DNA from: Thermoanaerobacter kivui
GTDB lineage: Bacteria; Bacillota; Thermoanaerobacteria; Thermoanaerobacterales; Thermoanaerobacteraceae
Direction: 5' to 3'
Length of the DNA stretch: 64,000 nt
Assembly (NCBI RefSeq): GCF_000763575.1
Contig: NZ_CP009170.1
Span: forward strand, 583,501 to 647,500
Notes under the pieces: generated by a model
What the model was told of the DNA's origin: nothing
Databases searched by the model: none
Seen by the model: the letters and a program-made list of their open reading frames with translations, nothing else
Position numbers and translations under genes: made by a program
Shown here: one piece after another, positions 1-64,000 of the stretch
Position numbering within the stretch: the stretch's first letter is position 1
Layout: each line of letters starts with the position of its first letter

Positions 1-782
<782 letters not shown>

Positions 783-856
783 AAACTCTATCCTTCAAAA
801 AATATGTTTTTGTGGTAAACTATAAGATGTGAATAATAAAGGAAAGGTGTGGTAAC

Positions 857-1144
857 ATGGCTATTAGCAGGAGCGAAGTTGAGCATGTGGCTAAACTGGC
901 CCGTCTCAAATTTTCGCAAGAGGAAATAGAAGAGTTTACAGTGCAACTGAGCAAAATTATCGACTATGTAAACAAATTAAACGAATTGGACACTGAAAAT
1001 GTAGAGCCTACAGCTCATATAGTGCCAATTCATAATGTATTTAGAGAAGACGAAGTAAAGCCTTCAATGGACAGAGACAAAATATTGATGAATGCACCTT
1101 ATAAAGAGAACGGCTGTTTTAAAGTGCCAAAGATTATAGAATGA
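857..1144 (+). CDS. gatC: Asp-tRNA(Asn)/Glu-tRNA(Gln) amidotransferase subunit C
   Basis: 95-residue small subunit that stabilises the GatAB heterodimer converting misacylated Glu-tRNA(Gln) or Asp-tRNA(Asn) to the amide form. It shows the family's N-terminal EVEHVAKLARLKFS and the central NVEPTAHIVP. The start is an ATG behind an AGGAAAGGTGTGG Shine-Dalgarno region. First gene of a tight gatCAB operon, 12 bp before gatA. Confidence 0.97.
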   Translation: MAISRSEVEHVAKLARLKFSQEEIEEFTVQLSKIIDYVNKLNELDTENVEPTAHIVPIHNVFREDEVKPSMDRDKILMNAPYKENGCFKVPKIIE

Positions 1145-1156
1145 GGAGGTACATAA

Positions 1157-2623
1157 ATGGAATTATATAGTTTGACAATTCACGAACTTAGAGAACTTCT
1201 CAAAAAGAGAGAAGTCAGTGCTTTGGAAGTGACAAAATCCTATCTTGAAAGAATAAAAGAAGTAGAACCTAAAATAGATGCTCTTATCACAATTACAGAG
1301 GATTTTGCCTTGCAAAAAGCAAAAGAAGCAGATGAGAAAATCAAAAAAGGAGAGGACACGGCCCTTACAGGCATTCCTGTCATAATAAAGGACAACATTT
1401 CTACTGAGGGAATAAAAACCACTTGTTCTTCTAAGATGCTAGAAAACTATATTCCTCCCTATAATGCCACAATAGTGGAAAAATTACTAGAAGAAGGAGT
1501 GATAATTTTAGGAAAATCCAATTTAGACGAATTTGCAATGGGCTCTTCTACAGAAAATTCAGCTTTTAAGACTACAAAAAATCCTTGGGACTTATCCCGT
1601 GTTCCAGGAGGGTCTTCTGGTGGTTCTGCAGCAGCTATAGCGGCAGACGAGGCGGCTTTTGCTTTGGGTTCAGATACAGGTGGTTCTATAAGACAACCAG
1701 CTTCTTTATGCGGTGTAGTAGGGATGAAACCTACTTATGGATTGGTGTCAAGATATGGCCTTGTAGCTTTTGCTTCTTCACTTGACCAGATTGGGCCCTT
1801 TACAAAAGATGTTACAGACTGTGCTATTGTATTAAATACAATTATAGGGCATGACCCCAAAGACTCTACTTCTTTAAAGATAGACAAGCCTGATTACACT
1901 TCTTATCTCAAAGAAGATATTAAAGGTTTGAGGATAGGAGTGGCTAAAGAATTTTTTGGCGAGGGAATAGAAGAAGGAGTAAAAGAAACTGTACAAGAAT
2001 CCATAAAAGTTTTACAGGATTTAGGAGCAGAAATCATAGATATATCTATTCCTTATGTAGAATATGCTCTTCCAGCTTATTATATAATCGCTTCGGCAGA
2101 GGCTAGTTCCAACCTTGCAAGGTATGATGGCATAAGATACGGCCATATTGCAGAAAAATATGAAGATTTGATTGACATGTACATGGTTACGAGAAGCGAA
2201 GGATTTGGCAAAGAAGTAAAAAGAAGGATAATGCTAGGGACTTATGCTTTAAGCTCTGGTTATTATGATGCTTATTACAAAAAAGCATTAAAGGTCAGAA
2301 CTCTCATTAAAAATGACTTTGAAAAAGCTTTTGAAAAATGCGATGTAATAATAGGTCCAACAAGTCCTACTGTAGCTTTTAAAATTGGAGAAAGGGCAAA
2401 CGACCCGTTAGCCATGTATTTAGCGGATATATACACTGTATCGGTTAACATAGCGGGGCTCCCTGGCATATCCATACCTTGTGGTCTTTCAGATGGCTTA
2501 CCTGTTGGACTTCAGATAATTGGCAGACATTTTGACGAAGGGAAAATATTAAATGTCGCTTATGCCTTTGAACAAGCTAACAAATTTAATGCTAAACCAC
2601 AGGCCATAGGAGGTGCAAGATAA
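1157..2623 (+). CDS. gatA: Asp-tRNA(Asn)/Glu-tRNA(Gln) amidotransferase subunit A
   Basis: 488-residue amidase-signature glutaminase that releases ammonia from Gln for transamidation. The Ser-cisSer-Lys triad is visible: Lys78 in PVIIKDN, Ser153 in the GGSSGGS signature loop and Ser177 in [10 protein letters not shown]. Full family length. The ATG follows a GAGGAGGT site, and the stop codon overlaps the gatB start by one base (TAATG), which suggests translational coupling. A GatCAB system implies indirect Gln-tRNA and/or Asn-tRNA synthesis, usual in Firmicutes. Confidence 0.98.
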
Positions 2624-4050
2624 TGAAGTACGAAGCAGTGATTGGCTTAGAGGTCCATGCCGAACTTTTGACAGAGAGCAAAATTTTTTGTAGCTGTACT
2701 ACCAAATTTGGCGGTGAACCTAATACCCACGTATGTCCGGTATGTCTTGGACTTCCCGGCACTTTACCAATTTTAAATAAAAAAGTTGTAGAATATGCTG
2801 TAAGAGCGGGACTTGCTTTAAACTGCACAATTGCAAACTTCAGCAAGATGGACAGAAAAAACTACTTTTATCCTGACTTACCCAAAGCTTATCAGATTTC
2901 TCAATATGACCTTCCCTTGTGCAGCAACGGGTATGTAGAAATTGAAATAGATGGGCAGACAAAGAAAATAGGAATAAAGAGGATACACATTGAAGAAGAT
3001 GCTGGAAAGTTGCTACATGAAAATACAGATGGTTCTTTAGTAGATTACAACCGTGCAGGAGTGCCTCTCATTGAAATAGTTTCTGAGCCAGATATGTCTA
3101 CACCTGAAGAAGCTTATCAATACTTAACAAAATTAAAGAGCATTTTAGAGTATACCGAAGTTTCTGACTGCAAAATGCAGGAAGGTTCTTTAAGAGTTGA
3201 TACAAATGTGTCTGTGAGGCCTGTGGGAAGTACTGAATTAGGGACAAAAATAGAGCTTAAAAATTTAAACTCTTTTAAAGCCGTTCAAAAGGCGTTGGAA
3301 TATGAAATAAAAAGACAGATAAAAGTCTTAGAAGAAGGCGGAACAATAGTACAAGAGACAAGAAGATGGAATGAGTCAAAAGGAATTACTGAGCCTATGA
3401 GGACAAAAGAGGAAGCTCATGACTACAGGTATTTCCCTGAACCAGATTTAGTTCCAATAATTGTAACAGATGAGTGGAAAGAAGAGATTAGAAAGTCTTT
3501 GCCTGAAATGCCACACCACAAGAGAGAAAGATTTATTGCTGAGTACGGTTTGCCTGAATATGATGCTAAAATTATAACTTCTTCAAAGAAAATGGCCGAC
3601 TTTTTTGAAAAGTGCGTTCTCGAATATGATTCTCCAAAGACTGTAAGCAATTGGCTTATGGGAGAATTTTCTCGCCTCATGAATGAGACAGGAAAAGAAA
3701 TAGACGAAGTACCAGTAACACCGCAAATGTTAGTAAAGTTGCTTAAATTAATTGATAACGGTGTGATAAGCGGATCCATTGCTAAAACTGTTTTTGAAGA
3801 GATGTTTGGTACAGGGAAAGAGCCAGAGGTAATAGTAGAAGAAAAAGGATTGAAACAGATAGCTAATGAGAATGAATTAAGAGAAATTATCAAAAAAGTC
3901 ATAGCAGAAAATCCTAAATCAGTAGAGGATTACAAAAACGGCAAAGAGAAAGCAATGGGCTTTTTAGTAGGGCAAGTTATGAAAGCGACCAAAGGAAAAG
4001 CAAATCCGCAGCTTACTAATCAGATTTTGAAAGAAGAATTGTCAAAGTAA
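2623..4050 (+). CDS. gatB: Asp-tRNA(Asn)/Glu-tRNA(Gln) amidotransferase subunit B
   Basis: 475-residue kinase and tRNA-binding subunit that activates the misacylated aminoacyl-tRNA and receives ammonia from GatA. Family signatures are present: the N-terminal IGLEVHAEL, the zinc-site cysteines (CSCTTKFGG and CPVCLGLPG), [18 protein letters not shown] and a C-terminal YqeY-like tail ([18 protein letters not shown]). Overlaps gatA by one base. Last gene of gatCAB, followed by a strong terminator. Confidence 0.98.
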
Positions 4051-4068
4051 TAGCTAGTAATTATTAAT

Positions 4069-4109
4069 AAAAAAGCAGCATACATTATATATGTAGGCTG
4101 CTTTTTTTA
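4069..4109 (+). terminator. Intrinsic terminator after gatB
   Basis: A stem of about 12 bp (AAAAGCAGC...GGCTGCTTTT) followed by seven or more T residues, 19 bp past the gatB stop. Confidence 0.85.
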
Positions 4110-4185
4110 TTTTATTCGTAAAAAAGCGACAATTACAAGTATATTTTATCATTTAAACATTTTTCACTGAATTCATAAAATAGTC

Positions 4186-4214
4186 TTGTATATGTAAACA
4201 CTTGATGATATAAT
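4186..4214 (+). promoter_or_regulatory. Probable sigma-A promoter of the opp operon
   Basis: TTGTAT, a 17-bp spacer, then TATAAT. The predicted start is about 335 bases before the oppA1 start codon, giving a long AT-rich leader. Confidence 0.5.
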
Positions 4215-4554
4215 TATAAGCAAATTAGACAAACGTTATATTTTAGAATTCATGCTATTTATCAGTTCTTAATGGTGAAAAACAGATTTGATATATTTTA
4301 AATAGTTTATAAATTTCCAGTCAAAATAATGAATAATCAAATATAGTTTGTTTTTTTTGCATTTACAATTGTAGCAATAAAAAATTTATAAAATTTAAGC
4401 AGGAATTTTGTATATTTTATCTAATATATAAAATAGATAAAATTTATAATTTAAATTTTGCTGAAAATTTTTAAATATCAGCTGAGGGTGAGAGATGTGT
4501 TATAAACGAAAGTTCAAAAAGATAAATTTGTTAATAAGAGGGAGGAATTTTTTG
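4215..4554 (+). other. AT-rich leader upstream of oppA1
   Basis: About 340 bp without a gene. The only structure noticed is an inverted repeat at 4414-4443 (ATTTTATCTA / TAGATAAAAT, 10-bp spacer). No known riboswitch core was recognised. A GTG/ATG run at 4495-4551 could extend the next ORF, but it lacks the ribosome site present at 4541. Confidence 0.4.
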
Positions 4555-6207
4555 ATGAAAAGTAAAAAACTTTTAGTGTTGGGGATTGCTATTTTATTTA
4601 TTTTGTCAGTGCTTTTTTCTGGTTGTTCAAAACAACAGACTGCTCCGAGTGAGACTTCTTCTCAAACCGAAAAGAAAGACGAACAGGTGTTGAATGTAAA
4701 CCTTGGAGAAGAGCCACCAAACCTTGACCCGCAAAAAGCCACAGACGTTGTGTCTTTTGATGTTTTAAATGCCACATTAGAAGGATTGGTAAGGCTCAAT
4801 AAGGAAGGAAAAGTTGAAAAAGGCTCAGGCCTTGCACTTGACTGGGAAATTTCTCCTGATGGATTGAGGTATGTCTTCCACTTAAGGGATGCCAAGTGGA
4901 GTGACGGTACTCCTATCACTGCTCATGACTTTGAATACGCGTGGAAGAGAGCCCTTGCTCCAGAAACAGCTTCACAGTACGCATATATGCTTTACTACAT
5001 TAAAAATGCTGAGGCATATAATAGTGGCAAAGCAAAAGCTGAAGATGTGGGAGTAAAAGCCCTTGATGATAAAACATTGGAAGTCATCCTTGAAAAACCA
5101 GCTCCTCAATTTTTAGGGTTAACATCTTTTATCACATATTTGCCAGCGAAAAAAGCTGCTGTTGAAAAATATGGAGACAAATATGGTTCCTCACCAGATA
5201 CAATGGTTTATTCCGGGCCATTCATAGTAAAAGAATGGAACCATGAACAAAACATTGTTCTTGAAAAAAATCCAAATTACTGGGATAAAGACAATGTAAA
5301 GCTGGAAAGAATAAATATGGATATGTTAAAAGATGAAAATGCCATTGTTCAAAAATACGAAGCAGGAGAATATGATAGTATAGGTGTACCAGGACAATAT
5401 ATTGACAAATACAAAGACGATCCAAATTTCCATCAAATGGCAACGGCTACAACGTCGTATTTACAATTCAATAATAAGAGCAAAATATTCTCAAATGTTA
5501 ACATGAGAAAAGCTTTCACATATGCAGTAGATAGAAAAGCTTTTGTGGATAACATCCTCAAGAATGGTTCAATACCTGCTCTTTCATTTGTTCCACCAGG
5601 AATACCTGGTGAAAAAGAAGAGTTTAGAAAAGAAGGCGGAGATTTCTTTAAAGACAATGATGTAGCTAAGGCAAAAGAGCTTCTTGCAAAAGGAATGCAA
5701 GAATTGGGAATCGACAAGCTTCCAAAGATAAAATTTGTAGGTGGAGATAGTGACGCTGCTAAAAAGCATACACAGGCATTGCAGGAATTCTGGAACAAAA
5801 ACTTGGGTGTAAGTGTTGATATTGTAAATGTCGCGTTTAAAGTGAGACTTGATATGATGGACAAAGGAGATTATGACATAGTATACGCTGGTTGGGCGGC
5901 TGACTACAATGATCCAATGACGTTTATGGACCTTTGGGTAACAGGTGGTGGAAACAACACAGCTTTCTACAGCAATCCAAAATACGATGAACTTATAAAG
6001 AAGGCTAACTCTACAAATGATAATTCAGTGAGAATGCAAGCAATGCACGAAGCAGAAAAGATTTTGATGGAAGACATGCCAATTGGTCCTCTCTACTTCG
6101 CAGGAAGAGCATACCTGCAAAGACCATACGTAAAAGACTGGGTAAGGTTCCCAGTTGGTGTGGACAACGAATGGAAATGGACATATATTGAGGGAAAGAA
6201 TAAATAA
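4555..6207 (+). CDS. oppA: Oligopeptide ABC transporter substrate-binding lipoprotein (first copy)
   Basis: 550-residue SBP_bac_5 family protein that captures peptides outside the membrane for the OppBCDF importer. N-terminal lipobox FSGC with Cys24 after a hydrophobic segment. Family motifs include NLGEEPPNLDPQKATD near the mature N-terminus, the HLRDAKWSDGTPITAHDFEYAW block and a C-terminal MPIGPLYF. The start is taken at the ATG behind GGGAGGAATT; an upstream in-frame ATG at 4495 gives a non-signal extension and is rejected. Followed by its own terminator and a second close paralog. Confidence 0.93.
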   Translation: MKSKKLLVLGIAILFILSVLFSGCSKQQTAPSETSSQTEKKDEQVLNVNLGEEPPNLDPQKATDVVSFDVLNATLEGLVRLNKEGKVEKGSGLALDWEISPDGLRYVFHLRDAKWSDGTPITAHDFEYAWKRALAPETASQYAYMLYYIKNAEAYNSGKAKAEDVGVKALDDKTLEVILEKPAPQFLGLTSFITYLPAKKAAVEKYGDKYGSSPDTMVYSGPFIVKEWNHEQNIVLEKNPNYWDKDNVKLERINMDMLKDENAIVQKYEAGEYDSIGVPGQYIDKYKDDPNFHQMATATTSYLQFNNKSKIFSNVNMRKAFTYAVDRKAFVDNILKNGSIPALSFVPPGIPGEKEEFRKEGGDFFKDNDVAKAKELLAKGMQELGIDKLPKIKFVGGDSDAAKKHTQALQEFWNKNLGVSVDIVNVAFKVRLDMMDKGDYDIVYAGWAADYNDPMTFMDLWVTGGGNNTAFYSNPKYDELIKKANSTNDNSVRMQAMHEAEKILMEDMPIGPLYFAGRAYLQRPYVKDWVRFPVGVDNEWKWTYIEGKNK

Positions 6208-6236
6208 AATTGAAGTGGAAAAATAAACATATCTCG

Positions 6237-6269
6237 TAAAAGCCAGGTCTTTTAAGGCTTGGCTTTTTA
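6237..6269 (+). terminator. Terminator between the two oppA genes
   Basis: A 10-bp stem including G-U pairs (GCCAGGTCTT / AAGGCTTGGC) followed by TTTTT. It sits 30 bp after the oppA1 stop and would cut most transcripts before oppA2. Confidence 0.7.
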
Positions 6270-6313
6270 CATTTTTGTGGCTCAAATAGAGCACAAAATA
6301 TTTGTTAATATTT

Positions 6314-6353
6314 CAAATGTTATTATAATTAAACAAATGTTATTATAATTAAA
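6314..6353 (+). repeat. Two tandem 20-bp units
   Basis: The unit CAAATGTTATTATAATTAAA occurs twice head-to-tail, exactly, in the gap between oppA1 and oppA2. Confidence 0.85.
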
Positions 6354-6810
6354 CAAAAAATTTAGTACTTACAAATAATTTGCTTGATTTGAAAAGATTA
6401 ATGTAGATAATAATTAAAGTAGAGATTAAGTATATATATTTAGTTATATAAAACTTCAGTGCGTTAAAATCAAAGAATCAAGATAAAATTTGGGTTGAGT
6501 TTAGTTTTAATATAATGTTTACAAAATTTTTTAATAGTTAAACGAATTTTGAAGGATTTTTTTATTTTTTGTCTAAATATATTAATATATAAGGAAAAGC
6601 TTTTCGATTTGTGCATAATTTTGTGTATTGATTATTACCTTTAAATGATATAAAATTTATATATATTTAAGATGTATTGCACGCACAAGTCAAAGTTTAC
6701 TTTACTGAGGAGGTGAAGTAAGCAACATAAAATAAGAACAATTTTTATATTTATTTTTAAGGGGGGCCAAGTCTTTTAAATTGAATTTTTAAAATAGGAG
6801 GAGAAAATTT
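6354..6810 (+). other. AT-rich gap and leader before oppA2
   Basis: About 457 bp without a gene. It contains two Shine-Dalgarno-like runs without a usable ORF (GAGGAGGTGAAGTAA at about 6709 and AAGGGGGGCC at about 6761) before the real oppA2 site. No clear promoter, riboswitch or terminator could be assigned. Confidence 0.35.
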
Positions 6811-8463
6811 ATGTTAAGACACAAAAGAGCTATAGTGACGTTACTATCAATAGTTTTGGTTTTAAGCGCAGTACTTGCAGGTTGCAGCGGTCAAAGTAAG
6901 ACTTCTACAAGTACAATTTCTGCAAATAACGCAAGCGAACAAGTTTTGAATTTAAATTTAGGTGATGAACCACCTACATTGGACCCGCAAAAAGCTACAG
7001 ATGAAGTTTCTTTTACAATTTTAAATGACGTTTTAGAGGGTCTTGTAAGATACGACATGAATGGCAAGATTGAAAAAGGTTCAGGGCTTGCTAAAGATTG
7101 GGAAATTTCAGAGGACGGTCTTACCTATATTTTCCATTTGAGAGACGCAAAATGGAGCGATGGCAATCCTATCACTGCTTATGACTTTGAATACGCGTGG
7201 AAAAGAGCACTTAACCCCAACACAGCTTCACAATATGCCTATCAGCTCTTTTATATAAAAGGTGCTGAAGAGTATAACTCAGGTAAAGGTAGTGCTGATC
7301 AAGTAGGTGTTAAAGCTCTTGATGACAAAACTTTGCAAGTTACTTTGAAAGCACCAGCACCTCAATTTTTAGGACTTACTTCATTCCCGACTTATATGCC
7401 TCTTGAAAAGTCGATATATGAAAAATATGGTGATAAAGTTGGGTCAGATCCAAACACTTTAGTTTACAGCGGTCCATTTATAATTAAGTCTTGGGAGCAT
7501 GAACAAAGCATTACTCTCGAAAAAAACCCAAATTACTGGGATAAAGATAATGTAAAACTTCAAACAATTAATTTTACGATGATAAAAGATAATAACTCTC
7601 TGGTGCAAAACTATGATACAGGAGCTCTTGATTCTATCTTTATTCCTGGAGATTATATAGACAAATATAAAGATTCACCTGAATATCACAACTATGCACT
7701 TGCGACTGTTTGGTATTTGCAATTTAATAATAAAGATAAAATATTTAAAAATGCTAATATAAGAAAAGCATTTACTCTTGCGATTAACAGAGAGCTTTTT
7801 GTAAAAGAAGTTGCCAAAAATGGTTCTATACCAGCAGAAGCCATAGTTCCTCCTGGAATTCCTGGCTACAACGGAGATTTTAGGAGTGAAGCTGGGCAAG
7901 GTTATTTCAAAGACAATGATGTGGCACAAGCAAAAGAATACTTGCAAAAAGGCTTACAAGAGCTTGGCCTTAGTAAACTACCTAGTATAAAATTCTTAAC
8001 GGGGGATATAGATACTGCTAAAAAATACGCTGTAGCTTTACAACAAATGTGGAATCAAGCTCTTGGAGTACAAGTTGAAATTCAAAGCGTAGCATTTAAA
8101 GTAAGGCTTGATATGATGGATAAGGGAGATTATCAAATAGTTCTTGCTGGTTGGGGTGCTGACTATAATGACCCAATGACCTTCCTTGATATGTGGGAGA
8201 CAAACAATGGTAATAATACAGCTTTCTACAGCAATCCAAATTATGATAAACTCATAGAGGAAGCAAAAGTAAATGGCGATTTGAAAGCAAGAAATGAAGA
8301 AATGATTCAAGCAGAAAAAATCTTAATGGAAGATATGCCAATTGGTCCATTGTGGTTCCAAGCAAGGGCGTATGTTGTAAAACCATATGTAAAAGACTTA
8401 TACTTACCAACGTTTGGACCTGATTGGGAAATGAAATGGACTTACATTGAAGGTAAGAAATAA
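6811..8463 (+). CDS. oppA: Oligopeptide ABC transporter substrate-binding lipoprotein (second copy)
   Basis: 550-residue SBP_bac_5 lipoprotein with the lipobox LAGC (Cys25) and strong ribosome site TAGGAGGAG. It aligns along its whole length with the preceding oppA (shared HLRDAKWSDG, DFEYAWKRAL, NYWDKDNVKL, KVRLDMMDKGDY), so the two are a tandem duplication that has diverged mainly in ligand-region residues. It is closer to oppB, from which it is separated by a perfect stem-loop rather than a terminator with a T-run. Confidence 0.93.
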   Translation: MLRHKRAIVTLLSIVLVLSAVLAGCSGQSKTSTSTISANNASEQVLNLNLGDEPPTLDPQKATDEVSFTILNDVLEGLVRYDMNGKIEKGSGLAKDWEISEDGLTYIFHLRDAKWSDGNPITAYDFEYAWKRALNPNTASQYAYQLFYIKGAEEYNSGKGSADQVGVKALDDKTLQVTLKAPAPQFLGLTSFPTYMPLEKSIYEKYGDKVGSDPNTLVYSGPFIIKSWEHEQSITLEKNPNYWDKDNVKLQTINFTMIKDNNSLVQNYDTGALDSIFIPGDYIDKYKDSPEYHNYALATVWYLQFNNKDKIFKNANIRKAFTLAINRELFVKEVAKNGSIPAEAIVPPGIPGYNGDFRSEAGQGYFKDNDVAQAKEYLQKGLQELGLSKLPSIKFLTGDIDTAKKYAVALQQMWNQALGVQVEIQSVAFKVRLDMMDKGDYQIVLAGWGADYNDPMTFLDMWETNNGNNTAFYSNPNYDKLIEEAKVNGDLKARNEEMIQAEKILMEDMPIGPLWFQARAYVVKPYVKDLYLPTFGPDWEMKWTYIEGKK

Positions 8464-8488
8464 AAGGGATAAAATAAATAATATAAAC

Positions 8489-8522
8489 GCGAATATATAT
8501 GGCATAGGCCATATATATTCGC
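8489..8522. other. Perfect 15-bp stem-loop between oppA2 and oppB
   Basis: GCGAATATATATGGC, loop ATAG, and the exact reverse complement. No T-run follows, so it is more likely an mRNA stabiliser or processing element that keeps binding-protein mRNA above permease mRNA than a classic terminator. Confidence 0.7.
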
Positions 8523-8558
8523 TGCATTTACATCAAACGCCATTGGAGGTGTAGGAAT

Positions 8559-9488
8559 TTGTTAAGATATACTTTAGAGCGAACGCTATATATGCTTATA
8601 ACTTTGTGGGTCATTGTCACTTTGACGTTTTTCTTAATGCACATGATTCCTGGTGATCCTTTTACAAGTGAAAAAAGGGTTCCGGAACAAATAAGGCAAA
8701 ACATGTTGGCTAAATATCATCTTGATAAGCCTTTAATTGTGCAATACGGATATTATCTAAGAAATTTACTACATGGTGATTTGGGCATTTCATTAAAATA
8801 TTTAAACAGAACTGTAAATGAAATCATAGCAAACGGTTTTCCGGCTTCTTTTCAGATAGGAATGCAATCAATAATAATAGGAGTATTTTTAGGATTGATT
8901 CTTGGAATTGTGGCGGCATTAAACAGAAATGGTTTTTGGGATTATGTTTCAATGATTTTGGCGATTATAGGAAGGTCTGTTCCTAATTTTATAATTGCTA
9001 CATTATTGCAGTATTGGATAGCATCAAAACTAAGATGGCTTCCTGTGTCAGGATGGGGAACTTTTGCTCATACTATACTTCCATCGGTAGCTTTGTCTTT
9101 TGCTTCATTATCAATAATTTCTCGTTTAATGAGAGCAAGCATGCTTGATGTAATTGGACAGGACTATATAAAGACTGCTAAATCAAAAGGACTTTCTTCT
9201 TTTGAGATTGTTTGGAGGCATATGATAAGAAATGCCATTTTACCAATAATAACTGTATTAGGACCATTGATTGCGGGAATTGTGACTGGTACATTTGTTA
9301 TTGAAAGAATTTTTGGAATACCTGGGCTTGGCAAGTATTTTGTTCAAAGTATATATAACAACGACTATACCATGATACTTGGGACAACTATTTTCTATAG
9401 CGTTATACTTGTATTTATGATGTTCCTTGTTGATATAACATATGGCTTCATAGATCCAAGAATAAGGCTTTCTAAAGGGGGTAAATAA
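8559..9488 (+). CDS. oppB: Oligopeptide ABC transporter permease OppB
   Basis: 309-residue inner-membrane permease with about six transmembrane segments. N-terminal LRYTLERTLYMLITLWVI and the DLG(I)S block are typical of DppB/OppB, and the cytoplasmic EAA-like loop (MRASMLDVIGQDYIKTAKSKG) contacts the ATPases. The start codon is TTG, nine bases after GGAGGTG. Forms the channel with OppC. Confidence 0.95.
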   Translation: MLRYTLERTLYMLITLWVIVTLTFFLMHMIPGDPFTSEKRVPEQIRQNMLAKYHLDKPLIVQYGYYLRNLLHGDLGISLKYLNRTVNEIIANGFPASFQIGMQSIIIGVFLGLILGIVAALNRNGFWDYVSMILAIIGRSVPNFIIATLLQYWIASKLRWLPVSGWGTFAHTILPSVALSFASLSIISRLMRASMLDVIGQDYIKTAKSKGLSSFEIVWRHMIRNAILPIITVLGPLIAGIVTGTFVIERIFGIPGLGKYFVQSIYNNDYTMILGTTIFYSVILVFMMFLVDITYGFIDPRIRLSKGGK

Positions 9489-9490
9489 TT

Positions 9491-10408
9491 GTGGTTGAAA
9501 TTACAAGAGAGAAATTTGAAAGAGTAGGACCAAATATTGAGGAAAGTCAAGCAATAATTCGTCCCAGTATGACTTACTGGCAAGACGCATGGAGAAGGCT
9601 TAAAATGAATAAAGTTGCAATGGCATCTTTGGTGTTTCTTATCTTATTGGGCATAATGGCGATCATAGGGCCTTATTTATTACCTTACAAATATTCTGAC
9701 CAAAACCTTATGATGACAAATAAACCGCCATCTGCTGAGCATTGGTTTGGTACGGATTATCTGGGCAGAGATTTATTTGTAAGGACGTGGATGGGAGCAA
9801 GAATATCCCTTACTATAGGTATTGCAGCGGCTTTACTGGATGGTATCATTGGTGTAATTTACGGGGGAATTTCAGGATACTTTGGAGGACAAGTTGACAA
9901 TGTTATGATGCGTATTGTAGATATTTTGTATGGAATACCTTATCTTATATTAGTTATTTTGCTTATGCTTGTTATGGGACCTGGGATTGTTACTATAATT
10001 ACCGCAATGGTTATAACAGGTTGGGTAGGAATGGCAAGACTTGTAAGAGGGCAAGTTTTGCAGTTAAAAGAACAAGAATTTGTGATGGCGGCGAAAACTT
10101 TAGGAGCTTCTCCCGGAAGAATAATTATGAAGCACTTAATTCCAAATACTTTAGGTCCAATAATAGTTTCTATAACTTTCGACGTTCCTGCTGCAATTTT
10201 TACAGAAGCTTTCTTAAGTTATATAGGTTTAGGTGTACAGCCTCCTTTAGCAAGTTGGGGAACTTTAGCTAATGATGCTACAAATGTATTGCTCATGTAT
10301 CCTTACCAATTGTTCTTCCCGGCGTTTTTCATAAGTATAACAATGCTCTCTTTCAACTTATTAGGTGATGGTTTAAGAGACGCTCTTGACCCAAGGTTGC
10401 GCAAATAA
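9491..10408 (+). CDS. oppC: Oligopeptide ABC transporter permease OppC
   Basis: 305-residue partner permease. A cytoplasmic N-terminal tail with the OppC_N motif (SMTYWQDAWRRLKMNKVAMAS) precedes the first membrane helix. HWFGTDYLGRDLFVRTWMGA and the EAA-like loop ARLVRGQVLQLKEQEFVMAA follow. GTG start two bases after the oppB stop, with AAAGGGGGT as ribosome site. Confidence 0.95.
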   Translation: MVEITREKFERVGPNIEESQAIIRPSMTYWQDAWRRLKMNKVAMASLVFLILLGIMAIIGPYLLPYKYSDQNLMMTNKPPSAEHWFGTDYLGRDLFVRTWMGARISLTIGIAAALLDGIIGVIYGGISGYFGGQVDNVMMRIVDILYGIPYLILVILLMLVMGPGIVTIITAMVITGWVGMARLVRGQVLQLKEQEFVMAAKTLGASPGRIIMKHLIPNTLGPIIVSITFDVPAAIFTEAFLSYIGLGVQPPLASWGTLANDATNVLLMYPYQLFFPAFFISITMLSFNLLGDGLRDALDPRLRK

Positions 10409-10420
10409 GGAGGAATTGAC

Positions 10421-11452
10421 ATGGAAAAAAAAGAAGTATTGTTAGAAGTAAGAGATTTGGAGTATTCTTTTGATACCTATGCCGGGGAGGTTAAAGCCGT
10501 AAGAGGCGTAAGCTTTGAAGTGTATAAAGGAGAAGCCTTGGCAATCGTTGGCGAATCTGGTTGTGGTAAGTCTGTGACAATGCATGCAGTAATGAAACTA
10601 AACCCTGAACCTCCAGGGAGATTAAAAGGTGGGAAAATCATATTTGATGGAAAAGATATAACTAATTATACAGATAGAGAGATGCAATCAATAAGAGGTT
10701 CAGAAATTGGTATGATATTCCAAGATCCTATGACTTCTTTGAATCCTACAATGACAGTAGGTAATCAAATTGCTGAAGTAATTTTAAAACATGAAGATGT
10801 AACTAGAGCAGAAGCTATAAAAAGGGCTAAAGAAATGTTGGACATTGTTGGAATTCCAAATGCTGAAAAAAGAATTCATCAATATCCTCATGAATTTTCA
10901 GGTGGAATGAGACAGAGGGCGATGATCGCTATTGCTCTAGCTTGTAAACCTAAATTATTAATTGCAGATGAGCCAACTACAGCTTTAGACGTTACAATAC
11001 AAGCTCAGATTTTAGATTTGATGAAAGATTTGCAAAAACAATTTAATACTTCAATAATTATTATTACTCATGACCTTGGAGTTGTTGCTGATATAGCGGA
11101 TAGAGTTGTGGTAATGTATGCAGGTAAAATTATTGAAAGAGGTACAGTAGATGAAATATTTTATAACCCACAACATCCTTATACTTGGGGGCTATTAAAG
11201 TCGGTTCCTCGCTTAGATGCAAAGAATAAAGAAAAACTTGTACCGATTATTGGGACACCGCCTGACCTTTTTGCACCACCTGTTGGATGTCCTTTTGCAG
11301 TAAGGTGTGATTATGCTATGAAAATATGTTATGAAGCTCCGCCAGAGGTCACTAAAGAATCAGAGACTCAGCAAGTTGCTTGTTGGCTTAAACACCCCTA
11401 TGCTCCAAAAGTTGCTAATCCATTTGGAATGGGGGTAACAGTAGATGAGTGA
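10421..11452 (+). CDS. oppD: Oligopeptide ABC transporter ATPase OppD
   Basis: 343-residue ABC ATPase that powers peptide import. Walker A GESGCGKS, signature FSGGMRQRAMIA and Walker B LLIADEPTTALD are intact. The C-terminal oligopeptide-transporter domain carries spaced cysteines (GCPFAVRC, ICYEAPP, VACWLKH), a pattern known to bind a 4Fe-4S cluster in some DppD/OppD proteins. Overlaps oppF by 8 bases. Confidence 0.96.
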   Translation: MEKKEVLLEVRDLEYSFDTYAGEVKAVRGVSFEVYKGEALAIVGESGCGKSVTMHAVMKLNPEPPGRLKGGKIIFDGKDITNYTDREMQSIRGSEIGMIFQDPMTSLNPTMTVGNQIAEVILKHEDVTRAEAIKRAKEMLDIVGIPNAEKRIHQYPHEFSGGMRQRAMIAIALACKPKLLIADEPTTALDVTIQAQILDLMKDLQKQFNTSIIIITHDLGVVADIADRVVVMYAGKIIERGTVDEIFYNPQHPYTWGLLKSVPRLDAKNKEKLVPIIGTPPDLFAPPVGCPFAVRCDYAMKICYEAPPEVTKESETQQVACWLKHPYAPKVANPFGMGVTVDE

Positions 11453-12407
11453 TAACAAAGTTTTGCTCGCGGTAAAAAATCTAAAAAAATATTTTCATGT
11501 TAGTGGTGGCATTTTAAAAGCTGTAGATGATGTAAGCTTTACCATTAAAAAAGGAGAAACATTAGGTTTGGTGGGAGAGTCGGGGTGTGGCAAATCTACG
11601 ACTGGCCGTACCATAATAGGACTTTATGAGCCAACGGCAGGAGAAATTATATTTGATGGAGAAAAAGTTAACCATCTAACTTACGAAGGAAGAAAGAAAT
11701 TTGCCCGAAGAGCGCAAATGATTTTCCAAGACCCCTATGCCTCTTTAAATCCCCGTATGACGGTTGGGGATATCATTGGTGAAGGAATTGACATACACGA
11801 ACTTTATACTGGAAAAGAAAGGATGGAAAGAATATATCAACTTTTAGAGATGGTAGGATTAAATAGAGAACATGCTAATAGATTTCCTCACGAATTTTCA
11901 GGTGGTCAGAGACAAAGAATTGGTATAGCGAGGGCAATGGCTATAGAACCAGATTTTATCATAGCTGATGAACCTATATCTGCTTTAGACGTGTCTATAC
12001 AAGCTCAGATTGTAAATCTTTTGATGAATTTGCAACAAGAAAAAGGTCTTACCTACTTGTTTATTGCTCATGACCTGAGCATGGTAAGGCATATAAGTGA
12101 TAATGTTGCTGTAATGTATTTAGGAATGATTGTGGAAATGACTAGTAGCGCTGAGCTTTACTCTAATCCGCTACATCCTTATACTCAGGCACTTTTGTCA
12201 GCGGTACCTATACCTGACCCTAATGTAGAGAGAAAAAGAGAAAGAATAATACTTGAAGGTGACGTGCCAAGCCCAATAAATCCACCCCCTGGTTGTAGAT
12301 TTAGAACGAGATGCAAATATGCGATGGATATTTGCAAAGAACAAACTCCTCCACTTAAAGAAGTGGGTAGCGGTCATTTTGTTGCTTGTCATCTTTTTAA
12401 TAAATAA
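11445..12407 (+). CDS. oppF: Oligopeptide ABC transporter ATPase OppF
   Basis: 320-residue second ATPase of the heterodimer. Walker [10 protein letters not shown], signature [12 protein letters not shown], Walker [13 protein letters not shown], and the C-terminal cysteine-rich tail ([21 protein letters not shown]). Translationally coupled to oppD by the ATGAGTGA overlap. Last gene of the opp operon. Confidence 0.96.
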
Positions 12408-12432
12408 AAAGGCACTTGTAGCGAGTGTCTTT
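12408..12432 (+). terminator. Weak terminator of the opp operon; left copy of a 25-bp direct repeat
   Basis: A 9-bp stem AAAGGCACT / AGTGTCTTT with loop TGTAGCG, starting right at the oppF stop. The same sequence with minor changes recurs at 12765-12789 on the far side of the palindromic element. Confidence 0.6.
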
Positions 12433-12765
12433 CAGACTGTTGACAAACTTTCGTAAAGAAGATATTTTGCATAAGGAGCGACTTGTGACAAAGCGACCCG
12501 GCACTCAAGTAAGTATGCTTGTTTTTTCTATTTTTGCTTTATCAAACTCTCCTACTTGAGTGCCGGGAAACTTAGCAAGACCGAGGGTGGAGGCAGGGCC
12601 GAAGCCATGGATGGCGGAGGCGGGCACCTTAAGGCATGGATGCCGATTGTGCCCGGTACCCTGCCGGAGCCCGAAGGTCGAGCTTTAGTTTTGTCGCTTT
12701 GGAACATCGGAGCGACGATGCAAAATATCTCCTTTGAATATTTTTTAACTTTGTCAACAAACTGA
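12432..12765. mobile_element. 334-bp palindromic (MITE-like) element carrying a structured RNA
   Basis: Nested inverted repeats are visible: TGTTGACAAA (12438-12447 with 12750-12759), GATATTTTGCAT (12461-12472 with 12718-12729) and CAAAGCGAC (12489-12497 with 12693-12701). It is flanked by 25-bp near-identical direct repeats that are themselves terminator hairpins. It contains no transposase and its only ORF is overlaid on the RNA. Interpreted as a non-autonomous insertion; the family is unknown. Confidence 0.6.
12497..12680 (+). ncRNA. GC-rich structured RNA candidate (possibly HEARO / omega-RNA-like)
   Basis: Base-pairing read directly from the sequence: a 15-bp stem 12497-12511 with 12553-12567; then a rod GACC (12579) with GGTC (12676) and GGCAGGG (12592-12598) with CCCTGCC (12659-12665). 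Inside is a hairpin GCCA-TGGA-TGGC (12604-12615) and a stem GGGCAC/GTGCCC (12622-12627, 12649-12654) capped by GGCA-TGGA-TGCC (12633-12644). The two hairpins share a TGGA loop. The block is far richer in GC than its surroundings, a known sign of structured RNA in AT-rich genomes. The HEARO resemblance is recollection, not a search. Confidence 0.55.
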
Positions 12766-12792
12766 AAGGCACGTGTAGCGAGTGCTTTTTTT
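12765..12792 (+). terminator. Terminator; right copy of the 25-bp direct repeat
   Basis: AAAGGCAC ... GTGCTTTTTTT is a stem followed by a T-run. It matches the hairpin at 12408-12432 apart from a substitution and a one-base gap, and is the better terminator of the two. Confidence 0.65.
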
Positions 12793-12817
12793 TAAAATTC
12801 TAAAAAGAAGGGATAAA

Positions 12818-13322
12818 ATGTCTAAAAAGGCTGTGTCAATTCTATTAGTCGTGATAATTTCTCTCCTCTTAATTTCTTATCATTTTTATGAGTTTTTAAA
12901 AGTTTTTTCGAGTAATCCTTCCGATATGTGGAGCAGAGACTTGACTGTTGGTGAGAAAAATTTAAATATGCCTTCACCCCTTTTTTGGGATGGGGGAAGT
13001 GTATATGGAATTTGGACTAATGATACCGGTTTTGCAATATCGCAAATTTATCCTTCTCAAATGGCGTAAAAAAAATTTTCATAAAAAACTTTATTATCTT
13101 TCCTATGACATAAAAGCACAAAGGTGGTCTATTCCTGTAGAGTTATGCAGAGTAGGATTTGAGTTGTTTAAACATTTATTTAGAAAATTTAACACTGAGA
13201 TAATTGTTGTATCAGAAGTTGGAAATGAGAAACTTGATTCTCAAGAAATAATTGAAGAAATTATAAGTTTACTGAATTGCTATAAGAAAAGTTCAAAAAA
13301 TAAAAAAACTTTTAGAAAGTGA
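12818..13322 (+). pseudogene. Hypothetical membrane-anchored protein, frameshifted
   Basis: Start ATG follows AGAAGGG. Residues 4-20 form one hydrophobic segment (AVSILLVVIISLLLISY), so the product would be exported or anchored. The first frame stops at 13069 in a run of eight A residues, and the protein-like sequence continues in the next frame (FHKKLYYLSYDIKAQRWS...) to 13322. One indel at the A-run would restore a product of about 168 residues. Family not recognised. Slippage at the A-run is possible, but a simple pseudogene is likelier beside mobile elements. Confidence 0.5.
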
Positions 13323-13330
13323 GGTGTTTG

Positions 13331-14265
13331 ATGATAATAACCAAGAGAGTAGAACAAATTCAGATAAATAGAAATCATGAGCTGTGGCAGTATTGTGATA
13401 AAATATGCTTTGCGACAAAAAATCTATATAATTATGCTAACTACATCATAAGACAGAGTTTATAAATAACAACAAATGGATAAGATACAGAAAGCTCAAT
13501 GGAATATTAAAAGAACACGAAACTTATAAAAATCTGCCTGCCCAGACTGCACAACAAACCCTAAGACTTCTCGATAGAAATTGGAAATCATTTTTCAGAG
13601 CAATAAAAGAATGGGAAAAGGATAAAAAGAAGTTTAATGGTAGACCTAAACTACCAAAATATAAAAAGAAAAATGGTAGAAGTGTTGCTATTAATGGCAA
13701 AGTTATTAAGTCAATAAATCAGTATTACAACAAGAAAAAAGCAGAATTGATGAGCTATGTAGGTAATAGAGGTAGCAGCAACAGAATCAAAAAGTTATCA
13801 ATAAAAAGAGACAACAAGATAAAAGACCTTATGCACAAGATAAGTAGATTCATAGTTAATTGGTGTAAACAATACGACGTAGATACACTTGTAGTTGGAT
13901 ACAATTCTGGATGGAAGCAGGAAATAGAATTAGGAAAAATAAACAATCAAAACTTTGTAAGTGTTCCTTTTTATGACTTTATAAACATGCTCAAATATAA
14001 ATGCGAAGAAGAAGAGATAAACTTCATACTTGTAGAAGAGAGTTACACCAGTGGTTGCAGTTTTTTAGATGGAGAAGAAGTTAATAAAACAAACTACAAT
14101 CCACATCGAAGGATAAAGAGGGGACTATTTAAAAGTAATAAAGGAATTTTAATAAATGCAGATGTAAACAGCGCGTACAACATTATAAGAAAAGTATTCC
14201 CCAAAGCATTTGCGGAGGGGATAGAGGGTGTGGGGTTACACCCAGTTAGGCTGAACATAGCCTAA
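13331..14265 (+). pseudogene. tnpB: TnpB-family (IS605/IS607 OrfB) transposon nuclease, decayed copy 1
   Basis: The N-terminal region (KRVEQIQINRNHEL, LYNYANYI) stops at about 13465 through a one-base deletion relative to copy 2 at 56190. The second part runs in another frame through KYKKKNGRS and then skips directly to AINGKVIKSINQYY. The RuvC-I segment that should carry the first catalytic Asp is therefore missing. RuvC-II Glu (FILVEESYTSGCSFL) and RuvC-III Asp (LINADVNSAYNI) remain. It ends in GLHPVRLNIA inside the conserved right end. Catalytically dead as read. Confidence 0.85.
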
Positions 14266-14328
14266 CAAAGAATAGTGTTTAATAAAATTTTGAATGGTTT
14301 TTAATATTTTAAACACTATTCATAACCT
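14229..14328 (+). mobile_element. Right end of the tnpB element (putative guide-RNA scaffold), copy 1
   Basis: About 100 bp nearly identical to 56549-56648; the two copies diverge right after CATAACCT, which places the element end at 14328. It holds an 8-bp hairpin (14245-14252 with 14259-14266) and a 10-bp stem AATAGTGTTT / AAACACTATT (14271-14280 with 14311-14320). In TnpB systems the guide RNA is made from this end with the guide just outside the element. That role here is inference. Confidence 0.65.
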
Positions 14329-14396
14329 GGTAATTGTAGATGCGTTGTTTACCAATTTGTTTTATGCGCCTTTTCTAATAAAATAGCCCTTTATAC

Positions 14397-14423
14397 AGCA
14401 GCTAAAATTGCTGCTTTTTTTTT
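14397..14423 (+). terminator. Plus-strand intrinsic terminator
   Basis: AGCAGC, loop TAAAATT, GCTGCT followed by eight or more T residues. It overlaps the 3' end of the small minus-strand gene. Confidence 0.75.
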
Positions 14424-14572
14424 CTATAATAAGGGCAATCAATGGTAGTATTTTTATTGTTAGAGTCATTGCCAATGTTATTATCAATTTTTGTAGCCTC
14501 TGAAATGTTATATAAAGTACACTTTCCTTCTTTTTGGTAAATACAATCAGCTGTGCAATTTATGTTAGTCAC
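14402..14572 (-). CDS. Small cysteine-containing protein (DUF1540-like)
   Basis: About 56 residues starting at a GTG preceded at good spacing by GGAGGTG. The reading frame extends a little further upstream (TTG at 14587), but that would put the ribosome site inside the gene. Four spaced Cys residues (NCTADC, GKCTLYNI, DCPYY) resemble the DUF1540 metal-binding-type pattern. Function unknown. It stands alone and is convergent with the tnpB element. Confidence 0.6.
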   Translation of the reverse strand: MTNINCTADCIYQKEGKCTLYNISEATKIDNNIGNDSNNKNTTIDCPYYRKKKQQF

Positions 14573-14749
14573 AATTTTCACCTCCAATTTTATTTTTCCT
14601 AAAACTCAAAAAACTAATCCATTTAACCGATACCATATATGTAATTACTAATAAAGTTAAGAAATTGTAATGAGTTTGTAATCATTTTGTAATATTGATG
14701 TATTATGATATACTTGAAGTCGATTTTTTCACAAAAAGGGGGGCTTTTC

Positions 14750-16519
14750 GTGAAAAAAATAGGATTATTTGTTGCAGTGGTTGTAGCAATTTTAGCATTT
14801 TACAGTACGGTTTTTGCTTATAAGAACACTATTTTAGTAGACAGCAAGCCTTTTTATTATAACGTGCCAGATGTCACAATTAAAATAGATGGTCAAAATT
14901 TTGACACAGGCAAGACCCCGCCTTTGATTTTAAAAGATAGCACATTAATTCCTGTGAGAGTAATTTCAGAAAATGGATTCGGAGCTAAAGTAGAGTGGGA
15001 TGGAAATACTAAATCTGTCACTATAACAAAAGATAAGACGGTTAAATTGACCATTGGAAGTGATATTGCTTTAGTAGATGGGAAAGAAGTTAAGTTAGTA
15101 GCTCCTGCGAGAATAATAGAAATTGGCAACGAAGGATATACATATATCCCCTTTAGATTTTTATTTGAAACCTTTGGGTACAAAGTAGAATGGGACCAAA
15201 AAAATTACCAGATAAATACCACTTCTCCGCCTAAAATTACAAATATAACGGATTTTAGTACAAGCTATAATAGCGGTGTGTTTTCTGTGAATATTAGAGC
15301 AGACAAGCCTATAAAGTACAATCAAGGAATGATAGAAGAACCTGGGAATATTAGAATTTATGTGGATGTAGAAAACGCCATATGGAGTAAAGGGAAAACA
15401 AATATAAATATAAATAGAAAAAACCTGGTAAATGCGGTAATCGCACAAAACCAAACGCAACCTGTTCCTAAAGTGCGAGCGGTAATATATTTAACAGATG
15501 TGGTTCCTTATAATATTACCCAATCGCAAGACAATACCAGCTTAACGATTTATTTTGATGTTGGGACAAGCGAGGTAACAGGAATAAGTTTTGTAAAAGA
15601 AGGAGATTATGACAAAGTTATAATCAATTGCGATGCAGAACACTTTAATACTCAAAAAGTTGGAGATAATAAGATAGTTGTTGACATATCAGATGCTATT
15701 CTTAAAATGCCAGATGGAAGTAAAGCTGGTCAGATAACAGTGCAAGGAAATGTTATAACGGCTATAAGGTATTCACAGTATAACAACGATACAGTGAGAG
15801 TGGTGGCAGATACTACTGGGAAAGCGGATTATTCTGTAAAAATACTCGATAAAAACATTATAATGTTGGTCTTGAAGTCTCAGTCGAATGAAATGCCCCT
15901 TATTTACATAGATCCTGGACATGGGGGAAGTGACCCTGGTGCGACAGGGGTAGGAAATATAAGAGAATCTGATATAAATTTGGCGATTGCTTTAAAGTTA
16001 AATAATCTTCTTACAAAAGGCGGATTTAGAACTATGATGTCTAGAGATTCTGACGTGTTTGTAGACCTTATTACAAGGTCACAGGAAGCAAACAATTCAG
16101 GAGCAGATGTATTTATAAGCATACACACCAATGCTTTTGGGACTCCAACTCCTAAAGGCACAGAAATATGGTATTATCCAAATGGATACAAGGGAGACAC
16201 AAGAGACAACAAGACTTTTGCTCAAATCATCCATGACAACTTAATGAAAGAGATTAACACTGTAAACAGAGGGCTTAAAGAAGGGCCTAATTTGTCAGTG
16301 TTAAAAAATACAAAAATGCCGGCAATACTTATCGAAACAGCTTTTATAACCAATCCTGATGATGCTGCTTTGCTTCAGGACGATGCCTTCCAATGGAAAG
16401 TAGCTCAAGGAATATATAATGGAATTGTAGAATATTTTAAGAGATTAAAAGAGGGCTCTATTTCTACGACTGTTTCTAATTCAGTATATAACACAAATGA
16501 TGCAAATAATAATCGTTAA
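14750..16519 (+). CDS. N-acetylmuramoyl-L-alanine amidase with copper-amine-oxidase-like and AMIN domains
   Basis: 589-residue exported cell-wall hydrolase. GTG start behind AAAAGGGGGG, then a signal peptide (MKKIGLFVAVVVAILAF...VFA). A copper-amine-oxidase N-like domain follows (DSTLIPVRVISENGFGAKVEWD, YIPFRFLFETFGYKVEWD), then AMIN-type beta regions, and a C-terminal Amidase_3 domain with the zinc His in DPGHGGSDPG, Glu in RESDINLAI, His in ISIHTNAF and the catalytic Glu in LIETAFITN. Cleaves the stem peptide from muramic acid. Monocistronic, with its own terminator. Confidence 0.93.
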   Translation: MKKIGLFVAVVVAILAFYSTVFAYKNTILVDSKPFYYNVPDVTIKIDGQNFDTGKTPPLILKDSTLIPVRVISENGFGAKVEWDGNTKSVTITKDKTVKLTIGSDIALVDGKEVKLVAPARIIEIGNEGYTYIPFRFLFETFGYKVEWDQKNYQINTTSPPKITNITDFSTSYNSGVFSVNIRADKPIKYNQGMIEEPGNIRIYVDVENAIWSKGKTNININRKNLVNAVIAQNQTQPVPKVRAVIYLTDVVPYNITQSQDNTSLTIYFDVGTSEVTGISFVKEGDYDKVIINCDAEHFNTQKVGDNKIVVDISDAILKMPDGSKAGQITVQGNVITAIRYSQYNNDTVRVVADTTGKADYSVKILDKNIIMLVLKSQSNEMPLIYIDPGHGGSDPGATGVGNIRESDINLAIALKLNNLLTKGGFRTMMSRDSDVFVDLITRSQEANNSGADVFISIHTNAFGTPTPKGTEIWYYPNGYKGDTRDNKTFAQIIHDNLMKEINTVNRGLKEGPNLSVLKNTKMPAILIETAFITNPDDAALLQDDAFQWKVAQGIYNGIVEYFKRLKEGSISTTVSNSVYNTNDANNNR

Positions 16520-16521
16520 CG

Positions 16522-16550
16522 GTCTGGTTTTTTTTAAACCAGATTTTTTT
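16522..16550 (+). terminator. Terminator after the amidase gene
   Basis: TCTGGTTT, TTTT loop, AAACCAGA followed by TTTTTTT. Confidence 0.85.
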
Positions 16551-16659
16551 ACCTTCATGTTCTTGTAAAATATTAATAAAGGTTTTAAAATAATATTGAA
16601 TGACAAAACAGGATAAATTAACATTAAACTATTTTTTATAAAACGAAAGGGTTGAAGAA

Positions 16660-17445
16660 ATGAACAGGATTGATGGAAGAGAATTTAATGAACTGAGACC
16701 TATAAAAATTACGAGAAATTTTAATAAGTTTGCTGAAGGTTCAGTGCTAATTGAGATGGGAAACACAAAAGTCATTTGTACTGCCTCCATTGAGGATAAA
16801 GTACCTCCATTTCAAAAAGGCACAGGTAAAGGATGGATAACAAGCGAATATGCGATGTTGCCAAGGGCAACTGAAACGAGGACGCAAAGAGAAGTGACAA
16901 AAGGAAGGCCATCAGGAAGGACAATGGAAATACAGAGACTTATAGGAAGGGCATTGAGGTCTGTCGTAGATTTACATGTGTTAGGAGAAAAAACCATATG
17001 GATAGATTGTGATGTCATTCAAGCAGATGGTGGTACAAGGACTGCATCTATTACTGGTTCTTTTGTTGCGCTGGCGGATGCCCTTTACAAACTTGTGGAA
17101 AAAGGCGATATTTCTAGACTTCCACTTAAAAGTTTTGTAGCAGCGGTTAGTGTAGGCATTGTAGAGGGAAACAAACTTTTAGATTTGTCTTTCAATGAAG
17201 ATTCGAATGCATTGGTGGATATGAACGTGGTAATGACGGACAAGGGCGAAATCGTCGAAATTCAGGGTACAGGAGAAGGAGGACCTTTTACCAAGGAAAA
17301 TTTAACTGAACTATTGAATCTTGCAGAGTATGGAATTGAACAGATTATCCGAATACAAAAAGAAGTTCTTTCTGACATTGCTGATAAAATAGGAGTTGAT
17401 GCAGTTGAAAATAGCGGTAGCGACACACAATCCTCACAAAGCTGA
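16660..17445 (+). CDS. rph: Ribonuclease PH
   Basis: 261-residue phosphorolytic 3'-5' exonuclease that trims tRNA 3' ends. Family motifs: RKDGRxxN-like N-terminus ([13 protein letters not shown]), [30 protein letters not shown] and [18 protein letters not shown], with [11 protein letters not shown] near the C-terminus. The last 13 codons overlap the next gene. It lies a little over 1 kb before a tRNA array, a fitting context. Confidence 0.97.
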
Positions 17446-18004
17446 GGAAATAAAGAAATATTTTGAGGGTTATCCGGTGGAAATTTATTCTATGGCAGAT
17501 TTGAACATAAAAGAGGATGTAAAAGAGATGGGACATACCATTGAAGAAAATGCACTTATTAAAGCGCGGTTTTTAAAAGGCAAAGTTGATGCAATAGTTA
17601 TAGCAGATGATACAGGTCTTTTCGTAGAGTATTTAAATGGTCAACCAGGAGTTTATTCTGCGAGGTTTGCAGGAGAAAATGCTACTTTTGAGGACAATAA
17701 CAAAAAGTTGCTACAAATGTTGGAAGGTGTTCCTTTTGATAAGCGAAAAGCGTATTTTAAAACGGTTATAGCAGTTATCAACAAAGATGAAGAAGTTGTG
17801 TTAGAGGGAAGACTAGATGGGTATATTTTGGACCATCCCAGAGGACAAAACGGTTTTGGCTATGACCCAATATTTTACGTAGAGGAATTAGGAAAAACCT
17901 TGGCAGAGCTCAGCATGGATGAAAAAAACAAAATAAGCCACAGGTCGCTGGCTCTTAAAAAACTTAAAAATTATCTTTTTAAAGGTTTGGAGGAAGATAA
18001 ATGA
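17405..18004 (+). CDS. rdgB: XTP/dITP diphosphatase (non-canonical purine NTP pyrophosphatase)
   Basis: HAM1/RdgB family protein of about 199 residues that removes ITP and XTP from the nucleotide pool. Motifs: [12 protein letters not shown] at the N-terminus, [25 protein letters not shown] with the metal-binding acid residues, FGYDPIF and a C-terminal SHRSLAL. Start chosen at TTG 17405, nine bases after AGGAG; ATG 17399 and TTG 17396 are alternatives. It overlaps rph by 41 bases and the next gene by 4 (ATGA). Confidence 0.95.
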
Positions 18005-18501
18005 TTTTGGCAGTTGTTAGCGATACCCATGGCATGCTGACGTTAGTGAGAAAAAAAATGCGCGAACTTAAAGGGATAGATTATATTATCCATTTAGGAG
18101 ACAACGCGTCAGATGTCATTCAATTATCACAAGAATTTGGAATTCCATTGGAGTATGTAAAAGGAAATTGTGACTTTCCTACAAAAGATGAATTGGAAAA
18201 AATAATTGAAATAGAAGGCAAAAAAATATTATTAACTCATGGCCACAGGTACTACGTCAAATACGAGTACCAAACGATTTTAGAAAAAGGTAGAGAATTA
18301 GGAGTAGATGCAGTCTTTTTTGGACACACTCACATTCCTATGATTTCAAGGCATCAGGATATTTTACTTTTAAATCCTGGGAGTCCGTCACTGCCAAGAG
18401 AAGGGTCAAAAAGGACTATAGCTTTAGTCACGATTGATAAAAGCGGCATATTCCCACGGCTTATAAATTTAGAAGAAGTAGCAGTCATGAAAGAAGCATA
18501 A
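18001..18501 (+). CDS. YfcE/MJ0936-family metallophosphoesterase
   Basis: 166 residues. All metallophosphoesterase blocks are present: VVSDTHG, HLGDN, KGNCD, LTHGH and FGHTH, predicting a two-metal phosphodiesterase of the calcineurin-like fold. The substrate is unknown. Start ATG overlaps the rdgB stop (ATGA). The rph-rdgB-phosphoesterase trio is a standard Firmicutes block. A shorter-identity relative lies at 22637-23188. Confidence 0.92.
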   Translation: MILAVVSDTHGMLTLVRKKMRELKGIDYIIHLGDNASDVIQLSQEFGIPLEYVKGNCDFPTKDELEKIIEIEGKKILLTHGHRYYVKYEYQTILEKGRELGVDAVFFGHTHIPMISRHQDILLLNPGSPSLPREGSKRTIALVTIDKSGIFPRLINLEEVAVMKEA

Positions 18502-18503
18502 AA

Positions 18504-18549
18504 GACAGGTGTAAGAGTATGCTCTAAGCATACTCTTACACGACTTGTC
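18504..18549. other. Long stem-loop after the phosphodiesterase gene
   Basis: GTGTAAGAGTATGCT, loop CTA, perfect 15-bp complement (18509-18523 with 18527-18541), extended by GACA/TGTC outside. No T-run follows; it may still end or protect the rph operon mRNA. Confidence 0.6.
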
Positions 18550-18598
18550 TACGACTAAAGGAATAATTATACAATAAAATTTTTTTAGAAAATGAGTG

Positions 18599-18627
18599 TT
18601 GACAAAGAGAATGGCATCTGATATAAT
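18599..18627 (+). promoter_or_regulatory. Consensus sigma-A promoter of the tRNA array
   Basis: TTGACA, exact 17-bp spacer, TATAAT: a perfect match, as expected for stable-RNA genes. Transcription would start near 18634. Confidence 0.85.
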
Positions 18628-18667
18628 CTAAAAATGTCAGACGGATTAAGAAACTAAGTGAGGAACT

Positions 18668-18687
18668 ACCAGACTTTGACTCTGGCA
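18668..18687 (+). repeat. Copy of the tRNA-Gln anticodon arm in the tRNA leader
   Basis: ACCAGACTTTGACTCTGGCA, 20 bases identical to 18970-18989 inside tRNA-Gln(TTG), but with no other tRNA parts. It folds into a 5-bp stem with the seven-base anticodon loop. Confidence 0.75.
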
Positions 18688-18699
18688 ATTAATCGATGT

Positions 18700-18773
18700 G
18701 CGGGTGTAGCTCAATGGTAGAGCCCCAGCCTTCCAAGCTGGTTACGTGGGTTCGATTCCCATCACCCGCTCCA
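18700..18773 (+). tRNA. tRNA-Gly(TCC)
   Basis: Acceptor GCGGGTG/CACCCGC, anticodon arm CCAGC-CTTCCAA-GCTGG, T-arm with TTCGATT, encoded CCA. Confidence 0.97.
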
Positions 18774-18777
18774 GTAT

Positions 18778-18854
18778 GCGCCTGTAGCTCAGTTGGATAG
18801 AGCAACGGCCTTCTAAGCCGTGTGTCGGGAGTTCGAATCTCTCCAGGCGCACCA
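18778..18854 (+). tRNA. tRNA-Arg(TCT)
   Basis: Acceptor GCGCCTG/CAGGCGC, anticodon arm ACGGC-CTTCTAA-GCCGT, T-arm TTCGAAT, encoded CCA. Confidence 0.97.
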
Positions 18855-18864
18855 TTTATTCTGT

Positions 18865-18942
18865 GGTGGATATAGTTCAGTTGGTTAGAGCGCCAGATTG
18901 TGGCTCTGGAGGTCGTGGGTTCAAGTCCCACTATCCACCCCA
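18865..18942 (+). tRNA. tRNA-His(GTG)
   Basis: Acceptor GTGGATA/TATCCAC with the extra 5' G opposite C73 that is diagnostic for His, anticodon arm CCAGA-TTGTGGC-TCTGG, encoded CCA. Confidence 0.96.
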
Positions 18943-18945
18943 TGC

Positions 18946-19020
18946 TGGGATGTAGCCAAGTGGTAAGGCACCAGACTTTGACTCTGGCATTCGTAGGTTC
19001 GAATCCTGCCATCCCAGCCA
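18946..19020 (+). tRNA. tRNA-Gln(TTG)
   Basis: Acceptor TGGGATG/CATCCCA, anticodon arm CCAGA-CTTTGAC-TCTGG, T-arm TTCGAAT, encoded CCA. The anticodon arm is duplicated in the leader at 18668. Confidence 0.97.
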
Positions 19021-19026
19021 ATACAT

Positions 19027-19102
19027 GACCCATTAGCTCAGGAGGTAGAGCACCTGCCTTTTAAGCAGGGTGTCCCGCGTTCGAGTCGCGGATGGGTCAC
19101 CA
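19027..19102 (+). tRNA. tRNA-Lys(TTT)
   Basis: Acceptor GACCCAT/ATGGGTC, anticodon arm CCTGC-CTTTTAA-GCAGG, T-arm TTCGAGT, encoded CCA. Confidence 0.97.
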
Positions 19103-19138
19103 TTTTCAAGAGATTACAGAGTAAGGGTTTAAATTTAA

Positions 19139-19225
19139 GCGGGAGTGGCGGAATTGGCAGACGCGCTAGATTCAGGTTCTAGTGCCTAAAGTGGCATATG
19201 GGTTCAAGTCCCTTCTCCCGCACCA
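19139..19225 (+). tRNA. tRNA-Leu(CAG)
   Basis: Acceptor GCGGGAG/CTCCCGC, anticodon arm CTAGA-TTCAGGT-TCTAG, long variable arm typical of Leu, encoded CCA. Confidence 0.97.
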
Positions 19226-19232
19226 TGAAAAT

Positions 19233-19308
19233 GCGGACATAGCTCAGTTGGTAGAGCATCACCTTGCCAAGGTGAGGGTCGCGAGTTCGAGTCTCGTTGT
19301 CCGCTCCA
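19233..19308 (+). tRNA. tRNA-Gly(GCC)
   Basis: Acceptor GCGGACA/TGTCCGC, anticodon arm TCACC-TTGCCAA-GGTGA, T-arm TTCGAGT, encoded CCA. Confidence 0.97.
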
Positions 19309-19323
19309 TTTTAATTAATTATT

Positions 19324-19400
19324 GCGCCCTTAGCTCAGTTGGATAGAGTGACAGGCTTCGAACCTGGAGGTCGTGGGTTCAAATCCTACAGGGCGCACCA
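19324..19400 (+). tRNA. tRNA-Arg(TCG)
   Basis: Acceptor GCGCCCT/AGGGCGC, anticodon loop CTTCGAA. The first pair of the anticodon stem (A27-G43) is mismatched and the D stem has a G-U pair, both tolerable. Encoded CCA. Confidence 0.92.
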
Positions 19401-19436
19401 GATGAAAGAAAGTTAAATAATAATATTATTTTCCGT

Positions 19437-19512
<76 letters not shown>

Positions 19513-19528
19513 GTATTTATGCGAAATG

Positions 19529-19562
19529 TAAGGGTATCGGCATTGTGTCGAACCCTTTTTGT
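19529..19562 (+). terminator. Terminator after the tRNA array
   Basis: AAGGGT.TCG ... CGA.ACCCTT stem followed by a T-run, 17 bases past tRNA-Lys(CTT). Confidence 0.7.
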
Positions 19563-19570
19563 GTGCGAAA

Positions 19571-19816
19571 TCAAAATAACATTTCCTCAACCTTTGCTGT
19601 AGCTTGTTTTTGCATATCAGGTAAAAGCACTTCGAATAATGCTCCTAGTCTATTGTAAGGACAGGCTTCTAAAAACTTTTTGGCTTGCTCTGGTGTTAGT
19701 ACTTTATTTTCTGCCTTGTTTGTTTTGGTAGATCTATATTGTCACACGGATTAGTTTTTATCATCTGCCATTTAATAGCTTGGCTTAATGCAATAAAGGA
19801 AGAAACAAAATTGCCA
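19571..19816 (-). pseudogene. Tyrosine recombinase (phage/ICE integrase) remnant
   Basis: On the minus strand the sequence reads IALSQAIKWQMIKTNPCDNI, then after a one-base shift LTPEQAKKFLEACPYNRLGA. It then jumps straight to PDMQKQATAKVEEMLF and a stop. These are the end of the arm/core-binding domain, the start of the catalytic domain and the extreme C-terminus of the Int/Xer family. The Arg...His-x-x-Arg...Tyr catalytic region between is deleted. Lying next to tRNA-Lys(CTT), it is the expected position for the integrase that used that site. Confidence 0.8.
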
Positions 19817-19843
19817 TATATGAAGTGTGAAAAAGGCTTAAAG

Positions 19844-19878
19844 AAAAGACTGGGAGAATATTTTCCTGGTCTTTTTTG
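19844..19878 (+). terminator. Intrinsic terminator upstream of the PTS regulator gene
   Basis: AAGACTGGGA ... TCCTGGTCTT stem followed by TTTTTT. Confidence 0.7.
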
Positions 19879-19931
19879 TTTTATCTTTTGATATAGTTAC
19901 CACATTAAATGTGGTAAAAGGGTGATTAATT

Positions 19932-20987
19932 ATGGATAGGATACTTGAGATTATAAATATGCTTTTAAATAGCGAACAGCCACTTACGGTTGATTATATC
20001 GCAAATACACTGAAAGTATCGAATAAAACAATAAGGAATGATTTAAAAAAAGCTGAAGAATTTGTACAACAAAAAGGCGTAAAAATTATCAAAAAACCAA
20101 GAGTAGGTATTGTACTAGAGGGGCCTAGAAATAAAAAGCTTGAGCTTGCTGATGAGATTAAAAAGAGTTTAGACTTTGAAGAACCTTTTTCGCCTGAAGC
20201 AAGAAAAAACTACATTTTAAAGCGATTGTTTATGAGTAAAGGAAGTGTAACTACAAAAGAACTAGCGGAGGAACTTTATGTAAGTAGGGTTACAATACAC
20301 AAAGACTTACAAAGTGTTGAAAAATGGCTTAACAAATTTAATCTAAAACTTCTAAAAAAACCTAACTATGGCATTAAAGTGGTAGGCGATGAAGAGAATT
20401 GGCGAAATGCAGTGGCAAGCTTAATTGTTTCAACTAAAGAACAAAAAGAATTAAAAGAATTTTTATATAATGATTACACTGGTAGGATAGATTATAGAAC
20501 ATTAATGCAATTAAGGGAACTTTTTGATATTGATTACAAGCAACTTGAAAAAATAGTTAGTAATGCTGAATCAAAACTCAAATTTAGATTTTCGGATGAG
20601 GCTTTTATAAGTTTGGTTATACATGTAGCTATTTCTATCGAAAGACTAAAGCATAAAAAAGATGTTAAATTATCAAAGGCGGTCTTAAATAATCTAAAGC
20701 AAAAAGATGAATATGTAATAGCTCAACAGATGGCGAAAGAGATAGAAGCGAAATTTAATGTAGTTCTTCCTGAATCAGAAATAGGATATATTGTATTGCA
20801 TATCATTGGTACTAAAATGCAGCAAAATAAAATTGAAGATGTGAATTTAGAGTTGGAAGATGAAGAAAGTATTGAGCTAGCGGTTATTATGTCAAAAGAA
20901 ATTATAAATATTGCTGAAAGGGCATTATCTCTTGATTTAAGCAATGATAAGCAATTGTTAAATGGTACAAAGAAGAGGCAATTATAA
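19932..20987 (+). pseudogene. BglG/LicR-type PTS regulator, truncated after PRD1
   Basis: 351 residues remain of a family that normally exceeds 600. Two N-terminal HTH domains (YIANTLKVSNKTIRNDL, ELAEELYVSRVTIHKDL) and the first PTS regulation domain (FISLVIHVAISIERLKHKKD, PESEIGYIVLHIIG) are intact. PRD2 begins (LDLSNDKQLLNG) and breaks at about 20964, where sequence of a downstream EIIA gene begins in another frame. A deletion of the regulator's 3' part and the EIIA gene's start would explain this. It may still bind DNA but cannot be normally phospho-regulated. Confidence 0.8.
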
Positions 20988-21370
20988 AATTGGCGGAATT
21001 AGCGCAAAAAGAAGGGAAAATAACTTCTGTAGAGGAGTATGCGAGAAGTGTGCTTGATAGAGAAAAAGCATATACAACGGGGGTGGGGAATGGAATCGCA
21101 ATACCACATGGAAAATCAAAAGCTGTAAAGGAGGCGATGATAGTATTTGGTAAAACAACTGATGGAATAGAATGGGATTCATTAGATGGCAAACCTGTCA
21201 ATTTAATTTTTCTCTTAGGGGTGCCTGAAGAAAATGTGGATAATGTTCATCTTAAGATATTGTCACAGTTATCACGAAAATTAATGAATGATAGTTTTAT
21301 TGAAATGCTAAAAAAAGCAGTAACTGTCGAGGAAATTTTAAATGCTTTAAGTGATATCCAAGTAAGTTAA
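20969..21370 (+). pseudogene. PTS fructose-type EIIA domain, 5'-truncated
   Basis: From EEAIIKLAELAQKEGKI onward this is a standard EIIA(Fru) domain with the phospho-acceptor His in GIAIPHGKSKAV. About the first 20 residues are missing and no ribosome site precedes the remaining frame (first possible start TTG 20990). EIIA passes phosphate from HPr to EIIB. Produced by the same deletion that cut the regulator. Confidence 0.75.
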
Positions 21371-21411
21371 AAATAAACAAAAACAAAATAGATAAGGAGG
21401 ATAAAAATACG

Positions 21412-21968
21412 ATGAACGAAGAATTAAAAAGGATTAGAGAATATTTAATGACAGGCGTATCTTACATGATACCTATAGTTGTCATAGGTGGTGTTTTAAT
21501 AGCTTTTTCAATTGCATTAAGTGGTGTGCAGGCTGGTAAAGGTGCAGTTGTTACAAATCCAGTGTTAAAAAGTATGATGGATATTGGTACAGCTTCTTTT
21601 GGGATGGGTGTTGCTACATTGTTAGCACCAAACAAGTACACTAAAGCAGAAAAGGAAGCAGGGTATGGTGCACTTGCAATGGGGATGATTGGTATCACAG
21701 AAGGTGCTATACCTTTTGCTGCAGCCGATCCATTAAGAGTAATACCATCTATAATGGTAGGCTCATCTATAGGTGCTGCGATAGCAGCAATAGGGAAGGT
21801 TGGAGACCATGCACCACATGGTGGACCTATTGTGTTACCAGTTGTAGATAATAAAATCATGTTTATAGTAGCTGTACTAATAGGTATTGCGGTTACTCAT
21901 TAATGGTAAATGCATTAAAAAAACCTGTTATTGAAGAAGTTGAAGATGAAAGTGAAGTTGCTGAGTAA
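21412..21968 (+). pseudogene. PTS fructose/mannose-type EIIC permease, internally deleted and frameshifted
   Basis: Starts correctly (GATAAGGAGG, then MNEELKRIREYLMTGVSYMI) but MMDIGTASF joins directly to GMGVATLLAPNKY. The central membrane segments of a protein normally near 350 residues are lost. At 21903 a one-base loss gives an early stop; the true tail (LMVNALKKPVIEEVEDESEV) follows in the next frame to 21968. Two separate lesions make it non-functional. Confidence 0.85.
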
Positions 21969-22032
21969 AACTAAAAATAGTTTCAAGATTATGTAAATAA
22001 TTTACAAAATTTTATAGAAAGAGGGATGGAAT

Positions 22033-22344
22033 ATGAAAATAGTTGCAGTTACAGCTTGTCCTACAGGTATTGCTCATACCTATATGGCGGCTGAAGCATT
22101 AGAGAGTGCAGCAAAAAAACTTGGGCACAAAATTAAAGTTGAAACGCAAGGTTCAATTGGCATAGAGAATAAAATAACTCAGAAGGAAGTTGATGAAGCA
22201 GATCTTGTTATTTTCGCAGCAGATGTAGCAGTTAAAGAAGAATCTCGATTTAAAGATAAGCCCATCTATAAAGTTGAAGCTCAAAAAGCTATAAAAAACG
22301 CTAAAGCTGTTATTGAAGAAGCATTGAAATTGGTTAATAAATAA
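22033..22344 (+). CDS. PTS fructose-type EIIB component
   Basis: 103 residues, intact. The phosphocysteine Cys9 lies in VTACPTGIAHTYMAAEAL, the family signature. It would take phosphate from EIIA and pass it to sugar at EIIC, both of which are broken here, so it is an orphan. RBS GAAAGAGGGATGG. Fructose or mannose specificity cannot be told from EIIB alone. Confidence 0.9.
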   Translation: MKIVAVTACPTGIAHTYMAAEALESAAKKLGHKIKVETQGSIGIENKITQKEVDEADLVIFAADVAVKEESRFKDKPIYKVEAQKAIKNAKAVIEEALKLVNK

Positions 22345-22360
22345 AGAACTGATTGTTGAG

Positions 22361-22390
22361 TCAGGAAAGGGATTGCCTTTCCTGATTTTA
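22361..22390 (+). terminator. Terminator after the EIIB gene
   Basis: TCAGGAAAGG, GATT(G), CCTTTCCTGA stem followed by TTTT. The next 246 bp to 22636 show no recognisable feature. Confidence 0.75.
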
Positions 22391-22636
22391 CTTTTGCGGC
22401 TATCTAAAAATGATTTGTCAAATTTGCTTTATTTTTTTATTTTATCTTGAATTCGGCAGGTAAAATAACAAAATAGCTGAATAGAGGCATAAGGAAGTTA
22501 ACTGTAAAAAGCAATATAGCAATTGTTACCACAGTGAAACTATATAATTTTCAAGTGCAAAGTTCGCAATAAAGCATCAATATTTTATATTTATGGAAGT
22601 TAAATTTTAATTTGCCTACTACTTGCCAAATCTAAG

Positions 22637-23188
22637 TTAAAATTCAAGAAATAAAATATCTTTTCCTGTTTCCAAGTCTATTATTTGGACAGTTCTCTCT
22701 TCAATAAGTCCTACCGAATTAATTTCATCCTCACGTTTGCTGAGAGATGTTGAACCGGGATTAATCAATACACAACTATCGATTTTTTTTAGTAGAGGAA
22801 TATGGGTATGTCCTGTCACAAAAAAATCTAATTTATATTTACGAATTAAATTATGTATATCTTCATCGGAAATATTATGACCATGTTGAATCATGAATCT
22901 CTTTCCGTGAATTATAGAGAAAACATAGGGTGTTTGTATAGGGATATCAAGCATCATTTGGTCTACAAAGGCATCACAATTCCCTTGAGCAATGAGCAAA
23001 GGAATAGGACAGGTATTTAATGCATTCGAAAGTTTTTGTGGATTATATCCTTCAGGAATTGAATTACGTGGTCCATGGTATAATACATCACCTGCATGAA
23101 AAATAACTTCTGTCTTATTTAAAAAATTCCACGCTTTTTCCCATGATTTATAATCTCCGTGAGTATCACTTATAATACCAATTTTCAT
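22637..23188 (-). CDS. yfcE: YfcE-family phosphodiesterase
   Basis: 183-residue calcineurin-like metallophosphoesterase with the full metal-site set: IISDTHGDY, FHAGDVLYHGPRN, AQGNCD, IQHGH and TGHTH. The DVLYHGPRN block matches the E. coli YfcE type rather than the MJ0936 type at 18001. RBS GAAGGGAG on the minus strand. Physiological substrate unknown. Intact despite lying in the decayed island. Confidence 0.9.
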   Translation of the reverse strand: MKIGIISDTHGDYKSWEKAWNFLNKTEVIFHAGDVLYHGPRNSIPEGYNPQKLSNALNTCPIPLLIAQGNCDAFVDQMMLDIPIQTPYVFSIIHGKRFMIQHGHNISDEDIHNLIRKYKLDFFVTGHTHIPLLKKIDSCVLINPGSTSLSKREDEINSVGLIEERTVQIIDLETGKDILFLEF

Positions 23189-23275
23189 AGAAAATACATC
23201 TCCCTTCTTAAAAGTTCTTTTATATTATTTTACCACAAATATTTGTTCTTTAAATGGGTGGGGAGTGGCTGGATG

Positions 23276-23358
23276 GTGTAAAGTTTTTGTAGGAAACAGT
23301 TTAAATAAACTTTTCATTAAAAGATTTTAACGTCGCTTCTCCTACACAAATTTTACGC
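23276..23358. repeat. Solo pair of IS-like inverted ends
   Basis: GTGTAAAGTTTTTGTAGGAA (23276-23295) faces a diverged reverse complement at 23334-23358. Only about 34 bp lie between. It looks like an insertion sequence collapsed to its ends. The flanking 23189-23275 and 23359-23579 contain nothing else recognisable except a short CCCAC/GTGGG hairpin. Confidence 0.4.
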
Positions 23359-23579
23359 TTTCAAAAAATATGCCCACAACTTGAGTGGGTACTAATATTT
23401 TGGTACATACATTTCTCTCCTCTGATTGCATTTTATTGTACAATGTAAAATGCTGTTATACATGAAATACCCCGTTTTTTTAGGTTAACCATTGACAGTT
23501 AACATTTTTCTCCAAATACACCTTATTGAAAGGTATACCTATTTTTTTACGTTATTCCGGAAATACTTATTTTCCTTGA

Positions 23580-23702
23580 TTTTTTTAACCAGCCTGATAT
23601 TGTTAATTTTGATATGCCATATTCGCTGCTCAACTCTAACACACTTACTGCCAAACCCGTAGTGGACTTTCACCACCAAGTTATCGCCCATGCCGGGCGC
23701 AC
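23580..23702 (-). mobile_element. Group II intron 5' remnant (class C-like)
   Basis: On the minus strand, from 23702, the sequence opens GTGCGCCCGGCATGGGCG and continues through GGTGGTGAAAGTCCACTA, the conserved 5' end and domain I start of bacterial group II introns. It lies immediately after the T-run of the nitroreductase terminator, the insertion preference of class C introns. No reverse transcriptase ORF and no domain V were found, so only a 5' fragment is left. The lower boundary is a guess. Confidence 0.7.
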
Positions 23703-23705
23703 AAG

Positions 23706-23738
23706 AAAAAACTCCATTCCAGTTGAATGGAGTTTTAA
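23706..23738 (-). terminator. Terminator of the nitroreductase gene (bidirectional)
   Basis: ACTCCATTC, 5-base loop, GAATGGAGT, with T-runs on both strands. On the minus strand it lies 20 bp after the nitroreductase stop. Confidence 0.85.
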
Positions 23739-23757
23739 AATTATCATCGAACCAAAG

Positions 23758-24312
23758 TTATCGTATATAATTCACTACATCCTTTTTTCTTTCAGGTGTC
23801 TTAAGCTCCTTTTTCAGGTCTGGATATCCTAAGGCTACGGTAAAATATGGTTTATAGCCCTCCGGGAGATTGAGCTTTGCTACTTCCTCTTCCATTTCAA
23901 AGAGGAAGCTTGTGAGCCCTAACCAGCATGAGCCTAATCCAATACTGTGAGCGGCTAGCAGCATGTTTTGAATGGCTGCACAACAATCCGCTAAGGGCGA
24001 ATAGGCATCCTTTCTACCGGAAACCACCACGAGTGTAGGTGCGTTATAGAAAAGATGCAGTTTTTCACTTCGGCCCATGCTGGATATCCAATCTATATCC
24101 GATTTTGCCATGGCTTCCTTGGTAACCCTACTGAAATGATCGATCAATTCTTTATTTTGTATTACGGTAAAGTGCCAGGGTTGCTCATTGTGGCCACTGG
24201 GTGCATAAATGGCCGCTTCCAGTATTAAATTAAGCTCTTCATCTTTTATCTGCTCAGGTTTGAATTTCCTTATGCTTCTTCTCGTCTTGATAGCAGAAAT
24301 AACCTCGTTCAT
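23758..24312 (-). CDS. Nitroreductase family protein
   Basis: 184-residue FMN-dependent oxidoreductase. Motifs: IKTRRSIRKF at the N-terminus (FMN phosphate-binding Arg residues), APSGHNEQPWHFTV, and AAHSIGLGSCWLGL near the C-terminus. The frame extends upstream by 51 codons without a ribosome site; the ATG at 24312, behind AAAGGATG, gives the family's normal N-terminus. Substrate unknown (nitro compounds, quinones or others). Confidence 0.9.
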   Translation of the reverse strand: MNEVISAIKTRRSIRKFKPEQIKDEELNLILEAAIYAPSGHNEQPWHFTVIQNKELIDHFSRVTKEAMAKSDIDWISSMGRSEKLHLFYNAPTLVVVSGRKDAYSPLADCCAAIQNMLLAAHSIGLGSCWLGLTSFLFEMEEEVAKLNLPEGYKPYFTVALGYPDLKKELKTPERKKDVVNYIR

Positions 24313-24611
24313 TTTAACCCACATCCTTTCGCTTTGCTCAAGCACAAATTGTAATGAAAGTGTGCTATTGAGCGATATTTTTGATATAATTTCTTTAAAA
24401 TATATAGATATACTACAAAGCACGGAGGAGGGAGTGGAATTATTTTTACCACTCATTGGACTCAAGTCCGCATTTTAACATGTGTAGAATATCTTCTCAA
24501 GCACAAATAAGTGTGACTTTGATCACGTACACTAATCATTGTATAAGCAATTCCTTAGTGTTTTTGTGCTGGATATTCAGTCAATGTCTATATATTTTAA
24601 TTTTTATCTCT

Positions 24612-25150
24612 AGGGTTGATCAATCAGTCAAGATGAAGGTTTGCAGAAAACACTATGACTTTATCAATCTTTGTGTTTCTGAGTTGGATAAAGCCATTTC
24701 TCAATTAGCCAAACCTTATCAAGACTTGATTGATATCTCTGTTACCCTACCTGGCATAACCGAAAAATCGGCAACTTATATCATCGCTGAAATCGGCACG
24801 GATATGACAGTTTTTAAATCTGACAAGCACCTTTGCTCTTGGGCTGGTCTTACTCCTCAAAACAACGAAAGTGCAGGTAAGAAAAAATCTGTCCATGTCT
24901 CAAGAGCAGGTGTTTACTTAAAACCTCTCTTAATACAGTGTGCCAATGCAGCAATTAGGGATAAAAAGAATCCTTATTTTAGGATTAAATATGAACGTAT
25001 TAAAAAGCGCCGCGGTCATAAACGGGCAATTGTTGCTATTGCTCGTATGATCCTCACTTGTCTCTATTGCATAGGCAACAATATATTAAGAAAGCTATTA
25101 AACTTTTAGAAAAAGAAGGTTGTACTATTATCCCTCCAAAAATTACTTAA
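24612..25150 (+). pseudogene. IS110-family transposase, C-terminal remnant
   Basis: The Transposase_20 domain is recognisable: LPGITEKSATYIIAEIG, CSWAGLTPQNNESAGKKKS, LKPLLIQCANAAIRDKKNPY and KRRGHKRAIVAIARMIL. The N-terminal DEDD (RuvC-like) catalytic domain is absent. Near 25070 a frameshift moves the tail (KKAIKLLEKEGCTIIPPKIT) to another frame. The upstream sequence back to 24312 gives no recognisable product. Confidence 0.8.
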
Positions 25151-25571
25151 ACATTATATGTTACCATTATTTGGCTTTGGGCAGCTTCATTTGGTGCCCT
25201 TTTTGTCATGCCCAAATTTAACTATTTTACTTTCACACTAACCCCTCCTAATTCCATAATTACTTTTAGGTTTTTGCAGAACCCCAAAATCCTCATAAAT
25301 TAAGGGGTTCTGCTATATATTTTCAAAGGAATTCCCCCGCTTTTGTCAAATTCTTATATAGAGAAATACAAAATTCACAAAACGGAGGAAATCCTATGAA
25401 AAACAAAACTAAGCAATCATCTCTTTATATTGTTACTAATGGCTTAGGTGTTTAAAGCCATATAATGTCCATTTCAATTTCCTGATTGTAAGAGGGAAAA
25501 CTGCTTTTTTCCTTCACATAAATTCTGGTACCATTTGTCTTCATCAATACTTTAGAACCTCTGCGAGTAAT
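25151..25571. other. Intergenic stretch with a hairpin and two short ORFs
   Basis: Contains a stem AGAACCCC / GGGGTTCT (25278-25311) and a 19-codon ORF at 25396-25455 with a strong ACGGAGGAAA site (MKNKTKQSSLYIVTNGLGV), apparently the start of a gene cut off by a stop. A 30-codon ORF on the minus strand (about 25453-25545) has no recognisable match. Likely debris of one or more insertion sequences. Confidence 0.35.
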
Positions 25572-26069
25572 TCAAGCTGAAAGGCCATCGATTAATCTGA
25601 AAAATCTGTACATTGGCAAAAGAATCTCAGGGAAATCGGACGGCAGTCCATTCTCAAGATGATGATACTTTATCAAATAATACACCTTACTGTCTATATT
25701 ATATAACGCCTTGCTTAAATCAGCACTTCGAAATGCATGAAGATAACCCTTTTCAAACGCTTCTTTCGGATTTACTATATCTCCTATCTTCAAGTCCGGC
25801 TGTACTTTCCCGATATCATGCAGAATAACTGCCTGTACAAGTGCATTCTTATCCATCCCAGGTAACTCCATCAAACCTTGTCTAAAAGCGTCTGCAATTA
25901 ATTTAAGCATGTTTACGAGATACCTAAAACCACCATTCCTAATCACACCGGCTATCCTTACCATGTCTGTACTTTCGTCGTACTCATCCATATACTCTGG
26001 AATAGATTTTAATCGTGTCTCTATGCGCTGTGGTCCGGAAGCATGATCGTAATGCCGTTTCCACTTCAT
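25572..26069 (-). CDS. HD-domain protein
   Basis: 165 residues with HDIGK in the middle and YHHLENGLPSDFPEILLPMY near the C-terminus, the metal-binding pattern of HD-superfamily phosphohydrolases. Upstream RNGGFRYLVNMLKLIADAFR is helical. Shorter than most HD hydrolases and without another domain, so it may be a fragment. Substrate unknown. Monocistronic and divergent from the promoter at 26188. Confidence 0.6.
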   Translation of the reverse strand: MKWKRHYDHASGPQRIETRLKSIPEYMDEYDESTDMVRIAGVIRNGGFRYLVNMLKLIADAFRQGLMELPGMDKNALVQAVILHDIGKVQPDLKIGDIVNPKEAFEKGYLHAFRSADLSKALYNIDSKVYYLIKYHHLENGLPSDFPEILLPMYRFFRLIDGLSA

Positions 26070-26187
26070 TTTGACTACTTCTCAATTTTTGCATCATATT
26101 GTATTCCACTTTATATCGGGAAATGTAACTAAAAAGTTATTTGTCTCACCTAAAATATTCGTACTCATTCTTTTTTCTTTTTGCATA

Positions 26188-26216
26188 TTGACAAAACAAA
26201 GAAAAGCAAGTATAAT
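26188..26216 (+). promoter_or_regulatory. Perfect sigma-A promoter with no gene directly behind it
   Basis: TTGACA, 17-bp spacer, TATAAT. A terminator hairpin begins only about 20 bp past the predicted start. Confidence 0.7.
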
Positions 26217-26242
26217 TAATGCAGAAAGTAAATAGAAAAGAA

Positions 26243-26282
26243 GGCAAAGGCGCCTTTAGAAGAAAGGTGCCTTTGCTTTTTT
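26243..26282 (+). terminator. Strong terminator/attenuator hairpin
   Basis: GCAAAGGCGCCTTT, loop AGAAG, AAAGGTGCCTTTGC followed by TTTTTT. With the promoter at 26188 it delimits a predicted transcript of about 60 nt. Confidence 0.8.
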
Positions 26283-26658
26283 AATTATTAGCCCTCAAAT
26301 TTAATTTTCCATCAAACTTTATACCAAATATTATCTCCTAAAAAACCTTTTTAAAATATGAAGATCATTTTTATTATACCACAAATTAATTCAAATTTGA
26401 AAAAAGGAGCACAAGGAGGTGAAAATGGTTACTAATAGGACGTACCTAATGTATACTGAATATTTTAAGAAAAATAAAGAAAAATGAGAAAATCGTAGAT
26501 ATGTTTTTAAAATGATTATAATAGCCAGCAGAATTTGCAGCGGATTTGCACCCTTTTAAAAAGGAAAGGGGTGTAGCAGGACAGATTAGGTGCTTATAGC
26601 AAAAAAAGTGTAAGACTATTATTAAAAAACAGAAAATTTTAAAGGAGGATGGTAGGCC
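26283..26658 (+). other. Leader region before livK, with one short ORF
   Basis: A 20-codon ORF at 26425-26487 (MVTNRTYLMYTEYFKKNKEK) has a near-perfect AAGGAGGTGAAA site, so it could be translated as a leader peptide or be a gene remnant. A weak hairpin CACCCTTT / AAAGGGGTG lies at about 26548-26573. Nothing else was recognised in the 376 bp. Confidence 0.35.
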
Positions 26659-27828
26659 GTGCGTAAAGGCTTTGTTAGGGTAGTAGCATTAGGTTTATTA
26701 TCGTTTTTACTTTTGTTTACTTCGGCGTGTGGAAATAAGTCTGAGAGTAGCAATGCTATAAAAATTGGAGCAAACTTAGAGCTGTCGGGAAATGTTGCCA
26801 CATTGGGTCAATCAGGCTTAAATGGAATTATGTTAGCAGTAGATGAAATTAACAATGCTGGTGGAGTTCTTGGTAAAAAGATTGAAATAGTCAAGTATGA
26901 CAATAAGTCTGATAATACAGAAGCCGCTTCGGTTGCTACTCGGTTAATTACCCAAGATAAAGTAGTTGCTATTATTGGTTCGTGTACTTCTGGCAATACC
27001 CTATCTTATGTTAATATTGCCGAAACTAATAAAGTTCCTGTGATCTCGCCCTCGGCAACTAACCCTGATGTTACAGTAGATCCTAAAACAGGCAAGGTAA
27101 GAGAGTATATTTTCCGTACTTGCTTTATAGATCCTTTCCAGGGAACGGCAATGGCAAAGTTCGTTTTGAATGAATTAAAGCTTAAAAAAGTTGCTGTTTT
27201 AAAAGATAATACAGCTCCTTATTCGGTGGGTTTGGCTAAGTTTTTTGTAGAAGCTTTCAAAGCTGGCGGTGGCGAAATTTTAGCTGATGAAAACTACACT
27301 ACCCAAGATCAGGATTTTCGCTCGGTATTAACCAAGATTAAAAATTTAAAGCCTGAATTTATTTATGTACCTGGTTATTACGAGCAAGTGGGTCAAATTG
27401 TAAAGCAAGCACGGGAGCTTGGTATTAATGTTCCTATGGGCGGTGGTGATGGCTGGGATTCGCCAAAACTTGTTGAAATTGCTGGTGCTGCTGCGCTTAA
27501 TAACACCTTTATTACCAATCACTATTCGTCTTTAATGCCTGATCCAAAAGTTCAGGACTTTGTTAAAAAGTATAAGGAAAAGTACGGCAGCGAACCGGAT
27601 GCAATGGCTGCAGTAGGTTATGATACGGTACTTGTTTTAGTTGATGCCATTAAACGGGCTGGTGAAGCTACACCCGAAAAGATCAAAGAAGCTTTAAAGA
27701 CCACCAAGGATGTAGAAGGAGTTACTGCAAAAATCTCCTTAGATGAAAATCACAATCCTGCTAAAAGCTTGGTGATTTTGGAATACAAAGACGGTAAGCA
27801 AACCTATAAAGCTTATGTAAATCCTTAA
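26659..27828 (+). CDS. livK: Branched-chain amino-acid ABC transporter substrate-binding lipoprotein
   Basis: 389-residue Peripla_BP_6 (LivJ/LivK) protein. GTG start behind AAAGGAGGATGG, lipobox TSAC with Cys24. Family motifs: IGANLELSGNVATLGQSGLNG, NNAGGVLGKKIEIVKYDNKS, NKVPVISPSATNP and VGYDTVLVLVDAIKRAG. Binds a small ligand, usually Leu/Ile/Val, for the LivHMGF importer behind it. More CGG, CGA and GCG codons than the core genes suggest transfer. Confidence 0.93.
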   Translation: MRKGFVRVVALGLLSFLLLFTSACGNKSESSNAIKIGANLELSGNVATLGQSGLNGIMLAVDEINNAGGVLGKKIEIVKYDNKSDNTEAASVATRLITQDKVVAIIGSCTSGNTLSYVNIAETNKVPVISPSATNPDVTVDPKTGKVREYIFRTCFIDPFQGTAMAKFVLNELKLKKVAVLKDNTAPYSVGLAKFFVEAFKAGGGEILADENYTTQDQDFRSVLTKIKNLKPEFIYVPGYYEQVGQIVKQARELGINVPMGGGDGWDSPKLVEIAGAAALNNTFITNHYSSLMPDPKVQDFVKKYKEKYGSEPDAMAAVGYDTVLVLVDAIKRAGEATPEKIKEALKTTKDVEGVTAKISLDENHNPAKSLVILEYKDGKQTYKAYVNP

Positions 27829-27894
27829 AAGATTAAAGGGGGAGGAATATTCCTCCCCTAAAAAATGAATTTAATTAGGTTAGAGGTGGTTAAT

Positions 27895-28779
27895 ATGATG
27901 GAATTTATCCAGCAGTTAATAAATGGAATATCAGTGGGAAGTATTTACGCTTTAATTGCTTTAGGATACACTATGGTTTATGGTATTATAAAACTCATCA
28001 ATTTTGCCCATGGCGATGTTTACATGCTTGGTGCCTTTGCAGGACTATATGCGACCTTGGTTTTAAAAATGTCTTTTGTTCCAGCGTTAATTTTTTCCAT
28101 GATTGTGTGTGCTATTTTAGGCATTTTTATCGAAAGATTGGCATATCGTCCTTTAAGAAACTCACCAAAAATTGTAATTTTAATTACTGCAATAGGTGTT
28201 TCCCTTCTTTTAGAATATACCACAATGTTTTTCCTGGGTCCGCAACCTCGAGCATTTCCGAAAGTTTTTAAAGAGATTTCGTATTCATTACTTGGCGGAA
28301 AGATTACCATATCAAATAGGGAAATTTTAATTATTGCGGTCACGGTTATCTTAATGATTTTACTGCAGTATATAGTTCATAATACGAAAATTGGAAAAGC
28401 AATGCGGGCAGTTTCTTATGACATGCAAGCTGCTCGTTTAATGGGAATAAATGTGGATACGACAATATCCATCACCTTTGCTCTTGGTTCAGCTTTAGCT
28501 GCGGCAGCAGGAGTGCTGGTAGGAATATATTACAATAAAGTATTTCCTTTAATGGGAATTATGTTCGGTTTAAAAGCCTTTGTTTCAGCGGTTTTAGGAG
28601 GAATAGGAAGTATACCTGGAGCAATGACCGGAGGGCTTATTTTAGGGATTACCGAGTCCTTAGTAAGTGGGTACGGTAGTTCTTTATATAGGGATCCCGT
28701 AGCTTTTGTGATTTTGATTATTATCTTATTAGTTAAACCTTCTGGCTTATTTGGGAAAAACGTTCGGGAGAAAGTGTAG
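27895..28779 (+). CDS. livH: Branched-chain amino-acid ABC transporter permease LivH
   Basis: About 294 residues with eight or so membrane helices. Typical N-terminus (NGISVGSIYALIALGYTMVYGIIKLINFAHGD) and C-terminal ESLVSGYGSSLYRDPVAFVIL. Two adjacent ATGs (27895, 27898) follow AGAGGTGG; an upstream in-frame ATG at 27865 lacks a site. Confidence 0.93.
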   Translation: MMEFIQQLINGISVGSIYALIALGYTMVYGIIKLINFAHGDVYMLGAFAGLYATLVLKMSFVPALIFSMIVCAILGIFIERLAYRPLRNSPKIVILITAIGVSLLLEYTTMFFLGPQPRAFPKVFKEISYSLLGGKITISNREILIIAVTVILMILLQYIVHNTKIGKAMRAVSYDMQAARLMGINVDTTISITFALGSALAAAAGVLVGIYYNKVFPLMGIMFGLKAFVSAVLGGIGSIPGAMTGGLILGITESLVSGYGSSLYRDPVAFVILIIILLVKPSGLFGKNVREKV

Positions 28780-28789
28780 GTGAAAGGGA

Positions 28790-29759
28790 ATGCTAAAAAA
28801 TTGGTTTACAAAGGAAAATCTTGCAGTAACATTGTTGTTAATAGCGCTTATGGTAGGAGTTCAGGTTTTGTATTCAGCAGAAATCATTAGTCCTTTTGTG
28901 ATGTTAAACTTAATTATTATCGCAATTAATATCATTCTTGCAGTAAGTTTAAATTTAGTGGTTGGTTATACGGGACAATTCTCTATTGGTCACGCGGGAT
29001 TTATGGCATTAGGTGCTTATGCGTCGGCTATTATGACTTTAAATTTTAATGCTCCTTTTATTGTATCCTTGTTAGTTGGAGCAATAGTGGCGGGTATTGG
29101 CGGCGTTATAATTGGCATACCTACCTTGCGTTTAAAAGGTGATTACTTGGCTATTGCTACTTTAGGGTTTGCAGAAATAATCCGGGGGGGTAATAACAAA
29201 TATTAGTTATTTAGGTGGAGCTTACGGCTTAATGGGAATAACCCAGAGGACTAATTGGCTGTGGGCTTTTGGCTGCATGTTGGTTACAGTTTTAGTTATC
29301 AAAAATTTTGTTCAATCCAGCCACGGTCGGGCGTGTATTTCGGTTCGAGAAAATGAAATTGCGGCGGAAGCAATGGGAATAAATACTACAAAATATAAAG
29401 TTATAGCTTTCACTATGGGTTCATTTTTTGCTGGAATTGGCGGGGCACTCCTTGCTCATTATATTACCTTTATTGAACCAAATGCTTTTAACTTTTTAAA
29501 ATCCTTTGATATACTTGTGATGGTAGTTTTAGGAGGGCAAGGGAGCCTCACTGGCTCAGTGGTAGCGGCAATTGTACTGACGTTAATTTCTACATTTTTA
29601 CAGAGTTTAGCAGAACTGCGACTTATAATTTATGCCATAATCTTAATTTTGGTAATGTTATTTAGACCACAGGGCCTTCTTGGAACCCATGAGTTATCCT
29701 TTAAGCTTTTGCAGAAAAAGAGAGGTGTAAGTCATGGCAGCCATTCTGCAGACGCATAG
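28790..29759 (+). pseudogene. livM: Branched-chain amino-acid ABC transporter permease LivM, +1 frameshift in a G7 run
   Basis: The first frame (28790-29206) carries VVGYTGQFSIGHAGFMALGAYAS and ends just after GFAEIIRGG. The second frame (to 29759) resumes with YLGGAYGLMGITQRTN and continues to LVMLFRPQGLLG. The break is a run of seven G residues at 29184-29190; six would restore one frame of about 322 residues. It may be a real lesion, a sequencing error or a slippage site. All other livKHMGF genes are intact. Confidence 0.85.
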
Positions 29760-30501
29760 CCTGGGGATTAGCTTTGGAGGATTAAAAGCAGTTCAGGATT
29801 TAAATCTGACCTTAAATGAAGGAGATTTAGTTGGGTTAATCGGACCAAACGGTGCAGGTAAAACAACGGTTTTTAACCTTTTAACGGGGATTTACCTTCC
29901 AACCACAGGTGATATAATTTTTAAAGGCGAAAGCATAGTAGGGTTAAAGCCTTACCAAATTGCTGCTAAAGGAATAACCCGCACTTTCCAAAACATTCGT
30001 TTGTTTGGTGAACTTTCGGTTTTAGAAAATGTTTTAATTGCCAGGCACTTACATGTTCCATATAACATGATGCATGCTATATTCCGTCTTGGGAAGTTTT
30101 ACCGAGGAGAAAAAGAAATGCGGGATGAAGCTTATGAGTTATTAAAAATCATGAACTTAGCTCATAAGGCGGAAGAAAAGGCCAAAAACTTACCTTACGG
30201 AGAACAGCGCCGATTAGAAATTGCCCGAGCATTGGCTACTCACCCTTCCTTATTACTTTTAGATGAACCAGCAGCAGGCATGAACCCTCGAGAAACGACA
30301 GAGTTAATGGAATTAATTGATTTTATCCGAGGTAAGTTTAATATGACTATTTTGCTTATTGAACACGATATGCATTTAGTAATGAACATTTGCGAGCGGA
30401 TTTACGTTTTGGACTATGGAGTTAATATTGCTCATGGGACGCCTGAAGAAATTAAAAACAACTCTCGGGTCATTGAAGCGTATTTAGGAGAGGGGGCATA
30501 A
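29734..30501 (+). CDS. livG: Branched-chain amino-acid ABC transporter ATPase LivG
   Basis: 255 residues. Walker A GPNGAGKTT, the LivG-specific TRTFQNIRLF, signature LPYGEQRRLEIARAL, Walker B LLLLDEPAAGMNP. ATG behind GAGGTGTAAG; it overlaps the 3' end of livM by 26 bases. Confidence 0.95.
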   Translation: MAAILQTHSLGISFGGLKAVQDLNLTLNEGDLVGLIGPNGAGKTTVFNLLTGIYLPTTGDIIFKGESIVGLKPYQIAAKGITRTFQNIRLFGELSVLENVLIARHLHVPYNMMHAIFRLGKFYRGEKEMRDEAYELLKIMNLAHKAEEKAKNLPYGEQRRLEIARALATHPSLLLLDEPAAGMNPRETTELMELIDFIRGKFNMTILLIEHDMHLVMNICERIYVLDYGVNIAHGTPEEIKNNSRVIEAYLGEGA

Positions 30502-30503
30502 CT

Positions 30504-31223
30504 ATGAGCGGGAAAGAAGTATTAAGAATTGAAGAGTTAAATGTGTTTTACGGGGCCATTCATGCTTTGAAGGGAATATCGCTTACCGTAAACGAAGGTG
30601 AAATAGTAACCTTAATTGGGGCAAATGGTGCGGGAAAAAGCACTACTTTAAATACAATTTGCGGATTGGTCAAGCCTAAATCGGGAAGAATAATTTTTGA
30701 AGGTAAGGATATTACTGATAAAGCTGCTCATGATATCGTAAAAATGGGTATAAGCCAGGTGCCTGAGGGCCGACGGGTTTTTGCTAACATGTCGGTAATG
30801 GAAAACCTAGAACTAGGTGCTTATCTTTTAAAAGATAAAGTGGAATTTAAACGCAGGCTTACTAAGGTTTTTGAGCGGTTTCCGCGGCTTGCTGAAAGAA
30901 AGGGACAACTGGCCGGCTCTTTATCTGGCGGAGAACAGCAAATGTTAGCGATGGGGCGGGCATTGATGTCGGCACCTAGACTCATGCTTTTAGATGAGCC
31001 TTCAATGGGTTTAGCTCCTCTGTTGGTTAAAGAAATTTTTGCGATTATTAAAGAACTAAACGAACAAGGAACTACTATTCTTTTAGTAGAACAAAATGCA
31101 CATATGGCTCTTTCTATTGCTCATAAAGGCTATGTATTAGAAACAGGAAATATTGTGTTATCTGGCCCCGTTTGGGAGTTGGCAGAAAACCCGCAGGTAA
31201 AGGAAGCTTATCTTGGGGGTTAA
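30504..31223 (+). CDS. livF: Branched-chain amino-acid ABC transporter ATPase LivF
   Basis: 239 residues. Walker A GANGAGKST, VPEGRRVFANMSVMENL typical of LivF, signature SGGEQQMLAMGRAL, Walker B LMLLDEPSMGLAP. Starts two bases after the livG stop with GGAGAGGGGG as ribosome site. Last gene of the liv operon. Confidence 0.95.
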   Translation: MSGKEVLRIEELNVFYGAIHALKGISLTVNEGEIVTLIGANGAGKSTTLNTICGLVKPKSGRIIFEGKDITDKAAHDIVKMGISQVPEGRRVFANMSVMENLELGAYLLKDKVEFKRRLTKVFERFPRLAERKGQLAGSLSGGEQQMLAMGRALMSAPRLMLLDEPSMGLAPLLVKEIFAIIKELNEQGTTILLVEQNAHMALSIAHKGYVLETGNIVLSGPVWELAENPQVKEAYLGG

Positions 31224-31478
31224 AGAGGAGGTTAGTAAGGCAATTTTACTCATCAGATTAAAGGCGAACCTCTACTTTTATACATAAAAAGTTTGGTTCG
31301 TCATGATATTATTTTTGTCAAAAAATTTACATTATAATAAAATTTTGAAAGTTTGCTCTGAGAATTGACAGGAGGCATTTAGTATAAGTACTCTATTTTT
31401 CTACAGCTTGGTTCCTGAACAATTCAACATTTATTATACATCCTTAAAAATAAAATATAAAAATATAACCTTAGAATG
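31224..31478 (+). other. Gap after livF
   Basis: AT-rich. A long-loop pairing AGAGGAGGTT / AACCTCT (31226-31275) could end the liv transcript weakly. Nothing else was recognised. Confidence 0.3.
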
Positions 31479-31526
31479 AAACAAAGGCGTTTCATTTATA
31501 TGAGTATGCCTTTGTTTTATTTTTTA
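31479..31526 (+). terminator. Intrinsic terminator
   Basis: AAACAAAGGC ... GCCTTTGTTT stem with a loop of about 19 bases and a following T-rich run. Confidence 0.65.
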
Positions 31527-31574
31527 ATATTTTATGCTTTTATACTTTAATTAATCATTATTCTATCTCCGTAA

Positions 31575-31670
31575 GAAAATGGCATTTTAGTTTTTATAAG
31601 TCCATCTGGTTGTGGCAAGACTAGAGGATGGAAGACTACATCACTGGAAGATTCGGTTAAAGGAGGTGAA
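31575..31670 (+). pseudogene. ABC ATPase P-loop stub (probable pstB remnant)
   Basis: Frame reads ENGILVFISPSGCGKT, matching the beta-strand and Walker A loop of ABC ATPases (usually xIGPSGCGKST), then loses similarity. It is in frame with phoU and ends at the phoU ribosome site. PstB is the usual neighbour upstream of PhoU, so a deletion probably removed the rest of the phosphate transporter. Confidence 0.6.
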
Positions 31671-31673
31671 AGG

Positions 31674-32327
31674 GTGAATCGCACTCATTTTGAAAAAGAA
31701 TTAGAGAAACTTCATTATGACGTATTAAAAATGGGTAGCCTTGTAGAAGAGGCGATAGCGAACGCCATTGTTTCTTTAGTGAACCATGATACAGAATTGG
31801 CTCAAAAAGTTATAGATGACGATGACAGAATAGACAAAATGGAAGTAGAAATTGACAATAAATGTGCAAAGATCATTGTAACCCAGCAGCCAATTGCAAG
31901 GGATTTGAGAATAGTTTTGACAGGGCTTAAAATTGTTACAGACTTAGAAAGAATGGCAGACTATGCAGTAGATATAGCAAAAACTACTTTGAGGATTGCT
32001 CATCAAAAATATATAAAACCATTGATATATATTCCTAGAATGGCTGAAACCGTAAGAGAAATGGTAAAAATGTCATTGGATTCTTATGTCCGACAGGATT
32101 TAGACCTTGCAAGGACGATTGGTGAAAAAGATGATATAGTAGATGCCCTTTACAAACAAGTATTTACAGAACCATTAACTTATATGATGGAAGACCCAAG
32201 AAACATCGACCAGGCGAGTCAGTTTTTGTTTGTAGCTCGTTATCTTGAGAGAATTGCTGATCATGCTACTAATATATGTGAATGGGTAATTTACTTAGAT
32301 ACGGGAGAGCATATAGATTTAAATTAA
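31674..32327 (+). CDS. phoU: Phosphate signalling/transport regulator PhoU
   Basis: 217-residue two-repeat helical bundle. PhoU repeats visible: FEKELEKLHYDVLKMGSLVE with DRIDKMEVEIDNKC, IARDLRIVLTGLKIVTDLER, and the second repeat ending FLFVARYLERIADHATNICEW. GTG start behind AAAGGAGGTGAAAG. PhoU normally modulates PstB and PhoR; neither is present intact here. Confidence 0.93.
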   Translation: MNRTHFEKELEKLHYDVLKMGSLVEEAIANAIVSLVNHDTELAQKVIDDDDRIDKMEVEIDNKCAKIIVTQQPIARDLRIVLTGLKIVTDLERMADYAVDIAKTTLRIAHQKYIKPLIYIPRMAETVREMVKMSLDSYVRQDLDLARTIGEKDDIVDALYKQVFTEPLTYMMEDPRNIDQASQFLFVARYLERIADHATNICEWVIYLDTGEHIDLN

Positions 32328-32654
32328 AAATATTAGGTTGTTGAACAATTTTAAGCAAAGCCGCAGCCTATAACGAAAGTTTATGTGGAGTAAGGCGTCA
32401 TTACTGCTGTTTATTTGGTGTATTTTGGTTTTCATTTTTATACATTTTTTAATTTTAATAACTTCAATAGGAATTCCTCTTGTAGATAAAAATCAAATAA
32501 CTTCTATTCTATAAATAATATAGTTTTCGATAAAATTTTAAAAAAGTGTTGATATGGAGTGTATTAAAACAATTGGTAGCTACTTTACCGACAAAAGTCG
32601 TATGGGAAGTTATCCATGTGCCAGTTTGTATAATCATGACTACTGTCTATCCAA
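32328..32654 (+). other. Gap between phoU and the thiM remnant
   Basis: No ORF, terminator or known motif recognised on either strand. Minus-strand sequence after the thiM stub's stop may be further decayed coding DNA. Confidence 0.3.
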
Positions 32655-32774
32655 TTAATCTTCTTCCAATTCATAGGCCATAACTGGCAATCTTCCTATA
32701 GCCAATGTTATATTAGCACAATCGTTGACAGTAACTACATTGGTGATATGGTGAACTAAAGGTGAGGTGAGCAT
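32655..32774 (-). pseudogene. thiM: Hydroxyethylthiazole kinase (ThiM) N-terminal stub
   Basis: Minus strand reads [20 protein letters not shown] followed by [18 protein letters not shown] and a stop. This is the conserved start of ThiM ([29 protein letters not shown]). About 230 residues of the enzyme are missing. It lies about 30 bp downstream of a TPP riboswitch on the same strand, the expected arrangement of a thiazole-salvage operon. Confidence 0.85.
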
Positions 32775-32802
32775 TTTTACACAATGTCAAGAAGAAACAT
32801 GC

Positions 32803-32888
32803 TTCCCTACGCAGGCATTACCCTGACAGGTTCAAAGGGTCGGGAACGAATTCCCTCTCAGCCACTTCTTGGCTCCCATAGCACTCGT
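32803..32888 (-). promoter_or_regulatory. TPP riboswitch (THI element)
   Basis: Minus strand contains the diagnostic TPP cores GGCTGAGAGGGA, ACCCTTTGAACCTG and AATGCCTGCGTAGGGA in order. It binds thiamine pyrophosphate and would repress the thi genes behind it, of which only the thiM stub remains. Confidence 0.95.
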
Positions 32889-33015
32889 CTTATTTGGTTT
32901 TGTCCAATATGCTTAAAGTAATTATACCACAAACCTAAAAGAATTCAATAATTATTTTGAAAATGGTATCAATATTCAATGAGTTAAGTCTATATAGTGT
33001 AATTTCATCCATGAA

Positions 33016-34109
33016 GTGATAGAAATTTTTGAGAAGTTATTAAAAGAAGGTATGGACATTACAGAGCTTGTATCAATAATCAAGGAAATAACGGATAAAT
33101 TGGGGAGGGAAGCAATAATAGGATATGAAAGAACATATTACAAATCCAAAAGAGATGGTAGGTACACATATTTGGTAGATGACGCATTAGGGATAGAAAG
33201 GCATGAGAGGATAGAGAAGGGAGTAAAAATAAGGCTAGTAGAAAAATCGATATAAGAATCATACGAGAAAAGCAGTAAAGAAGCATGTCCAGAGGAATTA
33301 AGTAAACAGACGGTATTAAACGCAATAAAAGAAATAGGGGAAGTAGAAGTAAAGAAAGAAGAAAAAGTGAAGAAGGAAGTAAGGGTGTTATACATAGAAG
33401 CGGACGAAGACTATGTATCCTTACAAGATGGGAGTAAAGAGATGCCACGACTTGTATACATACATGAAGGGAAAGAAACAAAGAATGGGAGGAATGAACT
33501 AAAGAATGTTTATTACAAAGCATACGTAGGGGGAAAACCCGAAGACATATGGATAGATGTAGCAAATTATATAAATGACAATTACAAAGAAGAGAAGATA
33601 AAGAAGGTATACATAGCGGGGGATGGGGCAAAATGGATAAAAGAAGGATTAGAGTGGATACCAAAATCCAGATTTGTACTAGATAGGTATCATTTAAAAG
33701 CAACATCGAGGGAACCAAGATATAGAGATAGAATATAGAGGGCAGTAAACGAAGGGGATGAAAAAGCATTAAAAGAGGCATTTAATGAACTAGCGAAATT
33801 AGCAGAAACGGAGCAAGAGAAGAAGAAAGCAGGAATCCATTAGGATGGAGTAGAGAAGGGCTAAAGTTAATGGCAAAATTAAGGGTATTTAGCAAGAATG
33901 GAGGCAACTTAAGAGAAATAGAGCGGCGTAATAAAAGAAAAAATACCAATGGAGGTTACAAATTAACGAAGAAGCAGATGAAAGAGGTAGTGAAGAGAGC
34001 TAAAACGTATATAAATGAAAAGATAAATAATATTACGGTTTTAAATATAGGTAAAGTAACACCAATATACAGAATTTTAAAAGCAATAAAATATGAAAGT
34101 GTGATATAG
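33016..34109 (+). pseudogene. ISLre2-family (UPF0236) transposase remnant
   Basis: Recognisable blocks: [51 protein letters not shown]-type core (here [19 protein letters not shown]) and FVLDRYHLK. The frame is broken by stops at about 33255, 33736 and 33841 and by deletions, then runs to a typical C-terminus ([15 protein letters not shown]). The GTG at 33016 is the best start. Last element before the far island boundary. Confidence 0.85.
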
Positions 34110-34205
34110 AAAACATAATGGATGGGAACCTTGATTTAATGAGATTTCAGGGGTTGTCTTTAAAAAATGTCCTACAGTATCTTGACATCATTCACAATGG
34201 CACTC

Positions 34206-34234
34206 TTGACATGTCAATAAATCTCTGATAAAAT
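34206..34234 (+). promoter_or_regulatory. Promoter reading into tRNA-Leu(TAG)
   Basis: TTGACA, 17-bp spacer, TAAAAT, about 68 bp before the tRNA. It lies inside the island end, just outside the transposase remnant. Confidence 0.6.
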
Positions 34235-34267
34235 ACCTTTGTGCAGATTTTTACTCAGTGACCCTAT

Positions 34268-34290
34268 GGTTCGAGTTCCTAATGGCGCAC
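34268..34290. other. Putative attachment site, right copy (tRNA-Lys 3' fragment)
   Basis: GGTTCGAGTTCCTAATGGCG plus CAC: T-arm and acceptor strand of tRNA-Lys(CTT) without the 5' part. 22 of 23 bases equal 19488-19510. It is 11 bp before tRNA-Leu(TAG). Confidence 0.75.
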
Positions 34291-34301
34291 TATTTTAATA
34301 T

Positions 34302-34386
34302 GCGGGCATGGCGGAACTGGCAGACGCGCCAGACTTAGGATCTGGTGTCTTTCGACGTGGGGGTTCAAGTCCCTTTGCCCGCACCA
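34302..34386 (+). tRNA. tRNA-Leu(TAG)
   Basis: Acceptor GCGGGCA/TGCCCGC, anticodon arm CCAGA-CTTAGGA-TCTGG, long variable arm, T-arm TTCAAGT, encoded CCA. Probably the tenth tRNA of the array that starts at 18700. Confidence 0.97.
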
Positions 34387-34489
34387 AGGTATAATAAGGA
34401 TTGAAAAATAATGCAATACGCATTATTTTTTTAATAAATGAAAAAAGTAAGTTTCAAAGGAAAAGTGATAAAATTACAATAACTTGAGT

Positions 34490-34517
34490 TTGATTCACCG
34501 TTTTTTTATGTTATAAT
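34490..34517 (+). promoter_or_regulatory. Probable promoter of the tig operon
   Basis: TTGATT, 16-bp spacer, TATAAT, 55 bp before the tig start codon. Confidence 0.6.
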
Positions 34518-34572
34518 ATTATAAGTTTAGAAGACTTTATTCGAAAGAATAAGAAATAGGAGGATTTACTTA

Positions 34573-35877
34573 ATGGGTGTGAGTCTTAAAAAATTAGAGA
34601 AAAGTGTTGCAACGATTGAACTTACCATACCAAGTGAAAAGTTCGAAGAAGGTTTAAATTTTGCCTTTAAAAAGAACGCTTCAAAGTTCAATGTGCCGGG
34701 TTTTAGAAGAGGGAAAGCACCGAGAATTATTGTGGAAAGGTATTACGGTGAAGGAGTGCTATATGAGGACGCTGTAGAATATGTTTTTGATGGGGCATAT
34801 AAAGAAGCTCTTAAAGTGTTTAATTTAGAGCCAATAGATTATCCAGACATTAATATTTTACAAATTGGAAAAGGTAAAGACTTAATTTTAGAAGCTACAG
34901 TACCTGTTATGCCAGAAGTGGAACTGGGAGACTACAAAGGTATAGAAATTGAAAAAATAGAGTATAATGTGTACGATGGCGATGTAGAATACGAGTTAGA
35001 AAAGTTAAGGCAGCAAAATGCAAGGATTGTCCCTATCGAAGGAAGAGCTGCCCAAGAAGGAGATATAGCTGTAATAGATTTTGAAGGTTTTATCGATGAC
35101 AAGCCTTTTGAAAGTGGCAAAGCTGAAAATTATGAATTAGAATTAGGAAGCGGTACTTTTGTGCCTGGTTTTGAAGAACAAATTGTAGGCCACAATATAA
35201 ATGACACTTTTGATGTGAATGTTACTTTCCCCGAAAATTACAGGGTAGAGGAATTAAGAGGCAAATCTGCTGTTTTTAAAGTCACTCTCAAGGCTTTAAA
35301 TAAGAAAGAACTGCCTGAATTAGACGATGAATTTGCAAAAGATGTAAGCGAATTTGAAACCTTAGAAGAATTAAAAGCTGATATAAGAAAAAAAATAGAA
35401 GAAAAAAATAGATTAGAAGCTGAAAATGAAATGAAAGAAAAAGCGGTGATTAAAGTTGTAGAAAATGCAAAAGTGGACATTCCAGATGTCATGGTAGAAA
35501 GGCAAATAGACATTTCTTTAAGGGATTTGGACTATAATTTGAGATATCAAGGCTTAGACCTTAATAAGTATTTGGAAATTACAGGTAAAAGTTTAGAAGA
35601 TTTAAGAAAAGAAATGTGGGAAGGAGCTCTAAAGAGAGTAAAGACTCAGCTTGTTATAGATAAAATAGCAAAAGTAGAGAAGATTGAGGCTACAGAGGAA
35701 GAATTAGAAAATAGGTTAAAAGAAATGGCAACGAATTACAGAATAAATTTGGAAGAATTAAAGAAAAGTCTCACTGAAAGCCAAATAAATAGCATAAAAG
35801 AAGATATAGCCTATTTTAAGACAATTGACTTTATTTTTAGTAAGTGTAAAATAATAAGTAAAGATAAAGTGGAGTGA
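34573..35877 (+). CDS. tig: Trigger factor
   Basis: 434-residue ribosome-associated chaperone with prolyl isomerase activity. N-terminal ribosome-binding signature GFRRGKAPR (residues about 43-51), a central FKBP-type domain ([31 protein letters not shown]) and a helical C-terminal arm domain. RBS AGGAGG. Start of the conserved order tig-clpP-clpX-lon-ysxC. Confidence 0.97.
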
Positions 35878-35882
35878 TTTTT

Positions 35883-36470
35883 ATGAGTCTTGTACCTATA
35901 GTAGTAGAGCAGACTAATAGAGGCGAACGTTCATATGATATATTTTCTCGCTTGCTTAAAGACAGAATCGTTTTTTTGGGAGAAGAAATAAATGATACTA
36001 CAGCAAGCTTAGTCATTGCGCAGCTTCTGTTTTTGGAAGCTGAAGACCCTGACAAAGACATCTGGCTTTATATAAATAGTCCAGGAGGTTCTATAACTGC
36101 AGGTTTTGCCATTTATGATACTATGCAATATATAAAACCAGATGTAGTGACTTTGTGCGTTGGAATGGCCGCATCTATGGCTGCCTTTTTGCTGGCAGCA
36201 GGTACAAAAGGAAAGAGGTTTGCACTTCCAAACAGCGAAATAATGATACATCAGCCTTTAGGAGGCATGCAAGGCCAAGCTACCGACATTAAAATTCACG
36301 CTGAAAGGATACTGAGGTTAAGAGATAAGTTAGACAGGATACTTGCGGAAAATACGGGGCAGCCTATCGAAAAAATAAAGGCGGATACTGAAAGAGACTT
36401 TTTCATGGATGCGGAGGATGCAAAAGCATACGGCATTATAGACGAGGTCCTTGTCAGGAAGAAAAAATAA
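35883..36470 (+). CDS. clpP: ATP-dependent Clp protease proteolytic subunit
   Basis: 195-residue serine peptidase. Catalytic triad Ser98 (GMAASMAA), His123 (MIHQPLGG) and Asp172 (ERDFFMDA). Start at the ATG eight bases after GGAG; a GTG three codons earlier sits on the ribosome site. Forms the tetradecameric chamber served by ClpX, encoded 21 bp downstream. Confidence 0.97.
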
Positions 36471-36491
36471 CGCCCCAAAAGAGGTGGAATT

Positions 36492-37766
36492 ATGGCCAAA
36501 TATGATAATCAAAAGCAACTAAAGTGCTCATTTTGCGGAAAGACACAGGATCAAGTAAAGAGATTAGTTGCAGGTCCTGGTGTATATATTTGCGACGAAT
36601 GTATTGAGCTCTGTCAGGAAATCATAAATGAAGAATTTGAGGAAAATATAGATGTAGAAATCGGGGAACTCCCAAAACCAAAAGAAATAAAAGAATTTCT
36701 TGACCAATATGTGATAGGTCAAGAAAAAGCAAAAAAAGCTTTGGCGGTTGCTGTTTACAACCATTACAAAAGGATTAACAGCCGATTAAGGCCAGATGAT
36801 GTAGAGCTTCAAAAGAGCAATATTTTGCTTTTAGGACCGACTGGTTCCGGTAAAACGCTTTTAGCGCAAACTCTTGCAAAATTACTCAATGTTCCTTTTG
36901 CAATAGCGGATGCTACTTCTCTTACCGAAGCTGGATATGTAGGTGAAGATGTAGAGAATATACTGTTAAAGCTTATACAGGCGGCGGATTACGACATAGA
37001 AAAAGCAGAAAAAGGAATAATCTACATTGACGAAATAGACAAGATAGCGAGAAAATCTGAAAATCCTTCTATTACTCGCGACGTATCAGGAGAAGGCGTT
37101 CAACAGGCACTACTTAAGATTTTGGAAGGAACTATTGCCAATGTGCCGCCCCAAGGAGGAAGAAAACATCCTCATCAAGAATTTATTCAGATAGACACCA
37201 CCAATATATTGTTCATATGTGGAGGTGCTTTTGAAGGCATTGAAAAGATAATAGAATCTCGAATTGGCAAAAAAACATTGGGTTTTGGTTCAGACGTACA
37301 GAGCAGGAAAGAAAAAGATATCGGAGAGATTTTAAATCATATAATGCCTGAGGACCTCCTTAAATTCGGTATGATACCTGAATTTATAGGAAGGGTTCCG
37401 ATTGTTGTAACGTTGGAGGCTTTGGACAAAGAGGCGTTAATAAGAATACTCACAGAGCCGAAAAATGCTTTAGTAAAACAGTATGAAAAGTTGTTTGAAT
37501 TAGATGGTGTCAAACTTGAATTTGAGAAAAAAGCTTTAAGCCTTATAGCAGATAAAGCATTAGAGAGAAAGACAGGTGCAAGGGGTTTAAGGTCAATTCT
37601 GGAAGAGATTATGCTGGATGTAATGTATGAAATACCTTCCAGCGACAACATAGAAAAATGCATAATAACAGAGGAGACTGTTTTAAAGAAAGCTCCTCCT
37701 ACACTGGTCTATTCTGATGTTCAAAAGACCAAGAAGAAGATAAAAAAGGCGGAATCCATCTCCTAA
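36492..37766 (+). CDS. clpX: ClpX unfoldase, ATP-binding subunit of ClpXP
   Basis: 424 residues. N-terminal zinc-binding domain with CSFCGK and [11 protein letters not shown]+ core with Walker A GPTGSGKT, Walker [12 protein letters not shown], the RKHP pore-2 type loop and a C-terminal sensor-2 [24 protein letters not shown]. Recognises and threads substrates into ClpP. Confidence 0.98.
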
Positions 37767-37792
37767 AAAAATTATAAGGAATTTACATCAAT

Positions 37793-37836
37793 CCCCCTTC
37801 TCCTTCACATACTAAGATAGTGAATGAGAAGGGGGG
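37793..37836. other. GC-rich stem-loop between clpX and lon
   Basis: CCCCCTTCTC (37793-37802) pairs with GAGAAGGGGG (37826-37835), extended by TTCAC/GTGAA inside. No T-run. It lies about 30 bp before the lon start codon and may control lon read-through or mRNA processing. Confidence 0.65.
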
Positions 37837-37866
37837 TGGGATTATATTGCACAAAGAGGGGAAGAT

Positions 37867-40203
37867 ATGACACAGAAAAAGTACGTATTGCCTATGATTC
37901 CTTTGCGAGGACTAACAATTTTTCCCTACATGGTACTTCATTTTGATATAGGAAGAGGAAAATCCATTCGGGCTTTAGAAGAAGCCTTTATGAACAATCA
38001 ATTGATATTTGTTTCAACGCAAAAAGAGGCAGAGATAGAAGATCCTTCTGTTGATGACGTTTACAAAGTAGGTACCATTACAAAAGTTAAGCAAATGCTT
38101 AAACTTCCAGGGGAAATCATACGAGTGCTTGTTGAAGGAATTAGCCGTGCTGAGATTCAGCAAGTCACCAAAGATGAGGAATTTTTTGAGGTTGAAGTTT
38201 TGGAAAAGGAAGAAAAAAGCGAGATAGAGAAAACACCCGAATTAGAGGCTTTGATGAGAAGTGTAACTTCTTCTTTTGAAGAGTATGTAAACATGACATC
38301 TCGGTTACCAATAGATAGCCTTTATAGCGTGTTTAGCATAGAAGAACCAGGAAGACTTGCGGATGTTATAGCAGCCCATATAGCTTTAAATACCAGCCAA
38401 AGCCAGCAACTTTTAGAATGTTTTGACGTAAATAAAAGATTAGAGACTCTTTTAGGGTTTTTGATGAAGGAATTAGATATATTAAAGATTGAAAGAGAAA
38501 TAAATGCAAAAGTTAGAAGTCAAATCGATAAGTTGCAAAAAGAATACTATCTGCGGGAGCAGTTAAAAGCTATAAAAGCTGAATTAGGGGAAACTGATGA
38601 AATTGACCAAGAAATAGAAGAATATGAAAAAAAGATAAGCAAAGCGGATTTGCCAGAGGAAGTAAGAAAAAAAGCAAAAGAAGAATTAAAGCGCTTGTCA
38701 AAAATGGCTCCTGGCTCTGCTGAAGCGTCTGTTGTGAGAACTTATTTGGATTGGATACTGGACTTGCCTTGGAATTATGAGACAGAGGATATTTTGGATT
38801 TAAAGAGGGCACAAAAAATATTGGACGAAGACCACTATGGCCTTAAAAAGGTCAAAGAGAGGATAATTGAGTTTTTGGCTGTAAGAAGTTTTTACAACAA
38901 AATAAAAAGCCCTATTCTTTGCCTTGTAGGTCCTCCAGGTGTCGGGAAAACTTCTTTGGGCAGGTCTATTGCAAGAGCTATGAACAGGAAGTTTGTAAGG
39001 TTATCTTTGGGTGGAGTGAGAGATGAAGCTGAAATAAGAGGGCACAGGCGTACATACGTTGGAGCTATCCCCGGAGGTATTATAAATTCTATAAAAATAG
39101 CTGGCTCAAAAAATCCTGTTTTTTTGCTGGATGAAATAGATAAAATGAGTTCAGACTTTAGAGGAGACCCTGCTTCTGCAATGCTTGAAGTTCTTGACCC
39201 GGAACAAAATTCAGCTTTTAGAGACCATTACCTTGATTTACCTTTTGACCTTTCCAAAGTGTTATTTATAACTACTGCTAATACTACTGATACAATACCG
39301 GCACCCCTTTTAGATAGAATGGAAGTAATATACGTGTCTGGATATACAGAAGAAGAAAAACTTCACATCGCAAAAGACTATTTGATACCTAAAATATTGC
39401 AAGAACACGGAGTAACTGATAACAGAATTGTCATTCAAGAGTCTGCGATTAAAGGGATTATATCTGAATACACGCGAGAGGCTGGAGTAAGAGGATTAGA
39501 AAAGAATTTATCAAAAATTGTGAGAAAAGCCATAAAGAAAATGGTAGAGGATAACGTACAAGTAGTAAAAATAGGAAAGCAAAATCTTGTATCCTATTTG
39601 GGTAAACCTATCTACAGAATTGACAAAGCAAACCTAAAGGATGAAATAGGGACTGCTATGGGCCTTGCTTGGACAAGGACAGGGGGAGACACTTTAACAG
39701 TAGAAGCATCAGTGATGCCGGGAAGCGGTAAACTCAATCTCACTGGCCAGTTGGGGGATGTGATGAAAGAATCTGCTCAAGCCGGTTTTAGCTATATAAG
39801 AGCAAATGCCCAAAAATTAAATATAGATAAAGATTTTTACAAAAATGTCGATATACATATACACGTCCCTGAAGGGGCAATTCCAAAAGATGGACCTTCT
39901 GCAGGCATAACGATGGTGACAGCTATGGTATCTGCCCTTAAAAAAGTGCCGGTGAGAAAAGATGTGGCGATGACAGGAGAGATAACCTTAACTGGCAAAG
40001 TCCTTCCTATAGGAGGAGTAAAGGAAAAAGTTTTGGCAGCCCACAGGGCGGGAATACTTAAAGTAATACTTCCCTTTGAAAATAAAAGGGACTTAGATGA
40101 AATTCCTCAAAGTGTGAAGAGAAAATTGGAATTTAAGTTTGTAGAGAAAATCGACGAAGTGCTGGACTTTGCCCTGGTTAAGGAGGGCGTTTATGAAAAT
40201 TAA
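37867..40203 (+). CDS. lon: ATP-dependent protease LonA
   Basis: 778 residues. N-terminal substrate-binding domain ([19 protein letters not shown]), coiled-coil, AAA+ module with Walker [10 protein letters not shown] and Walker [12 protein letters not shown], and the C-terminal Ser-Lys protease domain with Ser678 in PKDGPSAG and Lys721 in GGVKEKV. Soluble LonA type because there is no membrane segment. Start behind AGAGGGGAAG. Overlaps ysxC by 11 bases. Confidence 0.98.
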
Positions 40204-40771
40204 AACTGTAAGGCTTGCTCACACTGCTTTTAATGAAGAACAGTATCCCAAAGATAACCTTCCCCAAATAGTTATTGTAGGTAGGTCAAACGTGGGTAAA
40301 TCTACTTTGATAAATACTGTTTTAAATAGAAAAAATCTTGCAAGGACGAGTTCAAGACCGGGAAAAACCCGAGGTATAAATTTTTATTTGATAAACAACA
40401 ACTTTTATTTAGTAGATTTGCCTGGATATGGGTATGCCGAAGTGTCAAAAGAGATGAAAAAACAGTGGGCGAAAAATATAGAGACTTTTCTCAATACTTC
40501 TAAAAATTTACGTCATGGCTTGTTTTTACTGGATATTCGAAGGACACCTAATGAAGATGACTTTCTCATGATAAATTGGTTTAGATATAGAAATTTGCCT
40601 TTTACAGTAGTATTGACTAAAGCTGATAAAGTAAACAAAGCGGAGATTGCTAAAGCAGTTGATGATATTTGTAAAATTTTTAACATTACTAAAGAAGATG
40701 TAATAGTTTTTTCTTCTTTGCAAAAATTAGGGGTACTTCAAGTGATAGCGATTTTTGATAAATATACTTAA
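40193..40771 (+). CDS. ysxC: Ribosome biogenesis GTPase YsxC/EngB
   Basis: 192-residue TRAFAC GTPase needed for large-subunit assembly. G1 [10 protein letters not shown]2 region [13 protein letters not shown]3 DLPGYG, G4 TKAD, with the conserved [13 protein letters not shown]. The ATG at 40193 follows AAGGAGGGCG; earlier in-frame codons are within lon. Its position after lon is conserved in Firmicutes. Confidence 0.97.
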
Positions 40772-41018
40772 AAAGATGAGTTTTTGCATGATTATGGAGG
40801 AATTTAGTTGATAAGGGGGTTAAGTCGCTAAATTTTTGATAATTTGGCAGAGATAGGTGATTCTAAGTTTAGTAAACGATTGTATTAAAATTTTATAAGA
40901 GGTACAATTTAATTAACCATCCATGCTTAACAAAACACAACCATAGATGAAAATATATTTTCGTATTAACTATTGATAAAAATTTTGTTTTGTGTGTTTG
41001 TGTGGAGGGATGATTTTG

Positions 41019-41381
41019 GTGAAAGGTTCGTTAGAAAGCAAGATTAATGAAGAAATGATCAAACTCACAAAAGAGGCAATTGGAAGAGGTGCGGAAGCTG
41101 CCAAAACCCGCATTTGCGATGACATGGTAATTGTAAGGCTTAGTAAGTCTTTGAGCCATGAAGAAATGCAAATTATCTCTACACAGGAAGGTAGAAAGCT
41201 TATCAAGCAGTTGAGAGAAGTGTTAGATGAGATATTAAAACCAAAATTTGAAGAGATGATATCTAGACTTACAGGATGCAATGTTGTGAGCATTTATAAA
41301 GATGTCAATCCACAAAAAGGGGAATATATCTATTTATTTGTATTAGACAGAAACTTAGAGGAAGAACTAAGAGCCAGATAA
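41019..41381 (+). CDS. DUF2294 family protein
   Basis: About 120 residues. It shows the family's layout: an acidic helical N-terminus (LESKINEEMIKLTKEAIGRG), RICDDMVIVRLSKSL, and IVSIYKDVN-type strand near the end (NVVSIYKDVNPQKGEYIYLFVL). Function not established. GTG start nine bases after GGAGGG; an ATG at 41010 sits on the ribosome site. Alone between ysxC and the ATP synthase operon; the 40772-41018 gap shows nothing clear. Confidence 0.8.
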   Translation: MKGSLESKINEEMIKLTKEAIGRGAEAAKTRICDDMVIVRLSKSLSHEEMQIISTQEGRKLIKQLREVLDEILKPKFEEMISRLTGCNVVSIYKDVNPQKGEYIYLFVLDRNLEEELRAR

Positions 41382-41428
41382 AATGAGTGAATATTGCTGT
41401 TTAATGGCAAAAAAGTAAATATTCTAAA

Positions 41429-41457
41429 TTGAAAATTTTGAATCACAAGTTTATAAT
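41429..41457 (+). promoter_or_regulatory. Probable promoter of the ATP synthase operon
   Basis: TTGAAA, 17-bp spacer, TATAAT, 37 bp before the atpB start. Confidence 0.65.
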
Positions 41458-41494
41458 TATATGTGTTGGGAGTATCAGAAAGGAGGTGACTTGA

Positions 41495-42148
41495 GTGGAG
41501 ATTGAACCGTCGGTAGTGTTTACGATACCTTTGTTTGGCGGAATTCCTGTTACAATGACAGTAGTAGTGGAATGGATTATAATGGCTGTACTAATTATTG
41601 CCTCATTAATAGTCACAAAGGGATGGAAACTAGTTCCTGAAGGTACACAAACTGTGGTAGAAGTTGCAATTGATAGTTTCAATAAATTTGTTGAAAATTC
41701 ACTAGGTAACCATTGGAAAGAATATGCACCATACCTTGGAACTGTTGCGTTGTTTCTTATTGTAGCAAATACGATAGGCATTTTTGGTTTTCCGCCTCCT
41801 ACGAAGGACCTTAGTACGACCTCTGCTCTTGCTATTATGTCAATTACTACTGTCATCATAGCCTCTATAAGAGCGAGAGGGATAAAGGGATTTGCAAAAA
41901 GTTTTTTTAAGTCCCCGATAGATTTTTTTATACAAATGTTAGACCTTTTTACAAGGCCACTATCACTTGCAGCCCGACTTTTTGGCAATATATTAGCAGC
42001 TACAACAATAATGGAACTTATTTCAAAGGCTGTACCGATAGTAGTGCCTGCAGTATTTAGTTTGTATTTTGACCTTTTTGACGGATTTTTACAGATGTTG
42101 GTATTTGTATTTTTAACGATGTTGTATATTGAAGAAGCAATAGAATAA
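41495..42148 (+). CDS. atpB: ATP synthase Fo subunit a
   Basis: 217-residue membrane subunit that forms the proton half-channels against the c ring. The essential Arg lies in DLFTRPLSLAARLFGNILA, and the C-terminal helix LFDGFLQMLVFVFLTMLYIEEA is typical. GTG start after AAGGAGGTGAC. First gene of atpBEFHAGDC; no atpI or atpZ precedes it. Confidence 0.96.
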   Translation: MEIEPSVVFTIPLFGGIPVTMTVVVEWIIMAVLIIASLIVTKGWKLVPEGTQTVVEVAIDSFNKFVENSLGNHWKEYAPYLGTVALFLIVANTIGIFGFPPPTKDLSTTSALAIMSITTVIIASIRARGIKGFAKSFFKSPIDFFIQMLDLFTRPLSLAARLFGNILAATTIMELISKAVPIVVPAVFSLYFDLFDGFLQMLVFVFLTMLYIEEAIE

Positions 42149-42230
42149 GGTATAATAAAAGTAGTAAAACGATTAAAAAATTTTAATAAAAATAAAATAA
42201 AAAAATAAAAAAGAAAAGGAGAGGATTTAA

Positions 42231-42452
42231 ATGGATTTATTAGCTATAGGAGCAGCTATTGCTGCATTAACAGGTATAGGCGCAGGTATTGGTATAGGCC
42301 TTGCGACAGGAAAGGCAGTTGAAGCTGTATCAAGGCAGCCGGAAGCAGGTGGAAGGATTATGCAGCTTCTTTTATTGGGAGGCGCGCTTGCAGAGGCAAC
42401 AGCTATATATGGGTTGCTTGTGTCAATTATGTTAATAATATTCAAGCCATAA
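42231..42452 (+). CDS. atpE: ATP synthase Fo subunit c
   Basis: 73-residue hairpin forming the rotor ring. The polar loop is SRQPEA and the ion-binding carboxylate is the Glu in [13 protein letters not shown]. Position 1 of the sodium motif (Gln in the first helix) is replaced by Ile and the residue after the Glu is Ala, so it looks proton-type rather than sodium-type. Confidence 0.97.
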
Positions 42453-42507
42453 TTCAATTCATTTACATTTAATAAATTTCGATTTCCTTACGAAAGAAGG
42501 GAAGAAA

Positions 42508-42999
42508 TTGGCTCTTTTCAATGTCTGGACATTTATTTTTACAATAATCAATATATTGGTTCTTTACTATATATTGAAGAAGGTTTTATTTAAACCGGTG
42601 ACAGAATTTCTTGAAGCGAGAGAAAATAAAATCAAATCCTCTTTAGAAGAGGCAGATAAAGTGAGGCAAGAAGCTTACAAGCTAAAGGCAAAATACGACG
42701 AGATGCTACAAAATGCTGACAATGAAGGAAAAGCCATTATTGAGAGGGCACAGAAATTTGCGGAGGATAAAGCAAACAAGATTATTGAGGATGCTAATAA
42801 AGAAGCTAAAGCTATATTAGAGAGAGCTAAAGAAGAGGTAACCTTAGAAAAGATTAAAGCAATGCACGACTTAAGAGTAGAGATATCGCAATTAGTCATC
42901 GATGCTGCTTCTCGCGTCTTTGAGAAAAAGCTTCCCATTGATGATGAGGACATCATCAATGAAGTCATTGAGGAGGCGGGGGCATCATGGCGCAAATAA
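42508..42999 (+). CDS. atpF: ATP synthase Fo subunit b
   Basis: 163-residue peripheral stalk subunit: one N-terminal membrane helix (FIFTIINILVLYYIL), the KPVTEFLEAR motif, then a long charged coiled coil. TTG start after AAAGAAGGGAAG. Overlaps atpH by 13 bases. Confidence 0.95.
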   Translation: MALFNVWTFIFTIINILVLYYILKKVLFKPVTEFLEARENKIKSSLEEADKVRQEAYKLKAKYDEMLQNADNEGKAIIERAQKFAEDKANKIIEDANKEAKAILERAKEEVTLEKIKAMHDLRVEISQLVIDAASRVFEKKLPIDDEDIINEVIEEAGASWRK

Positions 43000-43520
43000 T
43001 TGCGAAAAGGTATGCTTATGCCCTCTTTGATGTAGCAAAGCAGCACGATAAAGTTAAGGAATATTATGAGGAGTTAAACAAAGCAATCGAAATAATTCGA
43101 ATTGAGGAAGTAAAAAAAATATTTAAAAATAAAAGCATTAACAAGGCTCAAAAGATAAAATTTATGGAACAAGTCTTAGCTGGCATTGATAAAGATATAT
43201 TAAATTTCATAAAAGTAGTAATATCAAAGCATAGAGAAGACTTGATAGAAGATATTGAAGAACAATTTCAAAATCTCTATAAAGAATATTTTAAAATTGT
43301 AGATGCTAAAGTTGTGTCTGCTTATCCTTTAAAAGAGAGTACAATACAAAAACTTAAAAATAGCTTAGAGTCAAAACTTGGCAAACATGTAAATATTGAA
43401 CCTATAGTAGATAAAAGCATATTAGGCGGTTTAAAACTTATTATTGGGAATACAATAATCGATGGTTCAGTCAAAGCAAGACTTACTGCACTTCTAAAAA
43501 ATATGCAACAAGCCGTGTAA
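42987..43520 (+). CDS. atpH: ATP synthase F1 subunit delta
   Basis: 177-residue stalk cap protein. N-terminal AKRYAYALFDVAKQ and C-terminal ILGGLKLIIGNTIIDGSVKARL are the OSCP/delta signatures. The start lies inside atpF behind GAGGAGGCGGGGG. Confidence 0.95.
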   Translation: MAQIIAKRYAYALFDVAKQHDKVKEYYEELNKAIEIIRIEEVKKIFKNKSINKAQKIKFMEQVLAGIDKDILNFIKVVISKHREDLIEDIEEQFQNLYKEYFKIVDAKVVSAYPLKESTIQKLKNSLESKLGKHVNIEPIVDKSILGGLKLIIGNTIIDGSVKARLTALLKNMQQAV

Positions 43521-43545
43521 AATGATTTTAAGAAGGTGAAAGAGT

Positions 43546-45065
43546 ATGAGCATAAGACCTGAAGAAATAAGTTCAGTTTTGGAAGAAAAAATAAAGAATT
43601 TTGATTTTAACCTTGAAACACAAGAAATTGGCCATGTTATTCAATCTGGTGATGGAATAGCTAAAATTTATGGCCTTGATAATGCTATTTACGGAGAGAT
43701 GGTGGAGTTTGAAAGCGGAGTCGTTGGCATGGTGCTAAACCTCGAAGAAGACACTGTCGGTGTAGTTGTTCTTGGAGACCCCGAAAAAGTTAAAGAAGGT
43801 GACATAGTAAAAAGGACAGGAAGAATCATGGAAATCCCCGTAGGGAAAGAAATGTTAGGAAGAGTAGTAAATCCCTTAGGGGAACCCATTGATGGGAAAG
43901 GACCAATAAACTATGAAGCAAAGCGCCCCATTGAATATCCAGCTCCGCCGATAGTCAGAAGGAAGTCTGTTGATACACCTTTACAGACAGGTATTTTGGC
44001 GATAGATTCTATGATACCTATTGGAAGAGGACAGAGGGAATTAATAATAGGAGATAGGCAGACAGGTAAAACTGCCATTGCTATAGATACTATAATAAAC
44101 CAAAAGGGCAAAGGTGTATATTGTATCTACGTTGCAATAGGTCAAAAGGCTTCCACTGTTGCAGGAATTGTCAATACGTTAGAAAAGCATGGTGCTATGG
44201 CTTATACGACGGTTGTTGCTTCTACAGCCAGTGATTCAGCTGCACTTCAGTATATCGCACCTTATGCAGGATGCGCTATGGGAGAACATTTTATGTACCA
44301 GGGTAAAGATGTGTTGGTGGTTTACGACGACTTGTCTAAACATGCTGTTGCTTACAGAACTATATCTTTGCTTTTAAGAAGGCCACCAGGAAGAGAGGCG
44401 TACCCTGGCGACGTTTTCTACCTTCACTCAAGGCTTCTTGAACGTTCTGCGCGACTTGCTGATGAGTACGGTGGAGGGTCTTTGACGGCTCTTCCGATTA
44501 TTGAGACATTGGCAGGGGATGTATCTGCATATATTCCAACAAACGTAATTTCCATTACAGACGGGCAGATATATCTTGAGTCAGAGCTTTTCTATTCAGG
44601 AATAAGACCTGCCATAAATGTAGGACTTTCCGTATCTCGTGTTGGTGGTGCCGCACAAATAAAAGCGATGAAAAAAGTAGCAGGTCGCTTAAGGTTGGAA
44701 CTTTCTCAGTACAGAGAATTGCAAGTCTTTGCTCGATTTGGATCTGATTTAGATAAAGCTACTCTTGAAGTTTTAAGACAAGGGGAAAGACTTGTTGAAA
44801 TTACAAAGCAACCTCAATATCAGCCAATGCCAGTAGAAGATCAGGTAATAGCTATATATACTGTGGTAAATAAGTATGTAACTGATATCGAAGTAGGAAA
44901 AGTCAGGTCTTTCGTAAAAGGACTTTTAGAATTTTTAGATATAAGTCATCCCGAAATAAAGCAGTCAATAAGAGACACAAAAGATTTAACTTCCGAGACA
45001 GAGGAAAAATTAAAAGCTGTAATTTTGGAGTACAAGGAAAAGTACGCCACAAAGGGTGATAGTTA

Positions 45066-45066
<1 letters not shown>
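43546..45066 (+). CDS. atpA: ATP synthase F1 subunit alpha
   Basis: 506 residues, non-catalytic nucleotide-binding subunit. P-loop [11 protein letters not shown], alpha-specific VARFGSDLD-type block ([13 protein letters not shown]) and [32 protein letters not shown]. Overlaps atpG by one base. Confidence 0.98.
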
Positions 45067-47350
<2,284 letters not shown>

Positions 47351-47360
47351 GGTGAAAAAG

Positions 47361-47774
47361 ATGGATAAAAATTTTCACCTCGAGGTTTTAACACCTCATA
47401 GAAAGTTTTATGAAGGGGATGTGGAAGAGATAATAGTGACTATTACCACTGGCCAAATAGGTATCTTAAAGGGCCACATCCCCATGACAGCGGCTATAGG
47501 CACAGGCACTCTTCAAATCAAAAAAGACGGCCAGTGGCGAGAAGCATTTATCTCTGGCGGCTTTATGGAAGTCAAAAGAGACAGCGTGACGATTTTGTCC
47601 AGTGCAGTAGAATGGCCTGAAGAAATTGACGTAGCTCGTGCTCAAGCAGCCAAAGAAAGAGCAGAAGAAAAACTTAGGCAAAAGAAAAGCCGCCAAGAGC
47701 ATCTTTTAGCAGAAGCTGCTTTAAAGAGGGCTCTTATGAGATTGCGTATTGCAAGTAAATATCAAAATATATAA
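47361..47774 (+). CDS. atpC: ATP synthase F1 subunit epsilon
   Basis: 137 residues: N-terminal beta sandwich (HLEVLTPHRKFYEGDVEEI, GILKGHIPMTAAI) and C-terminal helical hairpin (AKERAEEKLRQKKS) that can inhibit the motor. ATG chosen after GAGGTG; a GTG three codons earlier overlaps the ribosome site. Last gene of the operon. Confidence 0.95.
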   Translation: MDKNFHLEVLTPHRKFYEGDVEEIIVTITTGQIGILKGHIPMTAAIGTGTLQIKKDGQWREAFISGGFMEVKRDSVTILSSAVEWPEEIDVARAQAAKERAEEKLRQKKSRQEHLLAEAALKRALMRLRIASKYQNI

Positions 47775-47798
47775 AAAATACCTCCAAAACCAGGTATA

Positions 47799-47840
47799 AA
47801 AACTTCCTACTGCGTTTAAAATGTTAGTAGGAAGTTTTTT
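47799..47840. terminator. Bidirectional terminator between atpC and the EamA gene
   Basis: AAACTTCCTACT ... AGTAGGAAGTTT stem with T-runs on both strands, serving the two convergent transcripts. Confidence 0.85.
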
Positions 47841-47877
47841 ATTTAAACCTTATTCAAACCAACAATTGATTTAAATA

Positions 47878-48744
47878 TTAAGATAGAGATTTATCTGATA
47901 CTGGTATTTCAGAAAGTACAATGCCAGAGAACATAAAAATTCCGCCTAGTATTGCTCTAAAGGACATCACTTCACCTGCAATTAGAAAAGCAGCTATTGC
48001 AGCGAAAACTGGCTCCAGTGCGAATATCAAAGCTGTATGAGTAGCAGTAGTGTACGCTTGCATTGTGTTTTGAGCAACAATAGCAAAAGCAGTTGCGAAT
48101 ACCCCTGTTATTATTATAGCTGACCATACATCAAGGGAAGTGGGTATAAAAGGCTTTTCAAATATTAAACTCACAATTCCGCTTAAAACAGCAACTACTA
48201 CGATTTGAATAGTAGCAAGTAAATAAGTATCTAAAGTAGAAGCGTATTTTGTTATCAAAACAATCTGCATTCCAAAAGCAAAGGCACACAAAAGTGTCAA
48301 AAAATCACCTATGTTAATAGATAAGTCAATATTTGTAGTGAGCAGTATAAGTCCTATAAAAGCGAGTACAATTCCTAAAATTGCAGGTTTTGAAGGCTTT
48401 CTTTTAAGAAACACTGCTTCTAAAATTGGCACTAACACTACGCTAAACCCTGTTATAAATCCTGATTTAGATGCTGTAGTGTATTTAAGTCCCATTGTCT
48501 GAAAGGCATAACCTAAAAAAAGCATTGTGCCAATTATTGAAGCAGCAGCCAATGTTTTATTGTCAATGTTTTTTAACTTTTTATGGAAGATTATTGCCAG
48601 AAGCAAAAAAGCCAATAAAAAGCGTATAAAAAGAAAATTGTATACAGGAAGTGTCTGTATAGCGTTTTTGACTATTACAAATGTAGACCCCCACACCATA
48701 GTTACTAAGATAAGCACAATGTCGCTTTTTAATTGTTTGGACAA
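47878..48744 (-). CDS. EamA/DMT-family transporter
   Basis: 288-residue membrane protein with ten predicted helices in two EamA repeats (VWGSTFVIVKNAIQ early in repeat 1; ALIFALEPVFAAIAAFLIAGE in repeat 2). Drug/metabolite transporter superfamily; substrate cannot be predicted. TTG start after GAGGAGG on the minus strand. Confidence 0.9.
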   Translation of the reverse strand: MSKQLKSDIVLILVTMVWGSTFVIVKNAIQTLPVYNFLFIRFLLAFLLLAIIFHKKLKNIDNKTLAAASIIGTMLFLGYAFQTMGLKYTTASKSGFITGFSVVLVPILEAVFLKRKPSKPAILGIVLAFIGLILLTTNIDLSINIGDFLTLLCAFAFGMQIVLITKYASTLDTYLLATIQIVVVAVLSGIVSLIFEKPFIPTSLDVWSAIIITGVFATAFAIVAQNTMQAYTTATHTALIFALEPVFAAIAAFLIAGEVMSFRAILGGIFMFSGIVLSEIPVSDKSLS

Positions 48745-48775
48745 CTTAAATTCCTCCTCAGAAGTTACTTAAAAA

Positions 48776-50407
48776 TCATAGTTTAAAGTTGTGAACAATT
48801 GGCATACGCCTTCCTGTTCCAAAGGCTTTGGTGGTGATTTTGAGTCCGGGTGCTGCTTGTTTTCTTTTGTACTCTACTCTGTTGACTTTATTTATAATAT
48901 CTTTTACCAATCTTTCATCATATCCTTTTTCTATTATTTCTTTTGCTGACCTGTTTTCCTCTATATACATCTTTAATATTTCATCCAAAATTTTATAAGG
49001 AGGCAATGAGTCTTCATCTTTTTGATTGGGTCTTAATTCTGCAGAAGGGGCTTTTTCAATTATAGAAGTCGGAATTATTTCTTTTTCTCTGTTTATATAT
49101 CTTGCTAGTTCATATACCATTGTCTTAGGTACATCTGCTATCACAGCAAGGCTTCCGCTCATATCTCCGTAAAGAGTGCAATATCCCATTGCTAATTCTG
49201 ATTTGTTTCCGGTAGTTAAAACAATGTGCCCTTCTCTATTTGATATAAACATTAAATAATTACCTCTTATTCTTGCCTGTATGTTTTCTTCTGCCAGGTC
49301 ACCTATAACGTTGTTATCCCCATTGAAAACGGATAAATAACTTTTGAACACAGGTTCTATTGGGATTACTCTAAATTCAATTTCCAGATTATCAGCCAGT
49401 ATTCTTGCATCGCTTTTACTTCCTTCAGAGGAATATCTTGAAGGCATTGAAACCGCAAGAACATTTTCTTTTCCTAAAGCTTCTACTGCTATGGCACAAA
49501 CTACTGCAGAATCTATTCCGCCGCTTAAGCCTACTACTGCCTTTTTAAAACCTGATTTTTTGCAATAATCTCTTACACCAAGGACAAGAGCATTGTATAC
49601 CCATGATATATCCTCTTTTATCTCAGGTAACTCTTTAAAATTTTTAAGCTCTTCCATATCGACAATTTTAATGTCTTCCTCAAAAGCTTTAAGTTGTACT
49701 ACTCTTTTGCCTTCTTCATTTACTACAAAGCTAGCACCGTCAAATATCAATTCATCATTTGTACCAACTTGATTTACATAAACAAAAGGTATTGCGTACT
49801 TTTTTATCTTTTTCTCTATCATTTCTACTCTCATATTTTGCTTACCCAAGTAGTAAGGAGATGCTGAAATATTTATAAAAATATCAGGTTTTAGCTTAAA
49901 TTGTTCTTCTAAAACATCAACAGAATAATCTACACTTGGCTCAAAAACATAATCTTTCCATATGTCTTCACATATATTAACTCCTAATTTTATCCCTTTA
50001 AAAGAAGCTACCTTTCTTATTTGTGCTGGTTTGAAATACCTTTTTTCATCAAATACGTCATAGTTGGGAAGTAAAGTCTTATCAAAAACCTCGACTATTT
50101 TACCGTCATAAATAAAAAAAGCAGAATTATAAAGATTGCCTTCTGTGTCTTGCCTTACAGTACCAAGTATTACTCCGATTTGATAAGTAGCGGGCAAGAC
50201 TATTTCATTTATATATTTTTCATTGGCCTCTAAAAAATCTTGCATAAACAAAAAATCTTTAGGAGGATAACCCACAGTAACTAATTCAGAGAATACTACG
50301 AGGTCAGCCTTTTGATATTTTGCTCTATTTATAAACTCTATTATCTTTTTGAAGTTTCCTTTTATATCTCCCACAACTGGATTTATTTGAGCCAATGCGA
50401 TTTTCAT
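48776..50407 (-). CDS. nadE: Glutamine-dependent NAD+ synthetase
   Basis: 543 residues; makes NAD from nicotinate adenine dinucleotide with ammonia released from Gln. The N-terminal nitrilase domain shows Glu41 (VFSELVTVGYPP), Lys110 (FDKTLLPNYDVFDE) and Cys146 (GVNICEDIW). The C-terminal synthetase carries the PP-loop GLSGGIDSAVV and GNKSELAMGYCTLYGD. ATG start after CGGGGTG. Confidence 0.97.
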   Translation of the reverse strand: MKIALAQINPVVGDIKGNFKKIIEFINRAKYQKADLVVFSELVTVGYPPKDFLFMQDFLEANEKYINEIVLPATYQIGVILGTVRQDTEGNLYNSAFFIYDGKIVEVFDKTLLPNYDVFDEKRYFKPAQIRKVASFKGIKLGVNICEDIWKDYVFEPSVDYSVDVLEEQFKLKPDIFINISASPYYLGKQNMRVEMIEKKIKKYAIPFVYVNQVGTNDELIFDGASFVVNEEGKRVVQLKAFEEDIKIVDMEELKNFKELPEIKEDISWVYNALVLGVRDYCKKSGFKKAVVGLSGGIDSAVVCAIAVEALGKENVLAVSMPSRYSSEGSKSDARILADNLEIEFRVIPIEPVFKSYLSVFNGDNNVIGDLAEENIQARIRGNYLMFISNREGHIVLTTGNKSELAMGYCTLYGDMSGSLAVIADVPKTMVYELARYINREKEIIPTSIIEKAPSAELRPNQKDEDSLPPYKILDEILKMYIEENRSAKEIIEKGYDERLVKDIINKVNRVEYKRKQAAPGLKITTKAFGTGRRMPIVHNFKL

Positions 50408-50478
50408 TAGTTTTCACCCCGCATTTATAATACTACAATACATATTTTAGCACATAAAAAGACAAAAAACACTGTTTT

Positions 50479-51297
50479 CTATCTCCACCTTATCAGCTTT
50501 TTTTCAAGATACACTATAAAAATGTACATCAAGGCAGAAAGTATTGAAAGTATCAAAACACTTGTCATTACTAAATCTAGCTTAAAAATTTGACCGCCGT
50601 AGACAATCAAATATCCCAAACCTGCTTTAGAAACTAAAAATTCTCCTGTAATTACTCCTACCCAGGAAAGGCCGATGTTTATTTTTATGGCGGAAATAAT
50701 CGTTGGGACACTGGCGGGAAGAATACATTTTGTAAGTATTTGCATTTTTGTGGCACCAAAGGTCTTTAAAAGTTTTATTTTTTCTTCGTCTACTTCTTTA
50801 AAACCCGTTTGTAAGCTGATTATAGTTACTATCAATGAAATAGCAAGAGCCATTGTAATTATTGGAGCTTCTCCATTTCCCATCCAAACGATAAATATAG
50901 GACCCAATGCAATTTTAGGGAGGCTATTAAGTACAACCAAATAAGGTTCTGCTACTTTTGACAAAAAGTCTGACCACCACAGAAGTATAGCGATTATCAT
51001 GCCAATTATTGTGCCAAGAGTAAAACCTATTATCGTTTCACTCAAAGTAACCCATATGTGCATAAAAAGAGAACCATTCTGACTTAAGGCTATTATAGTT
51101 TTTAACATTCTTGAAGGCTGGCTGACCAAAAAAGGGTCTACAATTTTATACATTGCCACAATTTCCCATGTAACAAAAAAGACGATTAATAATGCAAATT
51201 GAGTGACTCGTATTAATACATTTTTTCTCTTTACTTTTTTTAGAAATTCCCTGTGCTCTTTTGAAATATAAGGGGTTGCTGCTTCATACATGGACAT
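50479..51297 (-). CDS. ABC transporter permease (NitT/TauT type)
   Basis: 272 residues with about six membrane helices; SsuC/TauC-like (LNSLPKIALGPIFIVWMGNGE, ILPASVPTIISAIKINIGLSWVG, ITGEFLVSKAGLGYLIV). Overlaps the ATPase gene by 14 bases. With the two genes upstream on this strand it forms a three-gene importer; substrate class nitrate, sulfonate, taurine or a pyrimidine precursor cannot be separated by sequence alone. Confidence 0.92.
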   Translation of the reverse strand: MSMYEAATPYISKEHREFLKKVKRKNVLIRVTQFALLIVFFVTWEIVAMYKIVDPFLVSQPSRMLKTIIALSQNGSLFMHIWVTLSETIIGFTLGTIIGMIIAILLWWSDFLSKVAEPYLVVLNSLPKIALGPIFIVWMGNGEAPIITMALAISLIVTIISLQTGFKEVDEEKIKLLKTFGATKMQILTKCILPASVPTIISAIKINIGLSWVGVITGEFLVSKAGLGYLIVYGGQIFKLDLVMTSVLILSILSALMYIFIVYLEKKLIRWR

Positions 51298-52030
51298 CCA
51301 ACTCCTTCCAAATTGAATTAAAATATTCTCTAAACTCAGGAGCTTTTCTGCAGCCTATGGGAGTTCGATCTTCACAAGTTAGGACAATGTCATAAATCTT
51401 TTTTAGATGGGCAGGCCTATTTGATAGAACCACAATTCTGTCACACATAGAAATTGCCTCTGAGATATCGTGAGTTACTATGACCGCAGTTTTTTGCTCA
51501 TATTTAAGAATTTTATACACTTCATCGGATATAGCAAGTCTTGTTTGGTAGTCTAAAGCAGAAAAGGCCTCATCTAGTAAAAGTATGTCTGGTTTTAAAG
51601 CCAATGTCCTTATGAGAGCGGCTCTTTGTCGCATTCCACCTGACAATTGATTAGGATAATGGTTTTTAAACTCGCCGAGGCCGTATTTTACAAGCAAACC
51701 TTCTACGTATTTTTTAGACTCTTCTGTTAGACTTTTTTGTATTTCAAGTCCAAGTAGCGCATTTTGCCATATATTTCGCCATTCAAAGAGGTGATCTTTT
51801 TGAAGCATATAGCCTATTTTTCCGTTTACTTCTACACTTCCGTAAGAAGGCTTTAAAAGACCAGAAATAATAGAAAGAAGAGTAGATTTGCCACAACCAG
51901 AAGGGCCTATAATCCCTACAAATTCTCCTTCGTACACATCAAAAGAAATATTTTTTAAAGCTTCAGTTTCACCCTCTAAGGTGTGATAATTAAAGGATAC
52001 ATCTTTGAGGCTTACCATTATTTTATTCAT
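51284..52030 (-). CDS. ABC transporter ATPase (NitT/TauT type)
   Basis: 248 residues. Walker A GPSGCGKST, the Q-loop as MLQKDHLFEW, signature LSGGMRQRAALIRTL, Walker B ILLLDEAFSALD, and the switch His in VTHDISEA. ATG after AGAAGGGAG. Confidence 0.94.
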   Translation of the reverse strand: MNKIMVSLKDVSFNYHTLEGETEALKNISFDVYEGEFVGIIGPSGCGKSTLLSIISGLLKPSYGSVEVNGKIGYMLQKDHLFEWRNIWQNALLGLEIQKSLTEESKKYVEGLLVKYGLGEFKNHYPNQLSGGMRQRAALIRTLALKPDILLLDEAFSALDYQTRLAISDEVYKILKYEQKTAVIVTHDISEAISMCDRIVVLSNRPAHLKKIYDIVLTCEDRTPIGCRKAPEFREYFNSIWKELDVHV

Positions 52031-52073
52031 AAAAGCACTCCCTTCTATGTGAAAAGTCAGTTAATAAAAGGGG

Positions 52074-52112
52074 AATTGTGCTCAATATGGGAGGGACATA
52101 TTGAGCACAATT
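52074..52112. other. Perfect 16-bp stem-loop between binding-protein and ATPase genes
   Basis: AATTGTGCTCAATATG (52074-52089) and its exact complement (52097-52112) with a 7-base loop. The same kind of position as the stem between oppA2 and oppB. Confidence 0.7.
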
Positions 52113-52119
52113 TAAAACT

Positions 52120-53130
52120 TTACTTTTTGATCATTTTTTCAGCTTTTTCAGCGAAAGTGTTGTTGATTAGATGATGTGAGTCCACCTTTTCTTTTATTAC
52201 ACCTGCATCTAAAAGTATATTTTGTAGAAAATCAAAGTCATCAACTTTCATTTTTAGAGTAGTGCCCCAGGTGTTTTGATTTTTGTACCTTTCAATTGCT
52301 GTCGCCATAAGGTCTACATCAGCATCTGGGAAGAAAGGCTTAATTGCTTCCGCTACTTCTTTAGGAGAATGAGATTCCACCCACAGCAGTCCTTTATACA
52401 CTGCGTTTACAAAACGCTGTATTATATCGGGATGTTTTTCAATATAGCTTTTTCTTGCATTAAAAGTCGTATAAGGAACTTCATGACTGGAAGCGCCAAC
52501 TGATGCTACAATGTATCCACCTTTTTGTTTTTCAACTAGGGAAGCTGTAGGTTCAAATAACGCCACGTAATCAGCATCGGAAGACATAAAAGCTCCCGCT
52601 GCGGCTGTAAATTGAAGATTGGTGATAAGGGTTAAATCTGTCTTCGGGTTTACGCCGTGCTCTTTTAAAATGTATTCCAGTGTCATTTGAGGCATCCCGC
52701 CAGGCCTTCCACCTATTACCTTTTTACCTCTTAAATTTTCCCATTTAAAGTCCGGTTCAGGCTTTTTCCCCAAAAGGAAAGACCCATCTTTTCTTGTGAG
52801 CTGCCCAAAGTTTACAAGATAATCATCTCTACCTTCTTTAAGTACGTATACAGTGGTTTCGGGTCCTTGAAGTCCTATGTCTGCTGTGCCAGATAAAACG
52901 GCCGTTGCAGCTTTATCTGACCCTTGAGCAGTTGTAATGACGAGTTCCAGCCCCTGTTCTTTGAAAAAGCCTTGGCTTACAGCTACGTAATAGGGAGCGT
53001 AAAAAATAGAATGGACTGTTTCTACAAAATTAATTTTTGTAAGTTTTTGACTTTTATTTGTACACCCTGCAAATAAAGAAACTGTAAGGGCTAATACTAA
53101 CAGGAATACAATTAAGTACTTAAGCCTCAT
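52120..53130 (-). CDS. ABC transporter substrate-binding lipoprotein (NMT1/SsuA-like)
   Basis: 336 residues. Lipobox FAGC (Cys23), NMT1-type N-terminus (INFVETVHSIFYAPYYVAVSQG, FFKEQGLELVI) and GKKVIGGRPGGMPQMTLEYI. Start at the second ATG, six bases after GGAGG; the first ATG directly abuts the site. First gene of the minus-strand importer operon. No TPP, FMN or SAM riboswitch was seen upstream. Confidence 0.92.
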   Translation of the reverse strand: MRLKYLIVFLLVLALTVSLFAGCTNKSQKLTKINFVETVHSIFYAPYYVAVSQGFFKEQGLELVITTAQGSDKAATAVLSGTADIGLQGPETTVYVLKEGRDDYLVNFGQLTRKDGSFLLGKKPEPDFKWENLRGKKVIGGRPGGMPQMTLEYILKEHGVNPKTDLTLITNLQFTAAAGAFMSSDADYVALFEPTASLVEKQKGGYIVASVGASSHEVPYTTFNARKSYIEKHPDIIQRFVNAVYKGLLWVESHSPKEVAEAIKPFFPDADVDLMATAIERYKNQNTWGTTLKMKVDDFDFLQNILLDAGVIKEKVDSHHLINNTFAEKAEKMIKK

Positions 53131-53327
53131 ACCCATCCTCCTTTTTCTATTTTCACTTTATTATATTCTTGCAATTAAAATGTGTGATTGAGGCAAATTG
53201 TGCCTTTTTGCGATTTTAAATTTGTAATTGATAGTTTGATAAAAAGAAGGAAAAGTGAAATTTTTGTCGAATATGTATATACTGTGGTCTTAATGGATTA
53301 AAATGCTACAAGAAAAGGGGATTGAAA

Positions 53328-55814
53328 ATGGCACAAAAAGTAGCTGTAAAAAAGGGCAAGACATTAAAAAAACAAACGAAAAAAACCTACAGAAGTTTTG
53401 CAAGCTTAGACACAATATTTTATATATTGCTTTTAGTTCTCGTATTTTATCCACCTTTTTTTAGAGGCATGTACTTTGAAAAAGAAATGTTTCCCACGAT
53501 TGCATTGACTTCTGCGGTATTTATTATATGGGCTATTTTTAAAATTGTGCAAAAAGAACCCATAATAAGTACTACCTTAGACTATGCTGCTTTATCTCTT
53601 GTAGTGGCGTATATAATCTCTAGTTTTTTTGCTGTAAATATAAGGGCGAGCATAGGGGAAGTTTTGAGATATTTTGATTATTTGTTCATGTATTTTATGG
53701 TTAGTAGAACCGTAAAAGATAACAAAAAAATTTTTATGCTGTTAAATGTGCTAGTTTTAAGCTCTTTTGTAGTAGCGGTTGTGGGGCTGGGATCTTCAGT
53801 TAATCTCATCCATTACAACGGTTCATGGGTAGGAGGCAGGATAAACTCTACTTTTCAGTACCCTAATACAACAGCTTCATTTTTGATGGCTTTTTTCCTT
53901 GTCAATTTAGCTTTAATTTCTTATACTGATAATAAATATTTAAAGGCAATATACGGCGTAACCGCTTATACACAGTTTTACGCCTATGTATTTACCTTAT
54001 CTCGCGGAGCATGGCTTATGCTTCCTTTCCTTGGCATTATCCTCATGTTTTTGATGCCAAGAGGCAAAAGAATAGAACCTTTTATGTATTTTGTAGGGGT
54101 TTTAATTGCTTCAGCACTGCCTATAGTAAAATTTAATTCAGCAGTTGCCAGCGGTGTAGCTCTCAATTTAATCAAATGGTATTTGATTGGGGTTTTTGCT
54201 TCACTAATTGTTACATACGCAATAAGCTTTTTTGTAAGTGTTGTCAATAAAATAAATGTGAAAGTGGGAATAGCTATTGCTGCTGCAATTGGAATCTTTG
54301 TGTTAGCAGCAGGATACATAATTTTTACGACACAAGTTCCTTTGACTTTAAAACATGATGTAGAGGAGCCTGACAGTATAAAAAGTGTTACGAGATTTGT
54401 GAGTGCAGAACCTGACAGAGTTTATGTATTAAAATACGATGTTGTAGCCAAAAATTCCTCAAATAAGGATTGGGCTTACGGCATAATAATAAACAGCAGA
54501 AATGAAAATGACCAGGCGATTAAAATTGCAGAATTCTACGACAAAGACAATTTCATAGGAGAAAAAACAATAGAATTTTCTACTTTAAAAGACACAAAAA
54601 GGCTTGCCATAACATTTGTAAATAATTTCCGAAACACGTCAGTTACTTTTACAAAGGCGCAAATATATCCTAAAAATGCTCCTTATGAAGTACAAAACAT
54701 AATGTTAAAATATAAATACTTGCCGGAGGATATTGCATCCCGCGTGCAAGATATAGACTTTACCAGCCGCAGTAGTTCACAGAGGATGCAATTTTATAAA
54801 GATGGATTTAAAATTTTCAAAGATTATCCTATATTTGGAGCAGGTGGCGGTGCATGGGCATCACTATATTTCAAATACCAATCTTACCTGTATTGGACTA
54901 CTCAGACTCATAACTATTTCATGCAGGTACTTTTAGATACGGGTATTATTGGAGCTATCGCTATAATGTTTTTGCTTTTGTCACTATTTAGGGGTATGTA
55001 CAGAGTGTATAAGGGATATTTGGAGGAAAAAGACAGAATATTAATTTCTGCTGTTATAACAGCAATAGTAAGTCTTTACGCTCATGCTGCAATGGATTTT
55101 GACCTGTCGCTTTCTGCAGTATCTATTGCACTTTGGGCGTTAATTGGTGTAATAAATTCTTTGGACATACTAAAAGTTAAAGTAAAAAACAAAAAAATTT
55201 ACTTAAACTATTTAGCGATAGTTGTAGCCTTTGTTGTAATGTTTATGTCTACTTCTATGTCAGTAGCGTTAAGTTATGCCGTAAAAGGGGATAACTTTTT
55301 GAGACAACAAAATCTTATTTTGGCGGAACAAAATTATGAAAAAGCAGTATCCTATGACCCGTGGAACGCAAAATACAGAATGACATACGGGCAAATTCTC
55401 ACCGCCCTTGGTGACCAGTTAAAGGATGCTGTAAAGCTTCAAAAAGCGATGTTTGAGGAAGAAAAAGCCGTGCAATTAGAGCCTTTTAATTCTCAACTTA
55501 ATGCCCAACTGGGAGCTTTCTATCTTGCTCATGGACAAATTGACCTTGGCCTTAAATATGTATTAAAAGCAGTGGAAGTACAACCATTGAGGCCAGAAAA
55601 TTACCAGCAATTAGCTGATGCTTATAACAAAGTTGGTATGTATTATTTAAACAATGGAGATAAAGAAAAGGCAAAAGAATTTTTGCAAAAAGCGGTAGAT
55701 GTACAAAAAATGTTTGACAAAGCAAATTCCAAATCATTAGAGCCAAAGCCTATGACTGAAATGACCAAACAGATAATAGAAGAATCCCAAAAGACGCTTC
55801 AAGAGATACATTAA
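53328..55814 (+). CDS. Wzy/O-antigen-ligase-like membrane protein with C-terminal TPR repeats
   Basis: 828 residues. About ten N-terminal helices including the O-antigen ligase region (GGRINSTFQYPNTTASFLMA, FTLSRGAWLMLPFLGI). A large extracytoplasmic loop of about 140 residues (roughly 340-480) is followed by FGAGGGAWASLYFKYQSYLYW and TQTHNYFMQVLLDTGIIG, the catalytic-type segment of Wzy_C. The tail from about residue 660 holds TPRs (LAEQNYEKAVSYDPWNAKYR, YVLKAVEVQPLRPENYQQLA). Likely polymerises or ligates cell-surface glycans; the exact role is inference. ATG after AAAAGGGGA. Confidence 0.8.
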   Translation: MAQKVAVKKGKTLKKQTKKTYRSFASLDTIFYILLLVLVFYPPFFRGMYFEKEMFPTIALTSAVFIIWAIFKIVQKEPIISTTLDYAALSLVVAYIISSFFAVNIRASIGEVLRYFDYLFMYFMVSRTVKDNKKIFMLLNVLVLSSFVVAVVGLGSSVNLIHYNGSWVGGRINSTFQYPNTTASFLMAFFLVNLALISYTDNKYLKAIYGVTAYTQFYAYVFTLSRGAWLMLPFLGIILMFLMPRGKRIEPFMYFVGVLIASALPIVKFNSAVASGVALNLIKWYLIGVFASLIVTYAISFFVSVVNKINVKVGIAIAAAIGIFVLAAGYIIFTTQVPLTLKHDVEEPDSIKSVTRFVSAEPDRVYVLKYDVVAKNSSNKDWAYGIIINSRNENDQAIKIAEFYDKDNFIGEKTIEFSTLKDTKRLAITFVNNFRNTSVTFTKAQIYPKNAPYEVQNIMLKYKYLPEDIASRVQDIDFTSRSSSQRMQFYKDGFKIFKDYPIFGAGGGAWASLYFKYQSYLYWTTQTHNYFMQVLLDTGIIGAIAIMFLLLSLFRGMYRVYKGYLEEKDRILISAVITAIVSLYAHAAMDFDLSLSAVSIALWALIGVINSLDILKVKVKNKKIYLNYLAIVVAFVVMFMSTSMSVALSYAVKGDNFLRQQNLILAEQNYEKAVSYDPWNAKYRMTYGQILTALGDQLKDAVKLQKAMFEEEKAVQLEPFNSQLNAQLGAFYLAHGQIDLGLKYVLKAVEVQPLRPENYQQLADAYNKVGMYYLNNGDKEKAKEFLQKAVDVQKMFDKANSKSLEPKPMTEMTKQIIEESQKTLQEIH

Positions 55815-55834
55815 AAGTGTATCTCTCTTTTTTT
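55802..55834 (+). terminator. Terminator after the Wzy-like gene
   Basis: AGAGATACA, 7-base loop, TGTATCTCT followed by TTTTTTT. It begins inside the last codons of the gene. Confidence 0.85.
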
Positions 55835-55902
55835 ATCTTGATTTACTATAGTAAAAATGGTATGATGAAGCTAGTAAAAGGTTTTTATATGTTGGCCATG
55901 AA

Positions 55903-56151
55903 ATGACAAATGAAGATTTTGTGAATTTTATTGTTGACAAATTTAATAGTTTTGAAAAAAGGTTTGACAACTTTGAAAAAAGATTGGATGGATTTGAAGA
56001 AAGATTTGATGAAGCTATTACAAAAATAAAGATGAAGTTAGAGAAAACACTAGATTAGCATGATAAAAAGATTACCGAATTAAACCAAAAATCACAGGAA
56101 GTAAAGTTGGATATAGTAGAGAAAAATAACAAAAAAGTTAAAATGTATTAA
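55903..56151 (+). pseudogene. Short coiled-coil protein remnant
   Basis: The frame MTNEDFVNFIVDKFNSFEKR followed by heptad-like FDNFEKRLDGFEERFDEAI stops at a TAG (56056) and continues in the same frame (HDKKITELNQKSQEVKLDIV) to 56151. The type resembles small coiled-coil accessory proteins common near mobile DNA in this group. No function assigned. Its end overlaps the left end of the tnpB copy 2 element. Confidence 0.5.
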
Positions 56152-56189
56152 AATTTTTTATAAAATATATTATCTAGAAAGTGAGGTGT

Positions 56190-56585
56190 ATGAAGATAAC
56201 AGTCAAGAGAGTAGAACAAATACAGATAAATAGAAATCACGAATTGTGGGATTACTGTGATAAAATATGTTTTGCAGCAAAAAATCTATATAATTACGCT
56301 AACTACATTGTAAGGCAGGAATTTATAAACAACCATAAATGGATAAGATACAGAAATCTTAATAAAATGCCAAAAGAACACGAAATGTACAAAAACTTAC
56401 CTGCTCAGACAGCGCAGCAAACTTTAAGACTTCTAGATAGAAACTGGAAGTCATTTTTTAGAGCAATGAAAGAATGGAGTAAAGATAAAAGTAAATTCAA
56501 CGGCAAACCAAAGCTACCAAAATATAAAAAGAAAAATGGCAGAAGTACTGTGGGGTTACACCCAGTTAGGCTGAACATAGCCTAA
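56190..56585 (+). pseudogene. tnpB: TnpB-family nuclease, internally deleted copy 2
   Basis: 131 residues: the N-terminal part is intact (KRVEQIQINRNHEL to KYKKKNGRS) and then joins directly to TVGLHPVRLNIA, the last residues of the protein. All three RuvC catalytic motifs are gone. The reading frame is still open, so a short N-terminal fragment could be made. RBS GTGAGGTGT. The deletion starts at the same codon (NGRS) as in copy 1. Confidence 0.85.
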
Positions 56586-56648
56586 CAAAGAATAGTATTT
56601 AATAAAATTTTAAATAGTTTTTAATATTTTAAATACTATTCATAACCT
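56549..56648 (+). repeat. Right end of the tnpB element, copy 2
   Basis: About 96% identical to 14229-14328. The outer stem reads AATAGTATTT / AAATACTATT (56591-56600 with 56631-56640): one G-C pair of copy 1 is an A-T pair here. Confidence 0.7.
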
Positions 56649-56688
56649 ACAGCTTTTAAAGAGAGCAGTAGTAAATTTGTAGACATCG

Positions 56689-56717
56689 AGATACACTATA
56701 AAGTGTGTCTTTTTTTG
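56689..56717 (+). terminator. Intrinsic terminator downstream of the tnpB remnant
   Basis: AGATACACT, loop, AGTGTGTCT followed by TTTTTTT; resembles the Wzy-gene terminator at 55802. The rest of 56718-56841 holds only two TTRAGCCGAAG direct repeats. Confidence 0.7.
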
Positions 56718-56841
56718 TAAAGTGTAGCAGTAAATCTTGAGCCGAAGTGAAACGAAGCCTTAAGCCGAAGAATCTCATGCATAAAGGAACACGAAAAAAA
56801 TGCAAAAAAGTATTAAAAAAGAAAGGTAGGAAGGTGCAGAG

Positions 56842-58542
56842 ATGAAGAAAATACCCTATGGGATGTCCAATTTCAGAGCGATGAGAGAAGAAGGGTACCT
56901 GTATGTAGACAAAACGATGTATATAGAGAAGATAGAGAACTTAAATAGCAAATACCTGTTTTTCATAAGGCCGAGGAGGTTTGGGAAGAGTCTATTTCTT
57001 TCTACATTAGAGAACTATTATGACATAAACAATGAGAAAGACTTTGAGAAACTATTTGGCGACTTATATATAGGGAAGAACCCAACAAAGCTAAAGAACA
57101 GTTATATGATACTCAAGCTGAATTTTTCAGGCCTAAACACAGAAAACAAAGACCAACTAAAAGAGTCCTTTTTGTTAAGTGTGAAAAATTCAATAAATGC
57201 TTTATTAGACAGATACGAGGGTATATTAGAAAATACGGAAGAAATAAGGAAGAAAATTGACCAAATAACTGATATAAATGCAGTTATAATGACGATAATA
57301 AATGAAGTAAAAAAAGTAGGTAAAAAGATATACCTAATAATAGACGAATATGACCATTTTGCCAATGACATAATAGCGATGGGTGAGAGTGAATTTTACA
57401 GAGAGATAGTGAGGGCATCAGGTTTTGTAAGAGACTTTTATGAGACATTGAAGATAGGGACAGAGAGTGTAATAGACAGGATATTCATAACAGGGATATC
57501 CCCAATAATGTTGGACGACTTAACGAGTGGATTTAACATAGCATTAAATGTCACAATGGATTTAAGCTTAAATGAGATGCTAGGATTTACAGAAGAAGAA
57601 GTAGTGAAGATACTAGAAGAAGTAGGGATAGAGGAAAAAGAGAAAGAAAAATCATTAGAAGAATTAAAAGAATTATACGATGGTTATTTATTTAGTGCAG
57701 AAGCGGAGAAAAGGATATACAATCCCGACATGGTATTGTATTATCTTGACAGTATAGTAAGATACAAAAAACCGCCTAGAAATTTAATAGACGACAATGT
57801 AAAGACAGACTATGGCAGGTTAAACAGACTTACGATGAATGAAGAGAACAGGGCATTATTAGAGAGAATCATAAAAGAGGAAGGGATAGTAGCGGAGATA
57901 GTAACAAAATTTTCATTTGACAGGATGTACGACGAAGAATACTTTATATCGTTGTTATTCTATATGGGGTTACTAACGATAGAGAGGCAAGAAAAAACGA
58001 GATTATTTTTAAAAATACCCAATTACGTAATCAAGACAATAATGTGGGAATATATAGAAACGAATTTAAAGAAAGAATACAAAATTAATCTTGACCTAAA
58101 TGAGTTAAGGAAGACCATAGAAGAGATGGCGTATGAAGGGAGAATAAAACCGTATATAGAGTATATAAGCCAGAATGTGCTAAAGGTGCTTTCGAACAGG
58201 GACATAATAAACTTTGATGAAAAATATATCAAAGTGATATTAATTACGTATCTTGTAAACAGTAAAGCCTATAGGCCAATAAGTGAGAGGGAGACAGAAG
58301 GAGGGTATATAGACATATACTTGGAGAGGGACATAAGGATACCGGATGTAAAATACGAGTGGTTAATAGAGCTAAAATACATAAAGAAAAGTGAGAAAGA
58401 CAAAGTAGACAAGATAAAAGAAGAAGGTATAAGGCAGCTTAAGAGGTATAGAGAAAGCAGAGGGCTAAAAGAGAGAAAAGATGTAAAAGAAGCACTGCTT
58501 ATATTCATAGGAAAAGATGAGTACCAAGTAATTGAAGTGTAG
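56842..58542 (+). CDS. AAA-ATPase-like protein with C-terminal PD-(D/E)XK nuclease domain (DUF1703)
   Basis: 566 residues. The N-terminal AAA-ATPase_like domain shows YGMSNFRAMREEGYLYVDKT, the modified P-loop IRPRRFGKSLFLS and IYLIIDEYDHFAND as Walker B. The C-terminal DUF1703 nuclease has GGYIDIYLER and YEWLIELKYIKKSE, supplying the D...ExK active site. RBS AGGAAGGTGCAGAG. The family is frequent in multiple copies in clostridia and Bacteroidetes; its role is unproven, with defence or mobile-DNA functions suggested. Confidence 0.88.
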   Translation: MKKIPYGMSNFRAMREEGYLYVDKTMYIEKIENLNSKYLFFIRPRRFGKSLFLSTLENYYDINNEKDFEKLFGDLYIGKNPTKLKNSYMILKLNFSGLNTENKDQLKESFLLSVKNSINALLDRYEGILENTEEIRKKIDQITDINAVIMTIINEVKKVGKKIYLIIDEYDHFANDIIAMGESEFYREIVRASGFVRDFYETLKIGTESVIDRIFITGISPIMLDDLTSGFNIALNVTMDLSLNEMLGFTEEEVVKILEEVGIEEKEKEKSLEELKELYDGYLFSAEAEKRIYNPDMVLYYLDSIVRYKKPPRNLIDDNVKTDYGRLNRLTMNEENRALLERIIKEEGIVAEIVTKFSFDRMYDEEYFISLLFYMGLLTIERQEKTRLFLKIPNYVIKTIMWEYIETNLKKEYKINLDLNELRKTIEEMAYEGRIKPYIEYISQNVLKVLSNRDIINFDEKYIKVILITYLVNSKAYRPISERETEGGYIDIYLERDIRIPDVKYEWLIELKYIKKSEKDKVDKIKEEGIRQLKRYRESRGLKERKDVKEALLIFIGKDEYQVIEV

Positions 58543-58666
58543 ATCAAAACGTATGTTCCAATTTCTCATTAAAATTTCATATGATGGCGTGGTTTTTTTT
58601 TTAAAAAGATAGTAAAGAAAAATAATAAATGGTTTTAAATGTATTAAAATTTTTAATAAAACGTAT
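58543..58666 (+). other. Gap with an IS607-like left end
   Basis: Contains AAATGTATTAAAATTTTTAA (from about 58634), matching the left end of the element at 56139. Otherwise nothing. Confidence 0.45.
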
Positions 58667-58695
58667 TTGCATTATCTTGTGAATTATGTTACAAT
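58667..58695 (+). promoter_or_regulatory. Promoter of the IS607-type tnpA stub
   Basis: TTGCAT, 17-bp spacer, TACAAT, 20 bp before the start codon. Confidence 0.5.
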
Positions 58696-58715
58696 ATTTA
58701 CAAAGTGAGGTAAAT

Positions 58716-58793
58716 ATGAAAGCAAAAGATGTTTTGGAATTATTAAAAATATCGAGACCTACATTAACCAAAGAAGAAAAGTTCAAAGAATAA
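58716..58793 (+). pseudogene. tnpA: IS607-type serine recombinase TnpA, N-terminal stub
   Basis: MKAKDVLELLKISRPTLTK is the MerR-like helix-turn-helix start of IS607 TnpA, preceded by AAAGTGAGG. After about 19 residues the sequence runs into EEKFKE and a stop, so the catalytic domain is missing. The following 58794-58979 has no recognisable feature. Confidence 0.65.
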
Positions 58794-58979
58794 AAAAGCA
58801 CACTGTGTTGCGAATCTGTCTTGTGAGTTTCAGCTTTACCTTAACTATATGAGTTGCTGAAGCGCTCTGGATATTGGAATATTCTGTGTTTTAACTAGGT
58901 GATAAAGTCAAGTGTGTTAATTGGTTTGCTGTGAGTGAACAGGTTTCAGTTACTTAAAAGATAAGAAGAGGGTGATTGT

Positions 58980-59237
58980 ATGAAAATCACAAAGAAAATA
59001 GAAATTCCGGAGGAAATACTTATAAGTCTTAGAAAAAGTGAAGATGAGTTTATAGCTGAGCTGAAAAGAACAGCAGCAGTGAGATACTATAGGGAAAGAA
59101 AGCTTTCTCTGGGGCAGTGCGCAGCACTTGCTGAAATGAGTGAGGAAGAATTTATAAAATACCTTGCAAGTTTTGACACAAGTATTTTTTCCTTTGATGA
59201 TAAGGAAGAACTTTTGGAGGACATTAAAAATGCCTAA
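58980..59237 (+). CDS. UPF0175-family antitoxin-like protein
   Basis: 85 residues with the UPF0175 pattern: an N-terminal beta strand (KITKKIEIPEEILISL), a helical middle with AVRYYRERKLSLGQCAALAEMS, predicted HTH, and an acidic tail. RBS AGAGGGTGATTG. Overlaps the next gene by 8 bases. Usually paired with a DUF3368 PIN-like toxin, as here. Confidence 0.82.
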   Translation: MKITKKIEIPEEILISLRKSEDEFIAELKRTAAVRYYRERKLSLGQCAALAEMSEEEFIKYLASFDTSIFSFDDKEELLEDIKNA

Positions 59238-59706
59238 AGTCGTTGCTAATTCAACGCCAATAATAGTTCTTTCCAATATAAACAAAATTGAAATTTTAAA
59301 AAAGCTCTATGAAGTTGTTTACGTACCTTATGGTGTTTTTGAAGAAGTAAGTTTTGGCGATAGTAAAGATACTTTTAAAACTAATGATTTTATAAAAATT
59401 GAGAAAATAGAAGACAAAGAAGCCACGTAGTTTTTTCCTGCCTACCTTCATAGAGGAGAAGTAGAAGTAATGATCTTAGCAAAAGAAATTAGCGCTGATC
59501 TATGCCTAATAGACGATTACCTTGCAAGAAAGCATGCAAAAAGCTTAGGGCTGACTGTCACTGGGACGTTAGGAGTATTAATAAAAGCAAAAGAGAAAGG
59601 CCTTTTAAAAGAAATAAAGCCTTTACTGGATGAGATGATACAGAAAAAGTTTTTTATTGATAAAAAATTGTATGATGAAGTTTTAGAAATTTGTAAAGAA
59701 AAGTAA
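59230..59706 (+). pseudogene. DUF3368 PIN-like toxin interrupted by an in-frame TAG
   Basis: Starts VVANSTPIIVLSNINKIEIL, a PIN-type first strand with its acidic residue replaced by Asn-Ser as usual for this family. A single TAG at 59428 follows EDKEAT; the same frame continues FFPAYLHRGEVEVMILAKEI and LCLIDDYLARKHAKSLGL to the normal end. No other lesion. Either a recent nonsense mutation or read-through. Confidence 0.8.
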
Positions 59707-60150
59707 TGCATCGTCAGATGTTTTATTTTACAAAATTTTGAAATGAAAGCAGATCTTAATTTATATGTAAGATGATAAAATGTTAGAACTGAAAAAAGTT
59801 GTTCGGGAAAGAGGGAGTTTTATCTCTACAACAGTTAAAGTTTTCCATTACTATATGGGTTTATCCTAAAATTTTGCTAAAAATTTATAAAAAATTTCCT
59901 TAAAAAAGAAGGAAAATAGTATTTTATGTCGAAAATATATTAATTGGATTGGTTATCCATTCTTTTTGACATGACCCGATAGGACTTATGAGGCTGTTTC
60001 GGCGCCCATAAGTTTTATTGGTGGTAATATAGATTATAGATACAAAAAGCGGAGGTGGTGCTATTTAAGCACTTGCGCCCGCAGAGTGAGGCTTTATCTT
60101 TTTTATTTCCTGCAGTAGTCAAAAATGATGTGATATAATATAGGTGAGAT
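59707..60150 (+). other. Gap with a GC-rich, possibly structured block at 59984-60090
   Basis: The first 230 bp are AT-rich and featureless. From 59970 the composition changes: ACTTATG (59984) pairs with CATAAGT (60007-60013), GCGG (60049) with CCGC (60079) and GTGCT (60058) with AGCAC (60068-60072). No known riboswitch core was recognised. Confidence 0.35.
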
Positions 60151-61176
60151 ATGATGGAAACTGATAAAAATAAAAAGAATTTAAATGCCCCTCATGATAA
60201 AGGTTATAAATATCTACTTTCTCATAAAAAAGTATTTATTGAACTTTTAAGAAGTTTTGTCAAAAAAGATTGGGTAAATGAAATAGACGAATCTAAAGTA
60301 ATACGAATAAACAAATCCTTCATATTGCAAGATTTTAAAAATAAAGAGGCTGATTTGGTTTATCAAGTAAAATTGAAGGATAAAGAAGTTTTCTTTTATA
60401 TATTGTTGGAATTACAATCAAAAGTTGATTTTCAAATGCCATACAGATTGTTATTGTATATAATTGAAGTGTGGAGAGAAATTCTTAAAGATACATCATT
60501 AAACCAGCAAAAAAGGAAGGACTATAAATTACCAGCGATTATTCCTATTGTGTTGTATAATGGTGTTAATAGATGGACTGCTTCTTTGAGCTTTAAAGAA
60601 ACGATAGATTCATATCAATTATTTGGAGAAAATATAATAGATTTTAAATATATTTTCATTGATGTGAATAGATATAATGAAGAAGAACTTTTACAATTAT
60701 CTAATCTTATAGGTAGTGTCTTTTTGCTAGACAGAAGGATAGACAGAGAAGAATTAATAGAAAGATTAAAAAAATTAACAGATGTGCTTAAAAATCTGTC
60801 TGAAGAAGAGTTTATATTATTGAGAAACTGGTTTGTGTCTATTATATTCAGATTTCTACCCGAAGGCAAAAGAGAAGAGGTAAAGAAAATATTCGAAAAG
60901 AGTGAGGGGGTGGAAAAAATGATTTCCAATTTAGAACGTAGTTTAAAAGAGGAATTTAAAAAAACTAGAAAAGAAGGAAAAATAGAAGGGAAAAAAGAAG
61001 GAAAAATAGAAGGAATACGAATGGTGCTACTTGAACAATTGAAAGAAAAGTTTAAAGATATACCTTTTGAATATATAAATGGACTTGAAAAGTTAGATGA
61101 CAAAGCATTACTTGCTTTAGCAAGAGATATTTTGAAAATTGAAAAATTAGATGACTTAAAGAAGTATATAAATTAA
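60151..61176 (+). CDS. Rpn-family recombination-promoting nuclease / putative transposase
   Basis: 341 residues. N-terminal PDDEXK_2/Transposase_31-type domain: APHDKGYKYLLSHKKVFIEL, ADLVYQVKLKDKEVFFYILLELQSKVDF with the D...ExQ active-site pattern, and PAIIPIVLYNGVNRWTA. The C-terminal region is charged and contains a KEGK/IEGK tandem run, common in the family. Two adjacent ATGs (60151, 60154). E. coli Rpn proteins cut DNA and promote RecA-independent recombination; the role here is inferred from family. Confidence 0.88.
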   Translation: MMETDKNKKNLNAPHDKGYKYLLSHKKVFIELLRSFVKKDWVNEIDESKVIRINKSFILQDFKNKEADLVYQVKLKDKEVFFYILLELQSKVDFQMPYRLLLYIIEVWREILKDTSLNQQKRKDYKLPAIIPIVLYNGVNRWTASLSFKETIDSYQLFGENIIDFKYIFIDVNRYNEEELLQLSNLIGSVFLLDRRIDREELIERLKKLTDVLKNLSEEEFILLRNWFVSIIFRFLPEGKREEVKKIFEKSEGVEKMISNLERSLKEEFKKTRKEGKIEGKKEGKIEGIRMVLLEQLKEKFKDIPFEYINGLEKLDDKALLALARDILKIEKLDDLKKYIN

Positions 61177-61310
61177 TTTTATAGGCATGGTCTTTTATTT
61201 TTTGGTGTAATAATGGACTAATTGTACGAAATCATAATTTAGTATAATTGGGTGGAGAGGGAATTTTTTTATTTTAAGGGAAATCAAACTTTCTAGAGAG
61301 GGTTTTAAGT

Positions 61311-62426
61311 ATGGAGATAGAATTAATTAATTTGAAACGACAGTATAAAAATTTAAAAGATAAAATAAATCAAGCAATAGAAAAAGTTTTAGAAAATGGC
61401 CAATATATCTTAGGTCCAGAAGTAAAAGCTTTTGAAAGAGAAATAGCAGAATACTTAGGTGTAAAATACGCAATAGGTGTAGCAAACGGGACTGATGCTT
61501 TGGTGCTTTCATTAAGAGCTCTTGGTATTGGACCAGGGAATGAAGTTATAACAACTCCTTTTACCTTTTTTGCAACATCAGAGGCAGTTTCTCAGGTAGG
61601 TGCTACACCAGTTTTTGTTGATATAGATCCAGATACCTACAATATAAATCCTGATTTGATAGAAGAAAAAATTACTGAAAAAACAAAAGCTATCTTACCA
61701 GTACATATTTTTGGACAACCCTGTGATATGAACAAAATCATGGAAATTGCCAAAAAACACAATTTATACGTAATCGAAGATGCCTGCCAAGCAATAGGAG
61801 CAGAGTATAAAGGCCAAAAAGTAGGCACTTTTGGAGATGTCGCCTGTTTTTCATTTTTTCCCACAAAAAACTTAGGTGGTTATGGCGATGGGGGAATGGT
61901 TGTAACTAATAATCCAGAAATAGCTGAAAAAGTGGACATTCTCAGAAAGCATGGCAGCAAAAAGAAATATTATAACGAAGAAATTGGATATAACAGCAGA
62001 CTCGATGAACTGCAGGCTGCAATTTTAAGAGTAAAATTAAAATATCTTGATATGTGGAATGGTCAAAGAATTAGTGCAGCTAATAAATATAACGAACTAT
62101 TAAAAGACTTATCGGATGTCATAAAAACTCCATATAAATTGCCAGAGGTTAAACACATATATCATTTGTACTGCATACAAAGTGAAAAAAGAGAATTTTT
62201 AATGGAAAAATTAAAAGAAAATGGCATTGCAACAGGGATATACTATCCTGTGCCATTACATCTTCAAAAGGCGTATGCGGATTTAGGCTACAAAGAAGGC
62301 GACTTGCCAGTTGCTGAAGGAGTATGTAGAAAAATTTTTGCTATACCGATGTATCCTGAAATTACTGATGAAGAGATTAACTATGTTAGTGAGATACTGC
62401 ACAAAATTGTAAACGAAGGAGATTGA
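61311..62426 (+). CDS. DegT/DnrJ/EryC1 sugar aminotransferase (WbpE-like)
   Basis: 371-residue PLP enzyme, transferring an amino group to C3 of a nucleotide sugar. N-terminus IELINLKRQYKNLKDKINQA, TTPFTFFATSEAVSQVGATP, the PLP-binding Asp in VIEDACQAIGAEY and Lys186 in FFPTKNLGGYGDGG. The context with a WbpA-type dehydrogenase and a Gfo/Idh enzyme points to UDP-3-amino-GlcNAc uronate synthesis. Followed by the dehydrogenase after 4 bp. Confidence 0.9.
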   Translation: MEIELINLKRQYKNLKDKINQAIEKVLENGQYILGPEVKAFEREIAEYLGVKYAIGVANGTDALVLSLRALGIGPGNEVITTPFTFFATSEAVSQVGATPVFVDIDPDTYNINPDLIEEKITEKTKAILPVHIFGQPCDMNKIMEIAKKHNLYVIEDACQAIGAEYKGQKVGTFGDVACFSFFPTKNLGGYGDGGMVVTNNPEIAEKVDILRKHGSKKKYYNEEIGYNSRLDELQAAILRVKLKYLDMWNGQRISAANKYNELLKDLSDVIKTPYKLPEVKHIYHLYCIQSEKREFLMEKLKENGIATGIYYPVPLHLQKAYADLGYKEGDLPVAEGVCRKIFAIPMYPEITDEEINYVSEILHKIVNEGD

Positions 62427-62430
62427 TATT

Positions 62431-63768
62431 GTGGAGAGGAAGAAAGAGTTTAGCAGGACATACTATGAACTTTTAGACAAAATAGAGAGCAAAAAGGCAG
62501 TAATAGGGGTAATAGGGTTAGGCTATGTAGGATTGCCTCTTGCGGTGGAAAAAGCTAAAGCAGGATATAAAGTAATAGGATTTGACATTCAAGAGCACAA
62601 GGTGGAAAAAGTAAACAAAGGCATAAATTACATTGGTGATATCCTAGATGGAGACTTAAAAGAAGTGGTTGAGCAGGGAAGATTAACGGCCACAAATGAT
62701 TATGCTTTTCTAAAAGATGTAGATGCAGTTGCGATATGTGTTCCTACACCTCTTGATAAAAATAAACAGCCTGACTTATCCTACATAATTAACTCTACCA
62801 AAGAAATAGCAAAATATTTACATAAAGGCATGTTGGTTGTACTTGAAAGCACTACATATCCCGGTACCACTGAAGAAGTTGTAAAACCTATTTTAGACGA
62901 GACTGGCTTGATATGCGGAGAAGACTATTTTTTAGCCTATTCACCTGAAAGAGTGGATCCCGGTAACAAGCAATACAATACAAAAAATACTCCTAAAGTG
63001 GTAGGCGGCGTCACAAAACAATGTACAAAAATTGCCGCTGCTCTTTATAGAAATGTCCTTGACAGTGAAGTGTTTGAAGTATCAAGTCCCAAAGTAGCAG
63101 AGATGGAAAAAATATATGAAAACACTTTTAGAAATATCAATATAGCACTGGCTAATGAAATGGCTATCATATGTTATCGCATGGGCATAGATGTATGGGA
63201 AGTAATTGAGGCAGCAAAGACAAAGCCCTACGGTTTTATGGCTTTTTATCCTGGTCCAGGACTTGGTGGCCATTGCATTCCTATTGATCCTTTTTATCTC
63301 GCGTGGAAAGCAAGAGAATATGACTATCATACAAGGCTCATCGAAACCTCAGGTGAAATAAATAATTACATGCCAGAATTTGTAGTGGAGCGCATTTCAA
63401 GAATTTTAAATAGATTTAAAAAACCAATCAATGGTTCGACTATCTTGCTTTTAGGAGTAGCTTATAAAAAAGATATAGATGATATAAGGGAATCACCCGC
63501 TCTAAAGATAATCTCAATGTTAGAAAAAGAAGGAGCAAAAGTAAAATATAACGATCCCCATGTACCTGAATTTAAACATAATGGCAAATTGTATTATTCA
63601 GAGAATCTAACTGATGATTTATTAAGTTCCTCTGACCTTGTTGTAATTACAACAGACCACACAAAATACGATTATGAGCATATAGTTAAGACAGCAAAGT
63701 TTGTATTTGACACAAGAAATGCTACAAAAAACTTAAAAGAATTAAGAGAAAAAATAGAAGTGCTGTAG
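62431..63768 (+). CDS. wbpA: UDP-N-acetyl-D-glucosamine 6-dehydrogenase (WbpA-like)
   Basis: 445 residues. NAD-binding GVIGLGYVGLPLAVEKAKAG, ESTTYPGTTEEVV, YSPERVDPGN, and the catalytic Cys282 in LGGHCIPIDPFYLAWKA. Oxidises C6 of UDP-GlcNAc (or a relative) to the uronic acid. GTG start after GGAGATTGATATT; four bases past the aminotransferase. Confidence 0.92.
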   Translation: MERKKEFSRTYYELLDKIESKKAVIGVIGLGYVGLPLAVEKAKAGYKVIGFDIQEHKVEKVNKGINYIGDILDGDLKEVVEQGRLTATNDYAFLKDVDAVAICVPTPLDKNKQPDLSYIINSTKEIAKYLHKGMLVVLESTTYPGTTEEVVKPILDETGLICGEDYFLAYSPERVDPGNKQYNTKNTPKVVGGVTKQCTKIAAALYRNVLDSEVFEVSSPKVAEMEKIYENTFRNINIALANEMAIICYRMGIDVWEVIEAAKTKPYGFMAFYPGPGLGGHCIPIDPFYLAWKAREYDYHTRLIETSGEINNYMPEFVVERISRILNRFKKPINGSTILLLGVAYKKDIDDIRESPALKIISMLEKEGAKVKYNDPHVPEFKHNGKLYYSENLTDDLLSSSDLVVITTDHTKYDYEHIVKTAKFVFDTRNATKNLKELREKIEVL

Positions 63769-63776
63769 GTGATAAA

Positions 63777-64000
63777 ATGGATAAAAAATTAAGATTTGGA
63801 TTGATTGGTTGTGGCAGGATTTCTTTTAAGCATATTGAAGCCTTAGCAAATAATTATGATAATGCAGAATTAGTTGCACTGTGTGATTTGGAAATTGAAA
63901 AAGCTGAATTATTGAAAAAAAGATACATAGAGCTATTGGATAAAAAAAATGTAAAGATAAATAACATAGAAATATATCGGGATTATCAAGAACTACTAAA
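63777..64000 (+). CDS. Gfo/Idh/MocA-family oxidoreductase, start only (3' end off window)
   Basis: ATG after TAGGTGATAAA. The visible 74 residues contain the Rossmann signature FGLIGCGRISFKHIEALANN and VALCDLEIEKAE. After a WbpA and beside a WbpE homolog, the likely role is the C3 dehydrogenase WbpB, but the substrate domain is not visible. Confidence 0.88.
   Translation, partial: MDKKLRFGLIGCGRISFKHIEALANNYDNAELVALCDLEIEKAELLKKRYIELLDKKNVKINNIEIYRDYQELL

Follow-up and report, generated by a model that had tools for sequence, protein, structure and literature searches.

One TnpB guide RNA (ωRNA) that has been seen by cryo-EM is that of ISDra2 from Deinococcus, an IS200/IS605 element with a Y1 transposase (PMC10097598). 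Its scaffold overlaps the 3' end of tnpB, the 3' strand of stem 1 lies at −91 to −86 relative to the guide, and the loop of stem 1 pairs with the bases immediately preceding the guide. In the guide RNAs of 'Derived' TnpBs, whose RuvC-III motif is NADXN, a pair of stem-loops lies on the 5' side and a single one on the 3' side, no more than 10 nt from the guide; a 3' hairpin that ends 7 nt before the guide is reported for TnpB guides by Nety et al. in 2023 (PMC10278001). ISFba1 is an IS607 transposon with a TnpB of about 400 aa and a 3'-end scaffold; its reRNA sits downstream of the gene and contains RAGATH-18, and its TAM is AGGAG/GAGGG (PMC11061315). Some IStron derivatives, such as BcISt1 (PMC4227781), spread without any ORF, as do MITE-like elements in general.

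Here we analyze a stretch of 64,000 nucleotides of Thermoanaerobacter kivui DNA (the window), in which two decayed transposon copies end in nearly identical hairpins. An earlier sequence-only reading had noted a paired base change between them and had proposed that the structure is still in use, for example as a TnpB guide-RNA scaffold acted on in trans. The two hairpins form the tail of a TnpB guide RNA, an established kind of RNA, and the matching changes in them trace to its scaffold. We put at about 0.9 the probability that both right ends are IS607-family transposon ends carrying the 3' scaffold of a TnpB ωRNA, with a structure inherited by dead derivatives. The comparison yields a model of how an IS607-type guide RNA of thermophiles is built, based on 35 copies and including a covarying pseudoknot. 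The new part is a family of elements outside the window that seem to be guide-only. These ORF-less relatives would show a transposon shedding both enzymes while retaining the guide, and they make it testable whether TnpB guide RNAs act in trans, helping transposon parasites persist.

As in ISDra2, the scaffold described here overlaps the 3' end of tnpB, and both the 3' strand of stem 1 and the pairing of its loop are placed nearly equally relative to the guide; unlike ISDra2, the element belongs to IS607, and the hairpins between stem 1 and the guide are arranged differently. The element resembles the 'Derived' TnpBs of Nety et al. in its RuvC-III motif (NADVN), in the pair of stem-loops on the 5' side of its scaffold and in a 3' stem-loop close to the guide; it apparently lies outside the set assayed there. 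The terminal hairpin, H3, ends 7 nt before a boundary fixed by empty sites, that is, less than 10 nt from the guide. ISFba1 shares the transposon family, the TnpB length and the 3'-end position of the scaffold; it differs in having its reRNA beyond the gene, in RAGATH-18 and in its TAM, for which the left flanks here suggest an ATAT-like sequence. The Rfam search gave no RAGATH-18 match, the motif's presence in the library being unconfirmed.

Two decayed copies in the window

Both copies lie on the forward (+) strand. Copy 1 (13143–14328) is an element decayed by frameshift and deletion. Its tnpA remnant (13143–13368), recovered by tblastn of the intact TnpA, is the frameshifted C-terminal part of an IS607-type serine transposase, and a search for its left end found none. 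The decayed tnpB (13319–14265) has a frameshift near aa 46–49, has lost aa about 127–207, the RuvC-I Asp included, and ends at a stop codon within H2. The 138-nt 3' guide-RNA scaffold (14191–14328) is complete, as judged from the R1 model (173 bits) and from folding. It comprises H0; stem 1 (GGGTGT/ACACCC, 14226–14243), indicated by both fold and covariation; H2 (14245–14266), which overlaps the end of tnpB; H3 (14270–14321), with outer arms at 14270–14282 and 14309–14321, both hairpins being placed by folding; and the pseudoknot strand 14324–14328, which pairs with the stem-1 loop (14233–14237) according to covariation. From the element boundary and TnpB biology, the flanking DNA at 14329–14348 would be the 20-nt guide.

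Copy 2 (56115–56648) is a 534-bp derivative of an IS607 element, made by internal deletion, that consists of the left end, the tail of tnpA, tnpB codons 1–123 and the right end. The tnpB 5' remnant (aa 1–123) occupies 56178–56546. Its H0 is deleted, and stem 1 (56546–56563) is broken, with TAC in place of GGG and three of six pairs lost; H3 (56590–56641) is present. The corresponding empty site, GGATA[T/G]ACAGC, is found in four relatives, and by these sites the expected 20-nt guide is the flanking DNA at 56649–56668.

Intact elements, boundaries and targets

Intact sister elements are about 1.96 kb long and encode an IS607-type serine transposase, on which the family placement depends (TnpA: NF033518 transpos_IS607, 184 bits against a cut-off of 110; PF00239), together with an RNA-guided TnpB (NF040570, 227 bits against a cut-off of 100). 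Intact TnpB frames of 398–452 codons occur in 18 copies. Because their stop codon falls inside H2, 63–64 nt before the right end, the end of the gene and the RNA scaffold share DNA.

Precise empty sites in relatives were found for four insertions, namely the intact elements T_G004 and T_G003a, window copy 2 and the ORF-less M_G005b, with agreement at T_G003a except for a small repeat difference adjoining the site. Insertion caused no target duplication at T_G004, window copy 2 or M_G005b. The left flanks mostly end in ATAT or GTAT, otherwise in CCT or TCT, and from these sequences an ATAT-like TAM at the left flank is likely. A GG-containing target, which is typical of IS607 itself and of IStrons and does not define the family, was looked for in the left flanks and not seen.

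The paired change and covariation across the family

The right ends at 14229–14328 and 56549–56648 differ at four of 100 positions, in line with the 96% identity first reported. Two of the differences (G14277/A56597 and C14314/T56634) are partner bases in the outer stem of H3, so that copy 1 has a G-C pair at 14277/14314 where copy 2 has an A-T pair at 56597/56634. The double change is thus as the sequence-only reading described it; the outer stem that it placed there exists, with a length of 13 bp instead of 10. The remaining two differences, both G>A, fall at model columns 102 and 106, within the inner stem or the loop of H3, and all four run from G/C to A/T. Folding of the + strand is stronger than that of shuffles, with z of −5.6 and −6.9 for the two right ends. 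With four changes placed at random among G/C sites, two partners would be struck with probability 0.14 when every stem counts and 0.04 when only the outer stem does; over all sites the values are 0.04 and 0.015. At these probabilities (0.04–0.14), the compensatory signal in two copies is genuine, yet weak evidence taken alone, and the outer-stem pair was singled out post hoc.

The wider set of right ends has 35 copies, 33 of them distinct, from 14 genomes of the class, and a third full copy lies in the window's own genome at C1:918888–918987. Across the 33 distinct copies, the pair in question reads G-C in 28, A-C in three, G-U in one and A-U in one. For the null, inferred changes on the tree of these 33 right ends were re-dealt randomly to branches over 40 nested pairs. 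In all nested stems, 24 cells are unpaired against 47 expected (p=0.008), and three pairs are compensated by changes on both sides against 0.86 expected (p=0.04). The outer stem of H3 has eight unpaired cells against 18.8 expected (p=0.026) and two compensated pairs against 0.37 (p=0.023). The same test gives no constraint on pairing in the inner stem of H3, and for all of H3 together the result falls short of significance (p=0.11). The sequence-only reading had named neutrally accumulating unpaired changes as evidence against itself; the outer stem does not show them, and the inner stem does, or nearly so. In the pseudoknot, none of 165 cells is broken among the collected copies. Selection on base pairing in the family overall is supported. 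H3 alone cannot tell RNA from DNA, since the strand asymmetry of G-U versus A-C does not reach significance (p=0.12 with every stem included, and no asymmetry in the outer stem); it is the remainder of the scaffold that points to RNA.

The scaffold at remote TnpBs

The predicted fold runs in the order H0, stem 1, H2, H3, and the stem-1 loop GGGUU is complementary to AACCU immediately before the guide. The scaffold model also matches at TnpBs of about 50% identity in archaea and other phyla (L067, L061, L064 and others). The pseudoknot persists in several clades with other letters in each (GGTTA/TAACC, GTGAAC/GTTCAC, GACTA/TAGTC and TGGCA/TGCCA), its complement lying 72–84 nt 3' of stem 1. Stem 1 in these clades was chosen by eye, so its choice is no test; what tests the pseudoknot is that the complements are perfect and sit at a constant offset. 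A strict 5-base complement is absent at four of 14 loci (L067, L065, L068 and L053), the first three being compatible by eye, though unscored, once G-U pairs are allowed. The guide-RNA scaffold proposed for the hairpin is thus supported by the architecture at remote TnpBs, the covarying pseudoknot and the tree-based pairing test.

To the observed anatomy, boundaries, empty sites and covariation, TnpB biology adds a putative course of transcription, guide use and homing. In an intact element, a transcript through the end of tnpB would fold into H0, stem 1, H2 and H3, the stem-1 loop would pair with the five bases preceding the guide, and the guide would be host DNA past the right end. Once TnpA has excised the element, TnpB would use the guide to cut the vacated site, and the element would be restored there by copying. 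Pairing would have been kept by selection on the guide RNA during the mobile phase of the elements.

A second TnpB group in the class, of about 40% identity (L165–L168, L049 and L170), has the same layout of stem 1 and pseudoknot with GTGAAC/GTTCAC. At L093 (G003:C1:806356–806465), the scaffold model matches weakly, at 40 bits; the locus has GTTAGGATAAAAGTATCCTAAC as a hairpin, its terminal hairpin is GC-rich, and it may be a different TnpB scaffold.

ORF-less elements in relatives

ORF-less elements of about 340–350 bp occur as eight copies in five genomes and two families (G000, G005 twice, G007 twice, G024 twice and G026), the left boundaries of three second-family copies not being fixed by empty sites. 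From its position in the class, the second family is probably Caldicellulosiruptor. The layout is a left end, a 150-nt domain and a complete scaffold, as in L041:1740–2088 (G000:C1:918639–918987), which has relatives in L037–L040 and L132–L134. The 150-nt domain has no match in Rfam. It covaries, with 96.8% of cells paired against 36–47% in slid controls, a figure inflated by the prediction of the domain structure from these very sequences; in seven pairs both members have changed, compared with 2.2 in shuffles, none of 500 shuffles reaching seven. Decayed relics of the domain lacking a complete right end were seen at L058 (G000:C1:145126–145270) and L130 (G007:C26:2122–2260).

In these elements the scaffold is now noncoding, and none of 216 cells is broken in H0, stem 1, the pseudoknot and H2; swapping right ends with intact elements is another way in which it could have stayed whole. 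The left end of five copies contains the promoter-like TTGACA/TTGATA-17-TAAAAT/TAGAAT, less clear in the second-family copies, which is rare in shuffles (P 0.000–0.054) and absent from the left ends of intact elements. An intact TnpB occurs alongside ORF-less elements in G007, G024 and G026, and not in G000 or G005. Searching plasmids with the ORF-less element gave one 53-bp match, within an Anoxybacillus tnpB, and with the right end none; in viral contigs, scanning by 16-mers brought up five matches, none of which the R2 model supported (E below 0.75).

Like BcISt1 and MITE-like elements, these elements spread without ORFs; unlike them, they have no group I intron, keep the guide scaffold and have added a new structured domain. 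Their sequences suggest mobile genes that carry only the guide and would borrow both TnpA and TnpB. We offer only tentatively the fuller proposal of a distinct mobile guide-only class in Thermoanaerobacter/Caldanaerobacter-type genomes and the second family, which would be moved by TnpA in trans and transcribed from the left-end promoter as the 150-nt domain plus scaffold, with the flank as guide and a neighbor's TnpB recruited for homing. Standalone IscB guide RNAs are known in other bacteria. No paper naming the ORF-less elements or trans-acting TnpB guides was found in a literature search that covered only a minority of subscription journals.

Alternative explanations

That the compensatory pair arose by chance, two of the four G/C to A/T changes landing on partners regardless of how the rest of the structure behaves, is possible, although we lean against it. 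The chance values for four changes on G/C sites allow it, and three other copies have an unpaired A-C at that very pair; against it, a second pair (columns 85/126) reads G-C, A-C and A-T in other copies, the G-U intermediate occurs in one copy at the first pair, and the outer stem overall does better than the null (p about 0.025). A structure acting at the DNA level, with the arms serving as transposase binding sites or end repeats for TnpA and having no RNA role, is unlikely. It draws on the imperfect AT-rich inverted repeats at IS607 ends (PMC4227781), on the weak AT-rich repeat between left and right ends here, which overlaps the H3 arms (P 0.003–0.05 versus shuffles), and on the failure of G-U versus A-C to favor RNA in H3. 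That H0–H2 double as coding sequence in intact copies also speaks against an RNA reading. What tells against a DNA hairpin is that stem 1, H2 and the pseudoknot strand recur and covary as one unit at remote TnpBs, and that ORF-less elements vary less in the scaffold core (14 of 76 columns) than in their left ends (29 of 42; p=8e-8, the left-end alignment being the least certain part). Moreover, IS607 transposases are serine recombinases, which are not known to use single-strand hairpins. A right end that is part of a group I intron or a transcription terminator is hardly credible: IS607 IStrons are known in Firmicutes (PMC4227781), but nothing in the Rfam search matched a group I intron, even with E allowed up to 10, and the ORF-less element has no terminator-like site. 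Neither an RF00028 match nor an intron core was found, and when the window, the elements and the right ends were searched against Rfam, no guide RNA, group I intron or riboswitch was matched at these elements.

The TnpB guide-RNA scaffold remains the preferred reading, and the question of present use concerns the window copies themselves. That decayed copies of this genome still supply working guides to TnpB in trans is very unlikely. Copy 1 does retain a complete scaffold, and three other genomes combine ORF-less scaffold elements with an intact TnpB. The window's genome, by contrast, has no intact TnpB, its sole TNB-domain match above cut-off being copy 1, which is without the RuvC-I aspartate. 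The scaffold of copy 2 is broken, and conservation is no greater than among intact elements: the window copies have right ends 96% identical at 84% tnpB identity, matching intact-element pairs of similar divergence such as G026a and G024b (tnpB 0.837; scaffold 0.961/0.968). Outer-stem pairs are broken about equally in copies with intact and decayed tnpB (3/234 versus 2/117). On these four grounds, continued use of the hairpin here is not supported. The claim that it was preserved while the nuclease decayed is likewise not supported: nothing places the pair change later than the decay, and the copy with the A-T pair is the one that lost H0 and half of stem 1. Use in trans, which does not suit this genome, does fit the ORF-less elements of other genomes, which lend that idea indirect support. 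The observation of the sequence-only reading holds, and its interpretation holds in part. The window shows a TnpB guide-RNA scaffold of the ordinary kind, carried by two dead IS607 copies, and selection on their mobile ancestors is the simplest account.

Other features of the window include a tRNA gene cluster (18700–19509), a TPP riboswitch on the minus strand (32787–32889) and, directly downstream of copy 2, a gene with AAA-ATPase_like and PDDEXK_9 domains (56842–58542; PF09820, PF08011).
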